Assembly: GCF_947498515.1 (NCBI RefSeq)
Contig: NZ_CANMKO010000001.1
Location: 62,001 to 126,000, forward strand
Origin: an uncultured Pelagimonas sp.
GTDB taxonomy: Bacteria > Pseudomonadota > Alphaproteobacteria > Rhodobacterales > Rhodobacteraceae
Direction of reading: 5' to 3'
DNA length: 64,000 nucleotides
Part shown: positions 1 to 64,000 of the stretch, piece by piece
Layout: every line of letters starts with the position of its first letter
Position numbering within the stretch: position 1 is the first letter of the stretch
Made by a program: the position numbers and the translations under genes
Notes under the pieces: model-generated
The model's database searches: none
What the model saw: the letters and a program-made list of their open reading frames with translations, nothing else
Told to the model about the DNA's origin: nothing

Positions 1-783
1 ATCGTCGTCTAGCTTGCTGACGATGTGCTGGGCGTATTCGCGGGCTTCGGCTTCGGTGTCGCGCACGATGCAGTGCACCCGCAAGCCATAATCAAGCGTG
101 CGACCATAGCGTTCGGCGACGGCATTCACCGCTTTCATGCGTTCCGCAAGCTGGTCTTTGGGTTCGGGCCACATCAGGTAAACGTCGCAATGCTGGCCGC
201 AAAGCTCAAGCGCATCAGGGCTATAGCCGCCAAAATAGAGCAAAGGCCCACCGGTTTGATAAGGCACCACCGGGTCAGTCCCGAGTTCGGCAAAATCATA
301 CACGTCGCCCTTGTGGTTGATTTTGTCTTGGGTCCAGGCCTGTTTCAAAATCTCAACCACTTCGCGGGAGCGTTGATAGCGAAAACTGCTCTCTTCTTTT
401 TGACCGGGAAAGTCAGAAGAAATGATGTTCACCGTTAGGCGCCCTTCGAGCATGTGGTCGAGCGTGGCAAGCGTGCGGGCCAGCATGATGGGCTGCATCT
501 CACCACAGCGCACGGCGGCCAGCATGTTGATCTTGTCAGTAATCGGCGCGCATCCGGCAACAAAGCTGAGGGTGTCTTGGCCGACTTGATAGGAGGATGG
601 GCACAGGATATTGCGAAACCCTTGTGCTTCGGCCTCTTTGACGATGCCCGAACAATGCGCCCAGCTTGAGCGTAGCTTGCCATCCGGCACGCCAAGGAAT
701 TCGTAGTCGTCCGAGCACAGCGCTGCGAACCATGAAACTTCTGCCGCGTCCAGATCGGGGGACGTGATGGGTACGATTGTCAT
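1..783 (-). CDS. LLM-class flavin-dependent monooxygenase, 3' end cut by window edge
   Basis: The frame is open from the ATG at 783 to the window edge (261 codons) without a stop, so the C-terminus is missing. The translation begins MTIVPITSPDLDAAEVSW and contains the TIM-barrel pattern of bacterial luciferase-like enzymes, including ARTLATLDHMLEGR near residues 108-121, then YQRSREVVEILKQAW and a later KGDVYDF. These match the SsuD/alkanesulfonate monooxygenase branch, which uses FMNH2 from a partner reductase to oxidise a small organic substrate. The substrate cannot be read from the sequence. A GGGAGGTG ribosome binding site lies about 8 bases upstream and overlaps a small palindrome, AGGTGCACCT (786-795). 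The gene is divergent from a GntR regulator and probably under its control. Confidence 0.9.
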   Translation of the reverse strand, partial: MTIVPITSPDLDAAEVSWFAALCSDDYEFLGVPDGKLRSSWAHCSGIVKEAEAQGFRNILCPSSYQVGQDTLSFVAGCAPITDKINMLAAVRCGEMQPIMLARTLATLDHMLEGRLTVNIISSDFPGQKEESSFRYQRSREVVEILKQAWTQDKINHKGDVYDFAELGTDPVVPYQTGGPLLYFGGYSPDALELCGQHCDVYLMWPEPKDQLAERMKAVNAVAERYGRTLDYGLRVHCIVRDTEAEAREYAQHIVSKLDDD

Positions 784-868
784 TAAGGTGCACCTCCCAT
801 GCATTTTCTCTTGCGTAGCATCCGATTCTGAGTAAATCAATGGTGGATCAATTTTGGAATACCGCCTG
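784..868. promoter_or_regulatory. Divergent promoter region of monooxygenase and GntR regulator
   Basis: This 85-base region separates the two divergent genes. It holds a direct repeat of ATCAAT at 836-841 and 847-852 (11-base period, one helical turn) just before the preferred regulator start at 869, and the palindrome AGGTGCACCT at 786-795 over the monooxygenase ribosome binding site. GntR proteins commonly bind their own divergent promoter, so either could be an operator. This is inferred from position only. Confidence 0.3.
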
Positions 869-1570
869 ATGAGAGACCGCCATTCCCTGCCGCTTTACCT
901 TCAGATCAGTGAAATGCTGATCCGTGAAATCAATGCTGGCCGATTGGCCGAAGGGGAACGGCTTCCACCCGAACGGGAATATGCGGCGCAGCTTGGGACC
1001 TCGGTTGGCACGTTGCGCAAGTCATTGGCAGATTTGACGAAAAAGGGTATGCTTGAGCGCATTCAAGGGTCTGGAAACTATGTGCGCGCCCAAAGCGACG
1101 TGCAGTCAGTGTATACGTTTTTCCGGGTCGAGCTCCATGAGGGGGGGGGCTTGCCCACTGCGGAATTGTTGTCGGTGGATCGCGTGACAAAGCCAGATGA
1201 CCTTCCAGAGTTTGGGGCAAGTGATGAGGCGCATCGCATTCGGCGTTTGCGTCGCCTGAACGGCAAACCGGCGGTCGTCGAGGAAATCTGGCTGGACGCG
1301 TCTTATACGAGCGAAGTGTCCGAGGGTGATCTTTCGGAATCGCTTTACCTTTATTACCGCGAAAAGCTGGGTCTATGGATAAAATCAGCCGAAGACCGGT
1401 TCTCTGTGTCCGAAGTTCCTGACTGGGCCCCGGACAGCTATGGCCTTGCGCCCGGCACGCCAACGGTTTTGGCGACACGGGTCAGCCTCGCAAATGATGG
1501 CAGCCGGGTCGAGGTTTCGCGCGGCTGGATCGATACAAACGTGGCCACCTACGTGTCGCGACTAAAATAA
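869..1570 (+). CDS. GntR-family transcriptional regulator with UTRA domain (HutC subfamily)
   Basis: The protein has an N-terminal winged helix (residues about 5-70, with LYLQISEMLIREI, the GERLPPEREYA turn and a recognition helix around SVGTLRKSLADL). A UTRA ligand-binding domain follows (about 90-230), showing RIRRLRRLNGKPAVVEEIWLD. It should bind an operator and release it on binding a small effector. I prefer the ATG at 869 (233 aa). An in-frame TTG at 854 would add five residues but lies against the ATCAAT repeats. The gene precedes a Gfo/Idh gene by 13 bases and is divergent from a flavin monooxygenase, so it probably controls this small catabolic locus. The effector is unknown. Confidence 0.88.
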   Translation: MRDRHSLPLYLQISEMLIREINAGRLAEGERLPPEREYAAQLGTSVGTLRKSLADLTKKGMLERIQGSGNYVRAQSDVQSVYTFFRVELHEGGGLPTAELLSVDRVTKPDDLPEFGASDEAHRIRRLRRLNGKPAVVEEIWLDASYTSEVSEGDLSESLYLYYREKLGLWIKSAEDRFSVSEVPDWAPDSYGLAPGTPTVLATRVSLANDGSRVEVSRGWIDTNVATYVSRLK

Positions 1571-1583
1571 GACAGGGAAGAGA

Positions 1584-2675
1584 ATGACTAAGATCATCAA
1601 CTATGGCGTCATCGGCTGCGGCATGATGGGGCAAGAGCACTTGCGCAATATCGCCCTGTTGGATGGTGCGCGTGTGCAGGCGATTTTTGAACCTGACGCT
1701 GGAATGGCAGACAAGGCCGGTGCGATTGTGCCGGACGCTGTGTTTTACGCTTCGGTTGGTGATCTTTTGGCGGATGACGCCTTGGATTGCCTGTTGGTGG
1801 TAAGCCCCAATTACCTGCATGTGGAGCAGCTCGAAGAAATCGCCCGCACGCGTCCCTTGCCACTTTTGATGGAAAAGCCGCTCTATACCGACCCGGATCA
1901 CGCCGCGCGGATCGACGCGGTCAAAGCATCCTATCCTGCCCCGATTTGGGTCGCGATGGAGTATCGCTATATGCCGCCAGTGGCTAAGTTTCTGGACGAG
2001 CTAGAAAGCGCCACGGGCGGTGTTAAAATGCTCACCATCCGCGAACACCGCTTCCCGTTTTTGACAAAGGTTGGGGATTGGAACCGCTTCAACGCCAAAA
2101 CCGGCGGGACGTTGGTCGAGAAATGTTGTCACTTCTTTGATCTGATGCGGGTGGCGTTGCGGTCCGATCCGGTGCGGGTCATGGCCAGCGCTGGGCAGGC
2201 GGTTAATCATATTGGCGAAACCTATGACGGTGCCGACTCCGATATTTGGGACAGTGGCTATGTGATTGTCGATTTTGCCAATGGCACGCGGGCCATGTTG
2301 GAACTGTGCATGTTTGCAGAAGGCTCTCGTTATCAAGAAGAGCTGAGTGCCGTGGGGCCAAAAGGCAAAATCGAAGCTTTGGTTCCGGGGCCAGGGCGAT
2401 TTTGGCCAGAGCATTTGGGCGAACCACCGGTGTCGCAGGTGATCGTGAGCCCGCGGGCACCAAAGGGGCCTGTTGCTCTGGAAATTCCGGTCGAAGAGGC
2501 GCTTTTGGAGGCAGGGGATCACAACGGATCGACCTTCTATCAGCATCAGAACTTTTTGGCCGTGGTGCGTGGTGAAAAGCCCGTAGATGTCACCCTAAGC
2601 GATGGAGCATGGGCGGTGCGCATTGGCCACGCGGCCCAAAAATCCGCCGAGACGGGGGCTTGCGTTAACCTTTGA
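1584..2675 (+). CDS. Gfo/Idh/MocA-family NAD(P)-dependent oxidoreductase
   Basis: This 363-aa protein starts MTKIINYGVIGCGMMG, the glycine-rich Rossmann motif at the N-terminus. It carries MEKPLYTD, the EKP signature whose lysine takes part in catalysis in this family, and a C-terminal alpha/beta domain with EHRFPFLTKVGDWNRF and CCHFFDLMR. Members oxidise or reduce sugars, inositols or related hydroxy compounds; the exact substrate cannot be read here. The start is supported by GGGAAGAG eight bases upstream. It follows the GntR gene closely and is probably cotranscribed with it. A short hairpin with a T run follows the stop codon. Confidence 0.88.
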   Translation: MTKIINYGVIGCGMMGQEHLRNIALLDGARVQAIFEPDAGMADKAGAIVPDAVFYASVGDLLADDALDCLLVVSPNYLHVEQLEEIARTRPLPLLMEKPLYTDPDHAARIDAVKASYPAPIWVAMEYRYMPPVAKFLDELESATGGVKMLTIREHRFPFLTKVGDWNRFNAKTGGTLVEKCCHFFDLMRVALRSDPVRVMASAGQAVNHIGETYDGADSDIWDSGYVIVDFANGTRAMLELCMFAEGSRYQEELSAVGPKGKIEALVPGPGRFWPEHLGEPPVSQVIVSPRAPKGPVALEIPVEEALLEAGDHNGSTFYQHQNFLAVVRGEKPVDVTLSDGAWAVRIGHAAQKSAETGACVNL

Positions 2676-2677
2676 CC

Positions 2678-2698
2678 CGGCGGGAATGCCGCTTTTTT
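2678..2698 (+). terminator. Putative intrinsic terminator after the Gfo/Idh gene
   Basis: A CGGC/GCCG stem (2678-2681 and 2688-2691) with a six-base loop is followed by C and six T. It starts three bases after the stop codon. The stem is short, so confidence is moderate. Confidence 0.45.
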
Positions 2699-2821
2699 GC
2701 CACAGCTTTGCGCCCAATTCGTGCCGATTCGCCCTCTAACCCCAAGATTTTGCTACCTCCCCCATATTCCTTCTAGCGCGTTTCAGGGAATTGCGTTAAA
2801 AGATGGGCAGAGCAAAAAAAA

Positions 2822-2847
2822 GTGACCATAAAAAAACAAACGGTCAC
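2822..2847. promoter_or_regulatory. Inverted repeat in the adhesin leader
   Basis: GTGACC (2822-2827) and GGTCAC (2842-2847) flank an A-rich 14-base spacer, 23 bases before the adhesin start codon. It could be an operator or a leader-mRNA hairpin close to the ribosome binding site. I see no further support for either. Confidence 0.4.
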
Positions 2848-2869
2848 GTAGAGGTAGAGCGGTGTTATC

Positions 2870-5800
2870 ATGAGCGCGATCGATTTCGTGGTGCGCACCC
2901 GTGCGGGTGCGATTGAGCGTGGTTCTGTTGGTGGTGGTGACGAGGATTTTCTCGTCAATGCCCAGGGCGGACAGGACATTTCCTTGAATTTGAGTCAATC
3001 TGACTTGCGTGGGTACGACCGCGCGGCAGATGATTTGTTGATTACTCTGGCAGATGGTCGGGTAATCGTGCTTGAGGGCTATTTTTCGGACAGCGGCGAT
3101 GGAAGCCGTCTGTTCCTCAGCTCCGGCGGCGAGCTGAACCAAGTGAGTTTTGTAGAGGCCGACGGTGGTGCGTTGTTTGCGCAATACGGGCCGACCGAAA
3201 CATGGGGCAAATGGAGCCCGACCGAAGAGTTGATCTTTGTTGATGATCCTCAGGTCGCGCTTGACGGCACCCTTCCTTATGATCCTGAAGGTGAAGAAGT
3301 CTCGATGCTTGGCGCTGGTCTCTTGGGGGCTGCGGGTGCTGGCATGAGCGGAATTGGCGCCGCTGGTCTTGGGACCGCGGCATTGATTGCCGGTGCTGGC
3401 TCAGGTGGTGGTGGCGGCGGAGGCGGTAGTGATGACCCTATCGTTCCGACTGTTGATGACCCTGACAATAGCTATGACATCGGTGGCGGCGACGATCCGG
3501 CGATCACAATCACTGGAACCGGCGAACCGGGGTCCGATGTTGTCGTGACAATCGGCGAAGAAGAAGTCACAACCCAAATCGGTGAAGACGGAACATGGGA
3601 AGCTATATTCACCGGGGAAGATTTCCCTGCGGACGGCATCTATAACGACATCCCAGTCGTTGTGACCAATCCCGACGGCGACGTTACCAACCTTGACGGG
3701 CCATCCTTCGAAATTGATACGACACCTCCGGCACTAGAAGCCACGGAAGGCACCGTTTCGTTGGGCGATTTGTTCAACGGCGAAGACCATCAGGACGGTG
3801 TTGAAATCTCGGGGTCGGCCGAAGCTGGTTCTTCTCTGACAATCGCCATCGGCGAGTACAGCGAGACAGTTGTTGTTGGCGAAGATGGCAGCTGGTCCTT
3901 TACCTTTGATGCGACGGTACTGCCTGCGGGTGAATACACCCAAGACGTGGTGATCACCGCGACCGATAGTTTCGGCAATTCGACGGTTATTAACGAACAA
4001 ATTCAGATCGATACGGTTAACGAAGTCACCTTGGGCAATGCGCCTTTGACCGGTGACGACATGATCAATGCGGGCGAATATGCGGCGGGTGTGACCCTGA
4101 CCGGTACAAGCCAAGCGGGATCAACCGTTGAGGTGACCATCGAAGGGCAGATGCAGTCTGTGACCGTAGATGGCGATGGCAACTGGAGCGTGACATTCGA
4201 CAGCTCGATGTTGGCCGAAGGCACCTACAGCACCACAGCTCAGATCGTTTCGACCGACATTTCGGGCAACGTTGTGACCATGTCGCACACGTTCAATGTC
4301 GACACCGAAGCCGGTGTGACAGTTGATACCTCGACAGTGGCCGCAGATGGCATTGTCAACGCTGTTGAACATGGCGGCACGGTGACTGTTGGCGGTACGG
4401 GCGAAGCCGGTTCGTCGATCGAAGTCGCAATCAACGGCAACACGTGGTCAACCACGGTTGGTGATGACGGCACTTGGTCTGTGGACATTGGCGCGGGCTT
4501 CTTGCCAGCGGGCACCACGGTTGCGGACGTTTCCGTGACCTCCACCGATTTGGCCGGGAACATTTCTACGGCGTCTGGTGGCATCAACATCGACACCCAA
4601 AACGACATCGCCATGGCGACCGGCAACGTAGAGGGTGACGGAACCGTCAACGCTGCGGAACGGGCCGATGGTGTGGTTCTAAACGGTGTTGGCGAAGCGG
4701 GTGCCGCGATCGAAGTCACCGTTGGTGGCACAGTGTTGACCACTGTTGTCGATGCCTCCGGTAGCTGGAGCGTCACAATTCCGGCGGACAATGTGCCGAC
4801 CGGCACCACCACAATGGATGTAACCGCGGTCTCCACCGATGCGGCGGGCAACGTTGCAACGGCGACCGGAACGATCAATATCGACACCGAAACCAATGTC
4901 TCGGTGATGACGGCCAATGTCGAAGGTGAAGGCGTCGTAAACGCGGCAGAACGCTCTGACGGTGTTGTCCTGACCGGCCAAGCCGAAGCAGGTGCCTCGG
5001 TTCAAGTGACAATGGGCAGTGTGACACACACGGCGGTTGTTGCCTCGGACGGTAGCTGGACCGCGAATTTTGCGGCCTCTGACTTGCCCACTGGTGAAAC
5101 CACTTTGGACGTAACCGCGGTCTCTACCGATGCCGCCGGTAACACGGCGACGGCAACGGGCACCGTTGATGTCGATACGCTGGTCCGTGACTTTGACTTC
5201 ACATCGACCCCCGGTGGGGCCGATGGTGTGATCAATGCCGAAGAGGCCTCGCAAGGGCTAACCCTGACCGGCACAACCGAGCCGGGCGGCACCGTTGATG
5301 TGACGCTGGACGGTGTAACCGTTCCGGCAACGGTTGCAGCTGATGGCAGCTGGTCCGCCAGCTTCTCGGCGGCGCAATTGCCAAGCGGCGACCGCACGGT
5401 CACCATGACGGCGGTTTCTACCGATCTGGCCGGCAACTCGGACACGATCTCTCAGCAGGTTCGCGTTGATACAGACGCAGGGTTGCTCACCATCTCGCCG
5501 GCTCCGGTCGAAGGGGATGACATGGTCAACTTTGCCGAAGCGTCGGATGGTGTGGTCCTGACCGGAACATCGACACCGTTCCAATCGGTTGATGTGACCA
5601 TGAACGGCGTGACCCACACGGTCACAACCGATGCCAGCGGTATCTGGACGGCACCTTTTGCCGCTAGCGAAATTGCACCGGGCACCTACACGGCCGATAT
5701 CACCGCAACGATCACCGACAGCGCAGGTAACACGCTTACCCGCACCGACAGTGTTGATGTTGATACCGAAGTTCTGAACTTTGGCGTTAGCAGCGACCCG

Positions 5801-6955
5801 GTTGAGGGCGACAATGTTATCAACGCTGACGAGGCGTCGGATGGCTTTACACTGGCGGGCACAACAGAACCCGGAGGCACCGTTGCTGTGACCTTCAATG
5901 GGGTGACACGTGCGGCGACGGTTGATGGCGATGGCAACTGGTCTGTGGATTTCTCGGTAAGCGAAATCCCAGCGGGTGAGCATGCGACAAGCGCGTTGAT
6001 CCAGACAACGGATGTTGCGGGTAACACAGCCGAAACCACCACCAATTTTGACATCGATACCGAGGTCAACCGCCTCAATGTGTCGACTGATCCCACCACG
6101 CGCGATGACATTGTCAACGCAGAAGAGGCGGCTCAGGGCTTTGAAATGAGTGGTCAGGTCGAAGTTGGATCGACGGTTGTTGTGACCTTTGGTGGCGTTG
6201 CACACACCGCGACGGTTAACTCAAATGGTGGCTGGACTGTGGACATTCCTCCCGGCTCGATCTTGCCGGGCACTGGTCCTCAGATCGCAACGGTTGAAGC
6301 CACGGACCTTGCTGGCAACACCCGCACTGTGACCGAAACCATCAATGTTGATACCGAAGCCCCCGGCGAACTTGCTTGGGAAGGCTATGGCCGCAACCAT
6401 GAAGGTGTCGACCAAATCCGGACCGAAATCAGCGATGATACCGTTGAAATCGGGCGCGTCATTGGTGGCGAAGGTTCAAGCCCGAGCGTTGTCGGCGTTG
6501 CCTTGGAAAGCCAAGTTGATGTTGATGCTCTGGATCTGACATTCCATAGCTTCTCGGACGCTGTTCCGGATGGATCGCACTTGGTTCTTACTTCGACGGA
6601 TGGCGCAGGCAACGTGTCGAGCTCCTATCTGGTGACGGATGATCTGGCGACGTCCGAAGTGACGATGACCGACGATTTGGCATCGACCTTGTCCGGCTTC
6701 AACATCGAAACAATCGATTTGCAGTTCGCCGAGGATAGCCATCTGACCATCACAGAAGCCCAGCTGACGGCCTTGTCGTCCAACTCGGACACTCTGGTTG
6801 TTCATGGTGGGGTTGACGATAGCGTTACGATCACCGGTGCTCAGGCGGCCGGTACGCAGACCGAAGGTGGCGAGACCTACAACGTCTTTACCTTGGGTGA
6901 TGCAACTCTGTTGATTGACGACGACATCACCAACGTGTCGACTAACGTCGTTTAA
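2870..6955 (+). CDS. BapA-like giant surface adhesin, type I secreted, ten Ig-like repeats
   Basis: This 1361-aa protein has no Sec signal. Residues about 1-120 resemble the BapA prefix domain (SAIDFVVRTRAGAIERG, then a beta-rich stretch). A Gly/Ala-rich hydrophobic segment follows (about 147-180), then a run of glycines and about ten Big_13-type Ig-like repeats (about 195-1160), each near 97 aa. Each repeat contains a GD(x)INAEEA motif, an LxGTxEPG strand, DGSWS, TDLAGN and a closing VDT. The last 200 residues form a unique C-terminal domain ending in DDDITNVSTNVV, the kind of tail that carries a type I secretion signal. There are no RTX nonapeptides. The next three genes encode a complete type I exporter, as in the bapA-bapBCD locus of Paracoccus denitrificans. 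The likely role is surface attachment and biofilm formation. Confidence 0.88.
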   Translation: MSAIDFVVRTRAGAIERGSVGGGDEDFLVNAQGGQDISLNLSQSDLRGYDRAADDLLITLADGRVIVLEGYFSDSGDGSRLFLSSGGELNQVSFVEADGGALFAQYGPTETWGKWSPTEELIFVDDPQVALDGTLPYDPEGEEVSMLGAGLLGAAGAGMSGIGAAGLGTAALIAGAGSGGGGGGGGSDDPIVPTVDDPDNSYDIGGGDDPAITITGTGEPGSDVVVTIGEEEVTTQIGEDGTWEAIFTGEDFPADGIYNDIPVVVTNPDGDVTNLDGPSFEIDTTPPALEATEGTVSLGDLFNGEDHQDGVEISGSAEAGSSLTIAIGEYSETVVVGEDGSWSFTFDATVLPAGEYTQDVVITATDSFGNSTVINEQIQIDTVNEVTLGNAPLTGDDMINAGEYAAGVTLTGTSQAGSTVEVTIEGQMQSVTVDGDGNWSVTFDSSMLAEGTYSTTAQIVSTDISGNVVTMSHTFNVDTEAGVTVDTSTVAADGIVNAVEHGGTVTVGGTGEAGSSIEVAINGNTWSTTVGDDGTWSVDIGAGFLPAGTTVADVSVTSTDLAGNISTASGGINIDTQNDIAMATGNVEGDGTVNAAERADGVVLNGVGEAGAAIEVTVGGTVLTTVVDASGSWSVTIPADNVPTGTTTMDVTAVSTDAAGNVATATGTINIDTETNVSVMTANVEGEGVVNAAERSDGVVLTGQAEAGASVQVTMGSVTHTAVVASDGSWTANFAASDLPTGETTLDVTAVSTDAAGNTATATGTVDVDTLVRDFDFTSTPGGADGVINAEEASQGLTLTGTTEPGGTVDVTLDGVTVPATVAADGSWSASFSAAQLPSGDRTVTMTAVSTDLAGNSDTISQQVRVDTDAGLLTISPAPVEGDDMVNFAEASDGVVLTGTSTPFQSVDVTMNGVTHTVTTDASGIWTAPFAASEIAPGTYTADITATITDSAGNTLTRTDSVDVDTEVLNFGVSSDPVEGDNVINADEASDGFTLAGTTEPGGTVAVTFNGVTRAATVDGDGNWSVDFSVSEIPAGEHATSALIQTTDVAGNTAETTTNFDIDTEVNRLNVSTDPTTRDDIVNAEEAAQGFEMSGQVEVGSTVVVTFGGVAHTATVNSNGGWTVDIPPGSILPGTGPQIATVEATDLAGNTRTVTETINVDTEAPGELAWEGYGRNHEGVDQIRTEISDDTVEIGRVIGGEGSSPSVVGVALESQVDVDALDLTFHSFSDAVPDGSHLVLTSTDGAGNVSSSYLVTDDLATSEVTMTDDLASTLSGFNIETIDLQFAEDSHLTITEAQLTALSSNSDTLVVHGGVDDSVTITGAQAAGTQTEGGETYNVFTLGDATLLIDDDITNVSTNVV
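3456..6353 (+). repeat. Tandem Ig-like repeat array inside the adhesin gene
   Basis: About ten units of roughly 294 bases each end in a GTTGATAC/GTCGACACC-like VDT codon block (near 3715, 4010, 4300, 4590, 4880, 5175, 5465, 5760, 6055 and 6350). Units 5 and 6 are most alike at DNA level, for example GTAACCGCGGTCTC in both (about 4819 and 5110), which suggests fairly recent duplication. Outer units are more diverged. The repeats are prone to copy-number change and to assembly collapse. Confidence 0.8.
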
Positions 6956-6972
6956 GTACCAGTATAAAACGT

Positions 6973-7000
6973 CCAGAGGCCCGGCTGAACCGGGCCCTGG
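6973..7000 (+). terminator. Strong hairpin without U tract between adhesin and secretion genes
   Basis: CCAG-A-GGCCCGG, loop CTGAA, CCGGGCC-CTGG forms an 11-base-pair stem with one bulged A, 17 bases after the adhesin stop. The next bases are ATCCCGAAATTAT, with no T run. It may stabilise the adhesin mRNA or partly terminate, lowering exporter expression relative to the adhesin. Confidence 0.5.
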
Positions 7001-7046
7001 ATCCCGAAATTATAAAAATTAATCGCGCCGATACGGGGGCACGACT

Positions 7047-8363
7047 ATGAGTATGAGCAGGCGGAGCCTGGGCTTGATCATCGCTGTTGCGATGCTGCCC
7101 GGATGCATGAAAGATATGGGTGAGGGCGCAGTCTCTCGCTTCAAAGGGGCTGAGCCGGATGCGGTGGCCCCAGCTGGCAAACCCAAGAAAGCGGTTGTCC
7201 GGGCCTCGGATTCATCCGAGATCATACGGGCATTGCAGGGCCGACCATCGGTCTTGATCTCGGGAACGCCCTATAACCGCGTGGCCGATGCCGTGATCGC
7301 ATCCGATGCCCGCGTGGCCGAAGCCGAGTTGCGGGTTGCGCGATTGCGAGAGCAAGCGGCCAAATACAACTGGCTTCCCTCCATCGGTCCCAACGTTTCA
7401 TTGAACTCGCTTGGCGAATTTGTCACCGATCTGGTGATCAATCAGGTGATCTTTGACAACGGGCGCAAGAAAGCCGAGCGTGATCTCGCCAAAGCCAATG
7501 TTGAAATCGCCGCCGTAACCCTTGTTGAAGATGGCAATCAGCGGGTTCACGACGCCTTGTCCCTTTACCTCAAGGCCGAGCAAAACAGGGACGTCTCAAG
7601 CCATCTGGCCATTGCGATCAAGGATATGAGCCAATTCGAATGGGTCATGCAGCAGCGCGTAAATGGCGGCGTATCGGATATGTCCGACCTCAATGTATTG
7701 CAGCAAAAACTGTCGTCGATGCAGGCCCGATCCTCTGAGGCACAAGAAGCCACCGTAACCGCCATGGCGGAGCTGAACGCCATGTCGGCCCGTCAGCTAA
7801 ACGACCTGCGCGGGATTGGCGGATTGCGGTCCGATAGCGGCGCTGAGGCGCTTGGTGTGTTGCGCTCAAAAGGCGAACAGGAACGTGCCATTGCCGAAGC
7901 CAAGATCAGCCGGGCGCAGCATTTGCCGGGTTTGTTTGTCAACGCCAAGGGCGGTCAAAGCGGGCCGGATATCGGGGCGACGATCTCGACAGATACTCTG
8001 TTTAGCCTAGGCACAATGGCCGAGTTCGAAGCCCTTGAAGTGACCAAGGAAACTGCCGCCCGCCGGGTCGAAGAAGCCCGCGAAGATGCCGCGCGCGATA
8101 TTGCGGCACAGTCGCGTCAGCTTGAATCCTACCGCCGACAAGCAATTGAGGCCACGACCTTGACCAAGCGGGCCAAGGAGAACCTCGACCTGTTCCAGGC
8201 GCAATATGACGGCGGTCAAAGACAAGTAATGGATGTAGTTGGTGTGTACGAGACTTATGCAATGGCGCTGGAGCGTGAAATCGATCTGAAATACAAGGCG
8301 GCGCGAGCCGAACTTGAACTGGCGCGCTTGCGCGGCGGTTTGGCCGAAGGGGCGCAGATTTGA
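7047..8363 (+). CDS. TolC-family outer membrane lipoprotein of the type I exporter
   Basis: This 438-aa protein begins with a lipoprotein signal ending in MLPGC, so it should be acylated and inserted in the outer membrane. The rest shows the long alpha-helical repeats of the TolC/OEP family: AEAELRVARLREQAAKYNWL near 95-115, the matching second-half helix EQERAIAEAKISRAQHLPGL, and coiled-coil stretches rich in Ala, Glu, Arg and Gln. It would form the outer membrane channel through which the adhesin leaves the cell. An ATG six bases downstream is an alternative start. The stop overlaps the likely TTG start of the ABC gene, which fits one operon. Confidence 0.85.
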   Translation: MSMSRRSLGLIIAVAMLPGCMKDMGEGAVSRFKGAEPDAVAPAGKPKKAVVRASDSSEIIRALQGRPSVLISGTPYNRVADAVIASDARVAEAELRVARLREQAAKYNWLPSIGPNVSLNSLGEFVTDLVINQVIFDNGRKKAERDLAKANVEIAAVTLVEDGNQRVHDALSLYLKAEQNRDVSSHLAIAIKDMSQFEWVMQQRVNGGVSDMSDLNVLQQKLSSMQARSSEAQEATVTAMAELNAMSARQLNDLRGIGGLRSDSGAEALGVLRSKGEQERAIAEAKISRAQHLPGLFVNAKGGQSGPDIGATISTDTLFSLGTMAEFEALEVTKETAARRVEEAREDAARDIAAQSRQLESYRRQAIEATTLTKRAKENLDLFQAQYDGGQRQVMDVVGVYETYAMALEREIDLKYKAARAELELARLRGGLAEGAQI

Positions 8364-10576
8364 CCTCGCCTCAGATCCTCCGCATGGCAGATCGCGCCAA
8401 AGACGCGATGTTGCGGGCCGTTCCCACCGGCACGGGCATCGGCGCTGCACGCAAATCGCGTTACTCTGACAAGGCGGAATCGCGCGCTGATATGATCTTG
8501 ATGCTGGCCAGCCGCCTTGGTGTGGACGCCCGCAAGCATGACATCCTCGAAGCTTTGGTGCGTGAGGCCGGATGTGATGACAGTTATGATGAGGTCGCGC
8601 TAAAGGCCGGGCTAGAAGCCGCTGGGTTGATCGCCGAGCTTGAAGAGCCGGACAGCTTGGTTCCAACCCTGTGGCCTGCCATTGCCTTGATGAGCAACGG
8701 TCAGACCGTCTTGGTGCTTGGTCAACAAGATGGCGGTCTAACCATCTATGACGAAAGCGGCACCGACCGTCGCTCCGAAGTGGCCATCGCCGAGTTTGGG
8801 CCATTTTTCTCGGGTCGGTTGGTTCGCGCTGAGGCTCCGGTCAAGGTTCTTTCGGAAACTCATGCCAAGTTAGACGAGAACATCCATTGGTTTTGGGGCG
8901 AATTTCGCCGCTTTTCGCGCCATTTCAGCGAAGTCGCCTTGGGGTCTTTTGTTGCCAACCTGTTGGCCGTGTCTGTGGCGCTGTTTTCGCTACAGGTTTA
9001 TGACCGGGTAATCCCGCATCAATCCGAAGCGACCCTTTGGGTCCTGGCCGCTGGTGCTGGTTTGGCGTTGTTGCTTGAGGCCTTCCTCAAGGTCGCCCGC
9101 TCGCAGTTGCTCGATGGGGCAGGGCGCCAGATCGAGTTGGGGGTGCAGAAAACCCTAATGCAACGCTTGCTGGGCATGCGCTCTGATCTCGTTGGCCGTT
9201 CACCGTCTCAGCTGTTCTCTGCGATGCGTGAATTTGGCTCGGTCCGTGAATTCTTTACCGCTTCGACGGTAGGGGCCTTGGCCGACATTCCGTTTATCTT
9301 CGTCTTTCTCGCCCTTGTCTGGTCGATCGCCGGGTCGGTTGTCTGGGTCTTGATCGCCGGGGGCATCATGATGGTGGTGCCTGGCTTCTTGATGCAAAAG
9401 AAAATGATCCGCCTTACGCAGGAAATGCAGGGCGCATCCTCCAAACAATCCCGTCTGCTCCAAGAAGTGGTGGTTGAGCTCGATACGATCAAAACCCAAC
9501 GCGCCGAAGACCGGTTTGAGCGGACATGGGAAGAGCTGACCGCTGTCCAAGCTTTGAAATCTTCCGAACAACGTAAACTTGCGGCGTCCCTGACGTTTTG
9601 GAGCCAAGGCGTTCAGCAGGCCACCTATGTCGGCGCGGTCATCACCGGGACATACCTTGTGTTTGCGGGTGAATTCACCGTCGGGTCGATCATCGCCGTT
9701 GGTATCCTGTCGTCGCGCACCCTGGCCCCTTTGACGCAGCTGTCGGGTATCATGGCGCGCTGGGGCAATGTCAAAAGCGCGCTGGACGGGTTGGACGCGA
9801 TTGCCCATGTCGATTGTGACCGCTCGACCGAACGGACCTATTTACGCCGCGAAAAACTAAACGGTGAATATGAGCTGCGCGACGCCAGCTATCACTATGA
9901 CCCCGAAGGGTCCCCCGTTCTGGATTTGCAGGCGCTCAAAATCCAACAGGGTCAGGTTTTGGCCATCCTTGGGGCCAATGGATCGGGCAAATCGACCCTG
10001 TTGAAAATGCTGACCGGGCTCTATGCGCCAACATCGGGCAAGCTTTTGATTGATGGCACCGAGATGTCGCAGATCGAACCGCGTGATTTACGCCGGACCA
10101 TTGGCTATCTGGGCCAAGACGTCCGTCTGTTTCATGGGACGCTGCGCGACAATCTCAACCTCAATATGATGGAGCGCAATGACGAACGTCTGTTCGAAGC
10201 GCTGGATTTTGCCGGGTTGGGGCAATTCGTCAAAAGCCATCCCAAGGGGCTTGATCTGGAAATCCGTGATGGTGGCGAAGGCCTTTCGGTTGGCCAACGT
10301 CAAAGCATCGGCTGGGCCCGGCTTTGGCTTCAGGATCCGGACATTTGCCTTTTGGATGAGCCGACGGCGGCCCTTGATCAAACGCTTGAAAAGACGCTGA
10401 TTTCACGGCTGGAAACATGGTTACAAGGCCGTACAGCCGTGATTGCGACACACCGGGTGCCAATCTTGTCTTTGGCATCTCGCACGATGATTTTGGCAAA
10501 TGGCCGTATGGCAATTGATGGCCCGCGCGATCAGGTTCTTGATCACCTGCGCACGGCCGGACAGGGGGCTGCATAA
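8360..10576 (+). CDS. Type I secretion ABC transporter with degenerate C39-like domain (LapB-type)
   Basis: The protein is 738 aa. Residues about 30-150 resemble a C39 peptidase fold but lack the catalytic Cys motif, as in LapB-type exporters of adhesins that carry no double-glycine leader. A six-helix membrane domain follows (about 180-460), then a nucleotide-binding domain with Walker A GANGSGKST near 537, signature LSVGQRQ, Walker B ICLLDEP and H-loop ATHR. It powers export of the adhesin across the inner membrane. I accept the TTG at 8360 because GAAGGGG lies seven bases before it and it overlaps the preceding stop. The next in-frame ATG (8384) has no ribosome binding site. The stop overlaps the HlyD start by one base (TAATG). 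Confidence 0.88.
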   Translation: MTSPQILRMADRAKDAMLRAVPTGTGIGAARKSRYSDKAESRADMILMLASRLGVDARKHDILEALVREAGCDDSYDEVALKAGLEAAGLIAELEEPDSLVPTLWPAIALMSNGQTVLVLGQQDGGLTIYDESGTDRRSEVAIAEFGPFFSGRLVRAEAPVKVLSETHAKLDENIHWFWGEFRRFSRHFSEVALGSFVANLLAVSVALFSLQVYDRVIPHQSEATLWVLAAGAGLALLLEAFLKVARSQLLDGAGRQIELGVQKTLMQRLLGMRSDLVGRSPSQLFSAMREFGSVREFFTASTVGALADIPFIFVFLALVWSIAGSVVWVLIAGGIMMVVPGFLMQKKMIRLTQEMQGASSKQSRLLQEVVVELDTIKTQRAEDRFERTWEELTAVQALKSSEQRKLAASLTFWSQGVQQATYVGAVITGTYLVFAGEFTVGSIIAVGILSSRTLAPLTQLSGIMARWGNVKSALDGLDAIAHVDCDRSTERTYLRREKLNGEYELRDASYHYDPEGSPVLDLQALKIQQGQVLAILGANGSGKSTLLKMLTGLYAPTSGKLLIDGTEMSQIEPRDLRRTIGYLGQDVRLFHGTLRDNLNLNMMERNDERLFEALDFAGLGQFVKSHPKGLDLEIRDGGEGLSVGQRQSIGWARLWLQDPDICLLDEPTAALDQTLEKTLISRLETWLQGRTAVIATHRVPILSLASRTMILANGRMAIDGPRDQVLDHLRTAGQGAA

Positions 10577-11757
10577 TGGCTGTGTCTTCGACCAATCTTG
10601 CAGCACAGCTGCAAAAGGACATGAATGGCCCGTCCATGACAATTTGGCTCTGCGCCATTTCGGTCTGGGCCTTTGTAATCTGGGCATCCTTTGCCTGGGT
10701 CGACGAAATTGTGCGTGCAGAGGGGGAGATCATCTCTTCGTCACGGCCCCAGATCATCCAAAACCTCGAAGGCGGCATTCTCTCTGAATTGCTAGTCAAA
10801 GAGGGGGATGAAGTCTTGCGCGGCGATGTGCTTGCGCGGCTGCACGGGACCCAATTCAAAAGCTCGGTTGATGACCTGAGCGACCAAATCACCGCCCTCG
10901 AGGTCCGCCGCCTGCGGCTCGAGGCCGAACTGGCGGGGGCGTCGACTTTTGACGTCCCCGCATCTTTGGCGATGCGTTCGCCGCAGATGGTCGCGTCTGA
11001 AGAAGCATTGCTTTATGCGCGCTACACAGACTTCATCAGCCGAAGTTCAGGTGCGCGCCGGGTTTTGGATCAGGCCCAGAGCGAGCTTGATTTGATGGAA
11101 AACCTTTTGGACAAAAAGGTTGTTGCTTTGATCGAAGTGACACGAGCCCGCAAAGCCCAGGCCGACGCCAAGAAGCTATATGATGAGATTGTCACGCAGA
11201 CGGAATTGAGCCGGGCCGAAGAGTATTCGGACACGCTCAAAGAGCTGGCTACACTGCAGCAAAACCTAAAGGCGTCACAGGATCAGTTGAACCGGACCGT
11301 GCTGACGTCTCCGATGCACGGCATCGTCAACAACTTGAGCGTCACCACAATTGGTGGGGTTGTCCGTCCCGGCGAAGAGATTTTGCAAATCATTCCGGTG
11401 GACGAAGAGCTGTTTGTCGAAGCGCAGGTCAAACCGGAAAACATCGCGAATATCCGTCCGGGTCAAGAGACAACGATCAAATTGACGGCCTATGATTATA
11501 CCATCTACGGGACCCTCAAAGGGCGTGTGGATGTGATCTCGGCGGATACCTACAAAGATGAACGCCGTCCGGAGACGGAGGCGCATTACAAAGTGTCAAT
11601 TCGGGTTGATATGTCGTCGATGACCGACCGTCAGGCGGCGATGGAAATTCGCCCTGGCATGTTGGCTCAGGCCGAGTTGCACACCGGTGAAAAGACGGTT
11701 TTGCAGTATCTTCTCAAGCCGTTGTATAAATCGCGTGAGGCGTTCCGGGAGCCGTAA
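10576..11757 (+). CDS. HlyD-family membrane fusion protein of the type I exporter
   Basis: This 393-aa protein has a short cytoplasmic N-terminus and one membrane segment (about 22-42). The first half-lipoyl motif is IIQNLEGGILSELLVKEGD, followed by a coiled-coil hairpin (about 100-230). The second lipoyl half has TSPMHGIVNNLSVTTIGG, and a beta-barrel domain ends the protein (VDEELFVEAQVKPENI onwards). It links the ABC ATPase to the TolC-like channel in the periplasm. It is translationally coupled to the ABC gene by TAATG and ends the exporter operon, just before a paired palindrome. Confidence 0.9.
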   Translation: MAVSSTNLAAQLQKDMNGPSMTIWLCAISVWAFVIWASFAWVDEIVRAEGEIISSSRPQIIQNLEGGILSELLVKEGDEVLRGDVLARLHGTQFKSSVDDLSDQITALEVRRLRLEAELAGASTFDVPASLAMRSPQMVASEEALLYARYTDFISRSSGARRVLDQAQSELDLMENLLDKKVVALIEVTRARKAQADAKKLYDEIVTQTELSRAEEYSDTLKELATLQQNLKASQDQLNRTVLTSPMHGIVNNLSVTTIGGVVRPGEEILQIIPVDEELFVEAQVKPENIANIRPGQETTIKLTAYDYTIYGTLKGRVDVISADTYKDERRPETEAHYKVSIRVDMSSMTDRQAAMEIRPGMLAQAELHTGEKTVLQYLLKPLYKSREAFREP

Positions 11758-11764
11758 GGCTCCC

Positions 11765-11808
11765 AAATTTCGTCGACGAAATTTGCAAAACCCGTGCACG
11801 GGTTTTGG
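11765..11808. repeat. Paired-palindrome element, copy A (bidirectional terminator-like)
   Basis: The 20-base perfect palindrome AAATTTCGTCGACGAAATTT (11765-11784), a GC linker and a second 20-base perfect palindrome, AAAACCCGTGCACGGGTTTT (11787-11806), are followed by GG. The second unit has an A run before and a T run after a GC stem, so it can act as an intrinsic terminator on both strands. It lies between the convergent hlyD-like and dtd genes. The same layout recurs at 21570. Confidence 0.85.
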
Positions 11809-11812
11809 TCGC

Positions 11813-12256
11813 TCACGCCTCGTTGTCCATCCAAATGGTCACCGGACCGTCGTTCAATAGGCTGACTTTCATATCGGCCCCAAATTGGCCTTTCGCGATG
11901 GGGAGGCCTTGGGCGGCGATCTGCTTGGCGAAGTATTCATACATCGCTTCGCCGTCCACTGGGGCCGCGGCGGATGAAAAGCCTGGGCGATTTCCACGCG
12001 ATGTATCGGCGGCAAGCGTGAACTGGCTAACAACCAATACGCTTCCGCCAATGTCTTTGACCGACCGGTTCATGCGCCCGTCATCGTCTTTGAAAACCCG
12101 CAATTTGGCAATTTTGGCGGCCAGTTTGTCGGCCTGAGCTTCGGTGTCGCCCTGCATCGCGCAGACAAGCACCAGTAGACCCGGCCCAATCTCGCCAATG
12201 GTCTCCCCGTCAACCTCAACGCGGGCTTCGGAAACCCGTTGCAACAATGCGCGCAT
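11813..12256 (-). CDS. dtd: D-aminoacyl-tRNA deacylase
   Basis: This 147-aa protein of the usual DTD length begins [17 protein letters not shown]. It contains SQFTLAAD (the SQxxLxAD active-site motif) and the C-terminal [10 protein letters not shown], where the conserved GPVT segment recognises the D-amino acid backbone. The homodimer hydrolyses D-amino acids wrongly attached to tRNA and so keeps them out of proteins. It lies 13 bases after the zinc-ribbon gene and may be cotranscribed with it. A paired palindrome follows the stop codon. Confidence 0.95.
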
Positions 12257-12269
12257 ATCATTTGCCTTC

Positions 12270-13391
12270 TTATTGGTTCATGGCGACGACGTAGCCAATA
12301 CCGGCGGCGACCAGAAGCCCCAACACAACAGCAAAGGTGATCTTCCATGCTGACCAAGGGCGCTCGCCTTTGACCCGCCCCGTGCGCCCGTTGACAACAA
12401 ACCGGTAACTATTGCCGCGATATTTGTAGGCCGCCATCCAGACCGGCAGCAGCACGTGTTTGAAGGTCACATCAGACACATGTGTGTCGAGCCCTTGGAT
12501 GCGCTGTCGATCACCACCGATGTCGAATTTCACATCGCGGCGAATTTGGCGATCCATTATGGCGCGGGCTTCGTCAAAGCCAACATCCAGGTCAATTTGA
12601 TAACCTTCGGCCCGAAATCCAGCAAGGAATTCAGGCCGGTAAGGTTCCATAGCGCTTAAATCCCACGGCTCTAGCGCGTCGGTGTATTTCTTGGGCAAGG
12701 CTTTGGAGGCCAAAACCAACACATCGTCGAAAAAGCGCGCCACGCGTCCAGACACCGGGGTCCAGCGGATTTTTTGTACCCTTTCCTGTCGGGTTTCCCC
12801 GTCACGTGTCACGGTCCTTGTCTCGTAATAAATCGTACCGCGCTCGCCACGATAAGCGGATTTTGTATCGGCATCATAGGTCCAATAGGGCACGTAGATA
12901 CCGTTCATTTTACGTCCCTTTCGGGCGTATTCCTGCAATCCATTTGGTGCAAACCATAACCGCCCCAACCAGTCATTCATGGCGTCATGCGCGGTCTTTT
13001 CATCCAAAGCAAAGGGCAAGAGGCCCTTGGGTTTGATGTGCCTGTGTTCCCCTGTATCCGTGACCACAGGTGTCGCGCAGAACGGACATTCGGAGGCGTG
13101 TAGATCAGGGTCGAATTCTACTTCGGCGGCGCAATTGGGGCATTTCGATACGCGGGTTTCTTCCATGTCTTGCAAGGGGAGCAAGTTGTTTATCGCGGCC
13201 TTGAAATCAAGCTCGCGTATGCCGCCCTCCCAAGGGCCTGTCTCGGTGACTTGGGCGGTATGGCCGCAAAAATCACAAACCATTTGCCCAGCATCGGGGT
13301 CAAAGCGAAAATCTGCGCCGCATTGATCACAGGGAAATCGGTGTTCCTCCGTCGGTGTCTCCGGCGGTGAAGGCGCAGAAATATCAGGCAT
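12270..13391 (-). CDS. Zinc-ribbon membrane protein (TFIIB-type zinc finger domain protein, YdjG-like architecture)
   Basis: This 373-aa protein has two Cys4 zinc ribbons near the N-terminus: CDQC with CDFC, and CPNC with CPFC. A long soluble middle region includes [18 protein letters not shown] and [13 protein letters not shown]. The C-terminus has one membrane segment ([18 protein letters not shown]). Automated annotation often calls such proteins 'primosomal protein' or 'TFIIB zinc finger', but nothing here supports a replication role. The layout recalls Bacillus YdjG, which works with the SPFH protein YdjI, and an SPFH gene is the next gene upstream. I chose the ATG at 13391 (AAGAG five bases before) over an upstream GTG at 13427. 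Confidence 0.75.
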
Positions 13392-13777
13392 TTGAACTCT
13401 TAATCTTCGGTTAAGGATCGTTGGCACACATTACGCTCAATGCATTTGAAGTGGGAGTCCTTGATGTCAACAAAACCGAGATAGACGCAAAAGTTGCGAA
13501 AGCTTGGTTCGCGCATTCCCAATGGTAGGTAAAGTTTAGACTCGCCGTGCAATTTGAGGCGGTGCCCGAGCTCTGACCTTGCGAGTGTGTCGGAATTTCA
13601 GACTGTCCAAAAGGCGCACAGCCACGTTCACAAAGAGGCAGGGCGCATAGCTGGCATGGTCAAAGCCCGTGATATGGCACCTGCCGGTATCGAACTAGAT
13701 GGGCCTGCTTACGCTATGGCGACCGACATGCTTAAAAAGCCTTGGTAAACCTACGTAAACAAGCCCAATCTTAGGTG
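13392..13777. other. 386-base gap between SPFH and zinc-ribbon genes
   Basis: No convincing gene is visible. A plus-strand frame of 64 codons (13554-13748) lacks a ribosome binding site and resembles no family I know. On the minus strand a perfect TTGACA (13470-13465) lies about 75 bases before the zinc-ribbon start, but no good -10 box follows at normal spacing. The direct repeat GTAAAC-CTAC-GTAAAC lies near 13745-13760. The gap suggests the zinc-ribbon gene has its own promoter. Confidence 0.4.
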
Positions 13778-14884
13778 TTAGCCCATGGGCGGCGGCGGCG
13801 GGGGCATGACTGTAAAGAGTTGAGCAAGCTCCTGTACATCACCGGCCTTTTTCCATCCGTCTTGACCGGGGGTCCAGACATGGGTGTCGCGAGAGAGTTC
13901 GCCCGTGGTTGTCATGCGACCAAGATCAGCTTTGGAAAACGGGCCAGTTGTCTGTCCATTCACCGCCAAGTGCCAAACATGTTCAACAGGCGGAGGAGGA
14001 GGGGCCATTCCCGGCGCAGGTTGCTGCCCGGCTGGGACCATACCACCGGCCATTTGGTTGGCCATGTTCATGCCCATACCAGCACCAAACCCCATGCCCA
14101 TGGATTGATCCATGGCGCCACCTTGGCCCATGGCCTCGGCTGCCTTGTATTTCATATGGTCGTCAAGGTTGCCGGTGATCCCGCGCGAGGTGCGGGTGTC
14201 CATGGCTTTCTCGACTTCCGGCGGAAGCGAGATGTTTTCGATATAAAGCTCAGGCAGCTCAAGACCGTATTGCGCTATGGTGCCACTAATGGCTTGGGCA
14301 ATAAGCTTGCCAACGTCACCGGTATTTGCCGCCATATCCAGAACCGGAATGCCGGATTTGGTGATCGACTGGCTGAATTCCTGAACAATGATATTGCGAA
14401 TTTGAAAGCTGATCTCGTCCATGGTGAATTCACCATCGGTGCCAACGATCTCTTTGAGGAACAGCGCCGGATCGGCCACTTTGACCGAATAGGTGCCAAA
14501 GGCCCGGATGCGGGTCGGCCCAAATTCAGGATCACGCAACATGATCGGGTTCTTGGTGCCCCATTTCAGATCAGTGAACCGGTTGGTGTTCACAAAATAG
14601 ATTTCTGATTTGAACGGCGAATTAAACCCATGATCCCAATGCTGAAGGGATGTCATGATGGGCATGTTGTTGGTTTCCAACATATAAAGCCCGGGCGTAA
14701 AGACGTCGGCCAATTGGCCTTCGTGGATAAAGACGGCGGCCTGACCTTCACGAACGGTTAGTTTGGCCCCATATTTGATCTCATGGCCTTCGCGTTCAAA
14801 ACGATAGACCAATGTATCGCGCGTATCGTCCACCCAGTGAATAACGTCGATAAACTGGCCGGAAAGAAAATCGAAAATGCCCAT
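13778..14884 (-). CDS. SPFH-domain protein with C-terminal GYF_2 (DUF4339) domain
   Basis: This 368-aa protein starts MGIFDFLSGQFIDVIHW, typical of the YdjI/'virion core protein' branch of SPFH proteins. The SPFH region spans roughly 20-270. It is followed by a Gly/Met/Gln-rich and proline-rich linker (about 280-330), then a GYF_2 domain (WHLAVNGQTTGPFSKADL to TPGQDGWKKAGDV) and a PPPPP tail. SPFH proteins assemble on membranes. Bacillus YdjI acts with PspA in envelope stress, but no pspA is visible here. I chose the ATG at 14884, where family homology begins, over one 15 codons upstream. It sits between a zinc-ribbon membrane protein and a TelA/XpaC operon on the same strand. Confidence 0.8.
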   Translation of the reverse strand: MGIFDFLSGQFIDVIHWVDDTRDTLVYRFEREGHEIKYGAKLTVREGQAAVFIHEGQLADVFTPGLYMLETNNMPIMTSLQHWDHGFNSPFKSEIYFVNTNRFTDLKWGTKNPIMLRDPEFGPTRIRAFGTYSVKVADPALFLKEIVGTDGEFTMDEISFQIRNIIVQEFSQSITKSGIPVLDMAANTGDVGKLIAQAISGTIAQYGLELPELYIENISLPPEVEKAMDTRTSRGITGNLDDHMKYKAAEAMGQGGAMDQSMGMGFGAGMGMNMANQMAGGMVPAGQQPAPGMAPPPPPVEHVWHLAVNGQTTGPFSKADLGRMTTTGELSRDTHVWTPGQDGWKKAGDVQELAQLFTVMPPPPPPMG

Positions 14885-15227
14885 AAAACTCGGTCCCTTC
14901 TGGGTCGTTGATGAGCAAAAGATAACCATTCACGTCGTGAGTTTCTACAGTCACATGCGGAAACTCATGGGGGAAAAGGCTGATTAATGTGCCAGTTTTC
15001 CGCCTATGGCCCAGAATTTGACGCGCGATAGTCGGCGGATAGGTGGCGGAAAACAAGGGAGGGAGGCTTTTGCGTGGTCGCCGTTCGCTATAGGTGTCCG
15101 CCTCTCCAAAGTCAGAGGTACCCATATATCTAGTCGATGATAATTCAGTTGGCGAAACAGGTATGCTTGTCCCTGACCGGAGGATACTTAAAGCGAAGGT
15201 TTTGCTTTGAGCAACGGGCGCGGAGCC
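14885..15227. other. 343-base gap upstream of the SPFH gene
   Basis: This is presumably the promoter region of the SPFH gene. AAAGC and GCTTT arms with a nine-base loop (15190-15208) could end the upstream operon weakly. An overlapping 109-codon frame on the minus strand (start 15125) runs into the SPFH gene and resembles no family, so I do not call it. I see no clear promoter. Confidence 0.4.
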
Positions 15228-16205
15228 CTAGTTGACCAACGTCGCCGCACGCTCAATAACCACCGGCCGCGCCTGATCTCGCGTCATGCCGGGACGTAGG
15301 CGCGGATCATACAGGATTTTCAGCAGCATTTCATCATGCGTGGTCAGCAGGGCGAATTCGTCATCATCATTGAAAATCGACGGGCGCGCCCGCGGATCAT
15401 CGTTGCCCAACCCCAAACCTTGGGCGATTTCCTCGTGAATACAGGAACGGCGCAAGAGGTCTGGATGTTCGGACCGGATAATCGCAATGGCTTGACCATA
15501 GTCGTACCCGTTGATCGTGTCAGAAAACGCCACAACCAGACAATGGATCGAGCGCGGCAAATCATCGAACACGCGAAGCGCCGAGGGTGTCACATCGGGA
15601 ACCAATTGTTGAATCCGAGGGGCGATTTTTGAGGTGTCGTCCTCTGACATGAACAACACATGAAAGTTCGGGTCCTGCGCGCTCATTTGGATTGGGTGGC
15701 CGGTGATCCGGGCCAAACGCGCCGCGTAGGCCGCAACGCGGGCTTGGTCTTCGGCGATCTGATCTTTGGGAACGCCGGCTCCAAATTCGGTCACCATCCG
15801 GATCGGTTTGGTCCATTTCTTGACCGCGCTGGGCGTACCAGAGGACGGAGTTAACCCAGCTCCGCGTTCATATTCTTCAGCAAGCGCGATTTGTTCGAAA
15901 TTGCGGATCAACATAGTGTCGGTGAACGCCGTATCCGGGCCACCGCCATCTGTGCGCAATAAGCCGCGAACGAGAAGGTCGTTCTGCACCCGTGCGTAGT
16001 AATCCATCAACTCTTTGCTGGCCGCCGAGGGGCCAGTGGGGCGCGCAGGTTGAACAGGCGCTGGTGGAGGCGGGACCAAGCCGGTTGGTCGCACCGCCGG
16101 TGTCACAGAGGTTTTGCGTGGCGCAAGCGTTGAAGCGTCACAGCCCACAAGGGCCATGACGCCAATCAAAGCCGCCGAGGCGGCAAATGTCTTGCGCCAG
16201 CGCAA
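15228..16205 (-). CDS. DUF2927 lipoprotein, zincin-like
   Basis: This 325-aa protein has a lipoprotein signal ending ALVGC near residue 22 and a proline-rich spacer. The DUF2927 domain contains HEEIAQGLGLGND near 258-270, an HExxx motif suggestive of a metalloprotease-like fold. Activity has not been shown for this family as far as I know. The start codon is TTG, five bases after the telA stop, with no clear ribosome binding site, which suggests coupled translation. It is the last gene of the TelA/XpaC operon and would place a component on the periplasmic side. The only nearby ATG would remove most of the signal peptide. Confidence 0.72.
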   Translation of the reverse strand: MRWRKTFAASAALIGVMALVGCDASTLAPRKTSVTPAVRPTGLVPPPPAPVQPARPTGPSAASKELMDYYARVQNDLLVRGLLRTDGGGPDTAFTDTMLIRNFEQIALAEEYERGAGLTPSSGTPSAVKKWTKPIRMVTEFGAGVPKDQIAEDQARVAAYAARLARITGHPIQMSAQDPNFHVLFMSEDDTSKIAPRIQQLVPDVTPSALRVFDDLPRSIHCLVVAFSDTINGYDYGQAIAIIRSEHPDLLRRSCIHEEIAQGLGLGNDDPRARPSIFNDDDEFALLTTHDEMLLKILYDPRLRPGMTRDQARPVVIERAATLVN

Positions 16206-16210
16206 CTGGA

Positions 16211-17407
16211 TCAGGCCGGAACCGCAGTCGCAGCGTTGTCACCAACACCGTCTTTGCGCGCTTTGGCCGAGGCCAAGGTGTCGCGGAGTTCCGCTTCCAT
16301 TTTCTTGAGCTCTTCTTCGGCGGCGGCACGGCGTGCTTTGCCCTCGTCGGCGATTTGAAGGCTCTCTTGGATGGTGCCAATCAGATCGGCATTGGCCTGT
16401 TTGACCGCTTCGATGTCAAATACACCACGCTCCATCTCCTCGCGGATCATCTTGTTGCTTTCGCGCAGGTTGGATGCGTTCGAGGTCAACAATTCGTTGG
16501 TCAGGTCATTGGCTTCACGCACCGCGGCGGCAGCTTGGGCCGAGCGCTGGATGGTGACGGCCTGAGCCAGTTGGGTTTCCCAAAGCGGCACGGTGTTGAC
16601 CAAGGTCGAGTTGATTTTGGTGACCAGCGATTTGTCGTTTTCCTGAACCAAACGGATCGAAGGCAGCGATTGCATCGTGACCTGACGGGTCAGTTTTAGA
16701 TCGTGGACGCGGCGTTCCAGATCATCACGCGCGGCGCGCAAATCGCGCAATTGTTGCGCCACCATGACCTGATCGTTTTCGTCAGCCGCCTGAACCTCGG
16801 CCTCTTTGGCCGGAATGTCGACGGTATCCAAAACGTTCAGTTTTTCCTGACCTGCAGAAATATACAGTGCCAGCTCGTCATAAAATTGCAGGGTCTTTTC
16901 ATAGAGAAGATCAAGCGATTTGATGTCCTTCAAAAGCGTGTGCTCATGCTTGAGAAGGCTGTCGGTGATCTTGTCGATCTGACCCTGAACCGTTTCGAAA
17001 CGGGCGGTGAATTTGGCAAAGGGCGCGGCGCGACCCAGCAGTTTTTCCCACCATGTTTGTTTGCGACGCACGTCCAATTCGGAAACCGAAAAACCGCGAA
17101 TGGTGGTGACCATGTCACGTAGGCCGTCACCCGCGGGGCCGACGTCTTTGTTGCGCACATCGGTCAACATCGCCTGAGAAATCTCTTGCAACTCGGCCTG
17201 AGCCGCCGAGCCAAAGGATACGATCGAGTTGGTGTCACCCATGTCGATCTCATCCATACGTGTGCGAATTTCTTCGCCCACTTCTGGCGCGGCTTGGGCC
17301 AATGGCACAACGGCGTTCGCCTCACCTGGCTCTGGCAGGATCACTGCGTTGACTTCTTCGACCAAGGCCAGCGCCTCTTCGGCTTGCTTACGAACATTCT
17401 CAGACAT
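16211..17407 (-). CDS. telA: TelA-family toxic anion resistance protein
   Basis: This 398-aa, mostly helical cytoplasmic protein has the TelA signatures: LLGRAAPFAKFTARFETVQ, then long coiled coil (HEHTLLKDIKSLDLLYEKTL, LRDLRAARDDLERRVHDLKL) and SLPSIRLVQENDKSLVTKIN. The family is linked to tellurite and other stress resistance, but its biochemical action is not known. TelA and XpaC are neighbours in Bacillus (yaaN next to xpaC). Here the gene lies 27 bases after one xpaC-like gene, which supports a shared complex. A GGGGGA ribosome binding site precedes the ATG. Confidence 0.9.
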   Translation of the reverse strand: MSENVRKQAEEALALVEEVNAVILPEPGEANAVVPLAQAAPEVGEEIRTRMDEIDMGDTNSIVSFGSAAQAELQEISQAMLTDVRNKDVGPAGDGLRDMVTTIRGFSVSELDVRRKQTWWEKLLGRAAPFAKFTARFETVQGQIDKITDSLLKHEHTLLKDIKSLDLLYEKTLQFYDELALYISAGQEKLNVLDTVDIPAKEAEVQAADENDQVMVAQQLRDLRAARDDLERRVHDLKLTRQVTMQSLPSIRLVQENDKSLVTKINSTLVNTVPLWETQLAQAVTIQRSAQAAAAVREANDLTNELLTSNASNLRESNKMIREEMERGVFDIEAVKQANADLIGTIQESLQIADEGKARRAAAEEELKKMEAELRDTLASAKARKDGVGDNAATAVPA

Positions 17408-17434
17408 GGGATCCCCCGTTTTAAATTCCGCCTT

Positions 17435-18322
17435 TTACAGGCGTACACCCTCGCGCTGCAGCCGTTCGCGCAGCACATCTATTTCAATCGCCAAATCGGC
17501 GTTATTATCTAAAAGAAGCGTCTCGGTCTTCTTGCCAAAACTTTCTTCCAAATCGGTCAAAAGCATCATGAAATCGCTGCGCGCCTGACGGTCTTCATTG
17601 CGCGCATAGATATCGGAAAACTTAACCGCCGCGTCCTTGGCACCCATTAGATAAACGCCGAGATACTTCTTGGCGGCGGTCAGGTCGCGCGGATCTTCTT
17701 CGACGGTCCGGATCATTTCACGGACCTTGATTTGGAACCGCTCAACACGGGCTTCGACCTTGCGATCACCGGCGCGTTTAACGGCGTCGGTCATCGCATC
17801 AAGATGGGCCTCGGCCTCATCCACAACGCGCGCAACACGGTCTTGCTGAAAGGTGTCGATGCCTTCCATGCCCTTGTCTTTGAGCGGGTCAAGGCCAAAG
17901 GCCCCTAGGTGCAACACGCCAGCGGCGCTGCCAAAGATCATCGGCGCAACAATGCCGGGTTCGGTACTATAAGCGGCAATGGCGGCCCCGATGCCGGTTA
18001 GAACCGCAGCGGCAATTTTGCGCGGAAATCCGGGGCGACGGGCCACTTTGCGTTCGTTATAGGCGGCTTCGGCCTCCAAACCTTCGCGCAAAAGCCACGC
18101 CCCAAGGATCAACGCGCCCGCGCCAACAAGGCCGACAGCCAAGCCAACGGCCCCGTCGTTGATCGACGTCGCAGCCAAAATGATCGGCGGAATGAACATC
18201 ACGTTCGACCGCGCCCCAACCGGGCTTACCTTGGCTTTGTGATACGCGCCCTTGGCTGGCACGTCATCTATAGGATCGTCTGATCCGTCGGGGCTAAATT
18301 GCCCACCAAATCGTTGTGCCAT
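17435..18322 (-). CDS. XpaC-family membrane protein (copy 1)
   Basis: This 295-aa protein has two hydrophobic regions in the first half: VMFIPPIILAATSINDGAVG to LGAWLL (about 41-80) and IAAAVLTGIGAAIAAY to GIVAPMIFGSAAGV (about 105-135). A helical cytoplasmic C-terminal half contains FGLDPLKDKG and EEDPRDLTAAKKYLG. The family is named from '5-bromo-4-chloroindolyl phosphate hydrolysis', but the enzyme role is doubtful; pairing with TelA is the robust fact. The start ATG is one base after the stop of a 29-codon frame (TGA-A-ATG), and its GGGGG ribosome binding site lies inside that frame, so translation is probably coupled. Confidence 0.85.
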   Translation of the reverse strand: MAQRFGGQFSPDGSDDPIDDVPAKGAYHKAKVSPVGARSNVMFIPPIILAATSINDGAVGLAVGLVGAGALILGAWLLREGLEAEAAYNERKVARRPGFPRKIAAAVLTGIGAAIAAYSTEPGIVAPMIFGSAAGVLHLGAFGLDPLKDKGMEGIDTFQQDRVARVVDEAEAHLDAMTDAVKRAGDRKVEARVERFQIKVREMIRTVEEDPRDLTAAKKYLGVYLMGAKDAAVKFSDIYARNEDRQARSDFMMLLTDLEESFGKKTETLLLDNNADLAIEIDVLRERLQREGVRL

Positions 18323-18323
18323 T

Positions 18324-18413
18324 TCAAAGGCCCCCTAGCCAGCCAGTGGAGAGGCCGAACAAGAGGACGATCAACAAAATATAACTAAGCTTTTGCAAGC
18401 CGCTTCCGGACAT
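18324..18413 (-). CDS. 29-aa single-span membrane microprotein
   Basis: The frame ATG (18413) to TGA (18324) encodes 29 aa. It starts MSGSGLQKL, continues with a hydrophobic core (YILLIVLLFGLSTGWLG) and ends GL, enough for one membrane helix. A CCGGGGGG purine-rich site lies four bases before the ATG, and the stop is one base from the XpaC copy 1 start. Hydrophobicity, ribosome binding site and coupling support a real gene. I know no named family for it. It may be a small subunit of the XpaC/TelA membrane complex. Confidence 0.6.
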   Translation of the reverse strand: MSGSGLQKLSYILLIVLLFGLSTGWLGGL

Positions 18414-18509
18414 GGAACCCCCCGGTTGTGTCTGGTTTCGCCTTGTAACTTAGGGATAAAGTATCGTGCTTGCTAGGGGGAACTGGCCCGTTTGAGCGTC
18501 AGACCGGCA

Positions 18510-19340
18510 TCACGCCGCCGATTCTCGGGGCATCCTGTCCAAAAGAAGGTCAGCTTCGAGATCAAATGCATCGCGGCCGCTTCGTTGACTGCCTTCGCGA
18601 GCATGGGTTTCAAAGCTTTCGCTGAGAACATCCAGCTTGAGGATAAAACGCTTGCGCGCGAAGAGATAGTTATCCTCATGCCACGACCTTTCTAGGCGGT
18701 CCGTTTCAGCCCGCAAAATTTCAGTGAATTTGGTCACCAATTTGCTGATTCTGGCTAGGTCTCGTGGATCGGTTCCAAAGCTGCGCATGAGGCCCATAAC
18801 CATGGCACGTGTTGCATCCGCCTTGAGGGTCAAATCGGCGTCGTCCAAATGCGCAATGCGATCGGTGATTTGCGACAAGCTATCATCGGCTTGATCCCAA
18901 GCATGTTCGGCGGCGATCCGATTGAGAAGTTCAGGGTTGTCGGCCCCTTTGTCCGCCAATGGATCCACGCCAAAGGCGGTCAAGCTTAGGCCCGTTGCGA
19001 CCAAACCGACAAAGGACGGTGCAACGAGTGTTGGGAAATGATGTCCGGCAAGGATGAACACGACAATGCCAATCAAGGCAGAGCCGATAACTTTGCGCGG
19101 GAGTTTCGGGGCCGTTGCGACCTGTGCCAAATCATAAGCCCGTTGAAGTTCCTGACCGCGGGAAATCAGCCGTAAAGCCACAGAGAACAGGCCCATTTCA
19201 AGCAACGCCGTGGCAACACCGCTCAGAGACCCCTGGAATATCCATAAAACAAGGGGAAACGCCGCCAAAAACATGACGTTTAGGCCGGAATCAAAGACTG
19301 GCGCATCAGATGGGCGCTGGTGTCGTCTCAAATCACGCAT
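18510..19340 (-). CDS. XpaC-family membrane protein (copy 2, diverged paralogue)
   Basis: This 276-aa protein is laid out like copy 1: two hydrophobic regions (NVMFLAAFPLVLWIF and VIGSALIGIVVFILAG), then FGVDPLADKG and a helical region with GTDPRDLARISKLVTKF. The shared FGxDPLxDKG and DPRDL motifs show the two are paralogues. I place the start at 19340 because GGAGGG lies four bases before that ATG. Upstream in-frame starts exist at 19352, overlapping the stop of the preceding small gene as TGATG, and at 19385. The C-terminal part is shorter and less acidic than in copy 1. Confidence 0.78.
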   Translation of the reverse strand: MRDLRRHQRPSDAPVFDSGLNVMFLAAFPLVLWIFQGSLSGVATALLEMGLFSVALRLISRGQELQRAYDLAQVATAPKLPRKVIGSALIGIVVFILAGHHFPTLVAPSFVGLVATGLSLTAFGVDPLADKGADNPELLNRIAAEHAWDQADDSLSQITDRIAHLDDADLTLKADATRAMVMGLMRSFGTDPRDLARISKLVTKFTEILRAETDRLERSWHEDNYLFARKRFILKLDVLSESFETHAREGSQRSGRDAFDLEADLLLDRMPRESAA

Positions 19341-19351
19341 AAAACCCTCCA

Positions 19352-19555
19352 TCAAAAACAGCTCAGGGCGAAGATCATGAACCACAAGGCAGCAAAGGCC
19401 AAACGTGGCATGAGCTGTCCTTCTGAATGGGCGCGAAACGTCGAATGGGCCAGCGCGTCATAGGTGTCGCGCGCGAGCATCCGAAGATTGCCGAGGATCA
19501 GAAACAGTGTGGCGAGCAGAGTCGCAAGGGCAAGAACTGTGGTCAACATACCCAT
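19352..19555 (-). CDS. 67-aa small membrane protein at the head of the XpaC/TelA operon
   Basis: This frame starts MGMLTTVLALATLLATLFLILGN-like and has two hydrophobic segments (about 3-22 and 50-66). Between them is a short loop containing RDTYDALAHSTFRAHSEG. Its stop overlaps an in-frame ATG of XpaC copy 2 by TGATG, and the same strand continues through the operon. The ribosome binding site is weak (GAG only). I do not recognise a family. Hydrophobic pattern and position make it probable that it is real and belongs with the membrane proteins downstream. Confidence 0.6.
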   Translation of the reverse strand: MGMLTTVLALATLLATLFLILGNLRMLARDTYDALAHSTFRAHSEGQLMPRLAFAALWFMIFALSCF

Positions 19556-19624
19556 AGTGATGCGCTCGAATCCGGGCGAAATCTGGGCAGGATACGGGTA
19601 ACTTCGAGAAACGTTAATCCGAGC

Positions 19625-20494
19625 TTAACGGCTTCGCTTTGGACGTGTGGCCTTGCCTTTGGGCGCTTTTGCGTTTGGTTTGAAGGTTTTAGGTCTTGCT
19701 GTGGTGCTTGGCTTGCGGGTGCGGGATACGGCGCGTTTGGCCGTTCCTGTGGGTTGCTCGGTGGCAAGCCCCAATTGGTCACGCACAATCTTGCGCCGCA
19801 CTTCTTCAACGGCCCCATCCTTGAGCTGGCCAAGTTGGAAAGGACCATACGAGATGCGGATCAAACGGTTCACGTACAACCCAATGTCATTCATCGCGCG
19901 GCGGATTTCGCGGTTTTTTCCCTCGCGGAGGCCGACCGTTAGCCAAGCGTTGGCCCCTTGCTGGCGGTCGATTGTGACGGTCATCGGCTGAAAGCGCTGA
20001 CCATCGACGACAATCCCCTTGCGAAGCGGTTCCAGAACCTCATCCGTTGGGCGGCCATTTATCCGGACACGATACCGACGCAACCAGCCGGTCGACGGCA
20101 GCTCGAGCTTGCGTTTCACCCCGCCGTCATTGGTCAGCAACAGCAACCCTTCGGAATTCAGGTCAAGACGGCCAACGCTCATGACGCGGGGCATGTCTTC
20201 GGGCAGGTCGTCATAAATCGTCGGGCGGCCCTGTTCGTCTTTGGTTGTTGTCACCAAACCGGTGGGTTTGTGATACAGCCACAGGCGCGGTTCTTCGGGT
20301 TCCGCCAACTCGTTGCCATCGACAACAATGCGATCGGCTTCGGTGACGTTTAGGGCCGCGCGGGTGATCACCTCGCCGTTGACCTCCACCAACCCGGCTT
20401 CGATCATCTTTTCGGCGTCACGGCGGCTGGCAATACCGGCGCGGGCGATAACCTTGGCGATACGGTCGCCCTTTGGGGTGTCGGAAGCTGTCAT
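19625..20494 (-). CDS. rluB: RluB-type rRNA pseudouridine synthase
   Basis: The protein is 289 aa. An S4 RNA-binding domain (about 8-60, AKVIARAGIASRRDAEKMI) is followed by the RsuA/RluB catalytic domain with GRLDLNSEGLLLLTNDG, where the Asp of GRLD is the catalytic residue, and GKNREIRRAM. The C-terminal 45 residues are a basic low-complexity tail, as in many RluB proteins. The predicted product modifies a uridine in helix 89 of 23S rRNA. I chose the ATG at 20494, although an upstream ATG at 20524 is possible. It is divergent from tadA with 75 bases between. Confidence 0.85.
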   Translation of the reverse strand: MTASDTPKGDRIAKVIARAGIASRRDAEKMIEAGLVEVNGEVITRAALNVTEADRIVVDGNELAEPEEPRLWLYHKPTGLVTTTKDEQGRPTIYDDLPEDMPRVMSVGRLDLNSEGLLLLTNDGGVKRKLELPSTGWLRRYRVRINGRPTDEVLEPLRKGIVVDGQRFQPMTVTIDRQQGANAWLTVGLREGKNREIRRAMNDIGLYVNRLIRISYGPFQLGQLKDGAVEEVRRKIVRDQLGLATEQPTGTAKRAVSRTRKPSTTARPKTFKPNAKAPKGKATRPKRSR

Positions 20495-20569
20495 GTCTAG
20501 CAGTCTCTGGCGAATTGGGATCAAGGCAACACGACTAGCCCATTTGCGTGGCAGAGGCTATAGGGCGTC

Positions 20570-21022
20570 ATGACCTTTCGTAGCTATATGGATATCGCGC
20601 TGTCAGAGGCGCGCGCCGCCGCCGCCCGGGGTGAAGTCCCTGTTGGGGCTGTTGTTGTTGATCCATCTGGGGGCGTCATTGCCAAAGCCGGAAATCGCAC
20701 CCGTGAAATGAATGATCCAACCGCCCATGCCGAAGTTTTGGCGATCCGCGCGGCCTGTTCTGTGTTGGGCGCTGAACGCCTTCCGGGGCATGATCTCTAT
20801 GTGACGCTAGAACCCTGTCCGATGTGCGCCGGGGCAATCTCCTTTGCGCGGATCGGGCGGCTTTACTATGGCGCGGGCGATCCGAAATCAGGTGGCGTGG
20901 CCCAAGGTGCGCGGGTGTTTGACCATCCGCAATGTCACCATATACCCGAGATTTATGACGGCATTGCCGCGCAAGATGCGGCGGATCTATTGAAAGACTT
21001 TTTTGCGGAGCGCCGACTATGA
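20570..21022 (+). CDS. tadA: tRNA adenosine(34) deaminase TadA
   Basis: This 150-aa protein has the cytidine/deoxycytidylate deaminase zinc site: HAE at 53-55 (His as zinc ligand, Glu as proton shuttle) and PCPMC at 82-86. The substrate segment around DPKSGGV follows. It converts A34 to inosine in tRNA-Arg(ACG), an essential wobble modification. It overlaps the next gene by ATGA, so the two are cotranscribed and both act in RNA modification. Confidence 0.93.
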
Positions 21023-21561
21023 CCGTCATTTTGTTCAACAAACCCTTTGGTGTGTTGTCGCAGTTCACCGACAAGGGGACCGAGGGCAGCCAGCGTGAAA
21101 CTCTGTCGAATTACATTGATGTGCCGGGGGTTTACCCGGCGGGCCGTTTGGATCGGGATAGTGAAGGCTTGATGGTTCTAACCGATGATGGCCAACTGCA
21201 GGCCAAGATTGCCCACCCGAAATTCAAAAAGCCCAAAACCTATCTGGTTCAGGTCGAGGGGGAACCCTCGGACAGCCAAATCGCGGCGCTGTGCAAGGGG
21301 GTTGAGCTTAAAGATGGGCTGACACGGCCAGCGAAAGCCGAACGAATTGATCCGCCTGATCTCTGGCCGCGCACTCCACCGGTACGGTTTCGCAAAACGG
21401 TGCCGGATGCATGGCTGTCCTTGACAATTACCGAAGGGCGCAACCGTCAGGTGCGGCGGATGACAGCCCATGTCGGGCTGCCGTGCCTGCGTTTGGTGCG
21501 CTGGTCCGTGGGCGATTGGAGCCTAGACGGTTTGGCCACAGGGGCATGGCGCAAGGCGTAA
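21019..21561 (+). CDS. rluE: RluE-type 23S rRNA pseudouridine synthase
   Basis: This compact 180-aa enzyme begins directly with the catalytic domain ([16 protein letters not shown]), with no S4 domain, as in RluE. The motif [18 protein letters not shown] holds the catalytic Asp, and [15 protein letters not shown] is the second conserved block. It should form a single pseudouridine in 23S rRNA. The start overlaps the tadA stop by four bases (ATGA). A paired palindrome follows its stop at the junction with hemF. Confidence 0.85.
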
Positions 21562-21569
21562 GCGCACCC

Positions 21570-21613
21570 AAATCTTTTGCAAAAGATTTGCAAATTCCGT
21601 GCACGGAATTTGG
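21570..21613. repeat. Paired-palindrome element, copy B
   Basis: The perfect palindrome AAATCTTTTGCAAAAGATTT (21570-21589), a GC linker and the perfect palindrome AAATTCCGTGCACGGAATTT (21592-21611) are followed by GG. Lengths and spacing are identical to copy A at 11765, and CCC precedes both. It lies between convergent rluE and hemF. Confidence 0.85.
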
Positions 21614-21620
21614 ACCCGCG

Positions 21621-22511
21621 TCACACCCATTTCGCCAATGGGGGCAAGCTCATCAACACTGCGTTGGCGTCGTGCCCCGTCGCCAAGCCAAATTTAGTGC
21701 CGCGATCATAGACAAGATTGTATTCGGCATAGAGGCCGCGATGCACCAATTGCGCGTCTTTCTCAGCCTCTCCAAACGCATCCACACGGCGTTTTTCAAC
21801 CAATGGCACATAGGCCGGAAGGAAGGCGCGACCGATGTCTTGGGTGAGCGCAAAGTCGGCCTCCCAATCGCCAGTATTGCGATCATCCATAAAAATCCCA
21901 CCAACCCCACGGGCGCGATTGCGGTGTGGGATGTAAAAATACTCATCGGCCCATTTTTTGAGCTCGGGATAAAGGCTTTCACCATGTGGATCGAGATGAG
22001 CTTGTTGGGTGGCATGAAAATGCGCGGTGTCCTCGTCATATTCTAGGCAGGGGTTAAGGTCCGATCCGCCCCCAAACCACCAGGCATTTGGCGTCCAAAA
22101 CATCCGGGTGTTCATATGAACCGCCGGGCAATGCGGGTTTTGCATATGGGCAACCAAGCTGATGCCCGAGGCCCAAAAGCGCGGGTCTTTTTCGATACCG
22201 GGAACACCGCGTGCCGCCATGGATTTTTGCGCCGCGTCGCCCAAGGTGCCGAAAACGGCCGACACGTTGACCCCGACTTTCTCAAAAACACGGCCACCGC
22301 GCATAACGCTCATCAAGCCGCCACCGGCATCCGACCCGTCATCAGAGTGGCGCTTGGTTTCGCTCACGTCAAAGCGACCAGCCGGTTGATCGGCAAAGGG
22401 GCCGGTGTCGTGGCTGTCTTCCAAGCCTTCAAACGCGGCAACAATCTCGTCGCGCAGGCTGCGAAACCAGCCGCTGGCGCGGGCTTTCTCGTCGGCAAAA
22501 ATTTCGGTCAT
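21621..22511 (-). CDS. hemF: Oxygen-dependent coproporphyrinogen III oxidase
   Basis: This 296-aa protein has HemF hallmarks: VGVNVSAVFG-like (KVGVNVSAVFGTL), HMNTRMF, WWFGGGSDLNPC and YNLVYDRGTKFGL. It uses O2 to decarboxylate coproporphyrinogen III to protoporphyrinogen IX in heme and chlorophyll synthesis. I chose the ATG at 22511 because AGGGAG lies six bases before it; the ATG at 22517 abuts that site and the far upstream one at 22604 would overlap the SDR gene. hemC and hemE are elsewhere in this window (31-33 kb), so heme genes are scattered. Confidence 0.93.
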   Translation of the reverse strand: MTEIFADEKARASGWFRSLRDEIVAAFEGLEDSHDTGPFADQPAGRFDVSETKRHSDDGSDAGGGLMSVMRGGRVFEKVGVNVSAVFGTLGDAAQKSMAARGVPGIEKDPRFWASGISLVAHMQNPHCPAVHMNTRMFWTPNAWWFGGGSDLNPCLEYDEDTAHFHATQQAHLDPHGESLYPELKKWADEYFYIPHRNRARGVGGIFMDDRNTGDWEADFALTQDIGRAFLPAYVPLVEKRRVDAFGEAEKDAQLVHRGLYAEYNLVYDRGTKFGLATGHDANAVLMSLPPLAKWV

Positions 22512-22557
22512 GGTCATCTCCCTGTCGGCGGTTGTGTAAACCGACAGAGGGTAAGCA

Positions 22558-23358
22558 TCAATGTGCCGGGGCTGCGACAGGATCGAGCAGGGTGCGCCCG
22601 CCATCGATGGTCATAATCTGCCCGGTCATGAAACTTGAGCCTTCGCAGGCCAGAAACTGCACAGCTTCGGCAAGTTCCTCGGGGGCGGCGATGCGGCCGA
22701 GCGGCGTGTGTTGTTCAATGTCGGCGCGATAGTCATTGTGTTCTTTGAGAATGCCGCGCAAACTTGCGGACATCACCGACCCAAAGGCCACGGCATTGAC
22801 GCGAATACGTTCGGGTGCGAGGGCAACCGCCATCGACCGGGTCATTTGATCCAATGCGGCGCAGGATACGGAGTAACCGAGCAATTCAGGGTGCGTCCGA
22901 CGCGCGGCGATAGACGACAGGTTAATAATTGAGCCCACTTGCCCTTCATCCTGCCCTTCGGCCTGTTTGATCATCCGTTTGGCGACCAATTGGCTAAGGC
23001 GGAGCGATGTCATCAGGTTCTGGGACAACATTTGCTCAACCGACCCATCGTCAAAATCAAGCGGAGATGATTGCATCGTCTGACGGGAGCCATTGACCAG
23101 AATATCTACCCGATCAAAGGCGTCCAATGTGGCCGAGAGCAGGTTAGCCATGGTTAGACGTTCGCGTAAATCGCCCGCAAAATAGCGCATATTGCCATCT
23201 TCTTGCGTTGTGCCGCATTCCTTGACGAGACTGTCTTCGTCCATATCCGCGAACATGACATTTGCGCCCTTGTCGACGAAATGCCGCGCAATCGCCAGAC
23301 CAACGCCGTTGGCAGAGCCTGTGACGATCGCCGTTTTGCCTTCGATGGAAAAACCCAT
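22558..23358 (-). CDS. SDR-family protein lacking the catalytic lysine
   Basis: This 266-aa Rossmann protein has the cofactor motif TGSANGVG (13-20) and SDR-like strands through VNAVAFGSV and TGQIMTIDGG. The active site is abnormal. The usual YxxxK reads YSVSC at 162-166, so the lysine is a cysteine, and the usual NNAG reads NGSR at 89-92. The codons are clean, so this is not a sequencing artefact visible here. It may bind NAD(P) without normal SDR chemistry. It lies 46 bases before hemF on the same strand and may be cotranscribed with it. Substrate unknown. Confidence 0.78.
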   Translation of the reverse strand: MGFSIEGKTAIVTGSANGVGLAIARHFVDKGANVMFADMDEDSLVKECGTTQEDGNMRYFAGDLRERLTMANLLSATLDAFDRVDILVNGSRQTMQSSPLDFDDGSVEQMLSQNLMTSLRLSQLVAKRMIKQAEGQDEGQVGSIINLSSIAARRTHPELLGYSVSCAALDQMTRSMAVALAPERIRVNAVAFGSVMSASLRGILKEHNDYRADIEQHTPLGRIAAPEELAEAVQFLACEGSSFMTGQIMTIDGGRTLLDPVAAPAH

Positions 23359-23396
23359 AAGAGACTCCTTCGCCTATGCGGCGACGTTAGCCGAAC

Positions 23397-24383
23397 TCAT
23401 CGTCGTGTGCGAGAGGGGCGGGATGCATGTAGAATTTTGAATTTTGAATTCCCGGCAATTTCGCTGACATCGCGAAAATGGGCTTCCAAGGTTGCCTCAT
23501 AGGGCAGGTGGCGGTTCGCAACCATCCACAGTTGACCATGGGCAGGCAAAAGGCGCGCGGCGCTGGTGATAAAGGCCTGCCCAAGGTTTGGGTCACCTTT
23601 GCGTCCGGTGTGAAAAGGCGGGTTCATAATAACCCCGTCCAATGTTCCGGCGGCCTTCCACGTTGTGGCATCATGCCAATGGAAATCTGCGCGGGTATCG
23701 GTGACGTTGGCCTTGGCACAGGTCAAAGCAGTTTGGTCCGCCTCGACAAGATGCAGCGTTTTAACGCCATCTCGCTTGAGAATCTCACGCGAGAGCCAAC
23801 CCCAGCCAGCGCCAAGATCGGCAAAGTTCCCTTTGAGCGTTTTTGGAAGAGCATCGGCAAGCGCCTTAGACGCAGGATCGGACCCGGCTGCGGAAAACAC
23901 ACCCGGTGCGGTAAAATCACCCTCGGCATTGCGGCTCATCTCTGGCGCAAGCCAATCGTCCAACGCACCCGAGGCTTGAAACCAAAGACAGCGACCATGG
24001 GCTTTGGCCACATTGCCAAGCAAGGTCACTTTCTTTTTCAACGCCTTGGCGATCGGGTCAATCCCGTCGGTCTTTGCCCCGGAGATCACCACCAAACCCC
24101 CTGGCGTTGCCTGCGCGGCTTGCGCAATTCGGACCTGCGCCAAGGCGCGCACCCGAGGCAATGTCACAACGGATGTGGCATAGGGGCCTTTGGGCTCGGT
24201 TCCGGTGGCAACACGTTTTTCCCAAGTAGTGAACTCAGGGTGAAACCGTTGGATAACCTCAACCTGTTGGGGATCAAGATCACCCAGACCATCGGCAATC
24301 AACGCGCCAAACAGCGCAATTTTCCCGTCAGGCAGGGTCAGACCCGCCGAAGACGTGGCGTAGGAGAGGCGATCCATGCTCAT
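23397..24383 (-). CDS. RsmC-like class I methyltransferase
   Basis: This 328-aa protein has the double-domain layout of RsmC/RlmG enzymes: an N-terminal degenerate half and a C-terminal SAM domain with FADLGAGWGWLSREIL, and IMNPPFHTGR. The NPPF motif places the target base amino group. The likely substrate is a guanine of 16S rRNA (G1207 by analogy), but RlmG-type activity on 23S rRNA cannot be ruled out. Two close ATG codons (24383 and 24377) are possible starts, neither with a strong ribosome binding site. It lies between SDR/hemF and clpS on the same strand. Confidence 0.8.
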   Translation of the reverse strand: MSMDRLSYATSSAGLTLPDGKIALFGALIADGLGDLDPQQVEVIQRFHPEFTTWEKRVATGTEPKGPYATSVVTLPRVRALAQVRIAQAAQATPGGLVVISGAKTDGIDPIAKALKKKVTLLGNVAKAHGRCLWFQASGALDDWLAPEMSRNAEGDFTAPGVFSAAGSDPASKALADALPKTLKGNFADLGAGWGWLSREILKRDGVKTLHLVEADQTALTCAKANVTDTRADFHWHDATTWKAAGTLDGVIMNPPFHTGRKGDPNLGQAFITSAARLLPAHGQLWMVANRHLPYEATLEAHFRDVSEIAGNSKFKILHASRPSRTRR

Positions 24384-24404
24384 CTCAGAACGGCCCTCGC
24401 GGAC

Positions 24405-24776
24405 CTATTCCTTTTCCATGGTGCATTGGAGGGGGTGCTGATTTTGGCGGGCAAAATCCATCACCTGGCTCACTTTGGTTTCAGCGATCTCATGGGAAAA
24501 GACACCCACAACCGCCAGACCCTTTTTGTGAACCGTCAACATGACCTCAAATGCTTGGGCATGGGTCATGCCGAAAAAGCGTTCTAAAACGTGAACGACA
24601 AACTCCATCGGCGTGTAATCGTCGTTCAACAGCATCACCTTGTACAATGGTGGCCGTTTGGTTTTTGGCCGTGTCTGCACAGCAATACCGGCATTCCCTT
24701 CGCCATCATCCGGCCCATTTGGGTCGGTCATGGTGAAATTCTGGGCGAGCGTCCGGAAGTTCAGGGTGTTTGTCAT
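24405..24776 (-). CDS. clpS: ATP-dependent Clp protease adaptor ClpS
   Basis: This 123-aa protein has the ClpS core: [20 protein letters not shown], with the ND pair and Met that line the N-degron pocket, then [19 protein letters not shown] and [20 protein letters not shown]. It delivers N-end-rule substrates to ClpAP. The start is uncertain: the ATG at 24731 would give 108 aa, nearer the usual length, and neither start has a clear ribosome binding site. It is divergent from a HAD phosphatase, with about 93 bases between. Confidence 0.93.
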
Positions 24777-24869
24777 CAGCTGCGTGCTTTGCCTTCATAC
24801 GGTTAGCCCGGTTATATAACCTGTCTGACCGCGACGAAAAGGGGGCGCGGGAAAGCTAAGAGGTGAAAG

Positions 24870-25565
24870 GTGAAGAAATTACGTACAATTGGCTTCGATG
24901 CCGACGATACGCTTTGGCATAACGAGCGTTTTTTCCATCTAACCCAACAGCGATTCGCGGAGTTGTTAAGGGATTACGCAGAGCCCGAGCATCTAGATGC
25001 CCGTCTTCTCGATGCAGAGCGGCGCAACATTGGCCACTATGGGTTTGGGGTAAAAGGGTTCACGCTCTCGATGATTGAAACAGCAATTGATGTCACCGAT
25101 GGCAAGGTGCCGGCGTCGGTTATCTCACAATTGTTGGAGGCAGGGCGCGACATGCTGGATCACCCGATGGAGATTTTGCCCCATGCCCGTGAGGCCGTTG
25201 AGGCGGTTTGCGGCGGGCATCATCTGGTTTTGATCACCAAGGGGGATTTGTTGCATCAGGAACGAAAGCTCGCGCAATCGGGATTGGGGGAGCTATTCGA
25301 TGCGGTCGAAATTGTCTCGGACAAGGTGCCCGCCACCTATGCGCGGATTTTTGAAACCAAACCCGGCGGTGCCGAGGCGGCGATGATGGTCGGTAATTCG
25401 ATGAAGTCTGATGTGCGCCCGGCAATCGAGATCGGCAGCTGGGGCGTTTTTGTTCCCCATGATCTGGCTTGGGATCTTGAGCATGCGGAACCGCCGCTAT
25501 CACCGCGGTTTCACACTCTCAATAACTTATCGGAATTGGCCGATTTGGTCGCGCAAATTGGCTGA
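24870..25565 (+). CDS. HAD-family hydrolase
   Basis: This 231-aa protein has all four HAD motifs: FDADDTLW (motif I nucleophile Asp), LITKG (motif II Thr), the lysine region around FETKPGG, and GNSMKSD (motif IV acids). The helical cap between motifs I and II (about 20-95) fits a small-molecule phosphatase of the YjjG or phosphoglycolate type; the substrate is not readable. The start is GTG, preceded by AGAGGTGAAAG. It is divergent from clpS. Confidence 0.85.
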   Translation: MKKLRTIGFDADDTLWHNERFFHLTQQRFAELLRDYAEPEHLDARLLDAERRNIGHYGFGVKGFTLSMIETAIDVTDGKVPASVISQLLEAGRDMLDHPMEILPHAREAVEAVCGGHHLVLITKGDLLHQERKLAQSGLGELFDAVEIVSDKVPATYARIFETKPGGAEAAMMVGNSMKSDVRPAIEIGSWGVFVPHDLAWDLEHAEPPLSPRFHTLNNLSELADLVAQIG

Positions 25566-25570
25566 AAATT

Positions 25571-25620
25571 TGTCGCCACATTTTTGCCTTAATTCGTCAC
25601 AATTGCGCCTTAATGGCCGG
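25571..25620. promoter_or_regulatory. Helically phased GCC array upstream of the dacA-type gene
   Basis: (T)GCC-type motifs start at 25575, 25586, 25596 (as GTC), 25607 and 25616, that is every 9-11 bases, with A/T-rich spacers. It shares the 11-mer TCGCCACATTT with the region upstream of 40014. It lies just after the HAD gene, about 180-230 bases before the carboxypeptidase start. Confidence 0.4.
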
Positions 25621-25651
25621 TCTAGGGGTGCTTTTGGGGGAAACCCCTAGA
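25621..25651. promoter_or_regulatory. Inverted repeat after the phased array
   Basis: TCTAGGGGT (25621-25629) and ACCCCTAGA (25643-25651) form nine base pairs around a 13-base loop. No T run follows. Downstream, TTAA-CATAAAG-TTAC (25667-25681) resembles a CtrA box (TTAA-N7-TTAA) with one mismatch. Both are candidates for control of the carboxypeptidase gene. Confidence 0.35.
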
Positions 25652-25797
25652 TGTTGAATGGGCGGTTAACATAAAGTTACGAAAAATCAATGGATTGCGG
25701 GCTTTTCTGAAAGTGGTTTCCGTGCTAGAGTCACTCCTAATAACAATATTGGGTCACCGGAAAACCGGGACCACCGAGGCAGTAGAAGGCAGAGATC

Positions 25798-27270
25798 GTG
25801 ACGGGACGTCGCAGGCAAACAGGCCGATTGAGCCTGTATCTATTCACGTTTATCTGGTTGGCCCTATTGGTGCCGTTCAGCGCGATGGCTGCGCCCTACG
25901 CAGCTTTGGTGATGGATGCCCGATCAGGCAAAGTTATGCACGCACGCAACGCAGACACGCGTTTGCATCCGGCATCGCTGACCAAAATGATGACACTCTA
26001 TGTCGCCTTTGAGGCGGTGCAGAACGGCGAAATCAGCATGGACACCACGGTCAAGATTTCGACGCATGCGGCCTCTGAGCCGCCGTCGAAACTTGGGCTT
26101 AGGGCTGGGCAAAAGATCAAGCTGCGCTATCTAGTTCGGGCGGCTGCGGTGAAATCCGCAAATGACGCGGCCACAGCGATTGGCGAAGCGATCGAAGGTA
26201 GCGAAGCCGCCTTTGCGCGCCGTATGAATCGCACGGCCAAAGCCTTGGGTATGACGCGGACATCTTTTCGCAATGCGCATGGGTTAACCGAAAGCGGTCA
26301 CCTGTCGACGGCACGTGACATGACGATCTTGGGTCGTCACGTCATTTATGACTATCCGATGTATTACAACCTGTGGTCACGCAAAACAGCGGATGCGGGG
26401 ATTAAAACCGTTTCACATACCAACCGCCGCTTGTTGTCGAGCTATCGTGGTGCCGACGGGATCAAAACCGGCTATACGCGAGCCGCTGGGTTCAACCTTG
26501 TTGCCTCGGCCGAGCGTGGTCGGGAGCGGGTGATCGCGACGGTGTTTGGTGGTCGGTCAACGGCATCGCGCAACGCCAAAGTTGCTGAATTGCTGGATTT
26601 GGGGTTCAAACGTGCGCCAACGCGCGTTGCCTTTCGGGCCCCCAAAAAGCCGCCCTACCGTGGGTCCGGCCGTGGAAAAACGGTCGTCGTTGAAGCGCCA
26701 GCGCCTAAACCGACGGCCAAACCCGGTGCACGGGCCAAATCGGTGCGCGTTGCATCGGCCGCCGTCACAAGAAGCTTGCGACCACAAGCGCGACGGATAA
26801 AAATTCCTGATACATCCCGTATGGTTGCCGACGTTCAGGATGATATCGAAAGTGTCCTGAAAGAAGTGCAAAACGTCGCGGCTGTGGCCCCGACCAAACC
26901 GGGTATTGCGCCAGCGGCCTCAGTCAAGCCAGTGATCCGACCGGCGGGTGTTGCGGTTGCAGCCGTGGCCCCCAGAGATGTGGCATCCCCCTCTCGCAAG
27001 GCCGAAGTTGTGACACGTTTGTCGACATCCGGTGGGCGCCATTGGGGTATCAACGTTGGGCGCTATCCCAGCCGCTTTGCCGCCGAAAAGGTATTGTTAA
27101 AGACCGCTCTGGCGGAAACCACCACCTTGGATGGCTCATTGCGCAAAGTGGTCAAAGGCAAACGCGGGTTCGACGCGAACTTCATGGGCTTGTCTCGTGA
27201 TACTGCTGAATTGGCCTGCAAACGCCTACAGGCCCGTCAGGTGACGTGCTTTATGATCGGCCCGGGCTGA
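25798..27270 (+). CDS. D-alanyl-D-alanine carboxypeptidase with SPOR domain
   Basis: This 490-aa protein starts with GTG, has a signal peptide (LFTFIWLALLVPFSAMAA) and the S11 penicillin-binding motifs SLTK (60-63), SAN (120-122) and KTG (223-225). A long Pro/Ala/Lys linker (about 275-395) leads to a C-terminal SPOR domain (RHWGINVGRYPSRFAAEKV to ARQVTCFMIGPG) that should bind denuded septal peptidoglycan. It trims the terminal D-Ala from cell wall peptides, probably at the division site. A purine-rich AGAAGGCAGAG precedes the start. Its 232-base upstream region carries the phased GCC array and a CtrA-like box. Confidence 0.93.
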   Translation: MTGRRRQTGRLSLYLFTFIWLALLVPFSAMAAPYAALVMDARSGKVMHARNADTRLHPASLTKMMTLYVAFEAVQNGEISMDTTVKISTHAASEPPSKLGLRAGQKIKLRYLVRAAAVKSANDAATAIGEAIEGSEAAFARRMNRTAKALGMTRTSFRNAHGLTESGHLSTARDMTILGRHVIYDYPMYYNLWSRKTADAGIKTVSHTNRRLLSSYRGADGIKTGYTRAAGFNLVASAERGRERVIATVFGGRSTASRNAKVAELLDLGFKRAPTRVAFRAPKKPPYRGSGRGKTVVVEAPAPKPTAKPGARAKSVRVASAAVTRSLRPQARRIKIPDTSRMVADVQDDIESVLKEVQNVAAVAPTKPGIAPAASVKPVIRPAGVAVAAVAPRDVASPSRKAEVVTRLSTSGGRHWGINVGRYPSRFAAEKVLLKTALAETTTLDGSLRKVVKGKRGFDANFMGLSRDTAELACKRLQARQVTCFMIGPG

Positions 27271-27277
27271 TTTAGGC

Positions 27278-29023
27278 CTATTGCGGATCCGTCAAAATGC
27301 GTTCGATCAAGGATAGGATCACTTCGATCCTGCCTTGATCGGGCACCAACTCTACCACCAGCTTTCTCGCGTCTTCGCTTTGGTGGATGTTCTTTTGCTG
27401 CAAGTTTGAAAAGACACTGATCAGGTCATTTGAAGGGCATTGCCCGGTACGGTAATCCCAAACCGGTTGCTGGCTGTCGGACCGTATTTGCAAGCCACAG
27501 CGTTGTGCCGGCGAGGCATCTTGCCAGAACAACGTCGCCATATCCGCGAGGGCGGAACTGTCATTGGAAAAGTAGTTATGCGCCAACATGTCTTCGCCCA
27601 TGGCGGTCATGTCGATGCTGTCGATCCCACTGGAGGCCAGTAATAGATCGCCGCCCAACCCGGCTCTCGGCGTTGTCCCATGCAACTTGTGAGACGAAAC
27701 CAATGCCCAATCGGTGGACGAGGCATAGAGGGTTGTCCGTTTGGCCAAGGGTTTGAAAACATTTGCCATTGCGGCGAATAATTCTGTATCAACATCCGGG
27801 GCGGCAAACATAACCTGGCCCAAAACAGGTGGGTCTTGGGGTTTTGCATTTCGGCGCAGGGCCATGATCTCCAGCGCATCGGTCAAGGCCCGTGATCCCA
27901 TGGAATGGGCGAGAACATGCACCGTGCGCGCGCCCGAGCGTTGGACCAAATCCTCAAGGAAAACCGCCAAACGCCGCCCCGAAAGGCGCACAACGGCGGC
28001 ATCGGCAAAATAACCGGCGGTTTTATTGCGCGATGGCCAAGAGAAAAGCACCGGAACGGCGGCGTTGCCCATATCAAAGGTGATCTGAGCAGCACGCTGG
28101 GCGGCATATTCGAAACTATGGTTAAAGCCGTGAATATAAACAAAGAGATCACGCTGCGGATCGGCCGTAAACTCGCCCTGTAAGCGGCCAAAGAAGGCAT
28201 CGGCATTCACCGGTTCCACCGATTTTAGCAAAATGTGTTTGGTTGGCGACGGGTTGAACTCCAACCGCCACACCGACGGGCGCTCGACGGTTCCGGCGAC
28301 ATGGGTTTCAGGGATCGTGACCTGCGCGACACCCAATTCCAAATGCGTATTGCGCTGTGTTCCATAAAACTCGCGCGGATCGCTTTGACCGGTCCGGGCG
28401 CGATCAGTGGCATAATAGACATCGACAATGCGAAATCCGTTTTTTGGGTTTTCGGCCTGTGTTTCAAATGTTGGTCCGGTCAGGGCTTCGCGCGCCGCCA
28501 ATGCCATATCGGCGGCCTTGGGATCACGATCCAGATTGGCCAGCCGCTCCAAAAGCTCATAAAGGCTTAGCAAAGCAACGTCGTCGCGGCCGGTTTCCTT
28601 TTCCGCGGCAATGGCGGCTTCGGTGACCTGCCGAGCGCGGCCAAGGGCTTGTTCTTGCTCATACAAGGCGGCAGATTTGAGAAAGGCGGGAACCGGGTCT
28701 TGGCGCAGATGCGCGCGTGAAAAGGCACGGGTGCGTGCAACAGACGCCCAAGCATCAGCCGCCTGCAAAGTTTGGCCCATCTGTTCGAGCAACTCGGCGC
28801 GCAGCTGGAGCAGGTCCAACAAAATTCGAATATCAGGCGGGGTGCCTACTGCGCGTGGATCACGTAGGGCGACGTCGGTTTCCTGAAGCGCGGCAAGGGG
28901 GTCACTCTGGGCCAATCGGTCAATGCTGACCACCCGCGAAATATCCTGCGCAGACGCCGTCTGCCACCCCAGCGGGGTCACAAGCAAAACCGTTAAAAAC
29001 ACGAACAGCGGGCGCATTGGCAT
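27278..29023 (-). CDS. Secreted alpha/beta hydrolase (DUF900 type)
   Basis: This 581-aa protein has a signal peptide (MPMRPLFVFLTVLLVTP to TASAQ) and a helical tetratricopeptide-like N-terminal region (about 30-170). The DUF900-type alpha/beta hydrolase domain follows: VDVYYATDRARTG, VYIHGFNHSFEYA and the nucleophile elbow AHSMGSR. The fold suggests an esterase or lipase; the substrate is unknown. I chose the ATG at 29023, where the signal peptide begins; the frame extends upstream to 29086. It is convergent with the carboxypeptidase, with only seven bases between the stops. Confidence 0.8.
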   Translation of the reverse strand: MPMRPLFVFLTVLLVTPLGWQTASAQDISRVVSIDRLAQSDPLAALQETDVALRDPRAVGTPPDIRILLDLLQLRAELLEQMGQTLQAADAWASVARTRAFSRAHLRQDPVPAFLKSAALYEQEQALGRARQVTEAAIAAEKETGRDDVALLSLYELLERLANLDRDPKAADMALAAREALTGPTFETQAENPKNGFRIVDVYYATDRARTGQSDPREFYGTQRNTHLELGVAQVTIPETHVAGTVERPSVWRLEFNPSPTKHILLKSVEPVNADAFFGRLQGEFTADPQRDLFVYIHGFNHSFEYAAQRAAQITFDMGNAAVPVLFSWPSRNKTAGYFADAAVVRLSGRRLAVFLEDLVQRSGARTVHVLAHSMGSRALTDALEIMALRRNAKPQDPPVLGQVMFAAPDVDTELFAAMANVFKPLAKRTTLYASSTDWALVSSHKLHGTTPRAGLGGDLLLASSGIDSIDMTAMGEDMLAHNYFSNDSSALADMATLFWQDASPAQRCGLQIRSDSQQPVWDYRTGQCPSNDLISVFSNLQQKNIHQSEDARKLVVELVPDQGRIEVILSLIERILTDPQ

Positions 29024-29149
29024 TTGGGGTCCAATTCCTGACAAGCAAAGAAAACTGATTTTCGCCGCTGGCACGCAATATGACAAGGGCAGGGATGCCC
29101 TACCTTTTCAGCGTCCTAGACCGCAAATCAAGGTCCCAAAAATGACAAA

Positions 29150-29175
29150 CCCCCGAACGCCAAGGCATTCGGGGG
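29150..29175 (-). terminator. Intrinsic terminator of rpsU
   Basis: CCCCCGAA (29150-29157) and TTCGGGGG (29168-29175) pair across a 10-base loop. On the minus strand the stem is followed by TTTGTCATTTTTGG. It lies 33 bases after the rpsU stop. Confidence 0.75.
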
Positions 29176-29208
29176 TCGTCTATCTTTTACAGCGTAAACA
29201 ATAACTGC

Positions 29209-29415
29209 TTACATCATGCCTTCGCGTTGAGCTTTTTTACGAGCCAACTTGCGGGCACGGCGGATGGCCTCGGCCTTCTCGCGCGCTTTTTTCTCGGACG
29301 GTTTCTCGAAATGCTGACGTAGCTTCATTTCGCGGAACACACCTTCGCGCTGCAGTTTTTTCTTCAGAGCGCGAAGCGCCTGATCGACATTGTTGTCACG
29401 AACACTGACCTGCAT
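29209..29415 (-). CDS. rpsU: 30S ribosomal protein S21
   Basis: This 68-aa basic protein begins [20 protein letters not shown] and has the S21 pattern [17 protein letters not shown] with a lysine/arginine-rich tail. S21 sits on the 30S platform near the anti-Shine-Dalgarno sequence and helps translation initiation. A hairpin with a GAAA loop lies directly between its own ribosome binding site and its ATG. It is a single-gene unit ending in a strong terminator and is divergent from coq9. Confidence 0.96.
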
Positions 29416-29433
29416 GTGGTTTTCACCACCTTT
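29416..29433 (-). promoter_or_regulatory. GAAA-loop hairpin between rpsU ribosome binding site and start codon
   Basis: On the minus strand, AAAG-GTGGT-GAAA-ACCAC-ATG places a five-base-pair stem with a GNRA tetraloop exactly against the start codon. The AAAGGTGG ribosome binding site overlaps its 5' arm. Folding would hide part of the site, or bring the remaining purines closer to the ATG. Confidence 0.5.
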
Positions 29434-29528
29434 CTAGTTTGTGTTGCAAGGATTTGCAGGAGCTCGGCCTATAGCAAGCGCGTTAAAATTTGTCTAGTCT
29501 TAGCGAACAGACCAAAGGAACCCGTGAC

Positions 29529-30218
29529 ATGTCGGACCAAATTTCCACCTCGCCTGTTGATCCCCTATTGGATGCTGCTTTGATCCATGTGCCGTTTGAT
29601 GGCTGGAACGAAGAGACATTTAAAGCCGCTGTTCAAGACTGTGGAATGGACATGGCAATGGCGCGCGCGCTGTGCCCACGTGGGGCATTGGACCTTGCTA
29701 TACTGTATCATCAGCGTGGTGATGACGCGATGGTGGCACGGATGGTAGAGGCCGGATTCGACGACATGCGCATCCGCGACAAGGTCACCTTTGCAGTGCG
29801 CGCCCGGATCGAGGCGGTTGATGATCGCGAGTTGGTTCAGCGTGGAACAACCTTGTTTGCCCTGCCGCAAAATGCGGCGGATGGGGCCAAATTGATCTGG
29901 GGTACTTCTGATCGCATTTGGACTGCGATGGGCGATTCGTCGCGTGATCTGAACTGGTATTCAAAGCGCGCGACGCTCTCGGCGGTGTATTCTTCGGTGG
30001 TTTTGTATTGGTTGGGGGATCAGTCCGACGGACATAGTGCCACATGGGAGTTCTTGGACCGTCGTATTGAAAACGTCATGCAGTTTGAGAAAACCAAAGC
30101 GGCGATGCGCAAAGCCCCGGTGATTGGCGGTGTGATGGATGGCTTGGGCAAGCTATTTGAGCAGGTCAAAGCGCCCGAGGGTGGCCCACGCAATGTTCCC
30201 GGTGGACGCCCGTTCTAA
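29529..30218 (+). CDS. coq9: COQ9-family ubiquinone biosynthesis protein
   Basis: This 229-aa protein shows the COQ9 C-terminal domain (RARIEAVDDRELVQRGTTLFALP, TSDRIWTAMGDSSRDLNWYSKRATLSAVYSSVVLYWL). It starts with the helical TetR-like part typical of the family. COQ9 binds lipid and delivers quinone intermediates to COQ7; an alphaproteobacterial origin fits the mitochondrial protein. I chose the ATG at 29529 with AGGA nine bases before it; an upstream TTG at 29490 is unlikely. A quinone oxidoreductase gene follows after 69 bases. Confidence 0.9.
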   Translation: MSDQISTSPVDPLLDAALIHVPFDGWNEETFKAAVQDCGMDMAMARALCPRGALDLAILYHQRGDDAMVARMVEAGFDDMRIRDKVTFAVRARIEAVDDRELVQRGTTLFALPQNAADGAKLIWGTSDRIWTAMGDSSRDLNWYSKRATLSAVYSSVVLYWLGDQSDGHSATWEFLDRRIENVMQFEKTKAAMRKAPVIGGVMDGLGKLFEQVKAPEGGPRNVPGGRPF

Positions 30219-30287
30219 GACGTGCGCCCCACTTGCACCGCGCCGCAAGGGTGATACCAACAGGGGGAGCCGGAAGAGGAGCCCCCG

Positions 30288-31271
30288 ATGACACAAACCA
30301 TGCGCGCAATTGAGATCACCGAACATGGTGGCCCCGAGGTTTTGAAACCCTGTGAACGCCCGATGCCCGAGGCGGGACCGGGTCAGGTTGTGATCAAAGT
30401 GGCCTATGCCGGGGTTAACCGCCCCGACGCGTTACAGCGTGCCGGCATGTATAACCCACCCGCCGGGGCGTCGGACCTTCCGGGGCTTGAGGCATCGGGT
30501 GAAGTTGTTGCGGTCGGCAGCGGCGTTGAGTGGCCCGCGATCGGCGAAAAGGTCTGTGCCTTGTTGCCCGGTGGCGGATATGCCGAATATGTGGCGACCC
30601 CTGCGGCGCATTGCTTGCCTGTTCCCAATGGCATGGGTCTGAAAGAGGCGGCATGTTTGCCGGAAACCTTCTACACCGTCTATTCCAACGTGTTTCAACG
30701 CGGGGCGTTGCAGGCCGGAGAGCGGTTCTTGATCCACGGTGGGTCAAGCGGGATTGGCACAACCGCCATCCAGCTCGCGTCGCAGTTTGGCGCACGGGTG
30801 TTTGTAACCGCAGGGTCGGATGAAAAATGTCAGGCCTGTCTGGAGTTGGGGGCGGAAAAAGCCATCAATTACCGTGATGCCGATTTCGTCGATGTGATCC
30901 GGGCCGAAGGTGGGGCCGATCTAATCTTGGATATGGTTGGCGGGCCGTATTTGCCGCGCAACGTCAAAGCTTTGGCCGATGATGGACGGCTCGTCCAAAT
31001 CGCGTTTTTGCAAGGGCCCAAGGTCGAGTTGAACTTTGCGCAGGTGATGACGCGCCGTCTGACAATCACCGGAAGCACGCTCCGCCCGCAAAGCGATCTG
31101 GCCAAGGCGCGGATTGCGGACGCGCTGCGCGACAAGGTTTGGCCCATGTTGGATGCAGGTAAGATCGCGCCAGTGATGGATTCGGAATTTGCCTTTGTGG
31201 ACGCAGCCCAAGCCCACGCCCGCATGGAAAGCTCGGGGCATATCGGGAAAATTGTTCTGAAGGTTGGATAA
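30288..31271 (+). CDS. NAD(P)H-quinone oxidoreductase, zinc-independent MDR family (PIG3-like)
   Basis: This 327-aa protein has the quinone-oxidoreductase layout: GroES-like N-terminus (GQVVIKVAYAGVNRPDALQRAG, LPGLEASGEVVAVG) and a Rossmann domain with IHGGSSGIGTTAIQLASQFGA. No structural zinc cysteines are present. It reduces quinones with NADPH. The ribosome binding site GAAGAGGAG lies in the loop of a possible GGGGG/CCCCC stem (30263-30267 with 30282-30286) next to the ATG. It follows coq9, which may reflect a shared quinone theme. Confidence 0.9.
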   Translation: MTQTMRAIEITEHGGPEVLKPCERPMPEAGPGQVVIKVAYAGVNRPDALQRAGMYNPPAGASDLPGLEASGEVVAVGSGVEWPAIGEKVCALLPGGGYAEYVATPAAHCLPVPNGMGLKEAACLPETFYTVYSNVFQRGALQAGERFLIHGGSSGIGTTAIQLASQFGARVFVTAGSDEKCQACLELGAEKAINYRDADFVDVIRAEGGADLILDMVGGPYLPRNVKALADDGRLVQIAFLQGPKVELNFAQVMTRRLTITGSTLRPQSDLAKARIADALRDKVWPMLDAGKIAPVMDSEFAFVDAAQAHARMESSGHIGKIVLKVG

Positions 31272-31285
31272 TTAAACCAGTGGCG

Positions 31286-31342
31286 GAGGGGGCTAGCCCC
31301 CTCTGGAGCCTTCAGCTCCATTCACCCCCAGGATATTTGGGG
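31286..31342. repeat. Three-hairpin composite element at a convergent junction
   Basis: Three adjacent inverted repeats are present: GAGGGGGCTAGCCCCCTC (31286-31303, perfect), TGGAGC-CTTCA-GCTCCA (31304-31320), and CCCCA-GGATATT-TGGGG (31326-31342). A purine-rich AAAGAAGAAG follows. It lies between the quinone oxidoreductase and hemC stops. I recall similar composite elements as common between genes in Rhodobacteraceae, but could not check this. Confidence 0.75.
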
Positions 31343-31373
31343 AAAGAAGAAGCAGAAGGCGGGATCATCGGTG

Positions 31374-32327
31374 TCAGTGCCAGTCAAAGAAACCCGGACC
31401 GGCCTTTCCTTTAAGTTCTTGCGCCAATTGGCGGCCGAGTTGCGGACCGTCAAAGGCCTTGCCGCTGATTTCACCGGCATGAGATGTGCTACCATCTGGG
31501 CGGAGAATTTCGCCGCGTAGGCGCAGTGTTCCGCCATCGAGTTCAGCCAGAGCCGCAATCGGTGTTTCGCAAGACCCATCGAGTTCCGCCAAAAAGGCGC
31601 GCTCAGCGGCAAGACGAATACCGGTGTTTGTGTCGTGGATTTTCGCCAGCATCAGTTCCATCCGCGTATCATCTGTCCGGCGTTCAATACCGATGGCACC
31701 TTGGGCAACCGCTGGCAGCATGTCTTCTGGTTCAATGGCTGTCCGGGGAACCTCGGTCATCGACATACGGTTCAGACCTGCCATGGCAAGGAAGGTGGCA
31801 ACTGCGACGCCTTCGTTGAGTTTTTTGAGGCGGGTTTGGACGTTGCCGCGAAATTCAACCACTTGCAGGTCGGGGCGGCGCGCCAATAGCTGCGCTCGGC
31901 GACGCAAGGAAGACGAGCCAACCACCGCGCCTTGGGGCAGGTCATGTAGGCTTTGGAACTGCGGGCAGATAAAGGCATCTCGCGTGTCTTCGCGCGGTAG
32001 ATAGGTGTTGAGGATCAGGCCGTCCGGCTGCTCCGTCGGCATGTCCTTCATCGAATGCACCGCGATATCGATGTCGCCGTTTAGCATCGCTTCTTCGATC
32101 TCTTTGGTGAAAAGGCCCTTGTTGCCGATTTCCTTGAGCGGGCGGTCCGCGTCAATCAAGCTGCGATCATCGCCAGTTGTCTTGATCACGACAATTTCGA
32201 ATGCATCCTCAGGCAGATCAAAGGCCGCCATCAGGCGCGCGCGGGTTTCATGGGCCTGAGCCAGCGCCAGCGGGGATCCGCGGGTGCCGATTTTCAACGG
32301 GGCATCTGCTGTGGGCTTCTGTGTCAT
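31374..32327 (-). CDS. hemC: Hydroxymethylbilane synthase (porphobilinogen deaminase)
   Basis: This 317-aa protein begins [25 protein letters not shown]. It contains the conserved [11 protein letters not shown] region, [16 protein letters not shown] (cofactor-binding arginines), and GSCETPIA, where the Cys carries the dipyrromethane cofactor. It joins four porphobilinogen molecules into hydroxymethylbilane. I chose the ATG at 32327 by homology, although the frame is open to 32474 and no strong ribosome binding site is visible. It is divergent from hemE, with a shared 100-base control region. Confidence 0.95.
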
Positions 32328-32427
32328 GGAGGAAGCTTTAGCGCTGCAAGCGCGGGGTGACAATGGGCTGCGCTTGACATCCTGTCTCAGGCGCGGGACG
32401 AGGGTGACAAACAACAAAGGTGCCGTC

Positions 32428-33459
32428 ATGACCAAAACCATTTTGCGTGCGCTTGCCGGAGAGACATTGCCCACTCCGCCGATCTGGATGATGCGGCAGG
32501 CCGGGCGTTATTTGCCGGAATACAAAGCGACCCGCGCGCAGGCAGGGGATTTCCTGTCGCTGTGCTATAATTCCGAACTTGCGGCCGAGGTGACGTTGCA
32601 ACCGATCCGCCGCTATGGGTTTGATGCGGCGATCCTCTTTGCGGATATCTTGTTGCTGCCCCAGGCGCTGGGCATGGATTTGTGGTTTGTGACCGGTGAA
32701 GGGCCGCGTTTGTCGACCATCGGTTCGGATGCTGATTTTGACAAGCTGGGTCGCGGTGAGATGATCCACGAAACGCTCAATCCGGTTTACGAAACCGTGC
32801 GGATTTTGCGCAAGGAATTGCCCGAGGAAACGACGCTGATCGGCTTTGCTGGTGCGCCATGGACGGTGGCGACCTATATGATTGCTGGCAAAGGCACCAA
32901 GGATCAAGGGCCTGCCCATGCGCTTAAAGGGGAAAACCGGGCGCTGTTTGAAAAGATCATCGACCGTTTGACCGAATCGACCATTGATTACTTGACCGAA
33001 CAAGTCAAAGCCGGTGCCGAGGTTGTTAAAATCTTCGATAGCTGGGCCGGGTCTTTGCAGGGCGACGATTTTGACCGCTATGCCAAGGAACCCGCGCGGA
33101 TCATTACCGGTGAGCTGAAATCACGCTTCCCTGACCTGCCGGTCATAGCGTTCCCGCGTCAGGCGGGCGACAAATACGTTGGTTTCCACGAGGCGACCGG
33201 GGCGGACTGTGTGGCGCTTGATGATAGTGTCACCGCCGAATGGGCCGCGGCCAATGTTCAGACCGGTGGCTGTGTTCAAGGCAATCTGGCCAGCCGTCAT
33301 ATGGTGACCGGTGGTCAGGATCTGGTGGATGAGACCAAGCGTATCGTCAAAGCCTTGTCCAATGGGCCGCACATCTTCAACCTAGGTCACGGCATCACAC
33401 CGGATGCGGACCCAGAGAATGTGCAACTGATGATCGACGCGGTTCGCGGAAAGGTCTAA
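32428..33459 (+). CDS. hemE: Uroporphyrinogen decarboxylase
   Basis: This 343-aa protein starts [18 protein letters not shown] and has the hallmark [13 protein letters not shown], whose arginines bind substrate. [13 protein letters not shown] (substrate Asp) and IFDSWAGSL follow, then [15 protein letters not shown]. It removes four carboxylates from uroporphyrinogen III to give coproporphyrinogen III, the HemF substrate. AAAGG lies eight bases before the chosen ATG; the longer frame from 32284 overlaps hemC and is rejected. Its stop codon falls inside the hairpin that starts the downstream paired-palindrome element. Confidence 0.95.
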
Positions 33460-33500
33460 CCTTTCCGGCCTGCGCAGCAAAATCCGTGCACGGATTTTGG
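33447..33500. repeat. Paired-palindrome element, copy C (variant)
   Basis: The first hairpin CGGAAAGGT-CTA-ACCTTTCCG (33447-33467) includes the hemE stop codon. After a short spacer and GC comes the perfect palindrome AAAATCCGTGCACGGATTTT (33479-33498), then GG. The second unit has the same CCGTGCACGG core, length, GC prefix and GG suffix as copies A and B. It lies between convergent hemE and the DMT permease gene. Confidence 0.8.
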
Positions 33501-33523
33501 GCGTCCGGACGCGACCATCGAAA

Positions 33524-34501
33524 TTAACGCCGCCCCCAAAGCTTGCGACGACCGGGCAGGGGGCGGTTTTTTATTTGCTCGCGCAGGAATACAAACAACC
33601 CTGCTGCGATGATCAAGGTACAGCCAATCCACATGGCGACATCTGGCCATTCGCCAAAAATCATCCATCCCCAAAAGATCGCCAGCGGCAGGCCGATGTA
33701 TTCAAACGGGGCTATGGTGGCGGCATTGGCGGAGCGATAGGCGGCGCTCAGGCAGTAGCCGATGGCCCCGGAACACAGGCCCAAGCCGATGAAAACAGGA
33801 ATGTCGCCCGTGTCCGGCCAGCGCCATGCGCGCAATAGGAAGGTGACACTGTCATTATCGATACCTTCTGCGTAGCGACCATCGCCTGCGACCAGGAAAA
33901 ACAGGGTCGACACCACTAGAAACGTTGACTGGATATAAAACGCCAGTGCGGACGCCGGAGAAGACACGCCGAGTTTGCGGGTTAGGACTTGGGTAAAGGC
34001 ATAGAGGAACGCCGCGATGACCGGCAGAAATAGGACGAAAAGCGGAACGCTGGATTCGCCGCTCCAAGGCTGTTGAACAATCACAACGCCGATGAGGCCA
34101 ACCAAAACCGCCGCCAATCGCAAAATGCCGACCTTTTCACCAAGGATAGGGATCGACAAAAGCGTGATAAATAGGGGCGCGACAAAGAAAAGTGCGGTGG
34201 CTTGGCCAAGCGGCATAACCGCCACCGCCGCGTAGAATGTCATATTCGCAAAGACGATCAATGCGCCACGCAAGGCGTGAATGCCCGGTGTCGAGGTGCG
34301 CAGCGCTGCAAACCCGCCTTCGAACTTTAAAAACAACAGCGTAAAGAGCAGCCCGACAAAGGATCGCACCCAGATGGTTTGATGCAGCGGATAGCCGTCC
34401 GACAACATTTTGACCAACAGGTCGTTGACGGAAATGGCAGCCGTGCCAATCAGGATAAACATGATCCCTTTGGCCGGAAGATTGAGTTTTTCGGAGGTCA
34501 T
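33524..34501 (-). CDS. DMT-superfamily EamA-type permease
   Basis: This 325-aa protein has about ten membrane helices in two EamA repeats, for example GIMFILIGTAAISVNDLLVK at the start, ALRGALIVFANMTFYAAVAV, and the second-half EYIGLPLAIFWGWMIFGEWP. This fold exports metabolites, drugs or nucleotide sugars; the substrate is unknown. The tail is basic (PGRRKLWGRR). Its 3' end overlaps a hairpin that would terminate hemE transcription from the other strand. Confidence 0.85.
   Translation of the reverse strand: MTSEKLNLPAKGIMFILIGTAAISVNDLLVKMLSDGYPLHQTIWVRSFVGLLFTLLFLKFEGGFAALRTSTPGIHALRGALIVFANMTFYAAVAVMPLGQATALFFVAPLFITLLSIPILGEKVGILRLAAVLVGLIGVVIVQQPWSGESSVPLFVLFLPVIAAFLYAFTQVLTRKLGVSSPASALAFYIQSTFLVVSTLFFLVAGDGRYAEGIDNDSVTFLLRAWRWPDTGDIPVFIGLGLCSGAIGYCLSAAYRSANAATIAPFEYIGLPLAIFWGWMIFGEWPDVAMWIGCTLIIAAGLFVFLREQIKNRPLPGRRKLWGRR
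33530..33573 (+). terminator. Possible hemE terminator inside the DMT gene 3' end
   Basis: CCGCCCCC (33530-33537) and GGGGGCGG (33559-33566) pair across a 21-base loop and are followed by TTTTTTATTT on the plus strand. It lies in the last codons of the oppositely oriented permease gene. The long loop lowers confidence. Confidence 0.45.
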
Positions 34502-34652
34502 GCACCAGCCCTATCTGCCGGTTTACGACGCGTCCAGCCAGTTTGCGACAGGACGAACCAATAGGTCTGTGCATGGGTGCTGTGCAGGATTGAACAATTG
34601 CCTTTGCGGTGTGCACATTTAGGGTACAGCGGGCGAAATCAGGGGGCCAAAC

Positions 34653-35588
34653 ATGGCAATGGTAGAAATCCGCGACGTGCGGAAAGTGTATGAAGGCGGG
34701 TTTGAAGCGCTCAAAGGCGTGTCGCTTGATATCGAAGAAGGGGAAATCTTGGCGCTGCTTGGGCCGAATGGTGCGGGCAAGACAACGCTAATTTCGGCGA
34801 TTTGCGGGATCACGCTGCCGACCGACGGGACCATTGTCGTTGGCGGCAATGATGTCATCGACAACTACCGCGAAGCGCGCAACCTGATTGGCCTGGTGCC
34901 ACAAGAGATCAATCTCGAACCGTTTGAAAAGGTGATCAACACGGTGCGGTTTTCACGGGGTCTGTTTGGCAAACCGCGCAATGATGCATTTATCGAGCAG
35001 GTCTTGCGCAAGCTGTCGCTTTGGGAAAAGCGGGATGCCAAAGTGATGGAGCTTTCTGGCGGTATGAAGCGCCGGGTTTTGATTGCCAAGGCGCTTAGCC
35101 ACGAACCGCGGGTGCTGTTTCTGGACGAACCAACCGCCGGCGTTGATGTCGAGTTGCGCCGCGATATGTGGGAAACGGTCGAGGAGCTGAAACGCGATGG
35201 CGTGACCATCATTTTGACCACCCATTACATCGAAGAAGCCGAGGCCATTGCCGACCGGATCGGCGTGATCAACAGCGGTGAGATCCTTTTGGTTGAAGGA
35301 AAAGAAGCGCTTATGGCGCAGATGGGGCAGAAAGAGTTGCGTGTTGAATTAACCGATCCACTAGATGCTATCCCCGACAGCCTGTCGCAATTCGACCTCA
35401 CGCTTGACGACGATGGTCGGACGCTTGTCTACACCTTTGACGCAAAGGCCGACCGCACTGGGATTGGGCGTTTGATGGCGGCCTTGCCTGATGCGGGTCT
35501 CAAGGTGTGTGATGTGAACACGGTCCAAAGCTCTCTCGAGGATATTTTTGTTGGCCTTGTTCATGGTCAAGGGGAGGACGCAGCATGA
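34653..35588 (+). CDS. ABC-2 type exporter, ATP-binding subunit
   Basis: This 311-aa ATPase has Walker A GPNGAGKT near residues 35-42, signature LSGGMKRR, Walker [11 protein letters not shown] and the switch His in [11 protein letters not shown] roughly 80-residue C-terminal extension ([18 protein letters not shown] onwards) is typical of CcmA/DrrA-type exporters. It pairs with the overlapping permease gene (ATGA). The substrate cannot be inferred; NodIJ- and YadGH-like exporters are the nearest pattern. The gene is divergent from the DMT permease. Confidence 0.88.
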
Positions 35589-36346
35589 ACTGGCAAGCCG
35601 TCGCATCAATCTACCGCTTTGAAATGGCAAGGTTCTTTCGAACCTTGGCGCAAAGCTTCATTTCACCGGTCATCTCGACCGCCTTGTATTTCGTCGTCTT
35701 TGGCGCGGCGATTGGCTCGCGGATTGATCAGGTCGAAGGCGTGAGCTATGGGGCCTTTATTGTGCCGGGACTGATCATGCTTTCGGTCATGACACAGGCG
35801 CTTTCCAACGCGTCTTTTGGCATCTACTTCCCCAAGTTCATCGGCACGATCTTTGAACTCTTGTCTGCTCCGGTGAACTTCCTTGAAATCGTGCTCGGCT
35901 ATGTTGGGGCGGCTGCAACCAAGGCGATGTTCATCGGCGTTGTGATCCTTGTGACCTCGGCGCTTTTTGTGGACATTCATATTGCCCACCCGGTGGCAAT
36001 GATCCTGTTCATGCTGCTGACCTGCATAAGCTTTTCGCTTTTTGGATTCATCATCGGCATTTGGGCGCGTAATTTTGAACAGCTTCAGCTTATTCCGCTA
36101 CTGGTGGTTACGCCGTTGGTGTTCCTAGGTGGGGCGTTTTATTCGATCTCGATGTTGCCCCCGGTGTGGCAAGTCATCACCAAATTTAACCCGGTGGTTT
36201 ACCTGATTTCGGGTTTCCGCTGGTCGTTTTTTGGGGTTGCTGATGTGCCTATTGCGACAAGCCTTTTGGCCATTGGTGGCTTTACGGCGCTGTGCCTTGG
36301 GGCAATCTGGTGGATCTTCAAAACCGGATGGCGCATCCGCCAATGA
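35585..36346 (+). CDS. ABC-2 type exporter, permease subunit
   Basis: This 253-aa protein has about six membrane helices, starting [21 protein letters not shown]. The ABC-2 signature region is [31 protein letters not shown], followed by [13 protein letters not shown]. It is coupled to the ATPase gene by ATGA. Two copies would pair with two ATPases. The similarity in layout is to the YadH/NodJ group. The stop is followed by an inverted repeat with a 10-base stem at 36363-36397. Confidence 0.88.
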
Positions 36347-36362
36347 CCACATGATCAAAGAA

Positions 36363-36397
36363 ACAGGAGCGGAAAGGCCTCACCGCCCCGCTCCTGT
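36363..36397. terminator. Inverted repeat between convergent ABC permease and YeeE genes
   Basis: ACAGGAGCGG (36363-36372) and CCGCTCCTGT (36388-36397) form ten perfect pairs around a 15-base loop. No T run follows on either strand, so factor-independent termination is uncertain. Confidence 0.45.
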
Positions 36398-36494
36398 CCC
36401 GCAAGCTGCGTTGTTTTGCCAAACCCACGCTGCTCGTGCCTAGTGATGTGCGGGTCTTTGCGGCGGTTTTCAACCCATCGCGACCCGGTGTGGG

Positions 36495-37556
36495 TTAGGC
36501 CGTTGCCGTTTCGTTTCGCCCACCTAGGGCCATGTCCATCGCCATGCCACCAATCCACATGCAAAATAGGGCAAGCCAAGCGGTTCCGGCAAAGATCGAA
36601 CCACCGCTCACACCGGCCCCAATGGCACATCCACCCGCCAACATGCCGCCAAAGCCCATCATAACCGCGCCAATCATTGCGCGCCGCATGGGGCCCGCGC
36701 CTTCAAAGGCTTGGAACTGAAACTCTTTGGCCAAAACGGCGGATAGGAAGGACCCGATTACAACGCCGGGAACCAGACCGATGTCAAATTCCAAGATCGA
36801 GTTGCGATCAAGAAAGAACATCAAGGTGTTGGCCGACGGGCCGGTAAAGGTCAGGCTTTCGATTTGCACCGGTTCAAAAGCAACCTGAGACAAGGCGTAG
36901 GTCAACCCATAGCCCACGGCCGCCGCAAAACCGACGCCAGAGGCAAAGAAAAGCCGGGTAAACCCGATCTTGTTACGGCGAGACAGCTCAAGCGCCAAAA
37001 GCGCGATCAAAAGCCCAAGGATCAAACCGGATTCCTTGGGCAAATGGGCGACTGAGAGCAAATCCATGTTGCGCCCCCCCGATGTAATCCAGAGCGAGGC
37101 AATAGAATCGCGCAGCGGGGCCAGCCAGCCGGTTAGGCTCATCTGGGCAACGACCGCAAAGATCAGCCCGGACACGATCGAGCGCATATTGCCGGTCGCC
37201 GCCAAAACCAAAAGGCGTCCGGAACACCCGCGCGCCAAAACCATACCCGCGCCGAAAATCAAACCACCAACCACAGCGCCGGACCAACTGCCGGGAACGG
37301 CCATCATTCGCGCTTCGCTGGTGTCCATAAGGCCCAAAAGCTGTGCCCCTTGGACCCAGACAACCGCCGTTGAAAAGGTCAAAAGCCATACGGCGACTTT
37401 GTCTTCCATGCGGCCGCGGGCAAATTCGACCGTGGCGGCGCGCAGGCAAAACCGGGATCGTTGCGCAGCAACACCAAAGATGATGCCAGTGATCAAACCA
37501 AACAGAGCCGCCGTCGGGTTTTCACCGATGCTCTCTACCAAGGGAACCAAATCCAT
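36495..37556 (-). CDS. YeeE/YedE-family (TsuA-like) sulfur-compound transporter
   Basis: This 353-aa membrane protein has about ten hydrophobic helices. It carries the conserved cysteines of the family: RSRFC near 34-38, ARGCSGRLL near 108-116 and AGGCAIGAG near 312-320. In TsuA such cysteines line the path for thiosulfate. It probably imports thiosulfate or a related sulfur compound. The start has a strong ribosome binding site (AAAGGAG, six bases away). A dyad in the divergent control region may be the operator of a sulfide-sensing repressor. Confidence 0.88.
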   Translation of the reverse strand: MDLVPLVESIGENPTAALFGLITGIIFGVAAQRSRFCLRAATVEFARGRMEDKVAVWLLTFSTAVVWVQGAQLLGLMDTSEARMMAVPGSWSGAVVGGLIFGAGMVLARGCSGRLLVLAATGNMRSIVSGLIFAVVAQMSLTGWLAPLRDSIASLWITSGGRNMDLLSVAHLPKESGLILGLLIALLALELSRRNKIGFTRLFFASGVGFAAAVGYGLTYALSQVAFEPVQIESLTFTGPSANTLMFFLDRNSILEFDIGLVPGVVIGSFLSAVLAKEFQFQAFEGAGPMRRAMIGAVMMGFGGMLAGGCAIGAGVSGGSIFAGTAWLALFCMWIGGMAMDMALGGRNETATA

Positions 37557-37620
37557 GCGCCGCTCCTTTCCCGCTTTGGCGGAACCTGCGCCAAATGTGA
37601 TGAGAGTCGCCTTGACTTAT

Positions 37621-37645
37621 ATCATACGCATGCATGAATTATGAT
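37621..37645. promoter_or_regulatory. Dyad in the yeeE/MFS divergent promoter region
   Basis: ATCATA (37621-37626) and TATGAT (37640-37645) are inverted around 13 bases. Inside lies ATAC-N8-GAAT (37624-37639), one mismatch from the ATTC-N8-GAAT operator I recall for SqrR/BigR persulfide-responsive repressors. The regulator gene is not in this window. Confidence 0.4.
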
Positions 37646-37743
37646 TTGTTTTTGCTGAATGTGTGTGGGCCACACTTTTGATGCGCATTCACGCACCAAT
37701 AGACGACTCGCCAAAGCATCTTAGGGGGCGTAAAGCCGAGGGT

Positions 37744-38973
37744 ATGAAAACCATTACCCTATCTGATGCCCAGTCTCTGCCAATCTGGCAGCGCCCTGTG
37801 ACGCTTTTGTTTTTGATGGCCATTGCATTGCCCTTGTCGTTTTCGACATGGCTGGCCCTGCTCAATAACTTTGTCATCGAAGTGGCGCAGTTTGACGGAT
37901 CGGATATTGGCTGGCTCCACACTGTCCGTGAAATCCCCGGTTTTCTTGCCGTCGGGGTGATTTTGGTCATCCTATTTGTGCGCGAACAGGTGCTTGCCTT
38001 GCTTTCCTTGACCCTGTTGGGCGTGGCGACCGCTGTCACCGCATGGTTCCCGACGGTGGGGGGGATTATGTTTGTCACTCTGTTTAGCTCGATTGGGTTT
38101 CACTATTACGAAACCGTCAACCAAAGCCTGCAATTGCAATGGCTGCCCAAGGACCAGGCGCCCAAGGTGCTTGGCTGGTTGATCGCGGCCGGGTCCGCGG
38201 CGACGCTGGTTGCCTACACGCTGATCGTTTTGACATGGGAAAGCTTGGGGTTGTCTTACAACACCGTCTTTATGGCCTCTGGCGGTTTGACCCTGTTGAT
38301 TGTTGCCTATTGCGCCATTGGTTTCCGCCAATTCGAAAGCCCAAACCCGCAGGTCAAAAAGTTCATTCTGCGCCGCCGCTATTGGCTCTATTATGCGCTG
38401 CAATTCATGGCTGGTGCGCGTCGGCAGATTTTTGTCGTCTTTGTCGGCTTTATGATGGTCGAGCGGTTTGGTTTTGAGGTGCACGAGATCACGGCGCTCT
38501 ATCTGGTCAATTATGTTGCAACCATTCTTCTCGCCCCGGTCTTTGGACATGCCGTGGCGCGGTTTGGCGAACGTCGGACATTGGCCTTTGAATACATTGG
38601 GTTGATCCTTGTCTTTCTGGCCTATGGCGGCATCTATTGGTTCGGCTGGGGCGTTTTACTGGCCTGTGTGCTGTACGTGCTTGACCATCTGTTTTTTTCG
38701 CTGGCACTGGCGCTAAAGACCTATTTCCAAAAGATCGCCGATCCGGGCGATATTGCCCCAACGGCGGCTGTGGCGTTTACCATCAACCACATTGCAGCGG
38801 TGTTTTTGCCGGCTTTGTTGGGGTATTTGTGGCTGGTCTCGCCGGGGGCTGTATTTATCCTCGCGGCGATGATGGCAGCGATCAGCCTGGGGTTGGCGCT
38901 GATGATCCCGCGCCACCCGGTGCCCGGCTATGAAACCATCTTTGCGCGCGGTTTGGCGGCTCCGGCGGAATAG
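37744..38973 (+). CDS. Major facilitator superfamily transporter
   Basis: This 409-aa protein has about 12 hydrophobic helices, for example RPVTLLFLMAIALPLSFSTW at the start, LLSLTLLGVATAVTAW and ILAAMMAAISLGLALMI near the end. REIPGFLAVGVIL and the loop with RFGERRTLAFEYIG match MFS loops. The substrate is unknown. I chose the ATG at 37744, with GAGG close before it; in-frame starts at 37663 (GTG) and 37681 lack a ribosome binding site. It is divergent from the YeeE gene and may share its control region. Confidence 0.82.
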   Translation: MKTITLSDAQSLPIWQRPVTLLFLMAIALPLSFSTWLALLNNFVIEVAQFDGSDIGWLHTVREIPGFLAVGVILVILFVREQVLALLSLTLLGVATAVTAWFPTVGGIMFVTLFSSIGFHYYETVNQSLQLQWLPKDQAPKVLGWLIAAGSAATLVAYTLIVLTWESLGLSYNTVFMASGGLTLLIVAYCAIGFRQFESPNPQVKKFILRRRYWLYYALQFMAGARRQIFVVFVGFMMVERFGFEVHEITALYLVNYVATILLAPVFGHAVARFGERRTLAFEYIGLILVFLAYGGIYWFGWGVLLACVLYVLDHLFFSLALALKTYFQKIADPGDIAPTAAVAFTINHIAAVFLPALLGYLWLVSPGAVFILAAMMAAISLGLALMIPRHPVPGYETIFARGLAAPAE

Positions 38974-39036
38974 GCGCGCTGGTGCAAAGAGGATCAGTGG
39001 TGTAGGAGGGCGCGGAACCCGTATCCGGAGACTGCC

Positions 39037-39909
39037 ATGCCCACCTTCACCGCCTTTACCAAATTGCCCGCCAAAGACGCCGCCGAGGCGTTGGGCCTGG
39101 CGCTCGAAGATATGGATCCGGAACCCACAGGCATCGGCGTTTTCGAAATCGAAGATGGCAGTGAAACGTGGGAAGTTGGCGGGTATTTCCTTGAGGAACC
39201 CAATGATATTGAACTGACACTTTTGGCCGCCGCCTATGGGGCTAACCCCTTTGTGGTGTCCGAGGTTCCCGATACCGATTGGGTCGACAAGGTGCGCCGC
39301 GATCTGACCCCTGTGGTTGCCGGGCGTTTCTTTGTCTACGGAAGCCACGACGCCGACAAAATCCCAGAGAGCAGTGTTCCGCTGTTGATCGAGGCCGCTA
39401 TGGCCTTTGGCACCGGGCATCACGGCACAACACAGGGCTGTCTTGAGGCGCTGGATCGTTTGGCGAGTGAGGGGTTTGTTGGCAAGAATGTCGCTGACAT
39501 CGGCTGTGGCACGGCCGTGTTGGGCATGGGCGCGGCGAGCATCTGGCCCGACCCGGTGATTGTTTCGGATATCGATGAGGTTGCGGTCGAAGTGGCCGAA
39601 GCCAATGTGACCGCCAATAACCTGAATGGTAAAGTTACCTGTGTCGAGGCGGCGGGCTTTGGCCATACCAAGCTATCAGAACGCGCACCCTTTGATTTGG
39701 TTTTTGCCAATATTCTTAAACAGCCGTTAATCGACCTGTCCCCTGACATGGCGCGAAGCCTGCAACCGGGCGGCTATGCCATCCTATCGGGGATCCTTGT
39801 GCGTCAGGCCGATGAGGTGATCGATGTGTACGAAAGCAACGGCGTTAACCTTGTTCGTCGCGACACAATTGGCGAATGGGTGACACTCACGTTGCGCAAA
39901 GCTGGTTAA
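39037..39909 (+). CDS. prmA: Ribosomal protein L11 methyltransferase
   Basis: This 290-aa protein has an N-terminal substrate domain (about 1-110) and a SAM domain with AMAFGTGHHGTTQGCLEAL (PrmA signature FGTGxHxTT), IGCGTAVLGMGAA and FANILKQPL. It methylates several amino groups of ribosomal protein L11. The N-terminal half is typical in length. The start follows a weak GGAG-like purine stretch. A phased GCC array begins right after the stop codon. Confidence 0.88.
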   Translation: MPTFTAFTKLPAKDAAEALGLALEDMDPEPTGIGVFEIEDGSETWEVGGYFLEEPNDIELTLLAAAYGANPFVVSEVPDTDWVDKVRRDLTPVVAGRFFVYGSHDADKIPESSVPLLIEAAMAFGTGHHGTTQGCLEALDRLASEGFVGKNVADIGCGTAVLGMGAASIWPDPVIVSDIDEVAVEVAEANVTANNLNGKVTCVEAAGFGHTKLSERAPFDLVFANILKQPLIDLSPDMARSLQPGGYAILSGILVRQADEVIDVYESNGVNLVRRDTIGEWVTLTLRKAG

Positions 39910-39910
39910 T

Positions 39911-39957
39911 TTTCGCCTGAGTTAAGGAAAATTCGCCACATTTGCCCAATTTTCGCC
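39911..39957. promoter_or_regulatory. Helically phased TTCGCC array upstream of a small membrane protein gene
   Basis: TTCGCC occurs at 39912, 39932 and 39952, exactly 20 bases apart, and TTTGCC (39941) fills the midpoint of the last interval. An inverted TTTGGCAG follows at 39962. The 11-mer TCGCCACATTT (39933-39943) is identical to one at 25573-25583. The array lies 57-103 bases before the start at 40014. Confidence 0.45.
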
Positions 39958-40013
39958 ATAGTTTGGCAGTACCTCTTTTGTATCCGGTGGGGGCCGGACC
40001 AACAGAGGCTGCC

Positions 40014-40358
40014 ATGGACGATTCCCTCAAGTCATTTGACAACCGCCAGAAGGCGGTACGAAAGAAACACACCCGCATGGCGCGGGGGTACGTGAATAAA
40101 CAAACCAAAGATGGTCGGTTTATCCAAGTGCCTGACAACAAGACCGGCAACTATGCGTTGCGGTTCCTTGTCATCGCCATTGTCGGATTGTTCACCTTCA
40201 AAAGCTTTGTGCTCTATTGGTTGGGTCAGGACGTCTATCAAGGCCATGTTGATGCCTTGGCCGGTGGAACCACGTCGGACAAGATCGGGGCCTTTTTGAT
40301 GCAGATCGATCCGGTCACCGCCAAAATTGCCGAGGTGATGTCGCCCTTTGTGGTGTGA
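40014..40358 (+). CDS. 114-aa conserved-looking single-span membrane protein
   Basis: I do not recognise a named family. The protein has a basic N-terminal half (FDNRQKAVRKKHTRMARGYV), one membrane segment (YALRFLVIAIVGLFTFKSF, about 57-80) and a short C-terminal domain ending MSPFVV. The orientation is probably cytoplasmic N-terminus because of the positive charges. The start at 40014 has AGAGG five bases before it; the frame extends upstream to 39942 but that part overlaps the phased GCC array and is rejected. A strong terminator follows. Confidence 0.7.
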   Translation: MDDSLKSFDNRQKAVRKKHTRMARGYVNKQTKDGRFIQVPDNKTGNYALRFLVIAIVGLFTFKSFVLYWLGQDVYQGHVDALAGGTTSDKIGAFLMQIDPVTAKIAEVMSPFVV

Positions 40359-40376
40359 CGTTATTGATGAATAGAG

Positions 40377-40412
40377 AAAAGCCGCGCTCCAATTCTGGAA
40401 CGCGGCTTTTTT
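40377..40412. terminator. Strong bidirectional intrinsic terminator
   Basis: AAAA-GCCGCG-C-TCCA-ATTC-TGGA-A-CGCGGC-TTTTTT: a six-pair GC stem plus four inner pairs, with A and T runs outside. It serves both the 114-aa protein gene (plus) and the DUF1127 gene (minus). Confidence 0.85.
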
Positions 40413-40479
40413 GTTTCGCCCGGGAGTGTGAGGCGAATAACGATCCCCTTCAACCCAAGTTGACGGGGGTTGGGGCCGC

Positions 40480-40686
40480 TTAGTAGCGACCCGCAATAAC
40501 GTCGATGTCGGCGCGGTTCAGGCCAATATCATCCAGCTCACGATCGGTGAGCGAGGACAATGTTTTGCGTGTTTCGCGGGCATCTTTCCATGCAGAAAAC
40601 GTTCCTGCGAGTGTTGCGAATACGGAACCGAAGCCTTTGGCGGAGCCAGCGGCTACGAAGGGGCGGGTCTGGTCGATTGCGGCCAT
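40480..40686 (-). CDS. DUF1127 (YjiS-like) small protein
   Basis: This 68-aa protein has the DUF1127 core at the C-terminus: SAWKDARETRKTLSSLTDRE, then LDDIGLNRADIDVIAGRY. AAGGAG lies seven bases before the ATG at 40686, so the longer frame to 40770 is rejected. DUF1127 proteins are small arginine-rich proteins often induced by stress and able to affect RNA, but this member has no known partner. Two near-identical direct repeats lie upstream (40758-40794). Confidence 0.85.
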   Translation of the reverse strand: MAAIDQTRPFVAAGSAKGFGSVFATLAGTFSAWKDARETRKTLSSLTDRELDDIGLNRADIDVIAGRY

Positions 40687-40997
40687 GTCTAGTCTCCTTG
40701 AGTAAGTTTGGTAATTCTGAAACCGCACATAAAATGGGCGAGGTGCCCGGACAAGTGGCGTTTTTTGCATGGGTTCTATGCGTTTTCTGCATGGCGGAAA
40801 ATGTGGTTAACAGACCAAAATAAAAGGTGAAAATACGACTGTGAGCATGTCGTTTTTCTGCGATGCAGAAGCCTGTTTTGCCGCCCTCTGTCGCCTATTG
40901 AACAACGCGCGTCGCAAATGCGACATAGCGCATTAACCTTGGTGTTTGTTCCCCTTTCGTGCTAGAAGTGCTTAAAAAGCAACATAAGCGGGCAGCG
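40687..40997. promoter_or_regulatory. 311-base divergent control region of DUF1127 and ruvC
   Basis: It contains the direct repeats GCGTTTTTTGCATGG (40758-40772) and GCGTTTTCTGCATGG (40780-40794), one mismatch, 22 bases apart. A weaker third copy lies at 40851-40866. A LexA-like box is at 40948-40962. No small gene is visible; the frame upstream of ruvC from 40959 overlaps the LexA box. Confidence 0.5.
40948..40962. promoter_or_regulatory. Near-consensus LexA (SOS) box before ruvC
   Basis: GTTC-CCCTTTC-GTGC matches seven of eight bases of the alphaproteobacterial LexA operator GTTC-N7-GTTC and lies 36 bases before the ruvC start. SOS control of ruv genes is common. Confidence 0.55.
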
Positions 40998-41486
40998 ATG
41001 CGAGTATTAGGTATTGATCCGGGTCTCAGAAACCTTGGATGGGGCGTGATTGAGGTCGACGGAAGCCGACTCAGGCATATCGGAAATGGCGTTTGCCACT
41101 CAACAGGCACAGAACTGGCGGTTCGCCTGCTGTCCCTGCATGAACAATTGACCGATGTTTTGCGCAAATACGCGCCTGATATTGCGGCCGTCGAAAAGAC
41201 ATTTGTGAACAAAGACGCGGTTGGCACCCTGAAACTAGGGCAAGCGCGCGGGATCGCTTTGTTGGTTCCGGCGCAATTTGGCCTGCCGATTGGCGAATAT
41301 GCCCCCAATAGCGTCAAGAAAACCGTGGTTGGTGTTGGTCATGCCGACAAGAACCAGATTGCTCACATGGTGAAAATGCAATTGCCCGGCGTTGATCTCG
41401 CGGGGCCGGATGCGGCGGATGCTTTGGCGATTGCCATCTGCCACGCGCATCATCAAAGCGTAAACAGAATGAAGGTGCGGGCATGA
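40998..41486 (+). CDS. ruvC: Holliday junction endonuclease RuvC
   Basis: This 162-aa protein begins [16 protein letters not shown]. The four acidic catalytic residues are visible at D7, E66 (AAVEKTF), D138 and D141 (GPDAADALA). It resolves four-way junctions after recombination, guided by RuvAB. The ATG at 40998 is chosen by homology; a GTG-initiated frame from 40959 is rejected. It overlaps ruvA by ATGA and lies behind a LexA-like box. Confidence 0.97.
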
Positions 41487-42157
41487 TCGGACGTATTGCA
41501 GGGCGGATTGAATACAAGACCATGGATCACGTTTTGATCGATGTGCGTGGCGTTGGGTATGTCGTCTATTGCACCGACCGTGTCATGGCATCGTTACCGG
41601 GCGTCGGCGAGGCGACGGCCCTCTATACTGACCTCTTGGTGCGCGAAGACCTTTTGCAGCTCTTTGGTTTTCCGACCTTGGTTGAAAAGGAATGGTTCCG
41701 CCTGTTGATGGGGGTTCAGGGGATCGGGGCCAAAGCGTCGCTTGCGATCTTGGGCGCGTTGGGCGCGGATGGCGTCAGCCGGGCAATCGCCCTTGAGGAT
41801 TGGAATTCCATCAAAGTGGCCAAAGGTGTTGGCCCGAAAACCGCGCAACGCGTGGTGATTGAGCTAAAGGACAAGGCCCCGACCGTCATGGCCATGGGCC
41901 AATCGGAACCGACAACGGCGGATGATGTCATTGATGATGTGATCGAAACCCCGTCTAAACCGACGCGTAAACCCAAAGCGCCCGCCAAGAAAACCAATGC
42001 GTCGGCACAATCCGAAGCCTTGTCCGCGCTTGGTAATTTGGGCTACGGCCCAAGCGAGGCCGCCGCCGCTGTGGCACAAGCCGCCGGAGAAGCCCCCGAG
42101 GCCGAGACCCCAGCTTTGATCCGCGCGGCGCTGAAACTGCTCGCACCGGCGGGCTAA
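41483..42157 (+). CDS. ruvA: Holliday junction branch migration protein RuvA
   Basis: The protein is 224 aa. An N-terminal OB domain ([20 protein letters not shown]) is followed by helix-hairpin-helix motifs ([39 protein letters not shown]). A linker rich in Thr, Lys and Pro (about 130-175) leads to the C-terminal RuvB-binding domain ([19 protein letters not shown]). It binds the junction as a tetramer and loads RuvB. It is coupled to ruvC by ATGA and lies 18 bases before ruvB. Confidence 0.97.
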
Positions 42158-42175
42158 GGCGTTTAGGGACACACC

Positions 42176-43204
42176 ATGACAGAGCCTGACCCAACCCTGC
42201 GCCCCGAGCAAATGCCCGGCGACCGTGACCGCGCTTTGCGGCCGCAAATGCTTGATGATTTCATCGGTCAGGCCGAAGCCCGTGCCAACCTACGGGTGTT
42301 CATTCAATCGGCGCGTGAACGTGGTGAAGCCATGGACCACACGTTGTTTCATGGACCGCCCGGCCTTGGGAAAACCACGCTGGCCCAGATTATGGCGCGC
42401 GAATTGGGGGTCGGGTTTCGCATGACCTCCGGGCCGGTCTTGGCCAAGGCTGGTGATTTGGCCGCGATCCTGACCAATCTGGAACGCAACGACGTTCTGT
42501 TTATCGACGAAATTCATCGGATGAATGCCGCCGTCGAAGAGGTGCTTTATCCGGCGATGGAAGATTTTGAGCTTGATCTGGTGATCGGCGAAGGCCCCGC
42601 GGCGCGCACGGTTCGGATTGAGTTGCAGCCCTTCACGCTTGTCGGAGCCACCACTCGGCTGGGGCTTTTGACCACGCCATTGCGCGACAGGTTCGGCATT
42701 CCGACCCGGCTGAATTTCTATGAAATCCCTGAATTGGAAACCATTGTCGCCGGCAATGCGCGCAAACTTGGCGTGACGATGAAGGGCGACGGGGCGCTTG
42801 AAATCGCTCGACGTGCCCGTGGAACCCCGCGCATCGCTGGCCGTTTGCTACGACGTGTCGTCGATTTCGCGATTGTCGAAGGCGGTGGCATTGTGACCAA
42901 GGCGCTGGCCGATAGCTCCCTGACCCGTTTGGGCGTGGATGCCCTTGGGTTGGATGGCGCAGACCGGCGCTATTTGAAACTGATTGCCGAAAACTATGCT
43001 GGTGGCCCGGTTGGGATCGAAACCCTTTCCGCAGCCCTGAGCGAGAGCCGAGATGCACTTGAAGAAGTGGTCGAGCCATACCTGTTGCAACAGGGCCTGA
43101 TCCAGCGCACCCCGCGTGGCCGCATGTTGGCCCAAAAGGCCTGGACTCATCTTGGTATGGCAGCCCCCAAGCCACCGGGCCAAACGGACCTGTTTGCCAA
43201 GTAA
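42176..43204 (+). CDS. ruvB: Holliday junction helicase subunit RuvB
   Basis: This 342-aa AAA+ motor has Walker [11 protein letters not shown], Walker B FIDEIHRM, sensor [18 protein letters not shown] and a C-terminal winged helix ([21 protein letters not shown]). It drives branch migration as a hexameric ring. Length and all motifs are normal. A 41-codon frame starts three bases after its stop and links it to the following genes. Confidence 0.97.
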
Positions 43205-43207
43205 GTG

Positions 43208-43333
43208 ATGCGTCTCTTGATTGGCCTGATCTGCGTCGGAATTTCGACTGGTGTTGCGAGCCCGACTGTGGCTAAACCCCGCGCAGGTTTTGAAACCCAT
43301 ATCGGGCAGACCCAGCCGCAGGAGACGTCATGA
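43208..43333 (+). CDS. 41-aa predicted secreted peptide, hidden between ruvB and the next gene
   Basis: The frame ATG (43208) to TGA (43333) starts three bases after the ruvB stop and overlaps the next gene by ATGA. It encodes MRLLIGLICVGISTGVASPT, a clear signal peptide with a likely cut near VAS or VA-KP. A short polar tail ends QPQETS. Only about 20 residues would remain after cleavage. The tight spacing on both sides suggests it is translated. I know no family for it. Confidence 0.55.
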   Translation: MRLLIGLICVGISTGVASPTVAKPRAGFETHIGQTQPQETS

Positions 43334-43971
43334 CACCGCAAGAGATCGAGAAACTGTTTACCCGCAATGACGGCTCTTATCTATGCGCCCGCTGGGGCAG
43401 GCCGATCGTGCCGATTGTCTTTGGTGTCGAAGATGAGACCCTGAGCATGGTCAAAGGGGCGTTTGAGGCGCTGTGCGTTTTGTCCGATCACAAAATGGCG
43501 GAAACCGACCCGGAGCTTGGGTCAAACGTCATGATGTTCTTTTTCCGCGATTGGGATGAGTTGCTTGGCGTCCCGGACCTTGATCGCCTGATCGATGGGC
43601 TTGGTGACATGGTGGCCCGCCTCAAAGACGCTGGGGCAAACCAATACCGGGTTTTTCGGTTCGATAACACGGGTGCCATTCAGGCTGCGTTTGTCTTTTT
43701 GCGGATGGATGACGTCATGGCGAAACAGCCAGCCGAGGATTTGGCGCTCAGCCAAGTCGCTCAAGTCTTTCTCTTGTGGTCCGAAACGGCGTTTTCGGAA
43801 CGCTCACCTTTGGCCAAGCTAGAAAGCGGTCAGGTTGTTTTGCATCCCAAGATCGGTGCGGTCATCAAGGCCGCCTATGACCCGGTGATGCCGCCGGTCG
43901 CCCAAGACCCAAGCCATGCCCTGCGATTGTCGGCCCGGGTCTTGTCTATGGGGGTAAGTGACGCTAGTTGA
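43330..43971 (+). CDS. 213-aa hypothetical protein linked to ruvCAB
   Basis: I do not recognise a family. The protein is soluble, without signal or membrane segment. Notable stretches are LCARWGRPIVPIVFGVEDET near 18-38, DPELGSNVMMFFFRDWDELL, ANQYRVFRFDNTGAIQAAFV, and LSQVAQVFLLWSETAFS. The mixed alpha/beta pattern suggests a compact domain. It overlaps the preceding 41-aa frame by ATGA. Its position at the end of the ruv operon is the only functional hint. Confidence 0.75.
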   Translation: MTPQEIEKLFTRNDGSYLCARWGRPIVPIVFGVEDETLSMVKGAFEALCVLSDHKMAETDPELGSNVMMFFFRDWDELLGVPDLDRLIDGLGDMVARLKDAGANQYRVFRFDNTGAIQAAFVFLRMDDVMAKQPAEDLALSQVAQVFLLWSETAFSERSPLAKLESGQVVLHPKIGAVIKAAYDPVMPPVAQDPSHALRLSARVLSMGVSDAS

Positions 43972-44031
43972 TTGGGATCAAGGTGACGCAAGGTAAGGGG
44001 TTCTACTTTTTAGCAAAAGGAGATGCCCAAC

Positions 44032-44394
44032 GTGCCCATGGCCTATGCCGAATTCCCCGAGCGACGCACAATAGAGATTACCGTGCGTGGCGCTCTGTGC
44101 CGCGAAGACTATGCATCTATTATGATGCCAATGGCCGGGTTCATTGAGGTACAAGGAAGCATTCAGGTCATCGAAATCATCGACAGTTTCGCGGGTTTCG
44201 ATGAGCAAATCGCCACCGAACCGGGGCCCGCAGATGGCGGGCTTTTGGCGCATATCGACCGGGTGGCGATTGTGTCGGATATCGGCTGGTATTGCCCGAT
44301 CATTTCTGCGGCTCCCAGCACTTTGGGGATACGGATGAAATCGTTCAAACGGGCAGAGTTGGAAGAGGCGCGCCGCTGGGTTCTTGATAGGTAG
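44032..44394 (+). CDS. SpoIIAA-like (STAS/SEC14-type) protein
   Basis: This 120-aa protein has the SpoIIAA-like pattern: ITVRGALCREDYASIMMPM, VIEIIDSFAGFD, DRVAIVSDIGW and a closing ELEEARRWVL helix. Such domains bind small lipidic ligands or other proteins; no enzyme activity is expected. The start is unusual. AAGGAG (44017-44022) abuts the first ATG (44023), while the GTG at 44032 lies nine bases away and the ATG at 44038 fifteen, so GTG 44032 is the best-placed start. It is convergent with trpS. Confidence 0.72.
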   Translation: MPMAYAEFPERRTIEITVRGALCREDYASIMMPMAGFIEVQGSIQVIEIIDSFAGFDEQIATEPGPADGGLLAHIDRVAIVSDIGWYCPIISAAPSTLGIRMKSFKRAELEEARRWVLDR

Positions 44395-44417
44395 TCGACC
44401 CCAGCGACGCCTTTGAT

Positions 44418-45449
44418 TTAACGCACCATTCCGACGATGTCGTAGGTCCGTTTCAGGACCGGTGCCGCGATGGCACGGGCTCTTTCGGCCCCTTGCGCAA
44501 GGATTTTGTCGATCTCAGTCGGGTCATCCATCAAGCGTCGCATTTCGTCCGAAATTGGCGCAAGCTTCTCGACAGCTAAATCCGCCAGCGCAGGTTTGAA
44601 TTTGCCCCAACCGGCCCCGGCATAGTCGCTGATCACCTGTTCAGAGGTTTGACCAGATAGCGACGCATAAATGTTGACCAAATTGCGCGCTTCGGGGCGG
44701 CCATCTAATCCGTCAAGCGTCTCCGGAAGCGGTTCCGGATCGGTCTTGGCTTTCTTGAACTTCTTGGCAATCTTATCCGCATCATCGAGCATGTTGATGC
44801 GTTCCATGTCGCTTTCACCAGATTTCGACATCTTCTTGGACCCGTCGCGCAGGTTCATCACCCGTACGGCTGGGCCTTCGATGACCGGTTCGGCGATTGG
44901 GAAAAAGTCGACCTTGTAGTCGTGGTTAAACTTGGCCGCGATATCGCGGGTAAGCTCAACGTGCTGTTTCTGGTCTTCACCAACCGGGACATGCGTGGCG
45001 TGATACAACAAAATATCCGCCGCCATCAGCGATGGGTAAGCATATAGCCCAAGCGATTGCTTTTCCGCGTTCTTACCGGCTTTTTCCTTGAACTGGGTCA
45101 TGCGGTTCATCCAACCAACACGTGCGACACAGTTGAATATCCATGCCAATTCCGCATGCTCGTGCACTTGGCTTTGGTTGAAAAGGATCGATTTCGCCGG
45201 ATCAAGGCCCGAGGCGATATAGCCCGCCGCCACTTCGCGGGTGGCAGTGCGCAGATCGCTGGGGTCTTGCCAGACGGTGATGGCGTGCAGGTCCACCACG
45301 CAAAAGATGCTTTCGGTACCAGCATCCTGAGCGGCGACAAATTTCTGGATCGCGCCAAGGTAGTTGCCCAGCGTCAGCCCTCCCGAGGGTTTGATCCCCG
45401 AAAAGATGCGTGGGGTAAATGCAGATGGGGTTTGGACGCCCTCTGTCAT
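44418..45449 (-). CDS. trpS: Tryptophan-tRNA ligase
   Basis: This 343-aa class I synthetase has the HIGH-like motif [13 protein letters not shown] and KMSKS in full (KKMSKSGES). It charges tRNA-Trp. The start at 45449 has GGAGA nine bases before it; the longer frame to 45539 overlaps the divergent rhomboid gene and is rejected. Normal length. The region 45450-45524 is the shared divergent control region. Confidence 0.96.
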
Positions 45450-45524
45450 ATTTCTATCTCCGTCTGGAATAATGAACTCGTGTGGCTTACCCATGGCATC
45501 AGGCATCGTCAAGAAAGAGCAGAA

Positions 45525-46211
45525 ATGACCCATCCGCATAATGAACGCGCTGTTAACCCGCTTCCTCCGGTTGTGGTGGCCCTCTTTCTGGTGATGGCGG
45601 GTTTGGAGTTGGCCTTCAATCTCGCCGAGCGCGGATTGATCGGTGATCGGTCCGCCGTTGGTTGGCGCATCGAAGCGTGGGAGCGGTTTGGCTTTTCAGA
45701 CAAGGTCTTTGAATGGATGATCACCACCGGGCAATGGCCGGTCGAACACCTGATCCGCTTTTTCGGCTACGTGTTTGTCCACGCCAATTTCACCCACGGG
45801 CTGTTTGCGATGGTGATCCTTTTGGCGATGGGCAAAATCGTGGCCGAATCCCTCGGGGCTTGGAAATTTGTGGTAATCTATTTCTCAACCGCCGCCGTTG
45901 GGGCCTTGGCCTATGGGCTGGTGTTTGATGATCCGCGCATTTTGATCGGGGCCTATCCGCCTGCCTACGGTCTTATTGGCGGGTTCACATATTTCATGTG
46001 GGCAAAGCTCGGGGCCTTGGGCGCGCCTCAGATTTTGGCGTTCCGGTTGATCGGGATGCTTTTGGTGATCCAGTTCCTTTTTGCGCTCTTATTCGGTGGC
46101 GATAATTCTTGGGTTGCCGAGCTGGCCGGATTTGCCACAGGGTTTGTGATCACCGTTTTGCTGGTTCCCGGCGGCTGGTCACGGTTCTTGGAGTTGATGC
46201 GGCGAAATTGA
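45525..46211 (+). CDS. Rhomboid-like membrane protein lacking catalytic residues
   Basis: This 228-aa protein has about six membrane helices and a rhomboid layout: HANFTHG at 86-92 (the HxNxxH region of helix 2), GLVFDD and later the helix-6 block. The catalytic GxSG motif is replaced by GAYPPAYG (142-149), with Tyr at the Ser position. The helix-6 His is replaced by Glu (ELAGFATG at 199-206). It should therefore be a pseudoprotease that binds membrane proteins rather than cleaving them. It abuts murJ tail to tail with no spacer. AAAGAG lies before the ATG. Confidence 0.82.
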
Positions 46212-47756
46212 TTATTTGCGTCGCCGTATTATGCCGCGCAGTTCCGAAATGCTAAACGCGCCAATCATCTGACCCGATACGCCATAGGCGAGTGATCCGA
46301 TGGCAATCAGTACCAAAAGCGCCAAATATCGGACATATTGGGTATAGAGCCATGGGCTCAACGCCAGATGTGCCGCCCAAAGAACGCCGCCCATCACGGC
46401 CGAAGCAAGACAAATGCGCCAGAGGCGGCTGTAAAAGCGGCCGTCAAAGCGGGCGACGTCCCCCATTTTGCGCGCGCCATTGGCCAGCATCGCCACCATG
46501 ACCCAACCCGCGACCGTCGTTGCGATCGCCGGTGCAAACCAGCCGATCACGGGTGCAAGCCCAAAGGCCAGCACGGCGTTGATCACCATCGCCCAAGCCG
46601 CATAGCGAAACGGGCTTTTGGTGTCGTGACGGGCAAAAAACAGCGGTTGCAGCACTTTTTGCAAGACAAAACTCGGCAGGCCCAGGCCATAGATCGCAAC
46701 GGCCAAAGCAATCGCTTGGGCGTCGGCATGGGATGTCGCACCGCGTTCAAAAAGAACAGAAACGAGTGGCAAAGGCACAACCATCAAAGCAACCGCAGAC
46801 GGAATGGTTAGCGCCAATGACAATTCCCCAGCCCGCGAAAACGCCTCGCGCCCGCCTGTTTCATCTTGGGCCTTAAGGCGGCGGGACAGGTCAGGCAGCA
46901 AAACAATCCCCACGGCGATTCCGACAACGCCGAGCGGTAGTTGATACAGACGGTCCGCTGAATAGAGCCATGAAATGGCGCTGTCGAAGCTCGACGCAAC
47001 CCATTGGCCAACGAGCAGGTTGATCTGCATAACGCCACCCGCGAGGGCGGCGGGAACGGCGGTCACGACCAGCATTTTCATGTCGGGCGTCCAGCGCGGA
47101 CGCGTTGGCCGGAGCTTGATTCCGGCGCGATCAGTGGCGATCCAAACCAGTGCCAGCTGCGCGATCCCTGCAAAAGGTATTGTCCAAACCAGCCAAGTGA
47201 TAACTTCACCGCCCACAGCATGCGCGATGGCCATAGAAAGAATGGAGAAAATGTTGAGCAAGACAGGTGCGGCGGCGGCGGCGGCAAAGCGGCCGGTCGC
47301 GTTCAAAACGCCAGAGAACAGCGCCGCAAGCGAGATGAAGAAGATATAGGGAAAGACGATCCGGCCGTACCCGACGGTGAGGTCAAAACGTCCGTCCCCC
47401 GCCAAGCCACCAGCGGTCGCATAGACAAGGGCAGGCATGAAAATCAAGGCTAGCGCTGTGAGTATTGTTAGAACCAAGGCTAGGCCGCTTAAAGCATCGC
47501 GGGCAAATCCGACCGGGTCTTCATCCGCTTCGTATTTCTTGGAAAACATTGGTACAAAGGCGGCATTGAACGCCCCTTCGGCAAAGAAACGGCGAAACAT
47601 GTTGGGCAAGCGAAAGGCGGCGACAAAGGCATCCATGACAGGGCCGGGGCCAATGAGGCTCAGGATCATGATTTCGCGGACAAATCCCAGAATGCGGCTT
47701 GCCAATGTCCAAAAGCCGACGGTCATCACGCCTGAAATCAGTTTGATCGGTTTCAT
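46212..47756 (-). CDS. murJ: Lipid II flippase MurJ
   Basis: This 514-aa MOP-family protein has about 14 membrane helices. The conserved N-terminus reads LASRILGFVREIMILSLIG, followed by FRLPNMFRRFFAEGAFNAAFVP, whose arginines line the cavity. It moves lipid-linked peptidoglycan precursor across the inner membrane. The ATG at 47756 is preceded by AAAGGCAGC; a longer frame to 47834 is unlikely. A secreted muramidase gene lies upstream on the same strand, 109 bases away. Confidence 0.93.
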   Translation of the reverse strand: MKPIKLISGVMTVGFWTLASRILGFVREIMILSLIGPGPVMDAFVAAFRLPNMFRRFFAEGAFNAAFVPMFSKKYEADEDPVGFARDALSGLALVLTILTALALIFMPALVYATAGGLAGDGRFDLTVGYGRIVFPYIFFISLAALFSGVLNATGRFAAAAAAPVLLNIFSILSMAIAHAVGGEVITWLVWTIPFAGIAQLALVWIATDRAGIKLRPTRPRWTPDMKMLVVTAVPAALAGGVMQINLLVGQWVASSFDSAISWLYSADRLYQLPLGVVGIAVGIVLLPDLSRRLKAQDETGGREAFSRAGELSLALTIPSAVALMVVPLPLVSVLFERGATSHADAQAIALAVAIYGLGLPSFVLQKVLQPLFFARHDTKSPFRYAAWAMVINAVLAFGLAPVIGWFAPAIATTVAGWVMVAMLANGARKMGDVARFDGRFYSRLWRICLASAVMGGVLWAAHLALSPWLYTQYVRYLALLVLIAIGSLAYGVSGQMIGAFSISELRGIIRRRK

Positions 47757-47865
47757 GATAGCTGCCTTTCGAATTGCGGCAGGCCTATCGGATTTGGCTG
47801 TTCGGGTAAACGGGGCAGGAAACCCTTTGGCCAAACCGGTGTTTCAAGCGGCTTTCAAAGCGCAT

Positions 47866-48612
47866 TTACCCCGGAAAGATCCGTCTCATTTCTTGGTCGA
47901 AATGCGACCAGCTCATCGTGGCTTTGTTGCCCGCGATCCCCTTGTAATAGGATTCCCCATTTGACGTCGGCAGACCGGCCCAGATTTTGGCAAGGTTGTG
48001 CATAAAACGACGGCGTGGCAGTTCACCTTTGATCACCTCATGAACCCCAGCTTCGGCCAAGAGAACATCGGCCAAGGCATCTTGAGTTTTCTTGTCGAAC
48101 CGCGCCTGACGGCTAATCCCGCGCTTTTTCACCAAACGGCGCAGGGTTGCGGGGATGAATTGATAGCGTCCAATGGCGTGTTGCTGTCCCGGTGTGTCGG
48201 CGATCCAGGTATAAATCTCTTGAATTGTCATGTCGGTCGGGCGTTTGGACGGCTTGCGTTTGGCCCCATGTTGAACGGCGTCATAACCCTTCTTGCCGGC
48301 CTCAGCCAAAGCAATCAGATGACGGATGCGCGCCAAGGGGGTGTTTGGGGTCATCCCCAAATGAAAGCGGGCCGCGGTGGGTTTGGGTTTTGCACGCGCG
48401 GGGTAGGGGGCCAAAAGGCTCCCTGCGGATTGACCGGCAAACAGGCTGCTGTTGTTGCGTGGGGCGGTTGTTGCCGGGCCAGAGGTTGCAAACATCGGCT
48501 GACGGGTGGCCAAAAGGCTACCGCGATTGTCCATCGGCAATTGTTCCGCAACAGCGAAGGAGCCCCCCAAGCCACACATCCAAAGCCCGATAACAAGTAA
48601 CCAACGGTGCAT
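47866..48612 (-). CDS. Secreted GH104-type muramidase (lambda endolysin-like)
   Basis: The protein is 248 aa. A signal peptide (MHRWLLVIGLWMCGLGGSFAVA) and a low-complexity linker precede a lysozyme-fold domain (about 85-248) that follows lambda R endolysin step by step. ALAEAGKKGYDAV holds the catalytic-Glu position, and AIGRYQF, FDKKTQDALAD and AKIWAGLP match GRYQ, the SQDAVA block and NIWASLP in lambda R. It should cleave peptidoglycan glycan strands in the periplasm. I chose the ATG at 48612 because AGGGG lies four bases before it, inside the longer frame from 48624. It may be a domesticated phage enzyme. Confidence 0.78.
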   Translation of the reverse strand: MHRWLLVIGLWMCGLGGSFAVAEQLPMDNRGSLLATRQPMFATSGPATTAPRNNSSLFAGQSAGSLLAPYPARAKPKPTAARFHLGMTPNTPLARIRHLIALAEAGKKGYDAVQHGAKRKPSKRPTDMTIQEIYTWIADTPGQQHAIGRYQFIPATLRRLVKKRGISRQARFDKKTQDALADVLLAEAGVHEVIKGELPRRRFMHNLAKIWAGLPTSNGESYYKGIAGNKATMSWSHFDQEMRRIFPG

Positions 48613-48784
48613 TCTGCCCCTCATCTTTTCTGTTCAACCAGCGTTATGAAGCAAATTTGTTGACAACTGATTTCGAATTGCCCGGCTTTGGCGCAATTCT
48701 TGGCGGTCAAGCGCTGTGCCCCCTTGCGTTTAGGGCGCAACCACTTAAGACACAGTGATCCAAAGACATAGGAGAGTGATTGCC

Positions 48785-49453
48785 ATGCGTATGCGCGACA
48801 CGTTTATCAAGCCGATGCACCCCGAAGGGCGCAAATTCGTCGCCATCTTCGCCGCGATCACATTTGTTCTGTTCCTGATCTGGGAGCCATTGGGTTGGAT
48901 CGGCGTCGGCCTGACCGTCTGGTGCTATTACTTCTTTCGCGATCCAGAGCGGGTCACTCCACAAAAAGAAGGGCTCATCATCAGCCCGGCGGATGGCATC
49001 GTTTCGTTGATCGAAAAAGCCGTCCCTCCTGCGGAACTAGGCATGGCCGACGCCCCGTTGACCCGTGTCAGCGTGTTTATGAGCGTCTTTAATTGCCACG
49101 TGAACCGCGCGCCCATCGCCGGTAAAGTCACGGCTGTGGCCTACCGTCCGGGCAAGTTCTTTAACGCCTCGCTTGATAAGGCCAGCAAAGACAATGAACG
49201 CAACAGCTTGCGCATCGAAATGGCCGATGGTCGTGATTTGGCTGTTGTGCAAATCGCGGGCTTGGTTGCGCGTCGGATTGTTTGTTTTGTTGACCCCGGC
49301 GTAGAATTGCAAACGGGTGAACGCTTTGGCCTGATCCGTTTTGGCTCTCGTCTGGATGTGTATTTGCCCGACGGTGTTGACCCGATGGTTCAGCTTGGGC
49401 AGACGATGATTGCCGGTGAAACTGTACTTGCTGACTTGACGGCCAAGGGCTGA
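48785..49453 (+). CDS. psd: Phosphatidylserine decarboxylase proenzyme, short type
   Basis: This 222-aa protein has a membrane-inserted N-terminus ([20 protein letters not shown]) and [20 protein letters not shown]. The autocleavage site is RFGSR, with Ser188 becoming the pyruvoyl cofactor. It decarboxylates phosphatidylserine to phosphatidylethanolamine. AGGAGAG lies about nine bases before the ATG at 48785; an upstream start at 48755 is rejected. It is followed by pssA, which makes its substrate. The upstream 173 bases separate it from the divergent muramidase gene. Confidence 0.93.
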
Positions 49454-49470
49454 GGCTGATCAAGTTAGGC

Positions 49471-50208
49471 ATGACAAACCCCAATGAAAAACAAGAACGC
49501 GAGTTTTCGCTTATCCAGCTGCTGCCAAATGCGCTGACCATTGCCGCGATTTGCGCCGGATTGACGGCCATTCGCATGGCGGCACAGGATAACTATGTGC
49601 TGGCGGTGAACCTGATTCTGCTTGCGGGTGTTTTGGATGGGTTAGATGGCCGATTGGCACGGGCCTTGGGCAGCGACAGCGAAATGGGGGCGGAGTTGGA
49701 TTCGCTTGCCGATTTCCTGAACTTCGGTGTCGCCCCGCCGCTCATACTGTATTTCTGGGCCTTGCAAGACGTGCGCGGCATCGGGTGGTTTGCAGCGCTG
49801 GTCTTTGCGATGTGCTGCGTTATTCGTTTGGCGCGATTTAATGTTGGCAACAAAACATCCGAAAACGAAGGCTCAAGCGCCTTTTTCGAAGGGGTCCCGT
49901 CTCCGGCCGGGGCGTATTTGGTGATGGTGCCGCTTTACTGGTCGTTTGCCTTTCCCGAAAGCAATGGCCTGCCGGGTTTGGTTTTGTGCCTATATATTAT
50001 CATCATCGGTTTGCTGATGGTGTCGCAAGTGCCAACTTGGTCATTCAAAGCGACCAAAATTTCCCGCAGCAACCTGAAGTTTTTCTTCTTTGCGATCTCG
50101 ATCGTATTCGCGGCGCTGCTCACTTACGCATGGCTGACGTTGATCGTTTTGTGCTTGGCTTATGTGGCGACAGTTGTTTGGGCCTGGGTGAGCGCGAAGC
50201 GGTCATAA
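49471..50208 (+). CDS. pssA: CDP-diacylglycerol-serine O-phosphatidyltransferase
   Basis: This 245-aa membrane protein has the CDP-alcohol phosphotransferase signature DGLDGRLARALGSDSEMG, then AELDSLAD (the D-G-x2-A-R-x8-G-x3-D-x3-D metal site), near residues 50-75, and about six helices. It makes phosphatidylserine, the psd substrate. The gap to psd is 17 bases, so the two form one operon for phosphatidylethanolamine synthesis. A 270-base intergenic region follows. Confidence 0.93.
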   Translation: MTNPNEKQEREFSLIQLLPNALTIAAICAGLTAIRMAAQDNYVLAVNLILLAGVLDGLDGRLARALGSDSEMGAELDSLADFLNFGVAPPLILYFWALQDVRGIGWFAALVFAMCCVIRLARFNVGNKTSENEGSSAFFEGVPSPAGAYLVMVPLYWSFAFPESNGLPGLVLCLYIIIIGLLMVSQVPTWSFKATKISRSNLKFFFFAISIVFAALLTYAWLTLIVLCLAYVATVVWAWVSAKRS

Positions 50209-50375
50209 CTTTCGTTTGGGCGGAAATATACCGAATCCTTTACCCAAAATCCCGATTGGGCATTGGCCGTTTTTTGAGAATTTGATCAAACTGCGATGAC
50301 TTGCACCAAAATATCTGAGTTTGGGCGGGTCAGATTGTGTCATTTTCCCAACCAACCGGCGTATTCTTGCTTTTC

Positions 50376-50437
50376 GGGCACTGTTAACCAAATGATAAGT
50401 GCCCTGAGACGATATTGACGTTGCGATACTGTCGCAA
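50376..50437. promoter_or_regulatory. Two inverted repeats upstream of the desaturase gene
   Basis: GGGCACT (50376-50382) pairs with AGTGCCC (50398-50404), and TTGCGA (50421-50426) pairs with TCGCAA (50432-50437) around TACTG. The second overlaps a possible -35 (TTGACG at 50415 or TTGCGA at 50421); TATCTA (50443-50448) could be the -10 for the latter at 16-base spacing. A temperature- or lipid-responsive repressor could bind here. Confidence 0.4.
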
Positions 50438-50478
50438 TCCGGTATCTAGGCTGAAACTTACGACAGCAGTACAGGCGC

Positions 50479-51513
50479 ATGGACCGACAATCAGATCCTT
50501 CGGCACAGCAGTCCGAACCCCGCGACCCCCGTGATTGGGTCAAACTTCTTTCGCAATATCGCGACCCAAACTGGAAGCAGAGCTGGTTTGAGGTGGCGGT
50601 TACCGCGATTCCTTTCATCTTGCTTTGGGTTCTGGCGTGGAAGGCGCTATCGGTTAGCTACTGGCTGTCATTTGCCTTGTCGCTCCCGATTGGCGTGTTT
50701 TTGGTCCGCTTGTTCACAATCCAACACGATTGTGGGCATGGATCGTTTTTTGCCAGCCGCCGCATGAATGATTGGCTGGGTCGTGTTCTGGGTGTTCTTA
50801 CGCTGACCCCTTATGATGTCTGGCGCCGCACCCATTCGATTCACCATAGTTCGCATGGCAACCTTGGACGCCGGGGCATCGGTGATATTCACACGATGAC
50901 CGTGGCTGAGTATCGCGCCCTAAGCTGGCTTGGGCGCCTGAACTACCGCCTCTATCGCAACCCGATCATCTTGTTTGGCTTTGGGCCAAGCTATCTGTTC
51001 TTTCTTCAAAACAGATTGCCGATTGGCTTGATGAACATGAGCAAATACTGGATCAGCGCCATGTTGACCAACCTAGCTTTGTTTGTTGCGTTGGCCATTA
51101 TGTATTGGTTTGGCGGCTGGGCCCCAATCCTTATTATCTTTGTTCCGTCAACGCTCACCGCCGCGACGATCGGCATGTGGTTGTTCTACGTCCAGCACCA
51201 GTTCGAAAATGCCCATTGGGAAGCAGAAGAAGACTGGCAATTGCACGACGCGGCGCTCCACGGCAGCTCTTACTATGTGTTGCCAAAGGCCTTGCAATGG
51301 GCGAGTGCTAATATCGGCATTCACCATGTGCACCATCTCTATAGCCGCATCCCATTCTATCGCCTGCCCGAAGTGCTGCGTGATCATGCGGAACTGGCAA
51401 GCTCAAACCGGATGACCATCCGCGAAAGCTTTGCCTCGGTGCGGTTGCACCTTTGGGATGAGCAAAGCCACAAGCTCATGTCATTTAGGCAAGCCCGAGC
51501 GATTTACGGATAA
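50479..51513 (+). CDS. Membrane fatty acid desaturase
   Basis: This 344-aa protein has four membrane helices and the three histidine boxes of acyl-lipid desaturases: HDCGHGS near 83-89, HSIHH near 119-123 and HHVHH near 285-289. It introduces a double bond into membrane lipid acyl chains with O2 and a di-iron site; the position is not readable, though the pattern fits a delta-12-type enzyme. It follows pssA but has its own upstream region with inverted repeats. A perfect 30-base terminator palindrome follows. Confidence 0.9.
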   Translation: MDRQSDPSAQQSEPRDPRDWVKLLSQYRDPNWKQSWFEVAVTAIPFILLWVLAWKALSVSYWLSFALSLPIGVFLVRLFTIQHDCGHGSFFASRRMNDWLGRVLGVLTLTPYDVWRRTHSIHHSSHGNLGRRGIGDIHTMTVAEYRALSWLGRLNYRLYRNPIILFGFGPSYLFFLQNRLPIGLMNMSKYWISAMLTNLALFVALAIMYWFGGWAPILIIFVPSTLTAATIGMWLFYVQHQFENAHWEAEEDWQLHDAALHGSSYYVLPKALQWASANIGIHHVHHLYSRIPFYRLPEVLRDHAELASSNRMTIRESFASVRLHLWDEQSHKLMSFRQARAIYG

Positions 51514-51523
51514 ACGAAATTGA

Positions 51524-51553
51524 AAAAGCCGATCTGATATCAGATCGGCTTTT
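51524..51553. terminator. Perfect 30-base bidirectional terminator
   Basis: AAAAGCCGATCTGAT and its exact reverse complement form a perfect palindrome with A and T runs outside. It lies between the convergent desaturase and Gfo/Idh genes and should end both transcripts. Confidence 0.9.
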
Positions 51554-51556
51554 GTT

Positions 51557-52546
51557 TTAGCCCTGACGGCACGCAGATTCCCAATCGGTTAGAAACTGCA
51601 TGATCTCATAACTATCTTGATGGCTGGGTGAGGGGCGCGCTGCCTCTTGCTCTTTGGCCATCACATGCCGTTCAACCATTTTGATCTGGTGATAGAAGGC
51701 GTCAAAATCATTTTCGACATAGATGTCTTCGACGTCACCGTCATAGGGGCGCCATTGCAAATGTGAGCGTCCGGCGATGGGTTGCCAAGGGTTGGAAACA
51801 AAACGCAGTTCTCCCTTGCTCCCCAAAACGCTAAACGCATTGCTTGTGCCGTAGCTATCCGTGGATTGCAGCGTTGCAAGGACACCATTGTCGAAGCGCA
51901 CCGAACAGGCGGCATCACAAATGGTGTTGTCGCTGTTTAGGTTGCCAACACCGTGTAGAACGCGTTTCACAAAGGCCTCTTGTCCGCACATGGTTTGAAC
52001 GGTGAGATGCAACAAGGACGCCGGGTAGCACCCCAAATTGTAGAGCGTTCCCATCCCCAAGGGATTCACGAATTTCCAGATATCGGCGGCATAAACTCCG
52101 GACACTGACCGCAAATCCCCCAGACGCCCATCCTGTATAACCTCATAAAACCGCCGCAGAAGCGGATGAGCCAGATACATGAACCCTTCGACAAAAAAGG
52201 TCTGATGTTCCCGAACTGACGCAAGCAATGTGTCTGCGTCTTGCATGGTGGTCGTTAGGGATTTTTCCGACAACACCGCCTTGCCCGCCTTGGCTGCCGC
52301 GGTGGTGAGTGTGTGATGCACATGGTTGGGAAGCCCAATATAGACCGCATCGATAGACGGATCGGCCAAAACCGCTTCATAGTCGGTCGAAGTCTTTGGG
52401 ATGCCATGCGCGGCCTGAAATTTGGTCAAAACCTCTGGCTTACGACCTAAGATGACCTGCACCTGCGAGCCATCGCTTCGCGTGATACCGTCGATGACTT
52501 TATTAGAAATAAAGCCGGTTCCAAAAATTGCCCAGTTGAGTGTCAT
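51557..52546 (-). CDS. Gfo/Idh/MocA-family oxidoreductase
   Basis: The 329-aa protein starts MTLNWAIFGTGFISNKVIDG, with the Rossmann glycine motif. The family EKP signature reads LSEKSLTT, with Ser in place of Pro, as in dihydrodiol dehydrogenase-like members. VEGFMYLAHPLLRRFYEVI and LGMGTLYNLGCYPASL match that branch (dimeric dihydrodiol or sugar dehydrogenase). The substrate is unknown. The chosen ATG at 52546 has only GGGGA directly before it; a longer frame to 52594 is less likely. Confidence 0.85.
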   Translation of the reverse strand: MTLNWAIFGTGFISNKVIDGITRSDGSQVQVILGRKPEVLTKFQAAHGIPKTSTDYEAVLADPSIDAVYIGLPNHVHHTLTTAAAKAGKAVLSEKSLTTTMQDADTLLASVREHQTFFVEGFMYLAHPLLRRFYEVIQDGRLGDLRSVSGVYAADIWKFVNPLGMGTLYNLGCYPASLLHLTVQTMCGQEAFVKRVLHGVGNLNSDNTICDAACSVRFDNGVLATLQSTDSYGTSNAFSVLGSKGELRFVSNPWQPIAGRSHLQWRPYDGDVEDIYVENDFDAFYHQIKMVERHVMAKEQEAARPSPSHQDSYEIMQFLTDWESACRQG

Positions 52547-52616
52547 TCCCCAGTGGTAGCGAAGTTTTTGGTGGATGCAATGGCGGCCCGACATTGTCGC
52601 GCCACCACATTCTCAC

Positions 52617-55361
52617 TTAGCTATTGGCGAGTTTGACACCCGCTGTGATAGCCGCGCGCAGGCGGGTTTCCAGCGTTCTTTGTTTGCTCTCTGAGTAGAA
52701 TTTCAAACCAAACATGTCTTTGACATAGAATGTATCTACGACTTGTTCACCATAGGTCGCGATCACCGCAGACGCGATGTAGACATTGGAATCTGCCAGT
52801 GTCCGAGCCAAGTCATACAGCAGCCCGGGGCGGTCGCGCGTATCGACCTCGATGATTGTGTAAATCTCGGAGCCATCATTATCAAAGGTGATCGACGTCG
52901 GCACCTTGAAGGCGCGTTCGCGTTTCTTGAGCTTGTCTTTGGATTTGATCGCCTCGCGTGCGACCACCTCCCCCATGAGCGTTTTGCGGATCATATCCTT
53001 GAGGCGCGGAATACGAGACGCCTCATAGGGGGCTTCGTCACTGTCCTGAATCCAAAATGCGGCGGTGGCATAGCCATCTTTGGTGGTAAACGTGCGCGCA
53101 TCGACAATATTGGCCCCAACAAGGGCCAAGGCCCCGGTCAGCCGCGAGAAAATCCCCGGATGATCGGCAATGGCAAAGCAGACACGGGTGGCGTCGCGGT
53201 CTTCGTCGGGATGAATATCGATCTTGATTTCATCATCGGAAATGTCACGAAGCAGTTCGGCAAAAACCAGATGGGCGGTGATGTGGAACCCTTGCCAATA
53301 GGGCGGATAGTGGCGGCCTGCTTCTTTACGCAGGGCAGCAGTCGGCCAATCCGGCAAACGTTCCCGCAGAAGTTTCTTGGCCTCGGCACCACGGTTTTCG
53401 CGATTAAGCGCTTCCATACCATCTTCGAGCGCCCGCCGGGTTTGACGGTAAAGCGCGCGGATCAGGGAGGCTTTCCAATTGTTCCACGTATCAGGCCCAA
53501 CGCCGCGAATATCGCAGACCGTCAAAACACATAGTAGATCGAGCCGCTCAACCGTTTTGACCACCTTGGCGAAATCGCGCACGGTCCGTGGATCGGCAAT
53601 GTCGCGTTTCTGAGCCATGTCCGACATGACCAGATGGTGGCGAACCAGCCATTCCACCGTCGCCGCCTCTTTGGGTTTTAAGCCAAGGCGCGGTGCGACT
53701 TTGCGGGCGATCTTGGCCCCTAAGATCGAGTGATCTTCGTCCCGACCTTTGCCAATATCGTGCAACAAAAGGGCGACATACATGACCTTGCGATTGATGC
53801 CGCCTTCGATGATCTCGGTGGACACCGGAAGCTCTTCGCCCACTTCGCCGCGTTCGATATTGGCAAGGTGTTGGATGACCTGAATGGTGTGCTCGTCGAC
53901 CGTGTAGTGGTGATACATGTTGAATTGCATCATCGCCACAATCGGGGCGAATTCGGGGATAAAGGCCGATAAAACCCCAAGCTCATTCATACGTCGCAGC
54001 GCGCGTTCGGGGTTGCCATGCTTTAGCAGCAGATCAAGAAACTGCTTTTGCGCCTCTTTGTCGTTGCGCATGTCATCATTGATCAAATCCAGATTGGCAG
54101 TGACAAGCCGCATCGCGTCGGGGTGGATCAAGAGCCCGGTGCGCAAGGCTTCTCCGAAGAGGCCCAGAATGTTGCGATTATCATTCAGAAATGCGCTGTC
54201 ATCTGCGATAGCCAGACGGCCATTGACGACTTTGAAACCCGATTTGACCCTTGGTTTACGCTTGAAAAGCCGCTCAAGCAGCGGCGGGGCCTTCTTGTGA
54301 TCGGCCTCAAGCGAGGTCAAGAAAATCCGCGTGAGATCACCAACGGCCGTGGCATGGCGGAAATAGTCCTGCATAAACCATTCCACACCGCGCCGTCCGG
54401 GTTTGTCGGTGTAGCCCATGCGGTCGGCCACTTCGACCTGCATGTCAAAGCTAAGCTGTTCAACAGGTCGCCCAGCCGCGAGATGCAGGTGACAGCGCGC
54501 CGCCCACAAAAACCGCGCGGCTTGAACGAATTTCTCGTTCTCATCTGGGTGAAACACCCCAAGCTGCACCAATTCCGAGATGTCATCGGTGTGGTGAACA
54601 TATTTGGCGATCCAATAGAGCGATTGCAGGTCGCGCAACCCGCCCTTGCCCTCTTTGATGTTGGGCTCAACCATGTAACGCTGGCCCTGCTTTTCGTGCC
54701 GGGCATCGCGTTCGGCCAGTTTCGCCTCGACAAACTCACGCTCGGTCCCGGTAAACAGGTCATTTAGCAAACGTTGGTTCAGCTCTTCTGCAAGCGGGGC
54801 GTCACCGGTCAAATGGCGGTGTTCCAACATGGCGGTGCGGATTGTCATATCTTCACCGCCAAGACGAAGACAGTCCTTGACCGTGCGAGAGCTATGGCCA
54901 ACCTTCATCTTCAGGTCCCACTGCATGTAAAGCATCGACTCAATGACGCTTTCGGCCCAAGCGGTGATCTTGTAGGGGGTCAGAAACAGCAGGTCGACGT
55001 CGGAAAACGGGGCCATTTCGCCGCGCCCGTAACCGCCAACGGCAATCACCGAAAGGCGTTCACCTTCGGTCGGATTGTTGAGTTTGTGCAAACGTTTGGT
55101 CGCGACCTCAAAGGTCAAGCGGACCATGCCATCGGTTAGCCATGTATAGGCGCGGGTGGTGCGGCGGGCCCCAAAGGGTTCTGCGGCAAGGGCTTCGGCG
55201 ATCACTTTGCGCCCAACGTCGCGCGCTTGCGCCAGCTTGGCCACAGTAAGCTTGCGAATCTCGGCTTCCTTGGCGTCTTTGGGAAAGCTTTCAAAAAGCT
55301 CGGCGCGAATGGTGGGAAGATCGAAAATCGCTGATGCCGGGGCAATTAGGTTGTCCGGCAT
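52617..55361 (-). CDS. glnD: Bifunctional uridylyltransferase/uridylyl-removing enzyme (PII regulator)
   Basis: The protein is 914 aa. The nucleotidyltransferase domain has VGGYGRGEMAPFSDVDLLFL near 110-130. An HD hydrolase domain follows with LLHDIGKGRDEDHS, and two C-terminal ACT domains (HPGIFSRLTGALALVGANI and DRPGLLYDLARTLADSNVYI) bind glutamine. It uridylylates PII when glutamine is low and removes UMP when it is high. I prefer the ATG at 55361; a TTG at 55427 would add 22 residues and overlap the upstream lipoprotein gene by 41 bases. Confidence 0.95.
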   Translation of the reverse strand: MPDNLIAPASAIFDLPTIRAELFESFPKDAKEAEIRKLTVAKLAQARDVGRKVIAEALAAEPFGARRTTRAYTWLTDGMVRLTFEVATKRLHKLNNPTEGERLSVIAVGGYGRGEMAPFSDVDLLFLTPYKITAWAESVIESMLYMQWDLKMKVGHSSRTVKDCLRLGGEDMTIRTAMLEHRHLTGDAPLAEELNQRLLNDLFTGTEREFVEAKLAERDARHEKQGQRYMVEPNIKEGKGGLRDLQSLYWIAKYVHHTDDISELVQLGVFHPDENEKFVQAARFLWAARCHLHLAAGRPVEQLSFDMQVEVADRMGYTDKPGRRGVEWFMQDYFRHATAVGDLTRIFLTSLEADHKKAPPLLERLFKRKPRVKSGFKVVNGRLAIADDSAFLNDNRNILGLFGEALRTGLLIHPDAMRLVTANLDLINDDMRNDKEAQKQFLDLLLKHGNPERALRRMNELGVLSAFIPEFAPIVAMMQFNMYHHYTVDEHTIQVIQHLANIERGEVGEELPVSTEIIEGGINRKVMYVALLLHDIGKGRDEDHSILGAKIARKVAPRLGLKPKEAATVEWLVRHHLVMSDMAQKRDIADPRTVRDFAKVVKTVERLDLLCVLTVCDIRGVGPDTWNNWKASLIRALYRQTRRALEDGMEALNRENRGAEAKKLLRERLPDWPTAALRKEAGRHYPPYWQGFHITAHLVFAELLRDISDDEIKIDIHPDEDRDATRVCFAIADHPGIFSRLTGALALVGANIVDARTFTTKDGYATAAFWIQDSDEAPYEASRIPRLKDMIRKTLMGEVVAREAIKSKDKLKKRERAFKVPTSITFDNDGSEIYTIIEVDTRDRPGLLYDLARTLADSNVYIASAVIATYGEQVVDTFYVKDMFGLKFYSESKQRTLETRLRAAITAGVKLANS

Positions 55362-55386
55362 CAGGTCTTTGTCTTGTGTGTCGGTC

Positions 55387-56583
55387 TTAGAAACCTGCGC
55401 CTGAGAAGGCTTTTGGGGCTGGGTCAAGGATCACCATCTGATTGTCTTTGATCGTTGCCACAGATAGCGCCCGTTCGTTGGTGCCATCCGCTTTCAAGCG
55501 GAATACACCCCCGGTGCCGTTAAAGCCAGTACCCCGGGTCAATGCTTTGGCGGTCAAAGCGTCGCCCCTACCTTGTTTGGCCAAGGCCCCAATCGCAGAG
55601 ATGCCGTCATAGGCGATCCCGGCAAGGGGATGGGGAGCAGAACCATAGGCAGCGGAATAACGGCTATTGAAGGCGTTTTGTTGGCCCTGGTCAGGAAGCG
55701 CGAACCAAACACCCGTTGCGCCGGGCAGGCTAAACAGATCGGGGCGCACGTCAAATCGTGTCAGGCCAACATATTGAACCTGATCCGGTGCAATGCCGTT
55801 GCTTGGCAATTGGTTAAGCAACATCGGCATCGCGGCGTTGGTTGCATCGGTGGTGATAAAGATGGAATCCGCTTCGCCGGTTTTGACTGCGGCGGCGGCG
55901 GCTTGGGCGGTGGCGGTCACGCCTTCGACAGATAGGGTATACCCTTCTGAGGACACAACTCGGATACCGTTTGCTGCTGCTGCAAGTTCAATGGCAGAGC
56001 GGCCAAATTGACCGGGGACATCATCGGAATAGACAATCACGACGCTCTTTTTGCCTTGGCTGCGGGCATGCGCCATCAGTCGGTTGGCCGTATTGTTGAA
56101 CGTCGGGCTCAAAATAAAGACATTGCCGCCCGCGATGGATGGGTTGTTGGAAAAGCCCAAAACGTTGATGCCTTCATCGGCAACGGCGCGACCGGCTTCG
56201 TTCACCGCGTCGGCGCGCAAGGGGCCGAGAATGATTTTCGCACCTTCATCAACGGCACGCTGCGCTTGGGCTGCTGCTGTTGAGGCCACCCCGGCTGTGT
56301 CATAGGTTTTCAATTCGATTTGAACGCCATTCAACTCGGCGATGGCCAATCTTGCTGCGTTCTCCATAGAAACAGCGATAGAAGCAGCTTGGGCATCGGA
56401 CTTGGGCACCAACAACGCCACCTGAATCGGCTTTTTCGGATCGATTTTCGGGCCAGAGTTTCCGCCCGCGCCTCCGCCCAAACCGCCAATCGCAGCCGGG
56501 TCACAAGCAGAAAGCATCACAGCGGCCGCGAGGCCAATTGCGGGGCGTAACGCCTTGCGCATGGGGGACAAAACAGCAAACAT
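55387..56583 (-). CDS. LpoA-like periplasmic-binding lipoprotein (penicillin-binding protein activator type)
   Basis: The protein is 398 aa. A lipoprotein signal ending MLSAC near residue 26 is followed by a Gly-rich linker and a type I periplasmic-binding fold: VALLVPKSDAQAASIAVSMEN, IILGPLRADAVNEAGRAV, NVLGFSNNP, VVIVYSDDVPGQFGRSA. It resembles the C-terminal domain of LpoA and leucine-binding proteins. A role as an outer-membrane partner of a peptidoglycan synthase is inferred. GGGAG precedes the ATG at 56583; the frame upstream to 56736 overlaps rsmI and is rejected. It is divergent from rsmI, as in many proteobacteria. Confidence 0.82.
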   Translation of the reverse strand: MFAVLSPMRKALRPAIGLAAAVMLSACDPAAIGGLGGGAGGNSGPKIDPKKPIQVALLVPKSDAQAASIAVSMENAARLAIAELNGVQIELKTYDTAGVASTAAAQAQRAVDEGAKIILGPLRADAVNEAGRAVADEGINVLGFSNNPSIAGGNVFILSPTFNNTANRLMAHARSQGKKSVVIVYSDDVPGQFGRSAIELAAAANGIRVVSSEGYTLSVEGVTATAQAAAAAVKTGEADSIFITTDATNAAMPMLLNQLPSNGIAPDQVQYVGLTRFDVRPDLFSLPGATGVWFALPDQGQQNAFNSRYSAAYGSAPHPLAGIAYDGISAIGALAKQGRGDALTAKALTRGTGFNGTGGVFRLKADGTNERALSVATIKDNQMVILDPAPKAFSGAGF

Positions 56584-56670
56584 GGACGGAGAACTCCCTC
56601 GTTTTTGTCGCGGGTTCGCCCCGCGCTTGGTTGACCGCGAATATAAACAAGCAGAGTGAGGGGTCCAGCA

Positions 56671-57603
56671 ATGAATCAGGACAAGGCGGGGAATGGCGCG
56701 ATGATTGACGGGGAAAATTACGTTGGCATGCGTCAAAACCTAACTGCGGGCCTGTATTTGGTGGCGACACCGATTGGGAATGCCCGCGACATCACGTTGC
56801 GGACATTGGATATTTTGCGTGATGCAGATGTTTTGGCCGCCGAAGACACCCGCAGCCTGCGCCGATTGATGGAAATCCACGGTATTGCCTTGGGCGACAG
56901 ACCGCTGATTCCCTATCATGACCATAACGGAGCCCGCGCCCGACCACGGATCATGGCGGAATTGCAGTCGGGTAAGTCCGTTGTTTATGCCTCCGAAGCG
57001 GGAACGCCGATGATTTCGGACCCCGGGTTTGATCTTGCCCGCGCCGTTCAGGATGAGGGATTGCCGGTCACATCCGCACCGGGGGCCTCTGCGGTGGTGA
57101 CGGCGCTCACTTTGGCGGGGTTGCCGACGGACCGTTTTTTGTTCGCAGGGTTTTTGCCCAATGCATCGGGGGCGCGCAAACGGGTGTTGAAAGAGCTCTC
57201 CGAGGTTCAGGCGACACTGGCTTTTTATGAATCACCCAAACGTTTGGCGGCGTCTTTGAGGGATGCCGTAACTGTTTTAGGGGGTGACCGCCCTGCTTCG
57301 GTTTGCCGGGAATTGACCAAAAAGTTTGAGGAAAGCCGGCGGGGGACGTTGGCGGACTTGGCTGACCATTACGCGAATAACAACGTTAAAGGCGAAATTG
57401 TTTTGCTTATCGGCAAAGGTGACAAGGCCGAGGTTAGCGAAGACTTAATAGATCAGGACCTACGCTTGGCCCTGCAAACCATGTCGGTGCGGGACGCCGC
57501 CGATTTAGTGTCGGGCAAGTTTGATATCAAGCGCCGCCCTGTTTACCAGCGCGCTATGCAAATGGCCCAAGATGACGCGCAAGAAGGCGAGGATGAAGAA
57601 TGA
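56671..57603 (+). CDS. rsmI: 16S rRNA (cytidine-2'-O)-methyltransferase RsmI
   Basis: This 310-aa tetrapyrrole-methylase-fold protein has the hallmarks GLYLVATPIGNARDITLR, VLAAEDTRSLRRLM, YHDHNGARARP and SEAGTPMISDPGFDLAR. It methylates the ribose of C1402 in the decoding centre. GAGGGG lies seven bases before the ATG at 56671. Its stop overlaps yraN by ATGA. The lpoA-rsmI-yraN order is a common conserved neighbourhood. Confidence 0.95.
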   Translation: MNQDKAGNGAMIDGENYVGMRQNLTAGLYLVATPIGNARDITLRTLDILRDADVLAAEDTRSLRRLMEIHGIALGDRPLIPYHDHNGARARPRIMAELQSGKSVVYASEAGTPMISDPGFDLARAVQDEGLPVTSAPGASAVVTALTLAGLPTDRFLFAGFLPNASGARKRVLKELSEVQATLAFYESPKRLAASLRDAVTVLGGDRPASVCRELTKKFEESRRGTLADLADHYANNNVKGEIVLLIGKGDKAEVSEDLIDQDLRLALQTMSVRDAADLVSGKFDIKRRPVYQRAMQMAQDDAQEGEDEE

Positions 57604-57974
57604 TCAAAACCGTACGTCAATCTCGGGGGAGCGTTGGATTTCACGCCGGGATGTCGGCGGAACTTCAAGTCGCCCAAGACTACGAACGGCGCGGTTTCGC
57701 GATTTTGGAAACGCGGTGGCGCGGGCAGGGCGGCGAAATTGATCTGATCGCCAAAGATGGCGACGGTTTGATATTTATTGAGGTCAAGAAGAGCCGCAAT
57801 ACCGCGCGCGCCGCCGAAAGGCTAAGCCCGCATCAAATGCTGCGGCTCCAATCCGCGGCTGAGGAATTCGCCGGGACCCAACCCTTGGGGTTGTTGACGT
57901 CGATGCGATTTGACGTGGCACTGGTCGACAATCAGGGCGTCATTCACGTGATCGAGAACGCGATTGGTCATTAA
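57600..57974 (+). CDS. YraN/UPF0102 endonuclease-fold protein
   Basis: This 124-aa protein begins MIKTVRQSRGSVGFHAG and has the PD-(D/E)XK-like core: GGEIDLIAKDGDGLIFIEVK (Asp, then ExK). The family is conserved but its substrate is not established. It overlaps rsmI by four bases and is followed 69 bases later by gshB on the same strand, so the four genes probably form one operon. Confidence 0.9.
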   Translation: MIKTVRQSRGSVGFHAGMSAELQVAQDYERRGFAILETRWRGQGGEIDLIAKDGDGLIFIEVKKSRNTARAAERLSPHQMLRLQSAAEEFAGTQPLGLLTSMRFDVALVDNQGVIHVIENAIGH

Positions 57975-58043
57975 GAACAGAACCGGCCATTGAACCCAAG
58001 GCAGGCATGCGCCATTTATGGCGAGAAGAATTGGGGAAAAACC

Positions 58044-58979
58044 ATGAAAATCGCCTTTCAGATGGATCCGATTTCGGGTGTCGACATCAACGCAGACAGC
58101 AGCTTTCGCCTTGCCGAAGAGGCACAGGCCCGTGGGCATGAGCTGTTTTACTATGGGCCGGATCAATTGGCTTATGAAGAGGGTAAAATCACCGCCCGTG
58201 GTCACCGGATGACGGTGCAGCGGGTCGCCGATGAACCCGCCGTTTTGCAACCCGAAGAGGTTGTGGACCTTGCTGATTTTGACGTGATTTGGCTGCGCCA
58301 AGACCCGCCATTTGACATGCACTACATCACAACGACCCATCTGCTTGATCGGCTGGCCGGACAGGTTTTGGTGGTCAATGATCCGTTCTGGGTGCGCAAT
58401 TTTCCCGAAAAGCTTCTGGTTTTGAACTTTCCAGACCTCACACCGCCGACCACCGTGGCGCGTGATTTGCGCACGATCCGCGCCTTTAAGGAACGTCATG
58501 GCGACGTCATTCTAAAGCCGCTTTACGGCAACGGCGGGGCCGGTGTGTTCAAGCTGGACGCCCAAGATCGCAACCTATCTTCGCTGCACGAACTCTTTAC
58601 CGGTTTCTCACGTGAGCCGTTGATTGTGCAGAAATATCTCCCCGATGTCACCGCGGGCGACAAACGGGTGATCTTGGTCGATGGAGAACCGATTGGGGCC
58701 ATCAACCGGGTGCCTGCGGCAGGTGAGGTGCGATCAAATATGCATGTTGGCGGGCGGCCCGAAAAGGTCGAGCTTACGGCGCGTGATTTGGAAATCTGCA
58801 AAGCCATTGGCCCGACATTGCGTGACAAAGGCCAGATTTTTGTCGGGATTGATGTGATCGGCGACTATCTGACCGAGATCAACGTGACCTCGCCGACCGG
58901 CATCCAAGAATTGGAACGCTTTGACGGGATCAATGTTGCCGAAAAAATCTGGCTGGCTATCGAAGCCAAATGCGCCTGA
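58044..58979 (+). CDS. gshB: Glutathione synthetase
   Basis: This 311-aa ATP-grasp enzyme starts MKIAFQMDPISGVDINADSS. It contains WLRQDPPFDMHYITTTHLLD, KPLYGNGGAGVFKL (ATP lid), YLPDVTAGDKRVILVDGEP and EINVTSPTGIQEL. It joins gamma-glutamylcysteine and glycine. The chosen ATG at 58044 has GGGGAAAAA before it; a frame from 57990 is rejected. The last codons overlap the esterase gene by 10 bases. Confidence 0.95.
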   Translation: MKIAFQMDPISGVDINADSSFRLAEEAQARGHELFYYGPDQLAYEEGKITARGHRMTVQRVADEPAVLQPEEVVDLADFDVIWLRQDPPFDMHYITTTHLLDRLAGQVLVVNDPFWVRNFPEKLLVLNFPDLTPPTTVARDLRTIRAFKERHGDVILKPLYGNGGAGVFKLDAQDRNLSSLHELFTGFSREPLIVQKYLPDVTAGDKRVILVDGEPIGAINRVPAAGEVRSNMHVGGRPEKVELTARDLEICKAIGPTLRDKGQIFVGIDVIGDYLTEINVTSPTGIQELERFDGINVAEKIWLAIEAKCA

Positions 58980-59875
58980 GTTGGCAACTTAGATGTCTGA
59001 ACAAATGGCTGCGGCATGTGATCAAGCCGCAGCTGACCAAAACGCGCGGGCCGGATGACGCCCGCAAGGCCTTGGACTTTTTGGCCGGGTTGGCGTTTCG
59101 CAAACCTCCCTTTTTGCGGCACTATATACGTCCCGGTGGCCTGCATTGGATCGCGTCTGGCCCGTGTCAAATAGGCAAAGCCATTCTTTTTTTCCACGGC
59201 GGCGGCTATGTCGCCGGGAGTCCGTGGGTATACGAAGGGCTGCTTGGCAGGCTGTCTCGTCTTTCGGGCATTGAGGTCTGTGCCCCGCATTATCGCTTGG
59301 CTCCAGAGTCCCCGGCCCCGGCGGCCTTTGACGATGCGTTGGCGGCGTGGGATCGGCTGATGGCGCAGGGGTTTGCGCCCAAAGACATCGTTTTGGGCGG
59401 TGATTCCGCCGGGGGTGGTATTGCCTTTGCGCTTTTGTCAGAGCTGTGCCGGCGCGGAACGGTTCCTGCGGGTGTGTTTTCAATGTCACCTTGCGTCGAT
59501 TTCGCCCAAACCGGGGCAAGCCTCGAGACGAACAAAGACAGCGACGTGATTTTACCGGTCGCGCGGTTCCAAGAGCTAAGCGACATCGTTTTGGGCGACC
59601 TCGACCCCAAGGACCCGCGCATATCACCGTTGTTCGCGGCGTTTCCCAACTGCCCGCCGGTGATGATCCACTATTCCGAAACCGAGATTTTGCGCGATGA
59701 TGCCACGCGATTGGCGGAGCGGTTGCGCAGTTTTGGCGGCGATGTTCGCTTGCAAAGCCTATCCGATGCGCCGCATGTCTGGCATCTGATGGATGGATGG
59801 CTGCCGGAGGCGCGCAAAAGTTTGCGCCAACTGGCAAGTTTTGCTCAGGATTCCTTGGTGGACACCAAACGATAA
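58970..59875 (+). CDS. HSL-family alpha/beta hydrolase (esterase)
   Basis: This 301-aa protein has the hormone-sensitive-lipase signatures: FFHGGGYVAGSPW (oxyanion hole) near 68-80, nucleophile elbow GGDSAGGG near 143-150, and a C-terminal His in DAPHVWHLMDGW. It should hydrolyse short-chain esters. The start overlaps gshB by 10 bases, and the 3' end overlaps the convergent yifB gene by 31 bases. Its tail is therefore encoded on DNA that also codes the yifB C-terminus. Confidence 0.88.
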   Translation: MRLSWQLRCLNKWLRHVIKPQLTKTRGPDDARKALDFLAGLAFRKPPFLRHYIRPGGLHWIASGPCQIGKAILFFHGGGYVAGSPWVYEGLLGRLSRLSGIEVCAPHYRLAPESPAPAAFDDALAAWDRLMAQGFAPKDIVLGGDSAGGGIAFALLSELCRRGTVPAGVFSMSPCVDFAQTGASLETNKDSDVILPVARFQELSDIVLGDLDPKDPRISPLFAAFPNCPPVMIHYSETEILRDDATRLAERLRSFGGDVRLQSLSDAPHVWHLMDGWLPEARKSLRQLASFAQDSLVDTKR

Positions 59876-61359
59876 GACAGCGCTTCGGCCACATGTGGAC
59901 GCTGTAGGTTTTCGCTTTGGTCCAAATCCGCAATGGTCCGGGCGACGCGCAAAACCCGGTGATAGCCACGCGCAGAAAGCCTGAACCGGTCCGCCGCGCG
60001 CAGCAAAAGATCCCGACTTTCGGGTTCAAGTGCGGCGATGTCTTCTAGGGCTTGCCCTTCGGCATCGGCATTGGTGTGCATATTGTCGTGGTTTTCAAAC
60101 CTTGACCGCTGAAGGTCACGCGCGGCAGCAACCCGCTTGGCAACGGTCTCAGAACTCTCCCCAGTCGCAGGCAGATCGAGATCGGCGACGGAAACGGGCG
60201 GCACATCAAGACGCAGGTCAAACCGATCTATTAAGGGGCCGGAAATCCGCCCCAAATAGTCTTCTCCACAAATGGGTGCTCGGGAACAGGCCTGATTAGG
60301 GTCAGATAGATACCCACATTTGCATGGGTTTGCCGCCGCCAATAGCAGGAATCGGCAGGGGTAATTGATATGGGCATTGGCGCGGGCCACCATAACCTCG
60401 CCTGTTTCAACGGGCTGTCGGAGTGTTTCCAGAACCTGCCGCTGGAACTCTGGCAACTCATCTAGAAACAACACGCCGTTATGGGCCATGCTGACCTCGC
60501 CGGGTTTGGCACCGCGCCCGCCGCCGATGATCGCCGCCATAGATGCAGTGTGATGGGGTTGGCGATACGGGCGAGAGCGAGGAATTCCGCCTTCTTCCAA
60601 GATACCAGCCACCGAATGGATCATCGAGGTCTCTAGCGCCTCATGGGCGGACAGGGGCGGCAAGATACCGGGCATCCGTGCCGCCAACATGGATTTTCCG
60701 GACCCGGGAGTGCCGACCATAAATAGGTGATGCCGACCAGCCGCCGCAATTTCCAGCGCGCGTTTGGCCCGTTCCTGACCTTTGACATCACGCAGGTCTT
60801 TTGAGGATGTTTGTGCCGCGACTTCACCCGCGATGGCGGGTTCTAGAACGGCTTGCCCTGAATAGTGGCGCACCACATCCAAAAGCGTTTTGGCGGCGAT
60901 GACATTGCAGGCATCGACCCAAGCGGCCTCTGGGCCGGAGGCATAGGGGCAAAGCAAGGCCCTATCATCATTGGCAGCAGACATGGCCGCGGGCAAAGCC
61001 CCTAAAACCGGAACCAATGCCCCATCTAGTGACAGCTCTCCCAAGGCAACGGTTTGCGCCACGGCGTCCTTGGGGATGATGTCCAAAGCCGCGAGCAACC
61101 CCAATGCAATGGGGAGATCGAAATGCGACCCTTCTTTGGGGAGATCCGCCGGTGAAAGGTTAATTGTGATCCGTTTGGATGGCAGCGCAATGGCAAGGGA
61201 GGCAAGCGCGGTGCGCACACGATCACGGGCCTCGGAGACGGCTTTGTTTGGTAGACCCACAATAGAAAACGCCGGCAGACCCGGGGTTATGGCGCATTGC
61301 ACTTCGACGGGGCGCGCTTCGACCCCTTCGAATGCAACTGTATAGGCATGTGCAACCAT
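59845..61359 (-). CDS. YifB/ComM-family Mg-chelatase-like AAA ATPase
   Basis: This 504-aa protein has a ChlI-like N-terminal domain (GLPAFSIVGLPNKAVSEARDRV, KRITINLSPADLPKEGSHFDL), then AAA+ motifs GTPGSGKSMLA (Walker A) and VLFLDELPEF (Walker B), a Cys-rich insert (NPCKCGYL to CSRAPICG), and a C-terminal domain with RAYHRVL-like (SARGYHRVLRVART). ComM homologues act as helicases for branch migration in natural transformation. AGGAG lies about seven bases before the ATG at 61359; upstream starts to 61410 are rejected. Confidence 0.92.
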   Translation of the reverse strand: MVAHAYTVAFEGVEARPVEVQCAITPGLPAFSIVGLPNKAVSEARDRVRTALASLAIALPSKRITINLSPADLPKEGSHFDLPIALGLLAALDIIPKDAVAQTVALGELSLDGALVPVLGALPAAMSAANDDRALLCPYASGPEAAWVDACNVIAAKTLLDVVRHYSGQAVLEPAIAGEVAAQTSSKDLRDVKGQERAKRALEIAAAGRHHLFMVGTPGSGKSMLAARMPGILPPLSAHEALETSMIHSVAGILEEGGIPRSRPYRQPHHTASMAAIIGGGRGAKPGEVSMAHNGVLFLDELPEFQRQVLETLRQPVETGEVMVARANAHINYPCRFLLLAAANPCKCGYLSDPNQACSRAPICGEDYLGRISGPLIDRFDLRLDVPPVSVADLDLPATGESSETVAKRVAAARDLQRSRFENHDNMHTNADAEGQALEDIAALEPESRDLLLRAADRFRLSARGYHRVLRVARTIADLDQSENLQRPHVAEALSYRLVSTKES

Positions 61360-61459
61360 GATCCCCGCTCCTTTGCCGGTGCCAGACATTGGCGGCCAAG
61401 CTTGAGACAATCATGGTTGCAAAAGTGTTAACGCCCCATTGAAATGGTTAAGATAGGTG

Positions 61460-62323
61460 TCAGGCCAGCAACGCCATAAACGCAGGCCATGCCTCTGGGT
61501 CGGCAACGGTTTTGGCGCGGCAATTAGCATTGCAGACGCCGAATGTCCGGCCTTTGACCTCAAACAAATGCGTGACAGGCTTGCCAGAATAGGGGCAATT
61601 CGCGTTTTCCGCCGTGCCGCTCTCAACGATATGGGCACTCAAAGGCTTGGGTCCGGGCCAATCTACGGTGTCAAAGTCTTTGGCATACCATGGCAGGGCA
61701 ACGGCGCGGGCCTCACCCAAAGCGCGCCATCGGCGAAAGGCCAGGTCGGCCAAATGGCGCGCAACATAGGCTTGGGCCGCCTCGCCAACCGAAAGACCAT
61801 AGCCCGCAATACGGGCCGCAACCGGGGCAAAGAACGCATCCACGGCCGAGTATTCTCCGCAGAGCCACGGGCCATTTGAACGCTCCAGAGCATGGCCCCA
61901 AACGTAGTCAATACGTGCCAAATCGGCCTTGGTTCCGTCAGATGGATCAAAGCCATTGTAGGCCACGGATAGGTTCATCGGGCATTCATTGCGTAGGCTA
62001 TTGTACCCGGAATGCATTTCCGCCGCCAAGTTGCGGGCCAAAGCACGCATTGACGGATCGGATGGCCAAATACCGGCGTCGGGATGACGCGTTGCGAGTT
62101 CCTCGGCAATGGCGAGACTGTCCCAAACCACATCCCCGGTATCGGTGATCAAGGTCGGAACCGTGCGCGCCGGGGCGTGTGCCTTAAGCTGATTTGCAAC
62201 GCTGTCTTGGTCAAATTCCACCAACTCGGGGCGGAACGGGATGCCAAACCGATGCAACAGTAGCCAGCCGCGCAAGGACCAGCTTGAATACGTATAGTCA
62301 CCGATGATCAATCTATGGGTCAT
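61460..62323 (-). CDS. Glutathione S-transferase-like protein with C-terminal Cys-rich (YHS/TRASH-like) domain
   Basis: This 287-aa protein has an N-terminal thioredoxin-like GST domain (RLIIGDYTYSSWSLRGWLLL; VPTLITDTGDVVWDSLAIAE near 55-73) and the helical GST domain to about 215. An added tail carries CPYSGKPV (C243), then C264 and C268 in FGVCNANCRAKT. The spacing resembles metal-binding YHS or TRASH motifs. The GST part may conjugate or reduce a small substrate; the tail may bind metal. AGGAGA lies six bases before the ATG. It is divergent from rpoH2. Confidence 0.82.
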   Translation of the reverse strand: MTHRLIIGDYTYSSWSLRGWLLLHRFGIPFRPELVEFDQDSVANQLKAHAPARTVPTLITDTGDVVWDSLAIAEELATRHPDAGIWPSDPSMRALARNLAAEMHSGYNSLRNECPMNLSVAYNGFDPSDGTKADLARIDYVWGHALERSNGPWLCGEYSAVDAFFAPVAARIAGYGLSVGEAAQAYVARHLADLAFRRWRALGEARAVALPWYAKDFDTVDWPGPKPLSAHIVESGTAENANCPYSGKPVTHLFEVKGRTFGVCNANCRAKTVADPEAWPAFMALLA

Positions 62324-62521
62324 GAAATCTCCTGTCTTTATGTCAAGGGTGGATTAGTTTTTGCGAAATGGGAAATTCTCAATTGTGCGCGGGATTATCA
62401 GAAACATTGATCACAGCTCCGTCATCTCAGGGTTGTTCAAAGATTAATTCACCCCACATCTAATCCAAACGGCGCGCAAGACCGTATTCAAACTGTACCG
62501 CGTAACGACAGGGGGTTTACG

Positions 62522-63400
62522 ATGGCACTGGACGGATTAAACGATAGGCAATTACCACGCGCAGCCATGAAGGCTGAGCTTTTGGATGCCGAAACTGAAC
62601 AACAACTGGCCCGCGCGTGGCGTGACAATCGCGATGAGAAGGCGTTGCACCGCCTAATCAACGCCTATATGCGCCTTGCGATTTCACAAGCGTCAAAATT
62701 TAGACGCTATGGCGCGCCGATGAATGACCTGATCCAAGAGGCGGGTCTTGGGTTGATGAAAGCGGCCGATAAATTCGACCCGGATCGCGGTGTGCGTTTT
62801 TCGACATATGCCATTTGGTGGATCAAAGCGTCGATCCAAGATTACGTGATGCGCAATTGGTCGATGGTGCGTACCGGGTCAACCAGCGCGCAAAAATCTT
62901 TGTTTTTCAACATGAAACGTGTGCAGGCACAGATTGAGCGCGAAGCAACGGTCGCCGGTGAACCACTGGATGGACATCAGCTGCGCCACCGGATCGCGTC
63001 GGAAATTGGCGTGCCTTTGCGCGATGTTGAAATGATGGAAGGGCGCCTGTCGGGGTCTGATTTCTCGCTTAACGCCACGCAATCGACCGAAGATGAAGGG
63101 CGTGAATGGATTGATGCCTTGGCGGATGACGGCGCGCAGGCGGCGGAAATTGTTGCTGATCGTCATGATACGCTTCAGATGCGTGATTGGATTGTTGGCG
63201 CGATGGATCGTTTGAGCGATCGGGAACGCTACATTGTGCGCGAACGCAAGCTGCGCGACGTGCCCCGGACCCTCGAAAGCCTTGGCGAAGAACTCAACCT
63301 GTCCAAAGAGCGTATTCGTCAGGTTGAGGCCGCCGCGATGACCAAGATGCGGAAAAGCCTTGAAGAAAACGCCGACGAGGTGCATCAGTTCTTGGTATGA
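62522..63400 (+). CDS. rpoH: RpoH-type sigma factor (RpoHII-like)
   Basis: This 292-aa sigma-70-family protein has region 2 (INAYMRLAISQASKFRRYG, DLIQEAGLGLMKAADKF, RFSTYAIWWIKASIQDYVM). The RpoH-box position reads QKSLFFNMKR, and region 4 is present (TLESLGEELNLSKERIRQVE). The diverged RpoH box and the missing LARAWRDH-like ending fit the second RpoH of Rhodobacterales, which controls singlet-oxygen and heat responses. Its stop overlaps the next gene by ATGA. The upstream 198 bases contain a TGATCA that could belong to an ECF-type promoter, unproven. Confidence 0.88.
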   Translation: MALDGLNDRQLPRAAMKAELLDAETEQQLARAWRDNRDEKALHRLINAYMRLAISQASKFRRYGAPMNDLIQEAGLGLMKAADKFDPDRGVRFSTYAIWWIKASIQDYVMRNWSMVRTGSTSAQKSLFFNMKRVQAQIEREATVAGEPLDGHQLRHRIASEIGVPLRDVEMMEGRLSGSDFSLNATQSTEDEGREWIDALADDGAQAAEIVADRHDTLQMRDWIVGAMDRLSDRERYIVRERKLRDVPRTLESLGEELNLSKERIRQVEAAAMTKMRKSLEENADEVHQFLV

Positions 63401-64000
63401 ATTACGCTTTGATCGCTGCTGCCATGTTGGTTTGCCCTGTGCCTTTGTCGGCGCAGGACGTTATTTTCCTTGGTGAAACGCACGATAATCCGGGCCACCA
63501 CAAGCGGCAGACCGAGCGTGTGATAGCAGCAAAACCCAGAGCTTTGGTTTTTGAAATGCTGACCACTGATCAGACCAGTTTGGTGACGCCGGACCTTGTC
63601 GGTAACGCTGATCAGCTTGAACAAGCGTTGGGTTGGGAAAGCTCGGGCTGGCCCGATTTTTCGATGTATTACCCGATCTTTGCTGCGGCACCAGAGGCCC
63701 AAGTTTTTGGCGGCGCTGTTCCGCGCGAAGATGCCCGGCGTTTAATGAGTGAACCGGTCCAAGCCGTTTTTGGTGAAGATGCTAAGCAGTTCGGGTTGGA
63801 TCAGCCCTTGCCAGATACGCAGCAAACAAAGCGGGAAGCCATGCAAATGGCCGCCCATTGTGACGCGCTTCCTGAAAACATGTTGCCGATGATGGTGAAT
63901 ATGCAGCGGCTACGGGACGCTGCCTTGGCACGAGCTGTTGTTCAGGCGTTTGAGGAAACCGGTGGCCCGGTTGCTGTGATCACCGGCAACGGACATGCGC
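63397..64000 (+). CDS. ChaN-family (heme-binding uptake, Tiki-like) protein, 3' end cut by window edge
   Basis: The frame starts with the ATG that overlaps the rpoH stop (ATGA) and stays open to the window edge (201 codons). A short signal peptide (MNYALIAAAMLVCPVPLSAQ) is followed by DVIFLGETHDNPGHHKRQTE, the conserved GExHDN motif of the ChaN/EreA-like family. Later blocks are PRALVFEM, MYYPIFAAAPEAQVFGG and GGPVAVITGNGHA near the end. ChaN binds heme and is linked to iron uptake; enzyme activity is uncertain. Coupling to a stress sigma factor suggests stress-induced expression. Confidence 0.85.
   Translation, partial: MNYALIAAAMLVCPVPLSAQDVIFLGETHDNPGHHKRQTERVIAAKPRALVFEMLTTDQTSLVTPDLVGNADQLEQALGWESSGWPDFSMYYPIFAAAPEAQVFGGAVPREDARRLMSEPVQAVFGEDAKQFGLDQPLPDTQQTKREAMQMAAHCDALPENMLPMMVNMQRLRDAALARAVVQAFEETGGPVAVITGNGHA

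Follow-up and report, generated by a model that had tools for sequence, protein, structure and literature searches.

An operon that is nearly universal in the Rhodobacteraceae joins a TelA-XpaC pair to an SPFH protein and a membrane-anchored zinc-ribbon protein (ZR). Given that this gene set is so widely conserved and that its promoter-like element, present in about a quarter of the genomes, is found at few other places, the operon very probably functions as a single membrane unit of the cell. Whether it encodes one inner-membrane stress assembly, in which the SPFH/zinc-ribbon platform would work with TelA-XpaC where Bacillus uses PspA, is an evenly balanced question. The operon lies in a 64,000-nucleotide stretch of Pelagimonas DNA (the window), and the eight same-strand genes reported earlier at 12270-19555 are borne out, all on the minus strand:

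19352..19555, minus strand: mp67, 67 amino acids with two hydrophobic stretches; accessory
18510..19340, minus strand: XpaC1, divergent XpaC paralogue, accessory; upstream of the promoter-like element
18447..18482, minus strand: bipartite promoter-like element, TTCCCCCTAG-N18-CYTANNTT, 69 nt before mp29
18324..18413, minus strand: mp29, 29-aa microprotein with a single transmembrane segment (TM); the operon proper starts here
17435..18322, minus strand: XpaC2, PF10112, membrane protein with hydrophobic stretches
16211..17407, minus strand: TelA, PF05816, predicted all-helical, no TM
15228..16205, minus strand: DUF2927 lipoprotein, PF11150, TTG start, lipobox LVGC-D
13778..14884, minus strand: SPFH protein, PF13421, proline-rich linker, C-terminal GYF_2
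12270..13391, minus strand: ZR, double zinc-ribbon protein, PF11781, single C-terminal TM

Of 149 genomes sampled from the order Rhodobacterales, 147 have TelA and 145 full-length SPFH. We read 73 TelA loci from this order sample and 80 named loci, in all 148 distinct ones. All five of the genes XpaC, TelA, DUF2927, SPFH and ZR occur in 131 of these 148, and wherever the five were found together, order and strand were identical (60/60 order-sample and 74/74 named loci). The SPFH and zinc-ribbon genes thus adjoin telA/xpaC in other species of the order as well, contrary to what the earlier note had named as a refutation of its proposal, and the TelA-XpaC pairing pointed out earlier is likewise borne out: XpaC2 (PF10112, E 1e-21) precedes TelA (PF05816, E 3e-106) here and is found in 70/73 order-sample loci, as is the DUF2927 gene. 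The microprotein gene mp29 adjoins xpaC in 67/73 of them; its product has a single hydrophobic stretch, one Leu that is invariant in 145/145 sequences, and a median pairwise dN/dS of 0.44, with synonymous sites near saturation. The operon proper is mp29-xpaC2-telA-DUF2927-SPFH-ZR. While the earlier note was right to see a conserved unit, XpaC1 and mp67, which it had included, are not core (15/148 distinct loci) and lie outside, upstream of the promoter-like element. XpaC1 (28% identity to XpaC2, E 4e-26) occupies the slot taken by terC in other species, mp67 is confined to loci with XpaC1 (3/73 order-sample, 12/80 named), and a Pfam scan gave no match for either; the mp67-XpaC1 pair is lineage-limited and accessory.

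The wider distribution suggests how the operon arose. XpaC-TelA-SPFH-ZR also forms an uninterrupted run, there with no DUF2927 gene, in four other alphaproteobacterial families, and outside the class, where 14 genomes match SPFH over its full length and we read eight SPFH loci, SPFH and ZR are adjacent in 7/8 and TelA lies apart in 8/8. From these gene orders it follows that two modules, XpaC-TelA and SPFH-ZR, were joined, with DUF2927 apparently added in the Rhodobacteraceae. Two independent stress modules that stay side by side through co-transcription and vertical inheritance could leave the same neighborhood without any joint machine. This explanation draws on the eight separate loci outside the class and on two genomes inside the family (G048 and G124), in which TelA and SPFH-ZR sit on separate large contigs; however, the same fusion order recurs in the four other families, and in the class sample outside the family 6/6 genomes with an SPFH match of at least 200 bits also have TelA at that threshold, although each module is rare there (TelA in 10/150 overall; hypergeometric 1.5e-8, uncorrected for relatedness). 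We therefore regard it as fairly unlikely. Two further genomes likewise speak against a joint assembly: TelA and SPFH-ZR are about 13 kb apart in G110, and XpaC-TelA-DUF2927 is present and the SPFH gene absent in G081.

The B. subtilis control genome contains the PF13421 family, in a protein that we take to be YdjI. According to the respective papers, the sigma-W regulon of B. subtilis includes xpaC-yaaN, pspA-ydjGHI, and yceCDEFGH (PMC3498285), PspA requires YdjI to reach the membrane, in a network that also includes YdjG and YdjH (PMC8581546), and L. lactis overproducing a membrane protein raises an XpaC-like gene 10.3-fold and telA1 3.44-fold, alongside the CesSR envelope-stress regulon (PMC3139573). 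XpaC followed by TelA is common to xpaC-yaaN, llmg_1115-telA1 of L. lactis, and Listeria lmo1966-1967, and in the operons and loci named in these papers the pair is not joined to SPFH-ZR; in Bacillus the two modules are separate and both under sigma-W control. Similar to pspA-ydjGHI, an envelope-stress operon that sets an SPFH gene beside one for a membrane-anchored TFIIB-type zinc-ribbon protein, the window operon has ZR adjoining SPFH, although ZR is likened to YdjG by description and not by sequence, no remaining gene fits YdjH by annotation, and the C-terminal domain of the SPFH protein is GYF_2, while descriptions of YdjI place a zinc finger close to the C-terminus. In place of PspA, the operon carries TelA, XpaC, mp29, and DUF2927. 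It had been called PspA-less, which holds for the locus, where none of the seven proteins scanned (all but mp29) matched PF04012, but not for the genome, whose only PspA-family match lies on contig C11 (65.9 bits); 49/149 genomes, including this one, have a PspA_IM30 match. The envelope-stress proposal itself gains from the presence of both halves in Firmicutes envelope-stress regulons, while the label PspA-less has to be confined to the operon, XpaC1 and mp67 drop out of the core, and the lipoprotein motif needs correcting (see below).

From these parallels we infer the following arrangement. ZR (PF11781, E 2e-8) has four CxxC knuckles, whose cysteines C21, C24, C39, C42, C84, C87, C102, and C105 are invariant among 7 aligned members, and a single C-terminal hydrophobic stretch; this tail would anchor it in the inner membrane, leaving the zinc ribbons on the cytoplasmic side, and ZR would hold the SPFH protein at the membrane as YdjG, with YdjH, does for YdjI in Bacillus. 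The SPFH protein (PF13421, E 1e-100; GYF_2 PF14237, E 1e-19) may oligomerize into a patch, in which GYF_2 probably binds the proline-rich stretch carried by nearly every SPFH copy: PPP occurs in 147/150 of them. Binding of GYF_2 to TelA or XpaC was discarded, since PPP is almost never found there (3/153 and 2/150 copies, respectively), so that GYF_2 offers no reason for a TelA contact. Judged by motif counts, the SPFH protein's own stretch is the more likely ligand, with ZR (32/140) a possible one; the exported DUF2927 protein has PPP in 37/150 copies. Where the membrane is damaged or overloaded, the platform would recruit TelA, a long helical protein, in place of PspA, and along with TelA its partner in the membrane, XpaC, as well as mp29 with its single TM. 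An AlphaFold model of TelA shows a long helical hairpin at low confidence (pLDDT 67.7, pTM 0.52). Its best rows in a fold search were ClyA-type toxins, designed bundles, and coiled coils (Z up to 11.8, below the meaningful level for helical bundles), and no PspA chain was among the best 50 for this low-confidence model. We accordingly claim no PspA- or ESCRT-III-like fold for TelA.

In the Rhodobacteraceae, the lipoprotein encoded between telA and the SPFH gene would add a periplasmic arm. It belongs to PF11150 (E 2e-61) and has a signal peptide and lipobox. The earlier note had pointed to an HEExx motif, but this is not the HExxH of a zinc site: the actual signature is EExxQxxGLxND, in which E203, E204, Q207, and G210 are invariant in 51/51 sequences, and the preceding His is not kept, being missing in 3/3 readable relatives from other families (six fetched). 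The predicted structure (pLDDT 91.1, pTM 0.90) aligns with karilysin (2xs3) over 152 residues (VIA; Z 11.1, rmsd 3.1), and the best 50 rows of this search were all matrix metalloproteases, including karilysin and MMP-7; Foldseek alone gave a best E of 8.7e-3 and none at 0.001. The protein is thus predicted to adopt a matrix-metalloprotease (metzincin) fold, in which, with the site assigned by spacing, the HExxHxxGxxH zinc site of these enzymes is replaced by EExxQxxGxxN and the zinc histidines are lost. A zinc-protease motif is thereby ruled out, and the modeled fold makes the protein a candidate pseudo-protease, probably a non-proteolytic binding or sensing arm. A literature search, with most subscription journals outside its reach, found no papers on DUF2927.

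Transcription in many species would start from the operon's own promoter-like element. With up to two mismatches allowed, the 4.63 Mb genome contains a single site, compared to 2 for the reversed pattern as a control, and the element's first half, TTCCCCCTAG, occurs at the same tolerance in 80/145 leaders, compared to 3/145 reverse complements and 4/145 shuffled leaders. Across the 149 genomes there are 53 sites, 40 of them at this operon and hence in 40 genomes; the remaining 13 compare with 9 when the pattern is reversed, and a small number of these off-operon sites turn up again in genomes that are related. The element, promoter-like by its pattern, is thus mostly confined to this operon, in about a quarter of genomes; it is present in 20/73 order-sample loci and most of the family is without it. 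Runs of at least four G precede the start in 50/70 leaders with the element and 39/75 without. Mean leader folding energy was -20.1 versus -17.2 for a single simple shuffle of each, a weak difference that bears on a ribosome-site hairpin. Sigma-70-type sites were not enriched (4 versus a mean of 5.6 in shuffles), and terminator-like structures numbered 17 versus 12.2.

A different reading takes the locus as a metal or oxyanion operon, in which TelA/XpaC, with TerC where present, handle manganese or tellurite at the membrane. It might then help to load exported proteins with metal, a task of TerC proteins in Bacillus, with the DUF2927 protein as a manganese- or calcium-binding client (its ligands would be oxygen only: Glu, Gln, Asn/Asp) and SPFH-ZR as a scaffold. 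A terC gene (PF03741, 134 bits in locus L042) lies directly upstream in 16/73 order-sample, 12/80 named, and 27/148 distinct loci. The Rhodobacter sphaeroides telA tellurite locus, reportedly described by O'Gara in 1997, encodes a TelA of the same bacterial family as that of the window, and we infer that it is very probably the same operon. PMC6955997 cites this locus for tellurite resistance, and TerC proteins (MeeF/MeeY) metalate exoenzymes, according to PMC10550928. However, the window contains no TerC (the genome's only match is on contig C6), and TelA, SPFH, and ZR are retained where TerC is not adjacent. A manganese riboswitch was rejected, given that neither 10 TerC-type loci nor window positions 11000-21500 gave an Rfam match. 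Taken together, the metal reading is somewhat unlikely.

A role in anti-phage or membrane-integrity defense is highly improbable: TelA has relatives in 5 viral contigs and matches a moron family that PHROG lists under tellurite resistance, but among six operon proteins compared with PADLOC models ZR gave the sole match (13 bits), and the operon is near-universal in the family at one place, unlike defense islands. Returning to the stress assembly, its boldest version is decidedly unlikely: a TelA-based, PspA-independent membrane-repair machine, with a dedicated regulator in part of the family that would recognize essentially one promoter per genome, and a metzincin-fold lipoprotein whose all-oxygen site, in place of the zinc site, would sense or carry periplasmic manganese or calcium, served by TerC where present.

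Title and abstract searches, which most subscription journals lie beyond, showed no published account of the joined operon among the entries listed; new here are mp29 before xpaC, the bipartite element, TerC upstream in some loci, and the predicted metalloprotease fold of DUF2927 without zinc histidines. TelA has been labeled "toxic anion resistance" with no agreed mechanism, and the operon now supplies it with concrete partners. In a large family that is open to experiment and has non-pathogenic laboratory strains, it links TelA-XpaC almost universally with a membrane platform of SPFH and zinc-ribbon proteins, and it provides a microprotein for tests, a candidate pseudo-protease, and a promoter-like element that can be followed up.

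In the window, the gene set is transcribed from the minus strand in the order mp67 (67 aa, two hydrophobic stretches), XpaC1, mp29 (a 29-aa microprotein with a single TM segment), XpaC2 (PF10112), TelA (PF05816), the DUF2927 lipoprotein, SPFH-GYF_2 (PF13421) and ZR, a double zinc-ribbon membrane protein; all eight genes named in the earlier note are present at the locus. XpaC1 has no Pfam match, yet is a clear paralogue of XpaC2. Intergenic gaps are short, except for ~340 nt upstream of the SPFH gene and ~390 nt upstream of ZR. This last interval contains only those ~390 bases in the window, whereas several relatives carry extra genes there, which by eye look like cytochrome b561-type membrane proteins (L043, L044, L045, L054, L060, L066, L071, L078 and L082). 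The set is flanked by:

19625-20524, rluB, upstream side of the gene set
11813-12256, dtd, downstream side of the gene set

Just past dtd, the plus strand (8360-11757) carries two genes whose translations resemble an ABC transporter of the type I secretion kind and an HlyD-type adaptor.

The conserved gene set around TelA and SPFH is real. In the order sample (149 genomes, 73 genera, a single family), TelA scored above the cut-off in 147 genomes, including G085 with a partial match only, and PF13421 matched in 146, of which 145 were above cut-off and full-length. Profile searches found neither protein in G106 and no TelA in G011, where the SPFH match is weak; the SPFH gene is absent from G081 and G085. 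TelA was present in 73 of 76 retrieved stretches, covering 71 genera and two further genomes (G048, G130). These loci contained XpaC2 in 70, mp29 in 67, DUF2927 in 70, SPFH in 68, ZR in 63, rluB in 59, dtd in 49, and XpaC1 and mp67 in three each, with part of the misses reflecting contig ends or the end of the retrieved stretch. The earlier note had proposed a joint envelope-stress system, which would fail if the SPFH and zinc-ribbon genes were not neighbours of telA/xpaC in other species. They do adjoin: XpaC2-TelA-DUF2927-SPFH-ZR keep one order and strand in 60/60 order-sample loci holding all five, and in 74/74 complete loci among 80 named relatives, a set biased toward near relatives as the best 80 of 516 confirmed matches. 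Since five named loci duplicate order-sample ones, the 153 loci comprise 148 distinct ones, with all five genes in 131 and mp29 in 140. Exceptions to the contiguous layout are G048 and G124 (where TelA is on one large contig and SPFH-ZR on another), G110 (order and strand kept over about 13 kb), G081 and G085.

Of the 152 genomes in the class sample, 150 belong to other families. At a 200-bit threshold chosen for the present analysis, ten outside genomes carried TelA and six SPFH, and all six of the latter also carried TelA (hypergeometric 1.5e-8, not corrected for kinship). L118, L119, L120 and L122 have XpaC-TelA-SPFH-ZR contiguous, with no DUF2927 match within these stretches; in the remaining two of the six, the TelA and SPFH genes lie apart. 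Two family members, L049 and L057, also lack DUF2927 there, and telA abuts the SPFH gene. Because of these loci, DUF2927 looks like an insertion into a pre-existing XpaC-TelA-SPFH-ZR unit. Among the 192 outside-family genomes of the phylum sample (200 genomes), TelA occurred in 16, SPFH in 15 (many from one genus) and both in four (p 0.025). Outside the class, 14 genomes had a full-length SPFH match; in the eight loci read, ZR directly follows the SPFH gene in seven with strong matches, one match is weak (18 bits), and TelA is absent from all eight stretches. Given that the two pairs are contiguous in Alphaproteobacteria and apart in these outside-class loci, XpaC-TelA and SPFH-ZR are, judging from gene neighbourhoods, two modules that became linked in Alphaproteobacteria. 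TelA relatives with 33-44% identity to the window protein are also encoded on five viral contigs of 85-359 kb (L232-L236).

The C-terminal slot of SPFH varies: domain scans showed GYF_2 in three alphaproteobacterial copies from other families (L119, L122, L126), L136 carries HTH_17, and L124 carries SHOCT, slightly below cut-off. The SHOCT-PF13421 combination is a known one, discussed in connection with oligomerisation (PMC3581485). A membrane protein with a spermidine-synthase domain lies near the SPFH genes of L124 (PF01564) and L138 (by eye); both genomes encode TelA elsewhere. The term 'PspA-less' holds for the operon, which contains no PspA, but not for the genome, which has a PspA_IM30 match at G000:C11:100008-100607 and is one of 49/149 order genomes with such a match (48 above cut-off).

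In B. subtilis, xpaC-yaaN belongs to the core, and pspA-ydjGHI and yceCDEFGH to the secondary, sigma-W set (PMC3498285); PspA reaches the membrane only with YdjI, in a network that includes YdjG and YdjH (PMC8581546). In L. lactis overproducing the membrane protein BcaP, an XpaC-like gene and telA1 of the CesSR regulon rose 10.3-fold and 3.44-fold, respectively (PMC3139573). The telA gene of R. sphaeroides has been cited as a locus for tellurite (PMC6955997).

The mature DUF2927 domain was modelled from a 51-sequence alignment (pLDDT 91.1, pTM 0.90). The top PDB matches in Foldseek were mostly metzincins (best E 8.7e-3), and with VIA-align matrix metalloproteases filled all 50 best rows listed, including karilysin (Z 11.1, rmsd 3.1, 152 residues). 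The motif of these proteases is HExxHxxGxxH; aligned by eye, residues 203-213 of DUF2927, at the end of helix 194-208, match its spacing with EE[ILMV]xQ[GA][LM]GLxN. A pattern search found CxHEExxQ in 143/151 operon frames; of the remaining eight, five have EExxQ on inspection (two without the His) and three are unreadable for the motif. Six relatives from other families were retrieved, and all three readable ones contain [VA]EExTQ. DUF2927 occurs in 17/152 class-sample genomes, 12 without any TelA match, and the window's genome has three copies, two of them off-operon (G000:C2:27324-27923, 177 bits; G000:C4:339961-340389, 30 bits).

Directly before mp29-xpaC, a TerC gene (assigned by PF03741 in the one copy scanned) occupies 16/73 order-sample, 12/80 named and 27/148 distinct loci, and mp67-XpaC1 occupies 3/73, 12/80 and 15/148, as well as the window; the two co-occur in none of the 148. 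TerC proteins metalate exoenzymes (PMC10550928).

Leaders of mp29 contain a promoter-like element, TTCCCCCTAG(C), 18 nt, then C(C/T)TA..TT, with a fixed spacing equal to that of -35 and -10 boxes, mostly 60-83 nt upstream of mp29. It lies between xpaC1 and mp29, and therefore the operon proper begins at mp29. With at most two mismatches, the first half occurs in 80/145 leaders, the same from which the pattern was derived, vs 3 and 4 of 145 in controls (plain leaders 55/101, TerC-type 12/28, XpaC1-type 13/16, window counted). The full pattern at this stringency lies 900-1700 nt before the telA frame in 72/153 loci (69/148 distinct), in 52/80 named vs only 20/73 order-sample loci, with two further sites elsewhere in these stretches; in this form, it is missing from most of the family. 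With up to two mismatches, the window's genome holds a single site (reversed-pattern control, 2). Allowing one mismatch, 50 of the 149 genomes hold 53 sites in total. Of these sites, 40 (one per genome) fall 1196-1285 nt upstream of the operon's TelA domain and 13 off-operon, vs nine for the reversed control. Similar off-operon sites are shared by the related genomes G045/G049 (L250, L251), G082/G140, G061/G095 and G030/G126, and because of this recurrence a few may be genuine second targets. Across 145 mp29 copies (144 loci and the window), one Leu is invariant, and Gln (119/145) and Lys (106/145) precede the hydrophobic stretch; the median pairwise dN/dS of 0.44 is indicative only, as synonymous sites are near saturation.

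The case for functional linkage of the operon genes is strong, and we infer that their products make a joint machine. Five things are new here: the operon as a joint unit, the microprotein mp29, the element found mostly at this operon, the link to TerC, and a zinc-less lipoprotein with a predicted metzincin fold.
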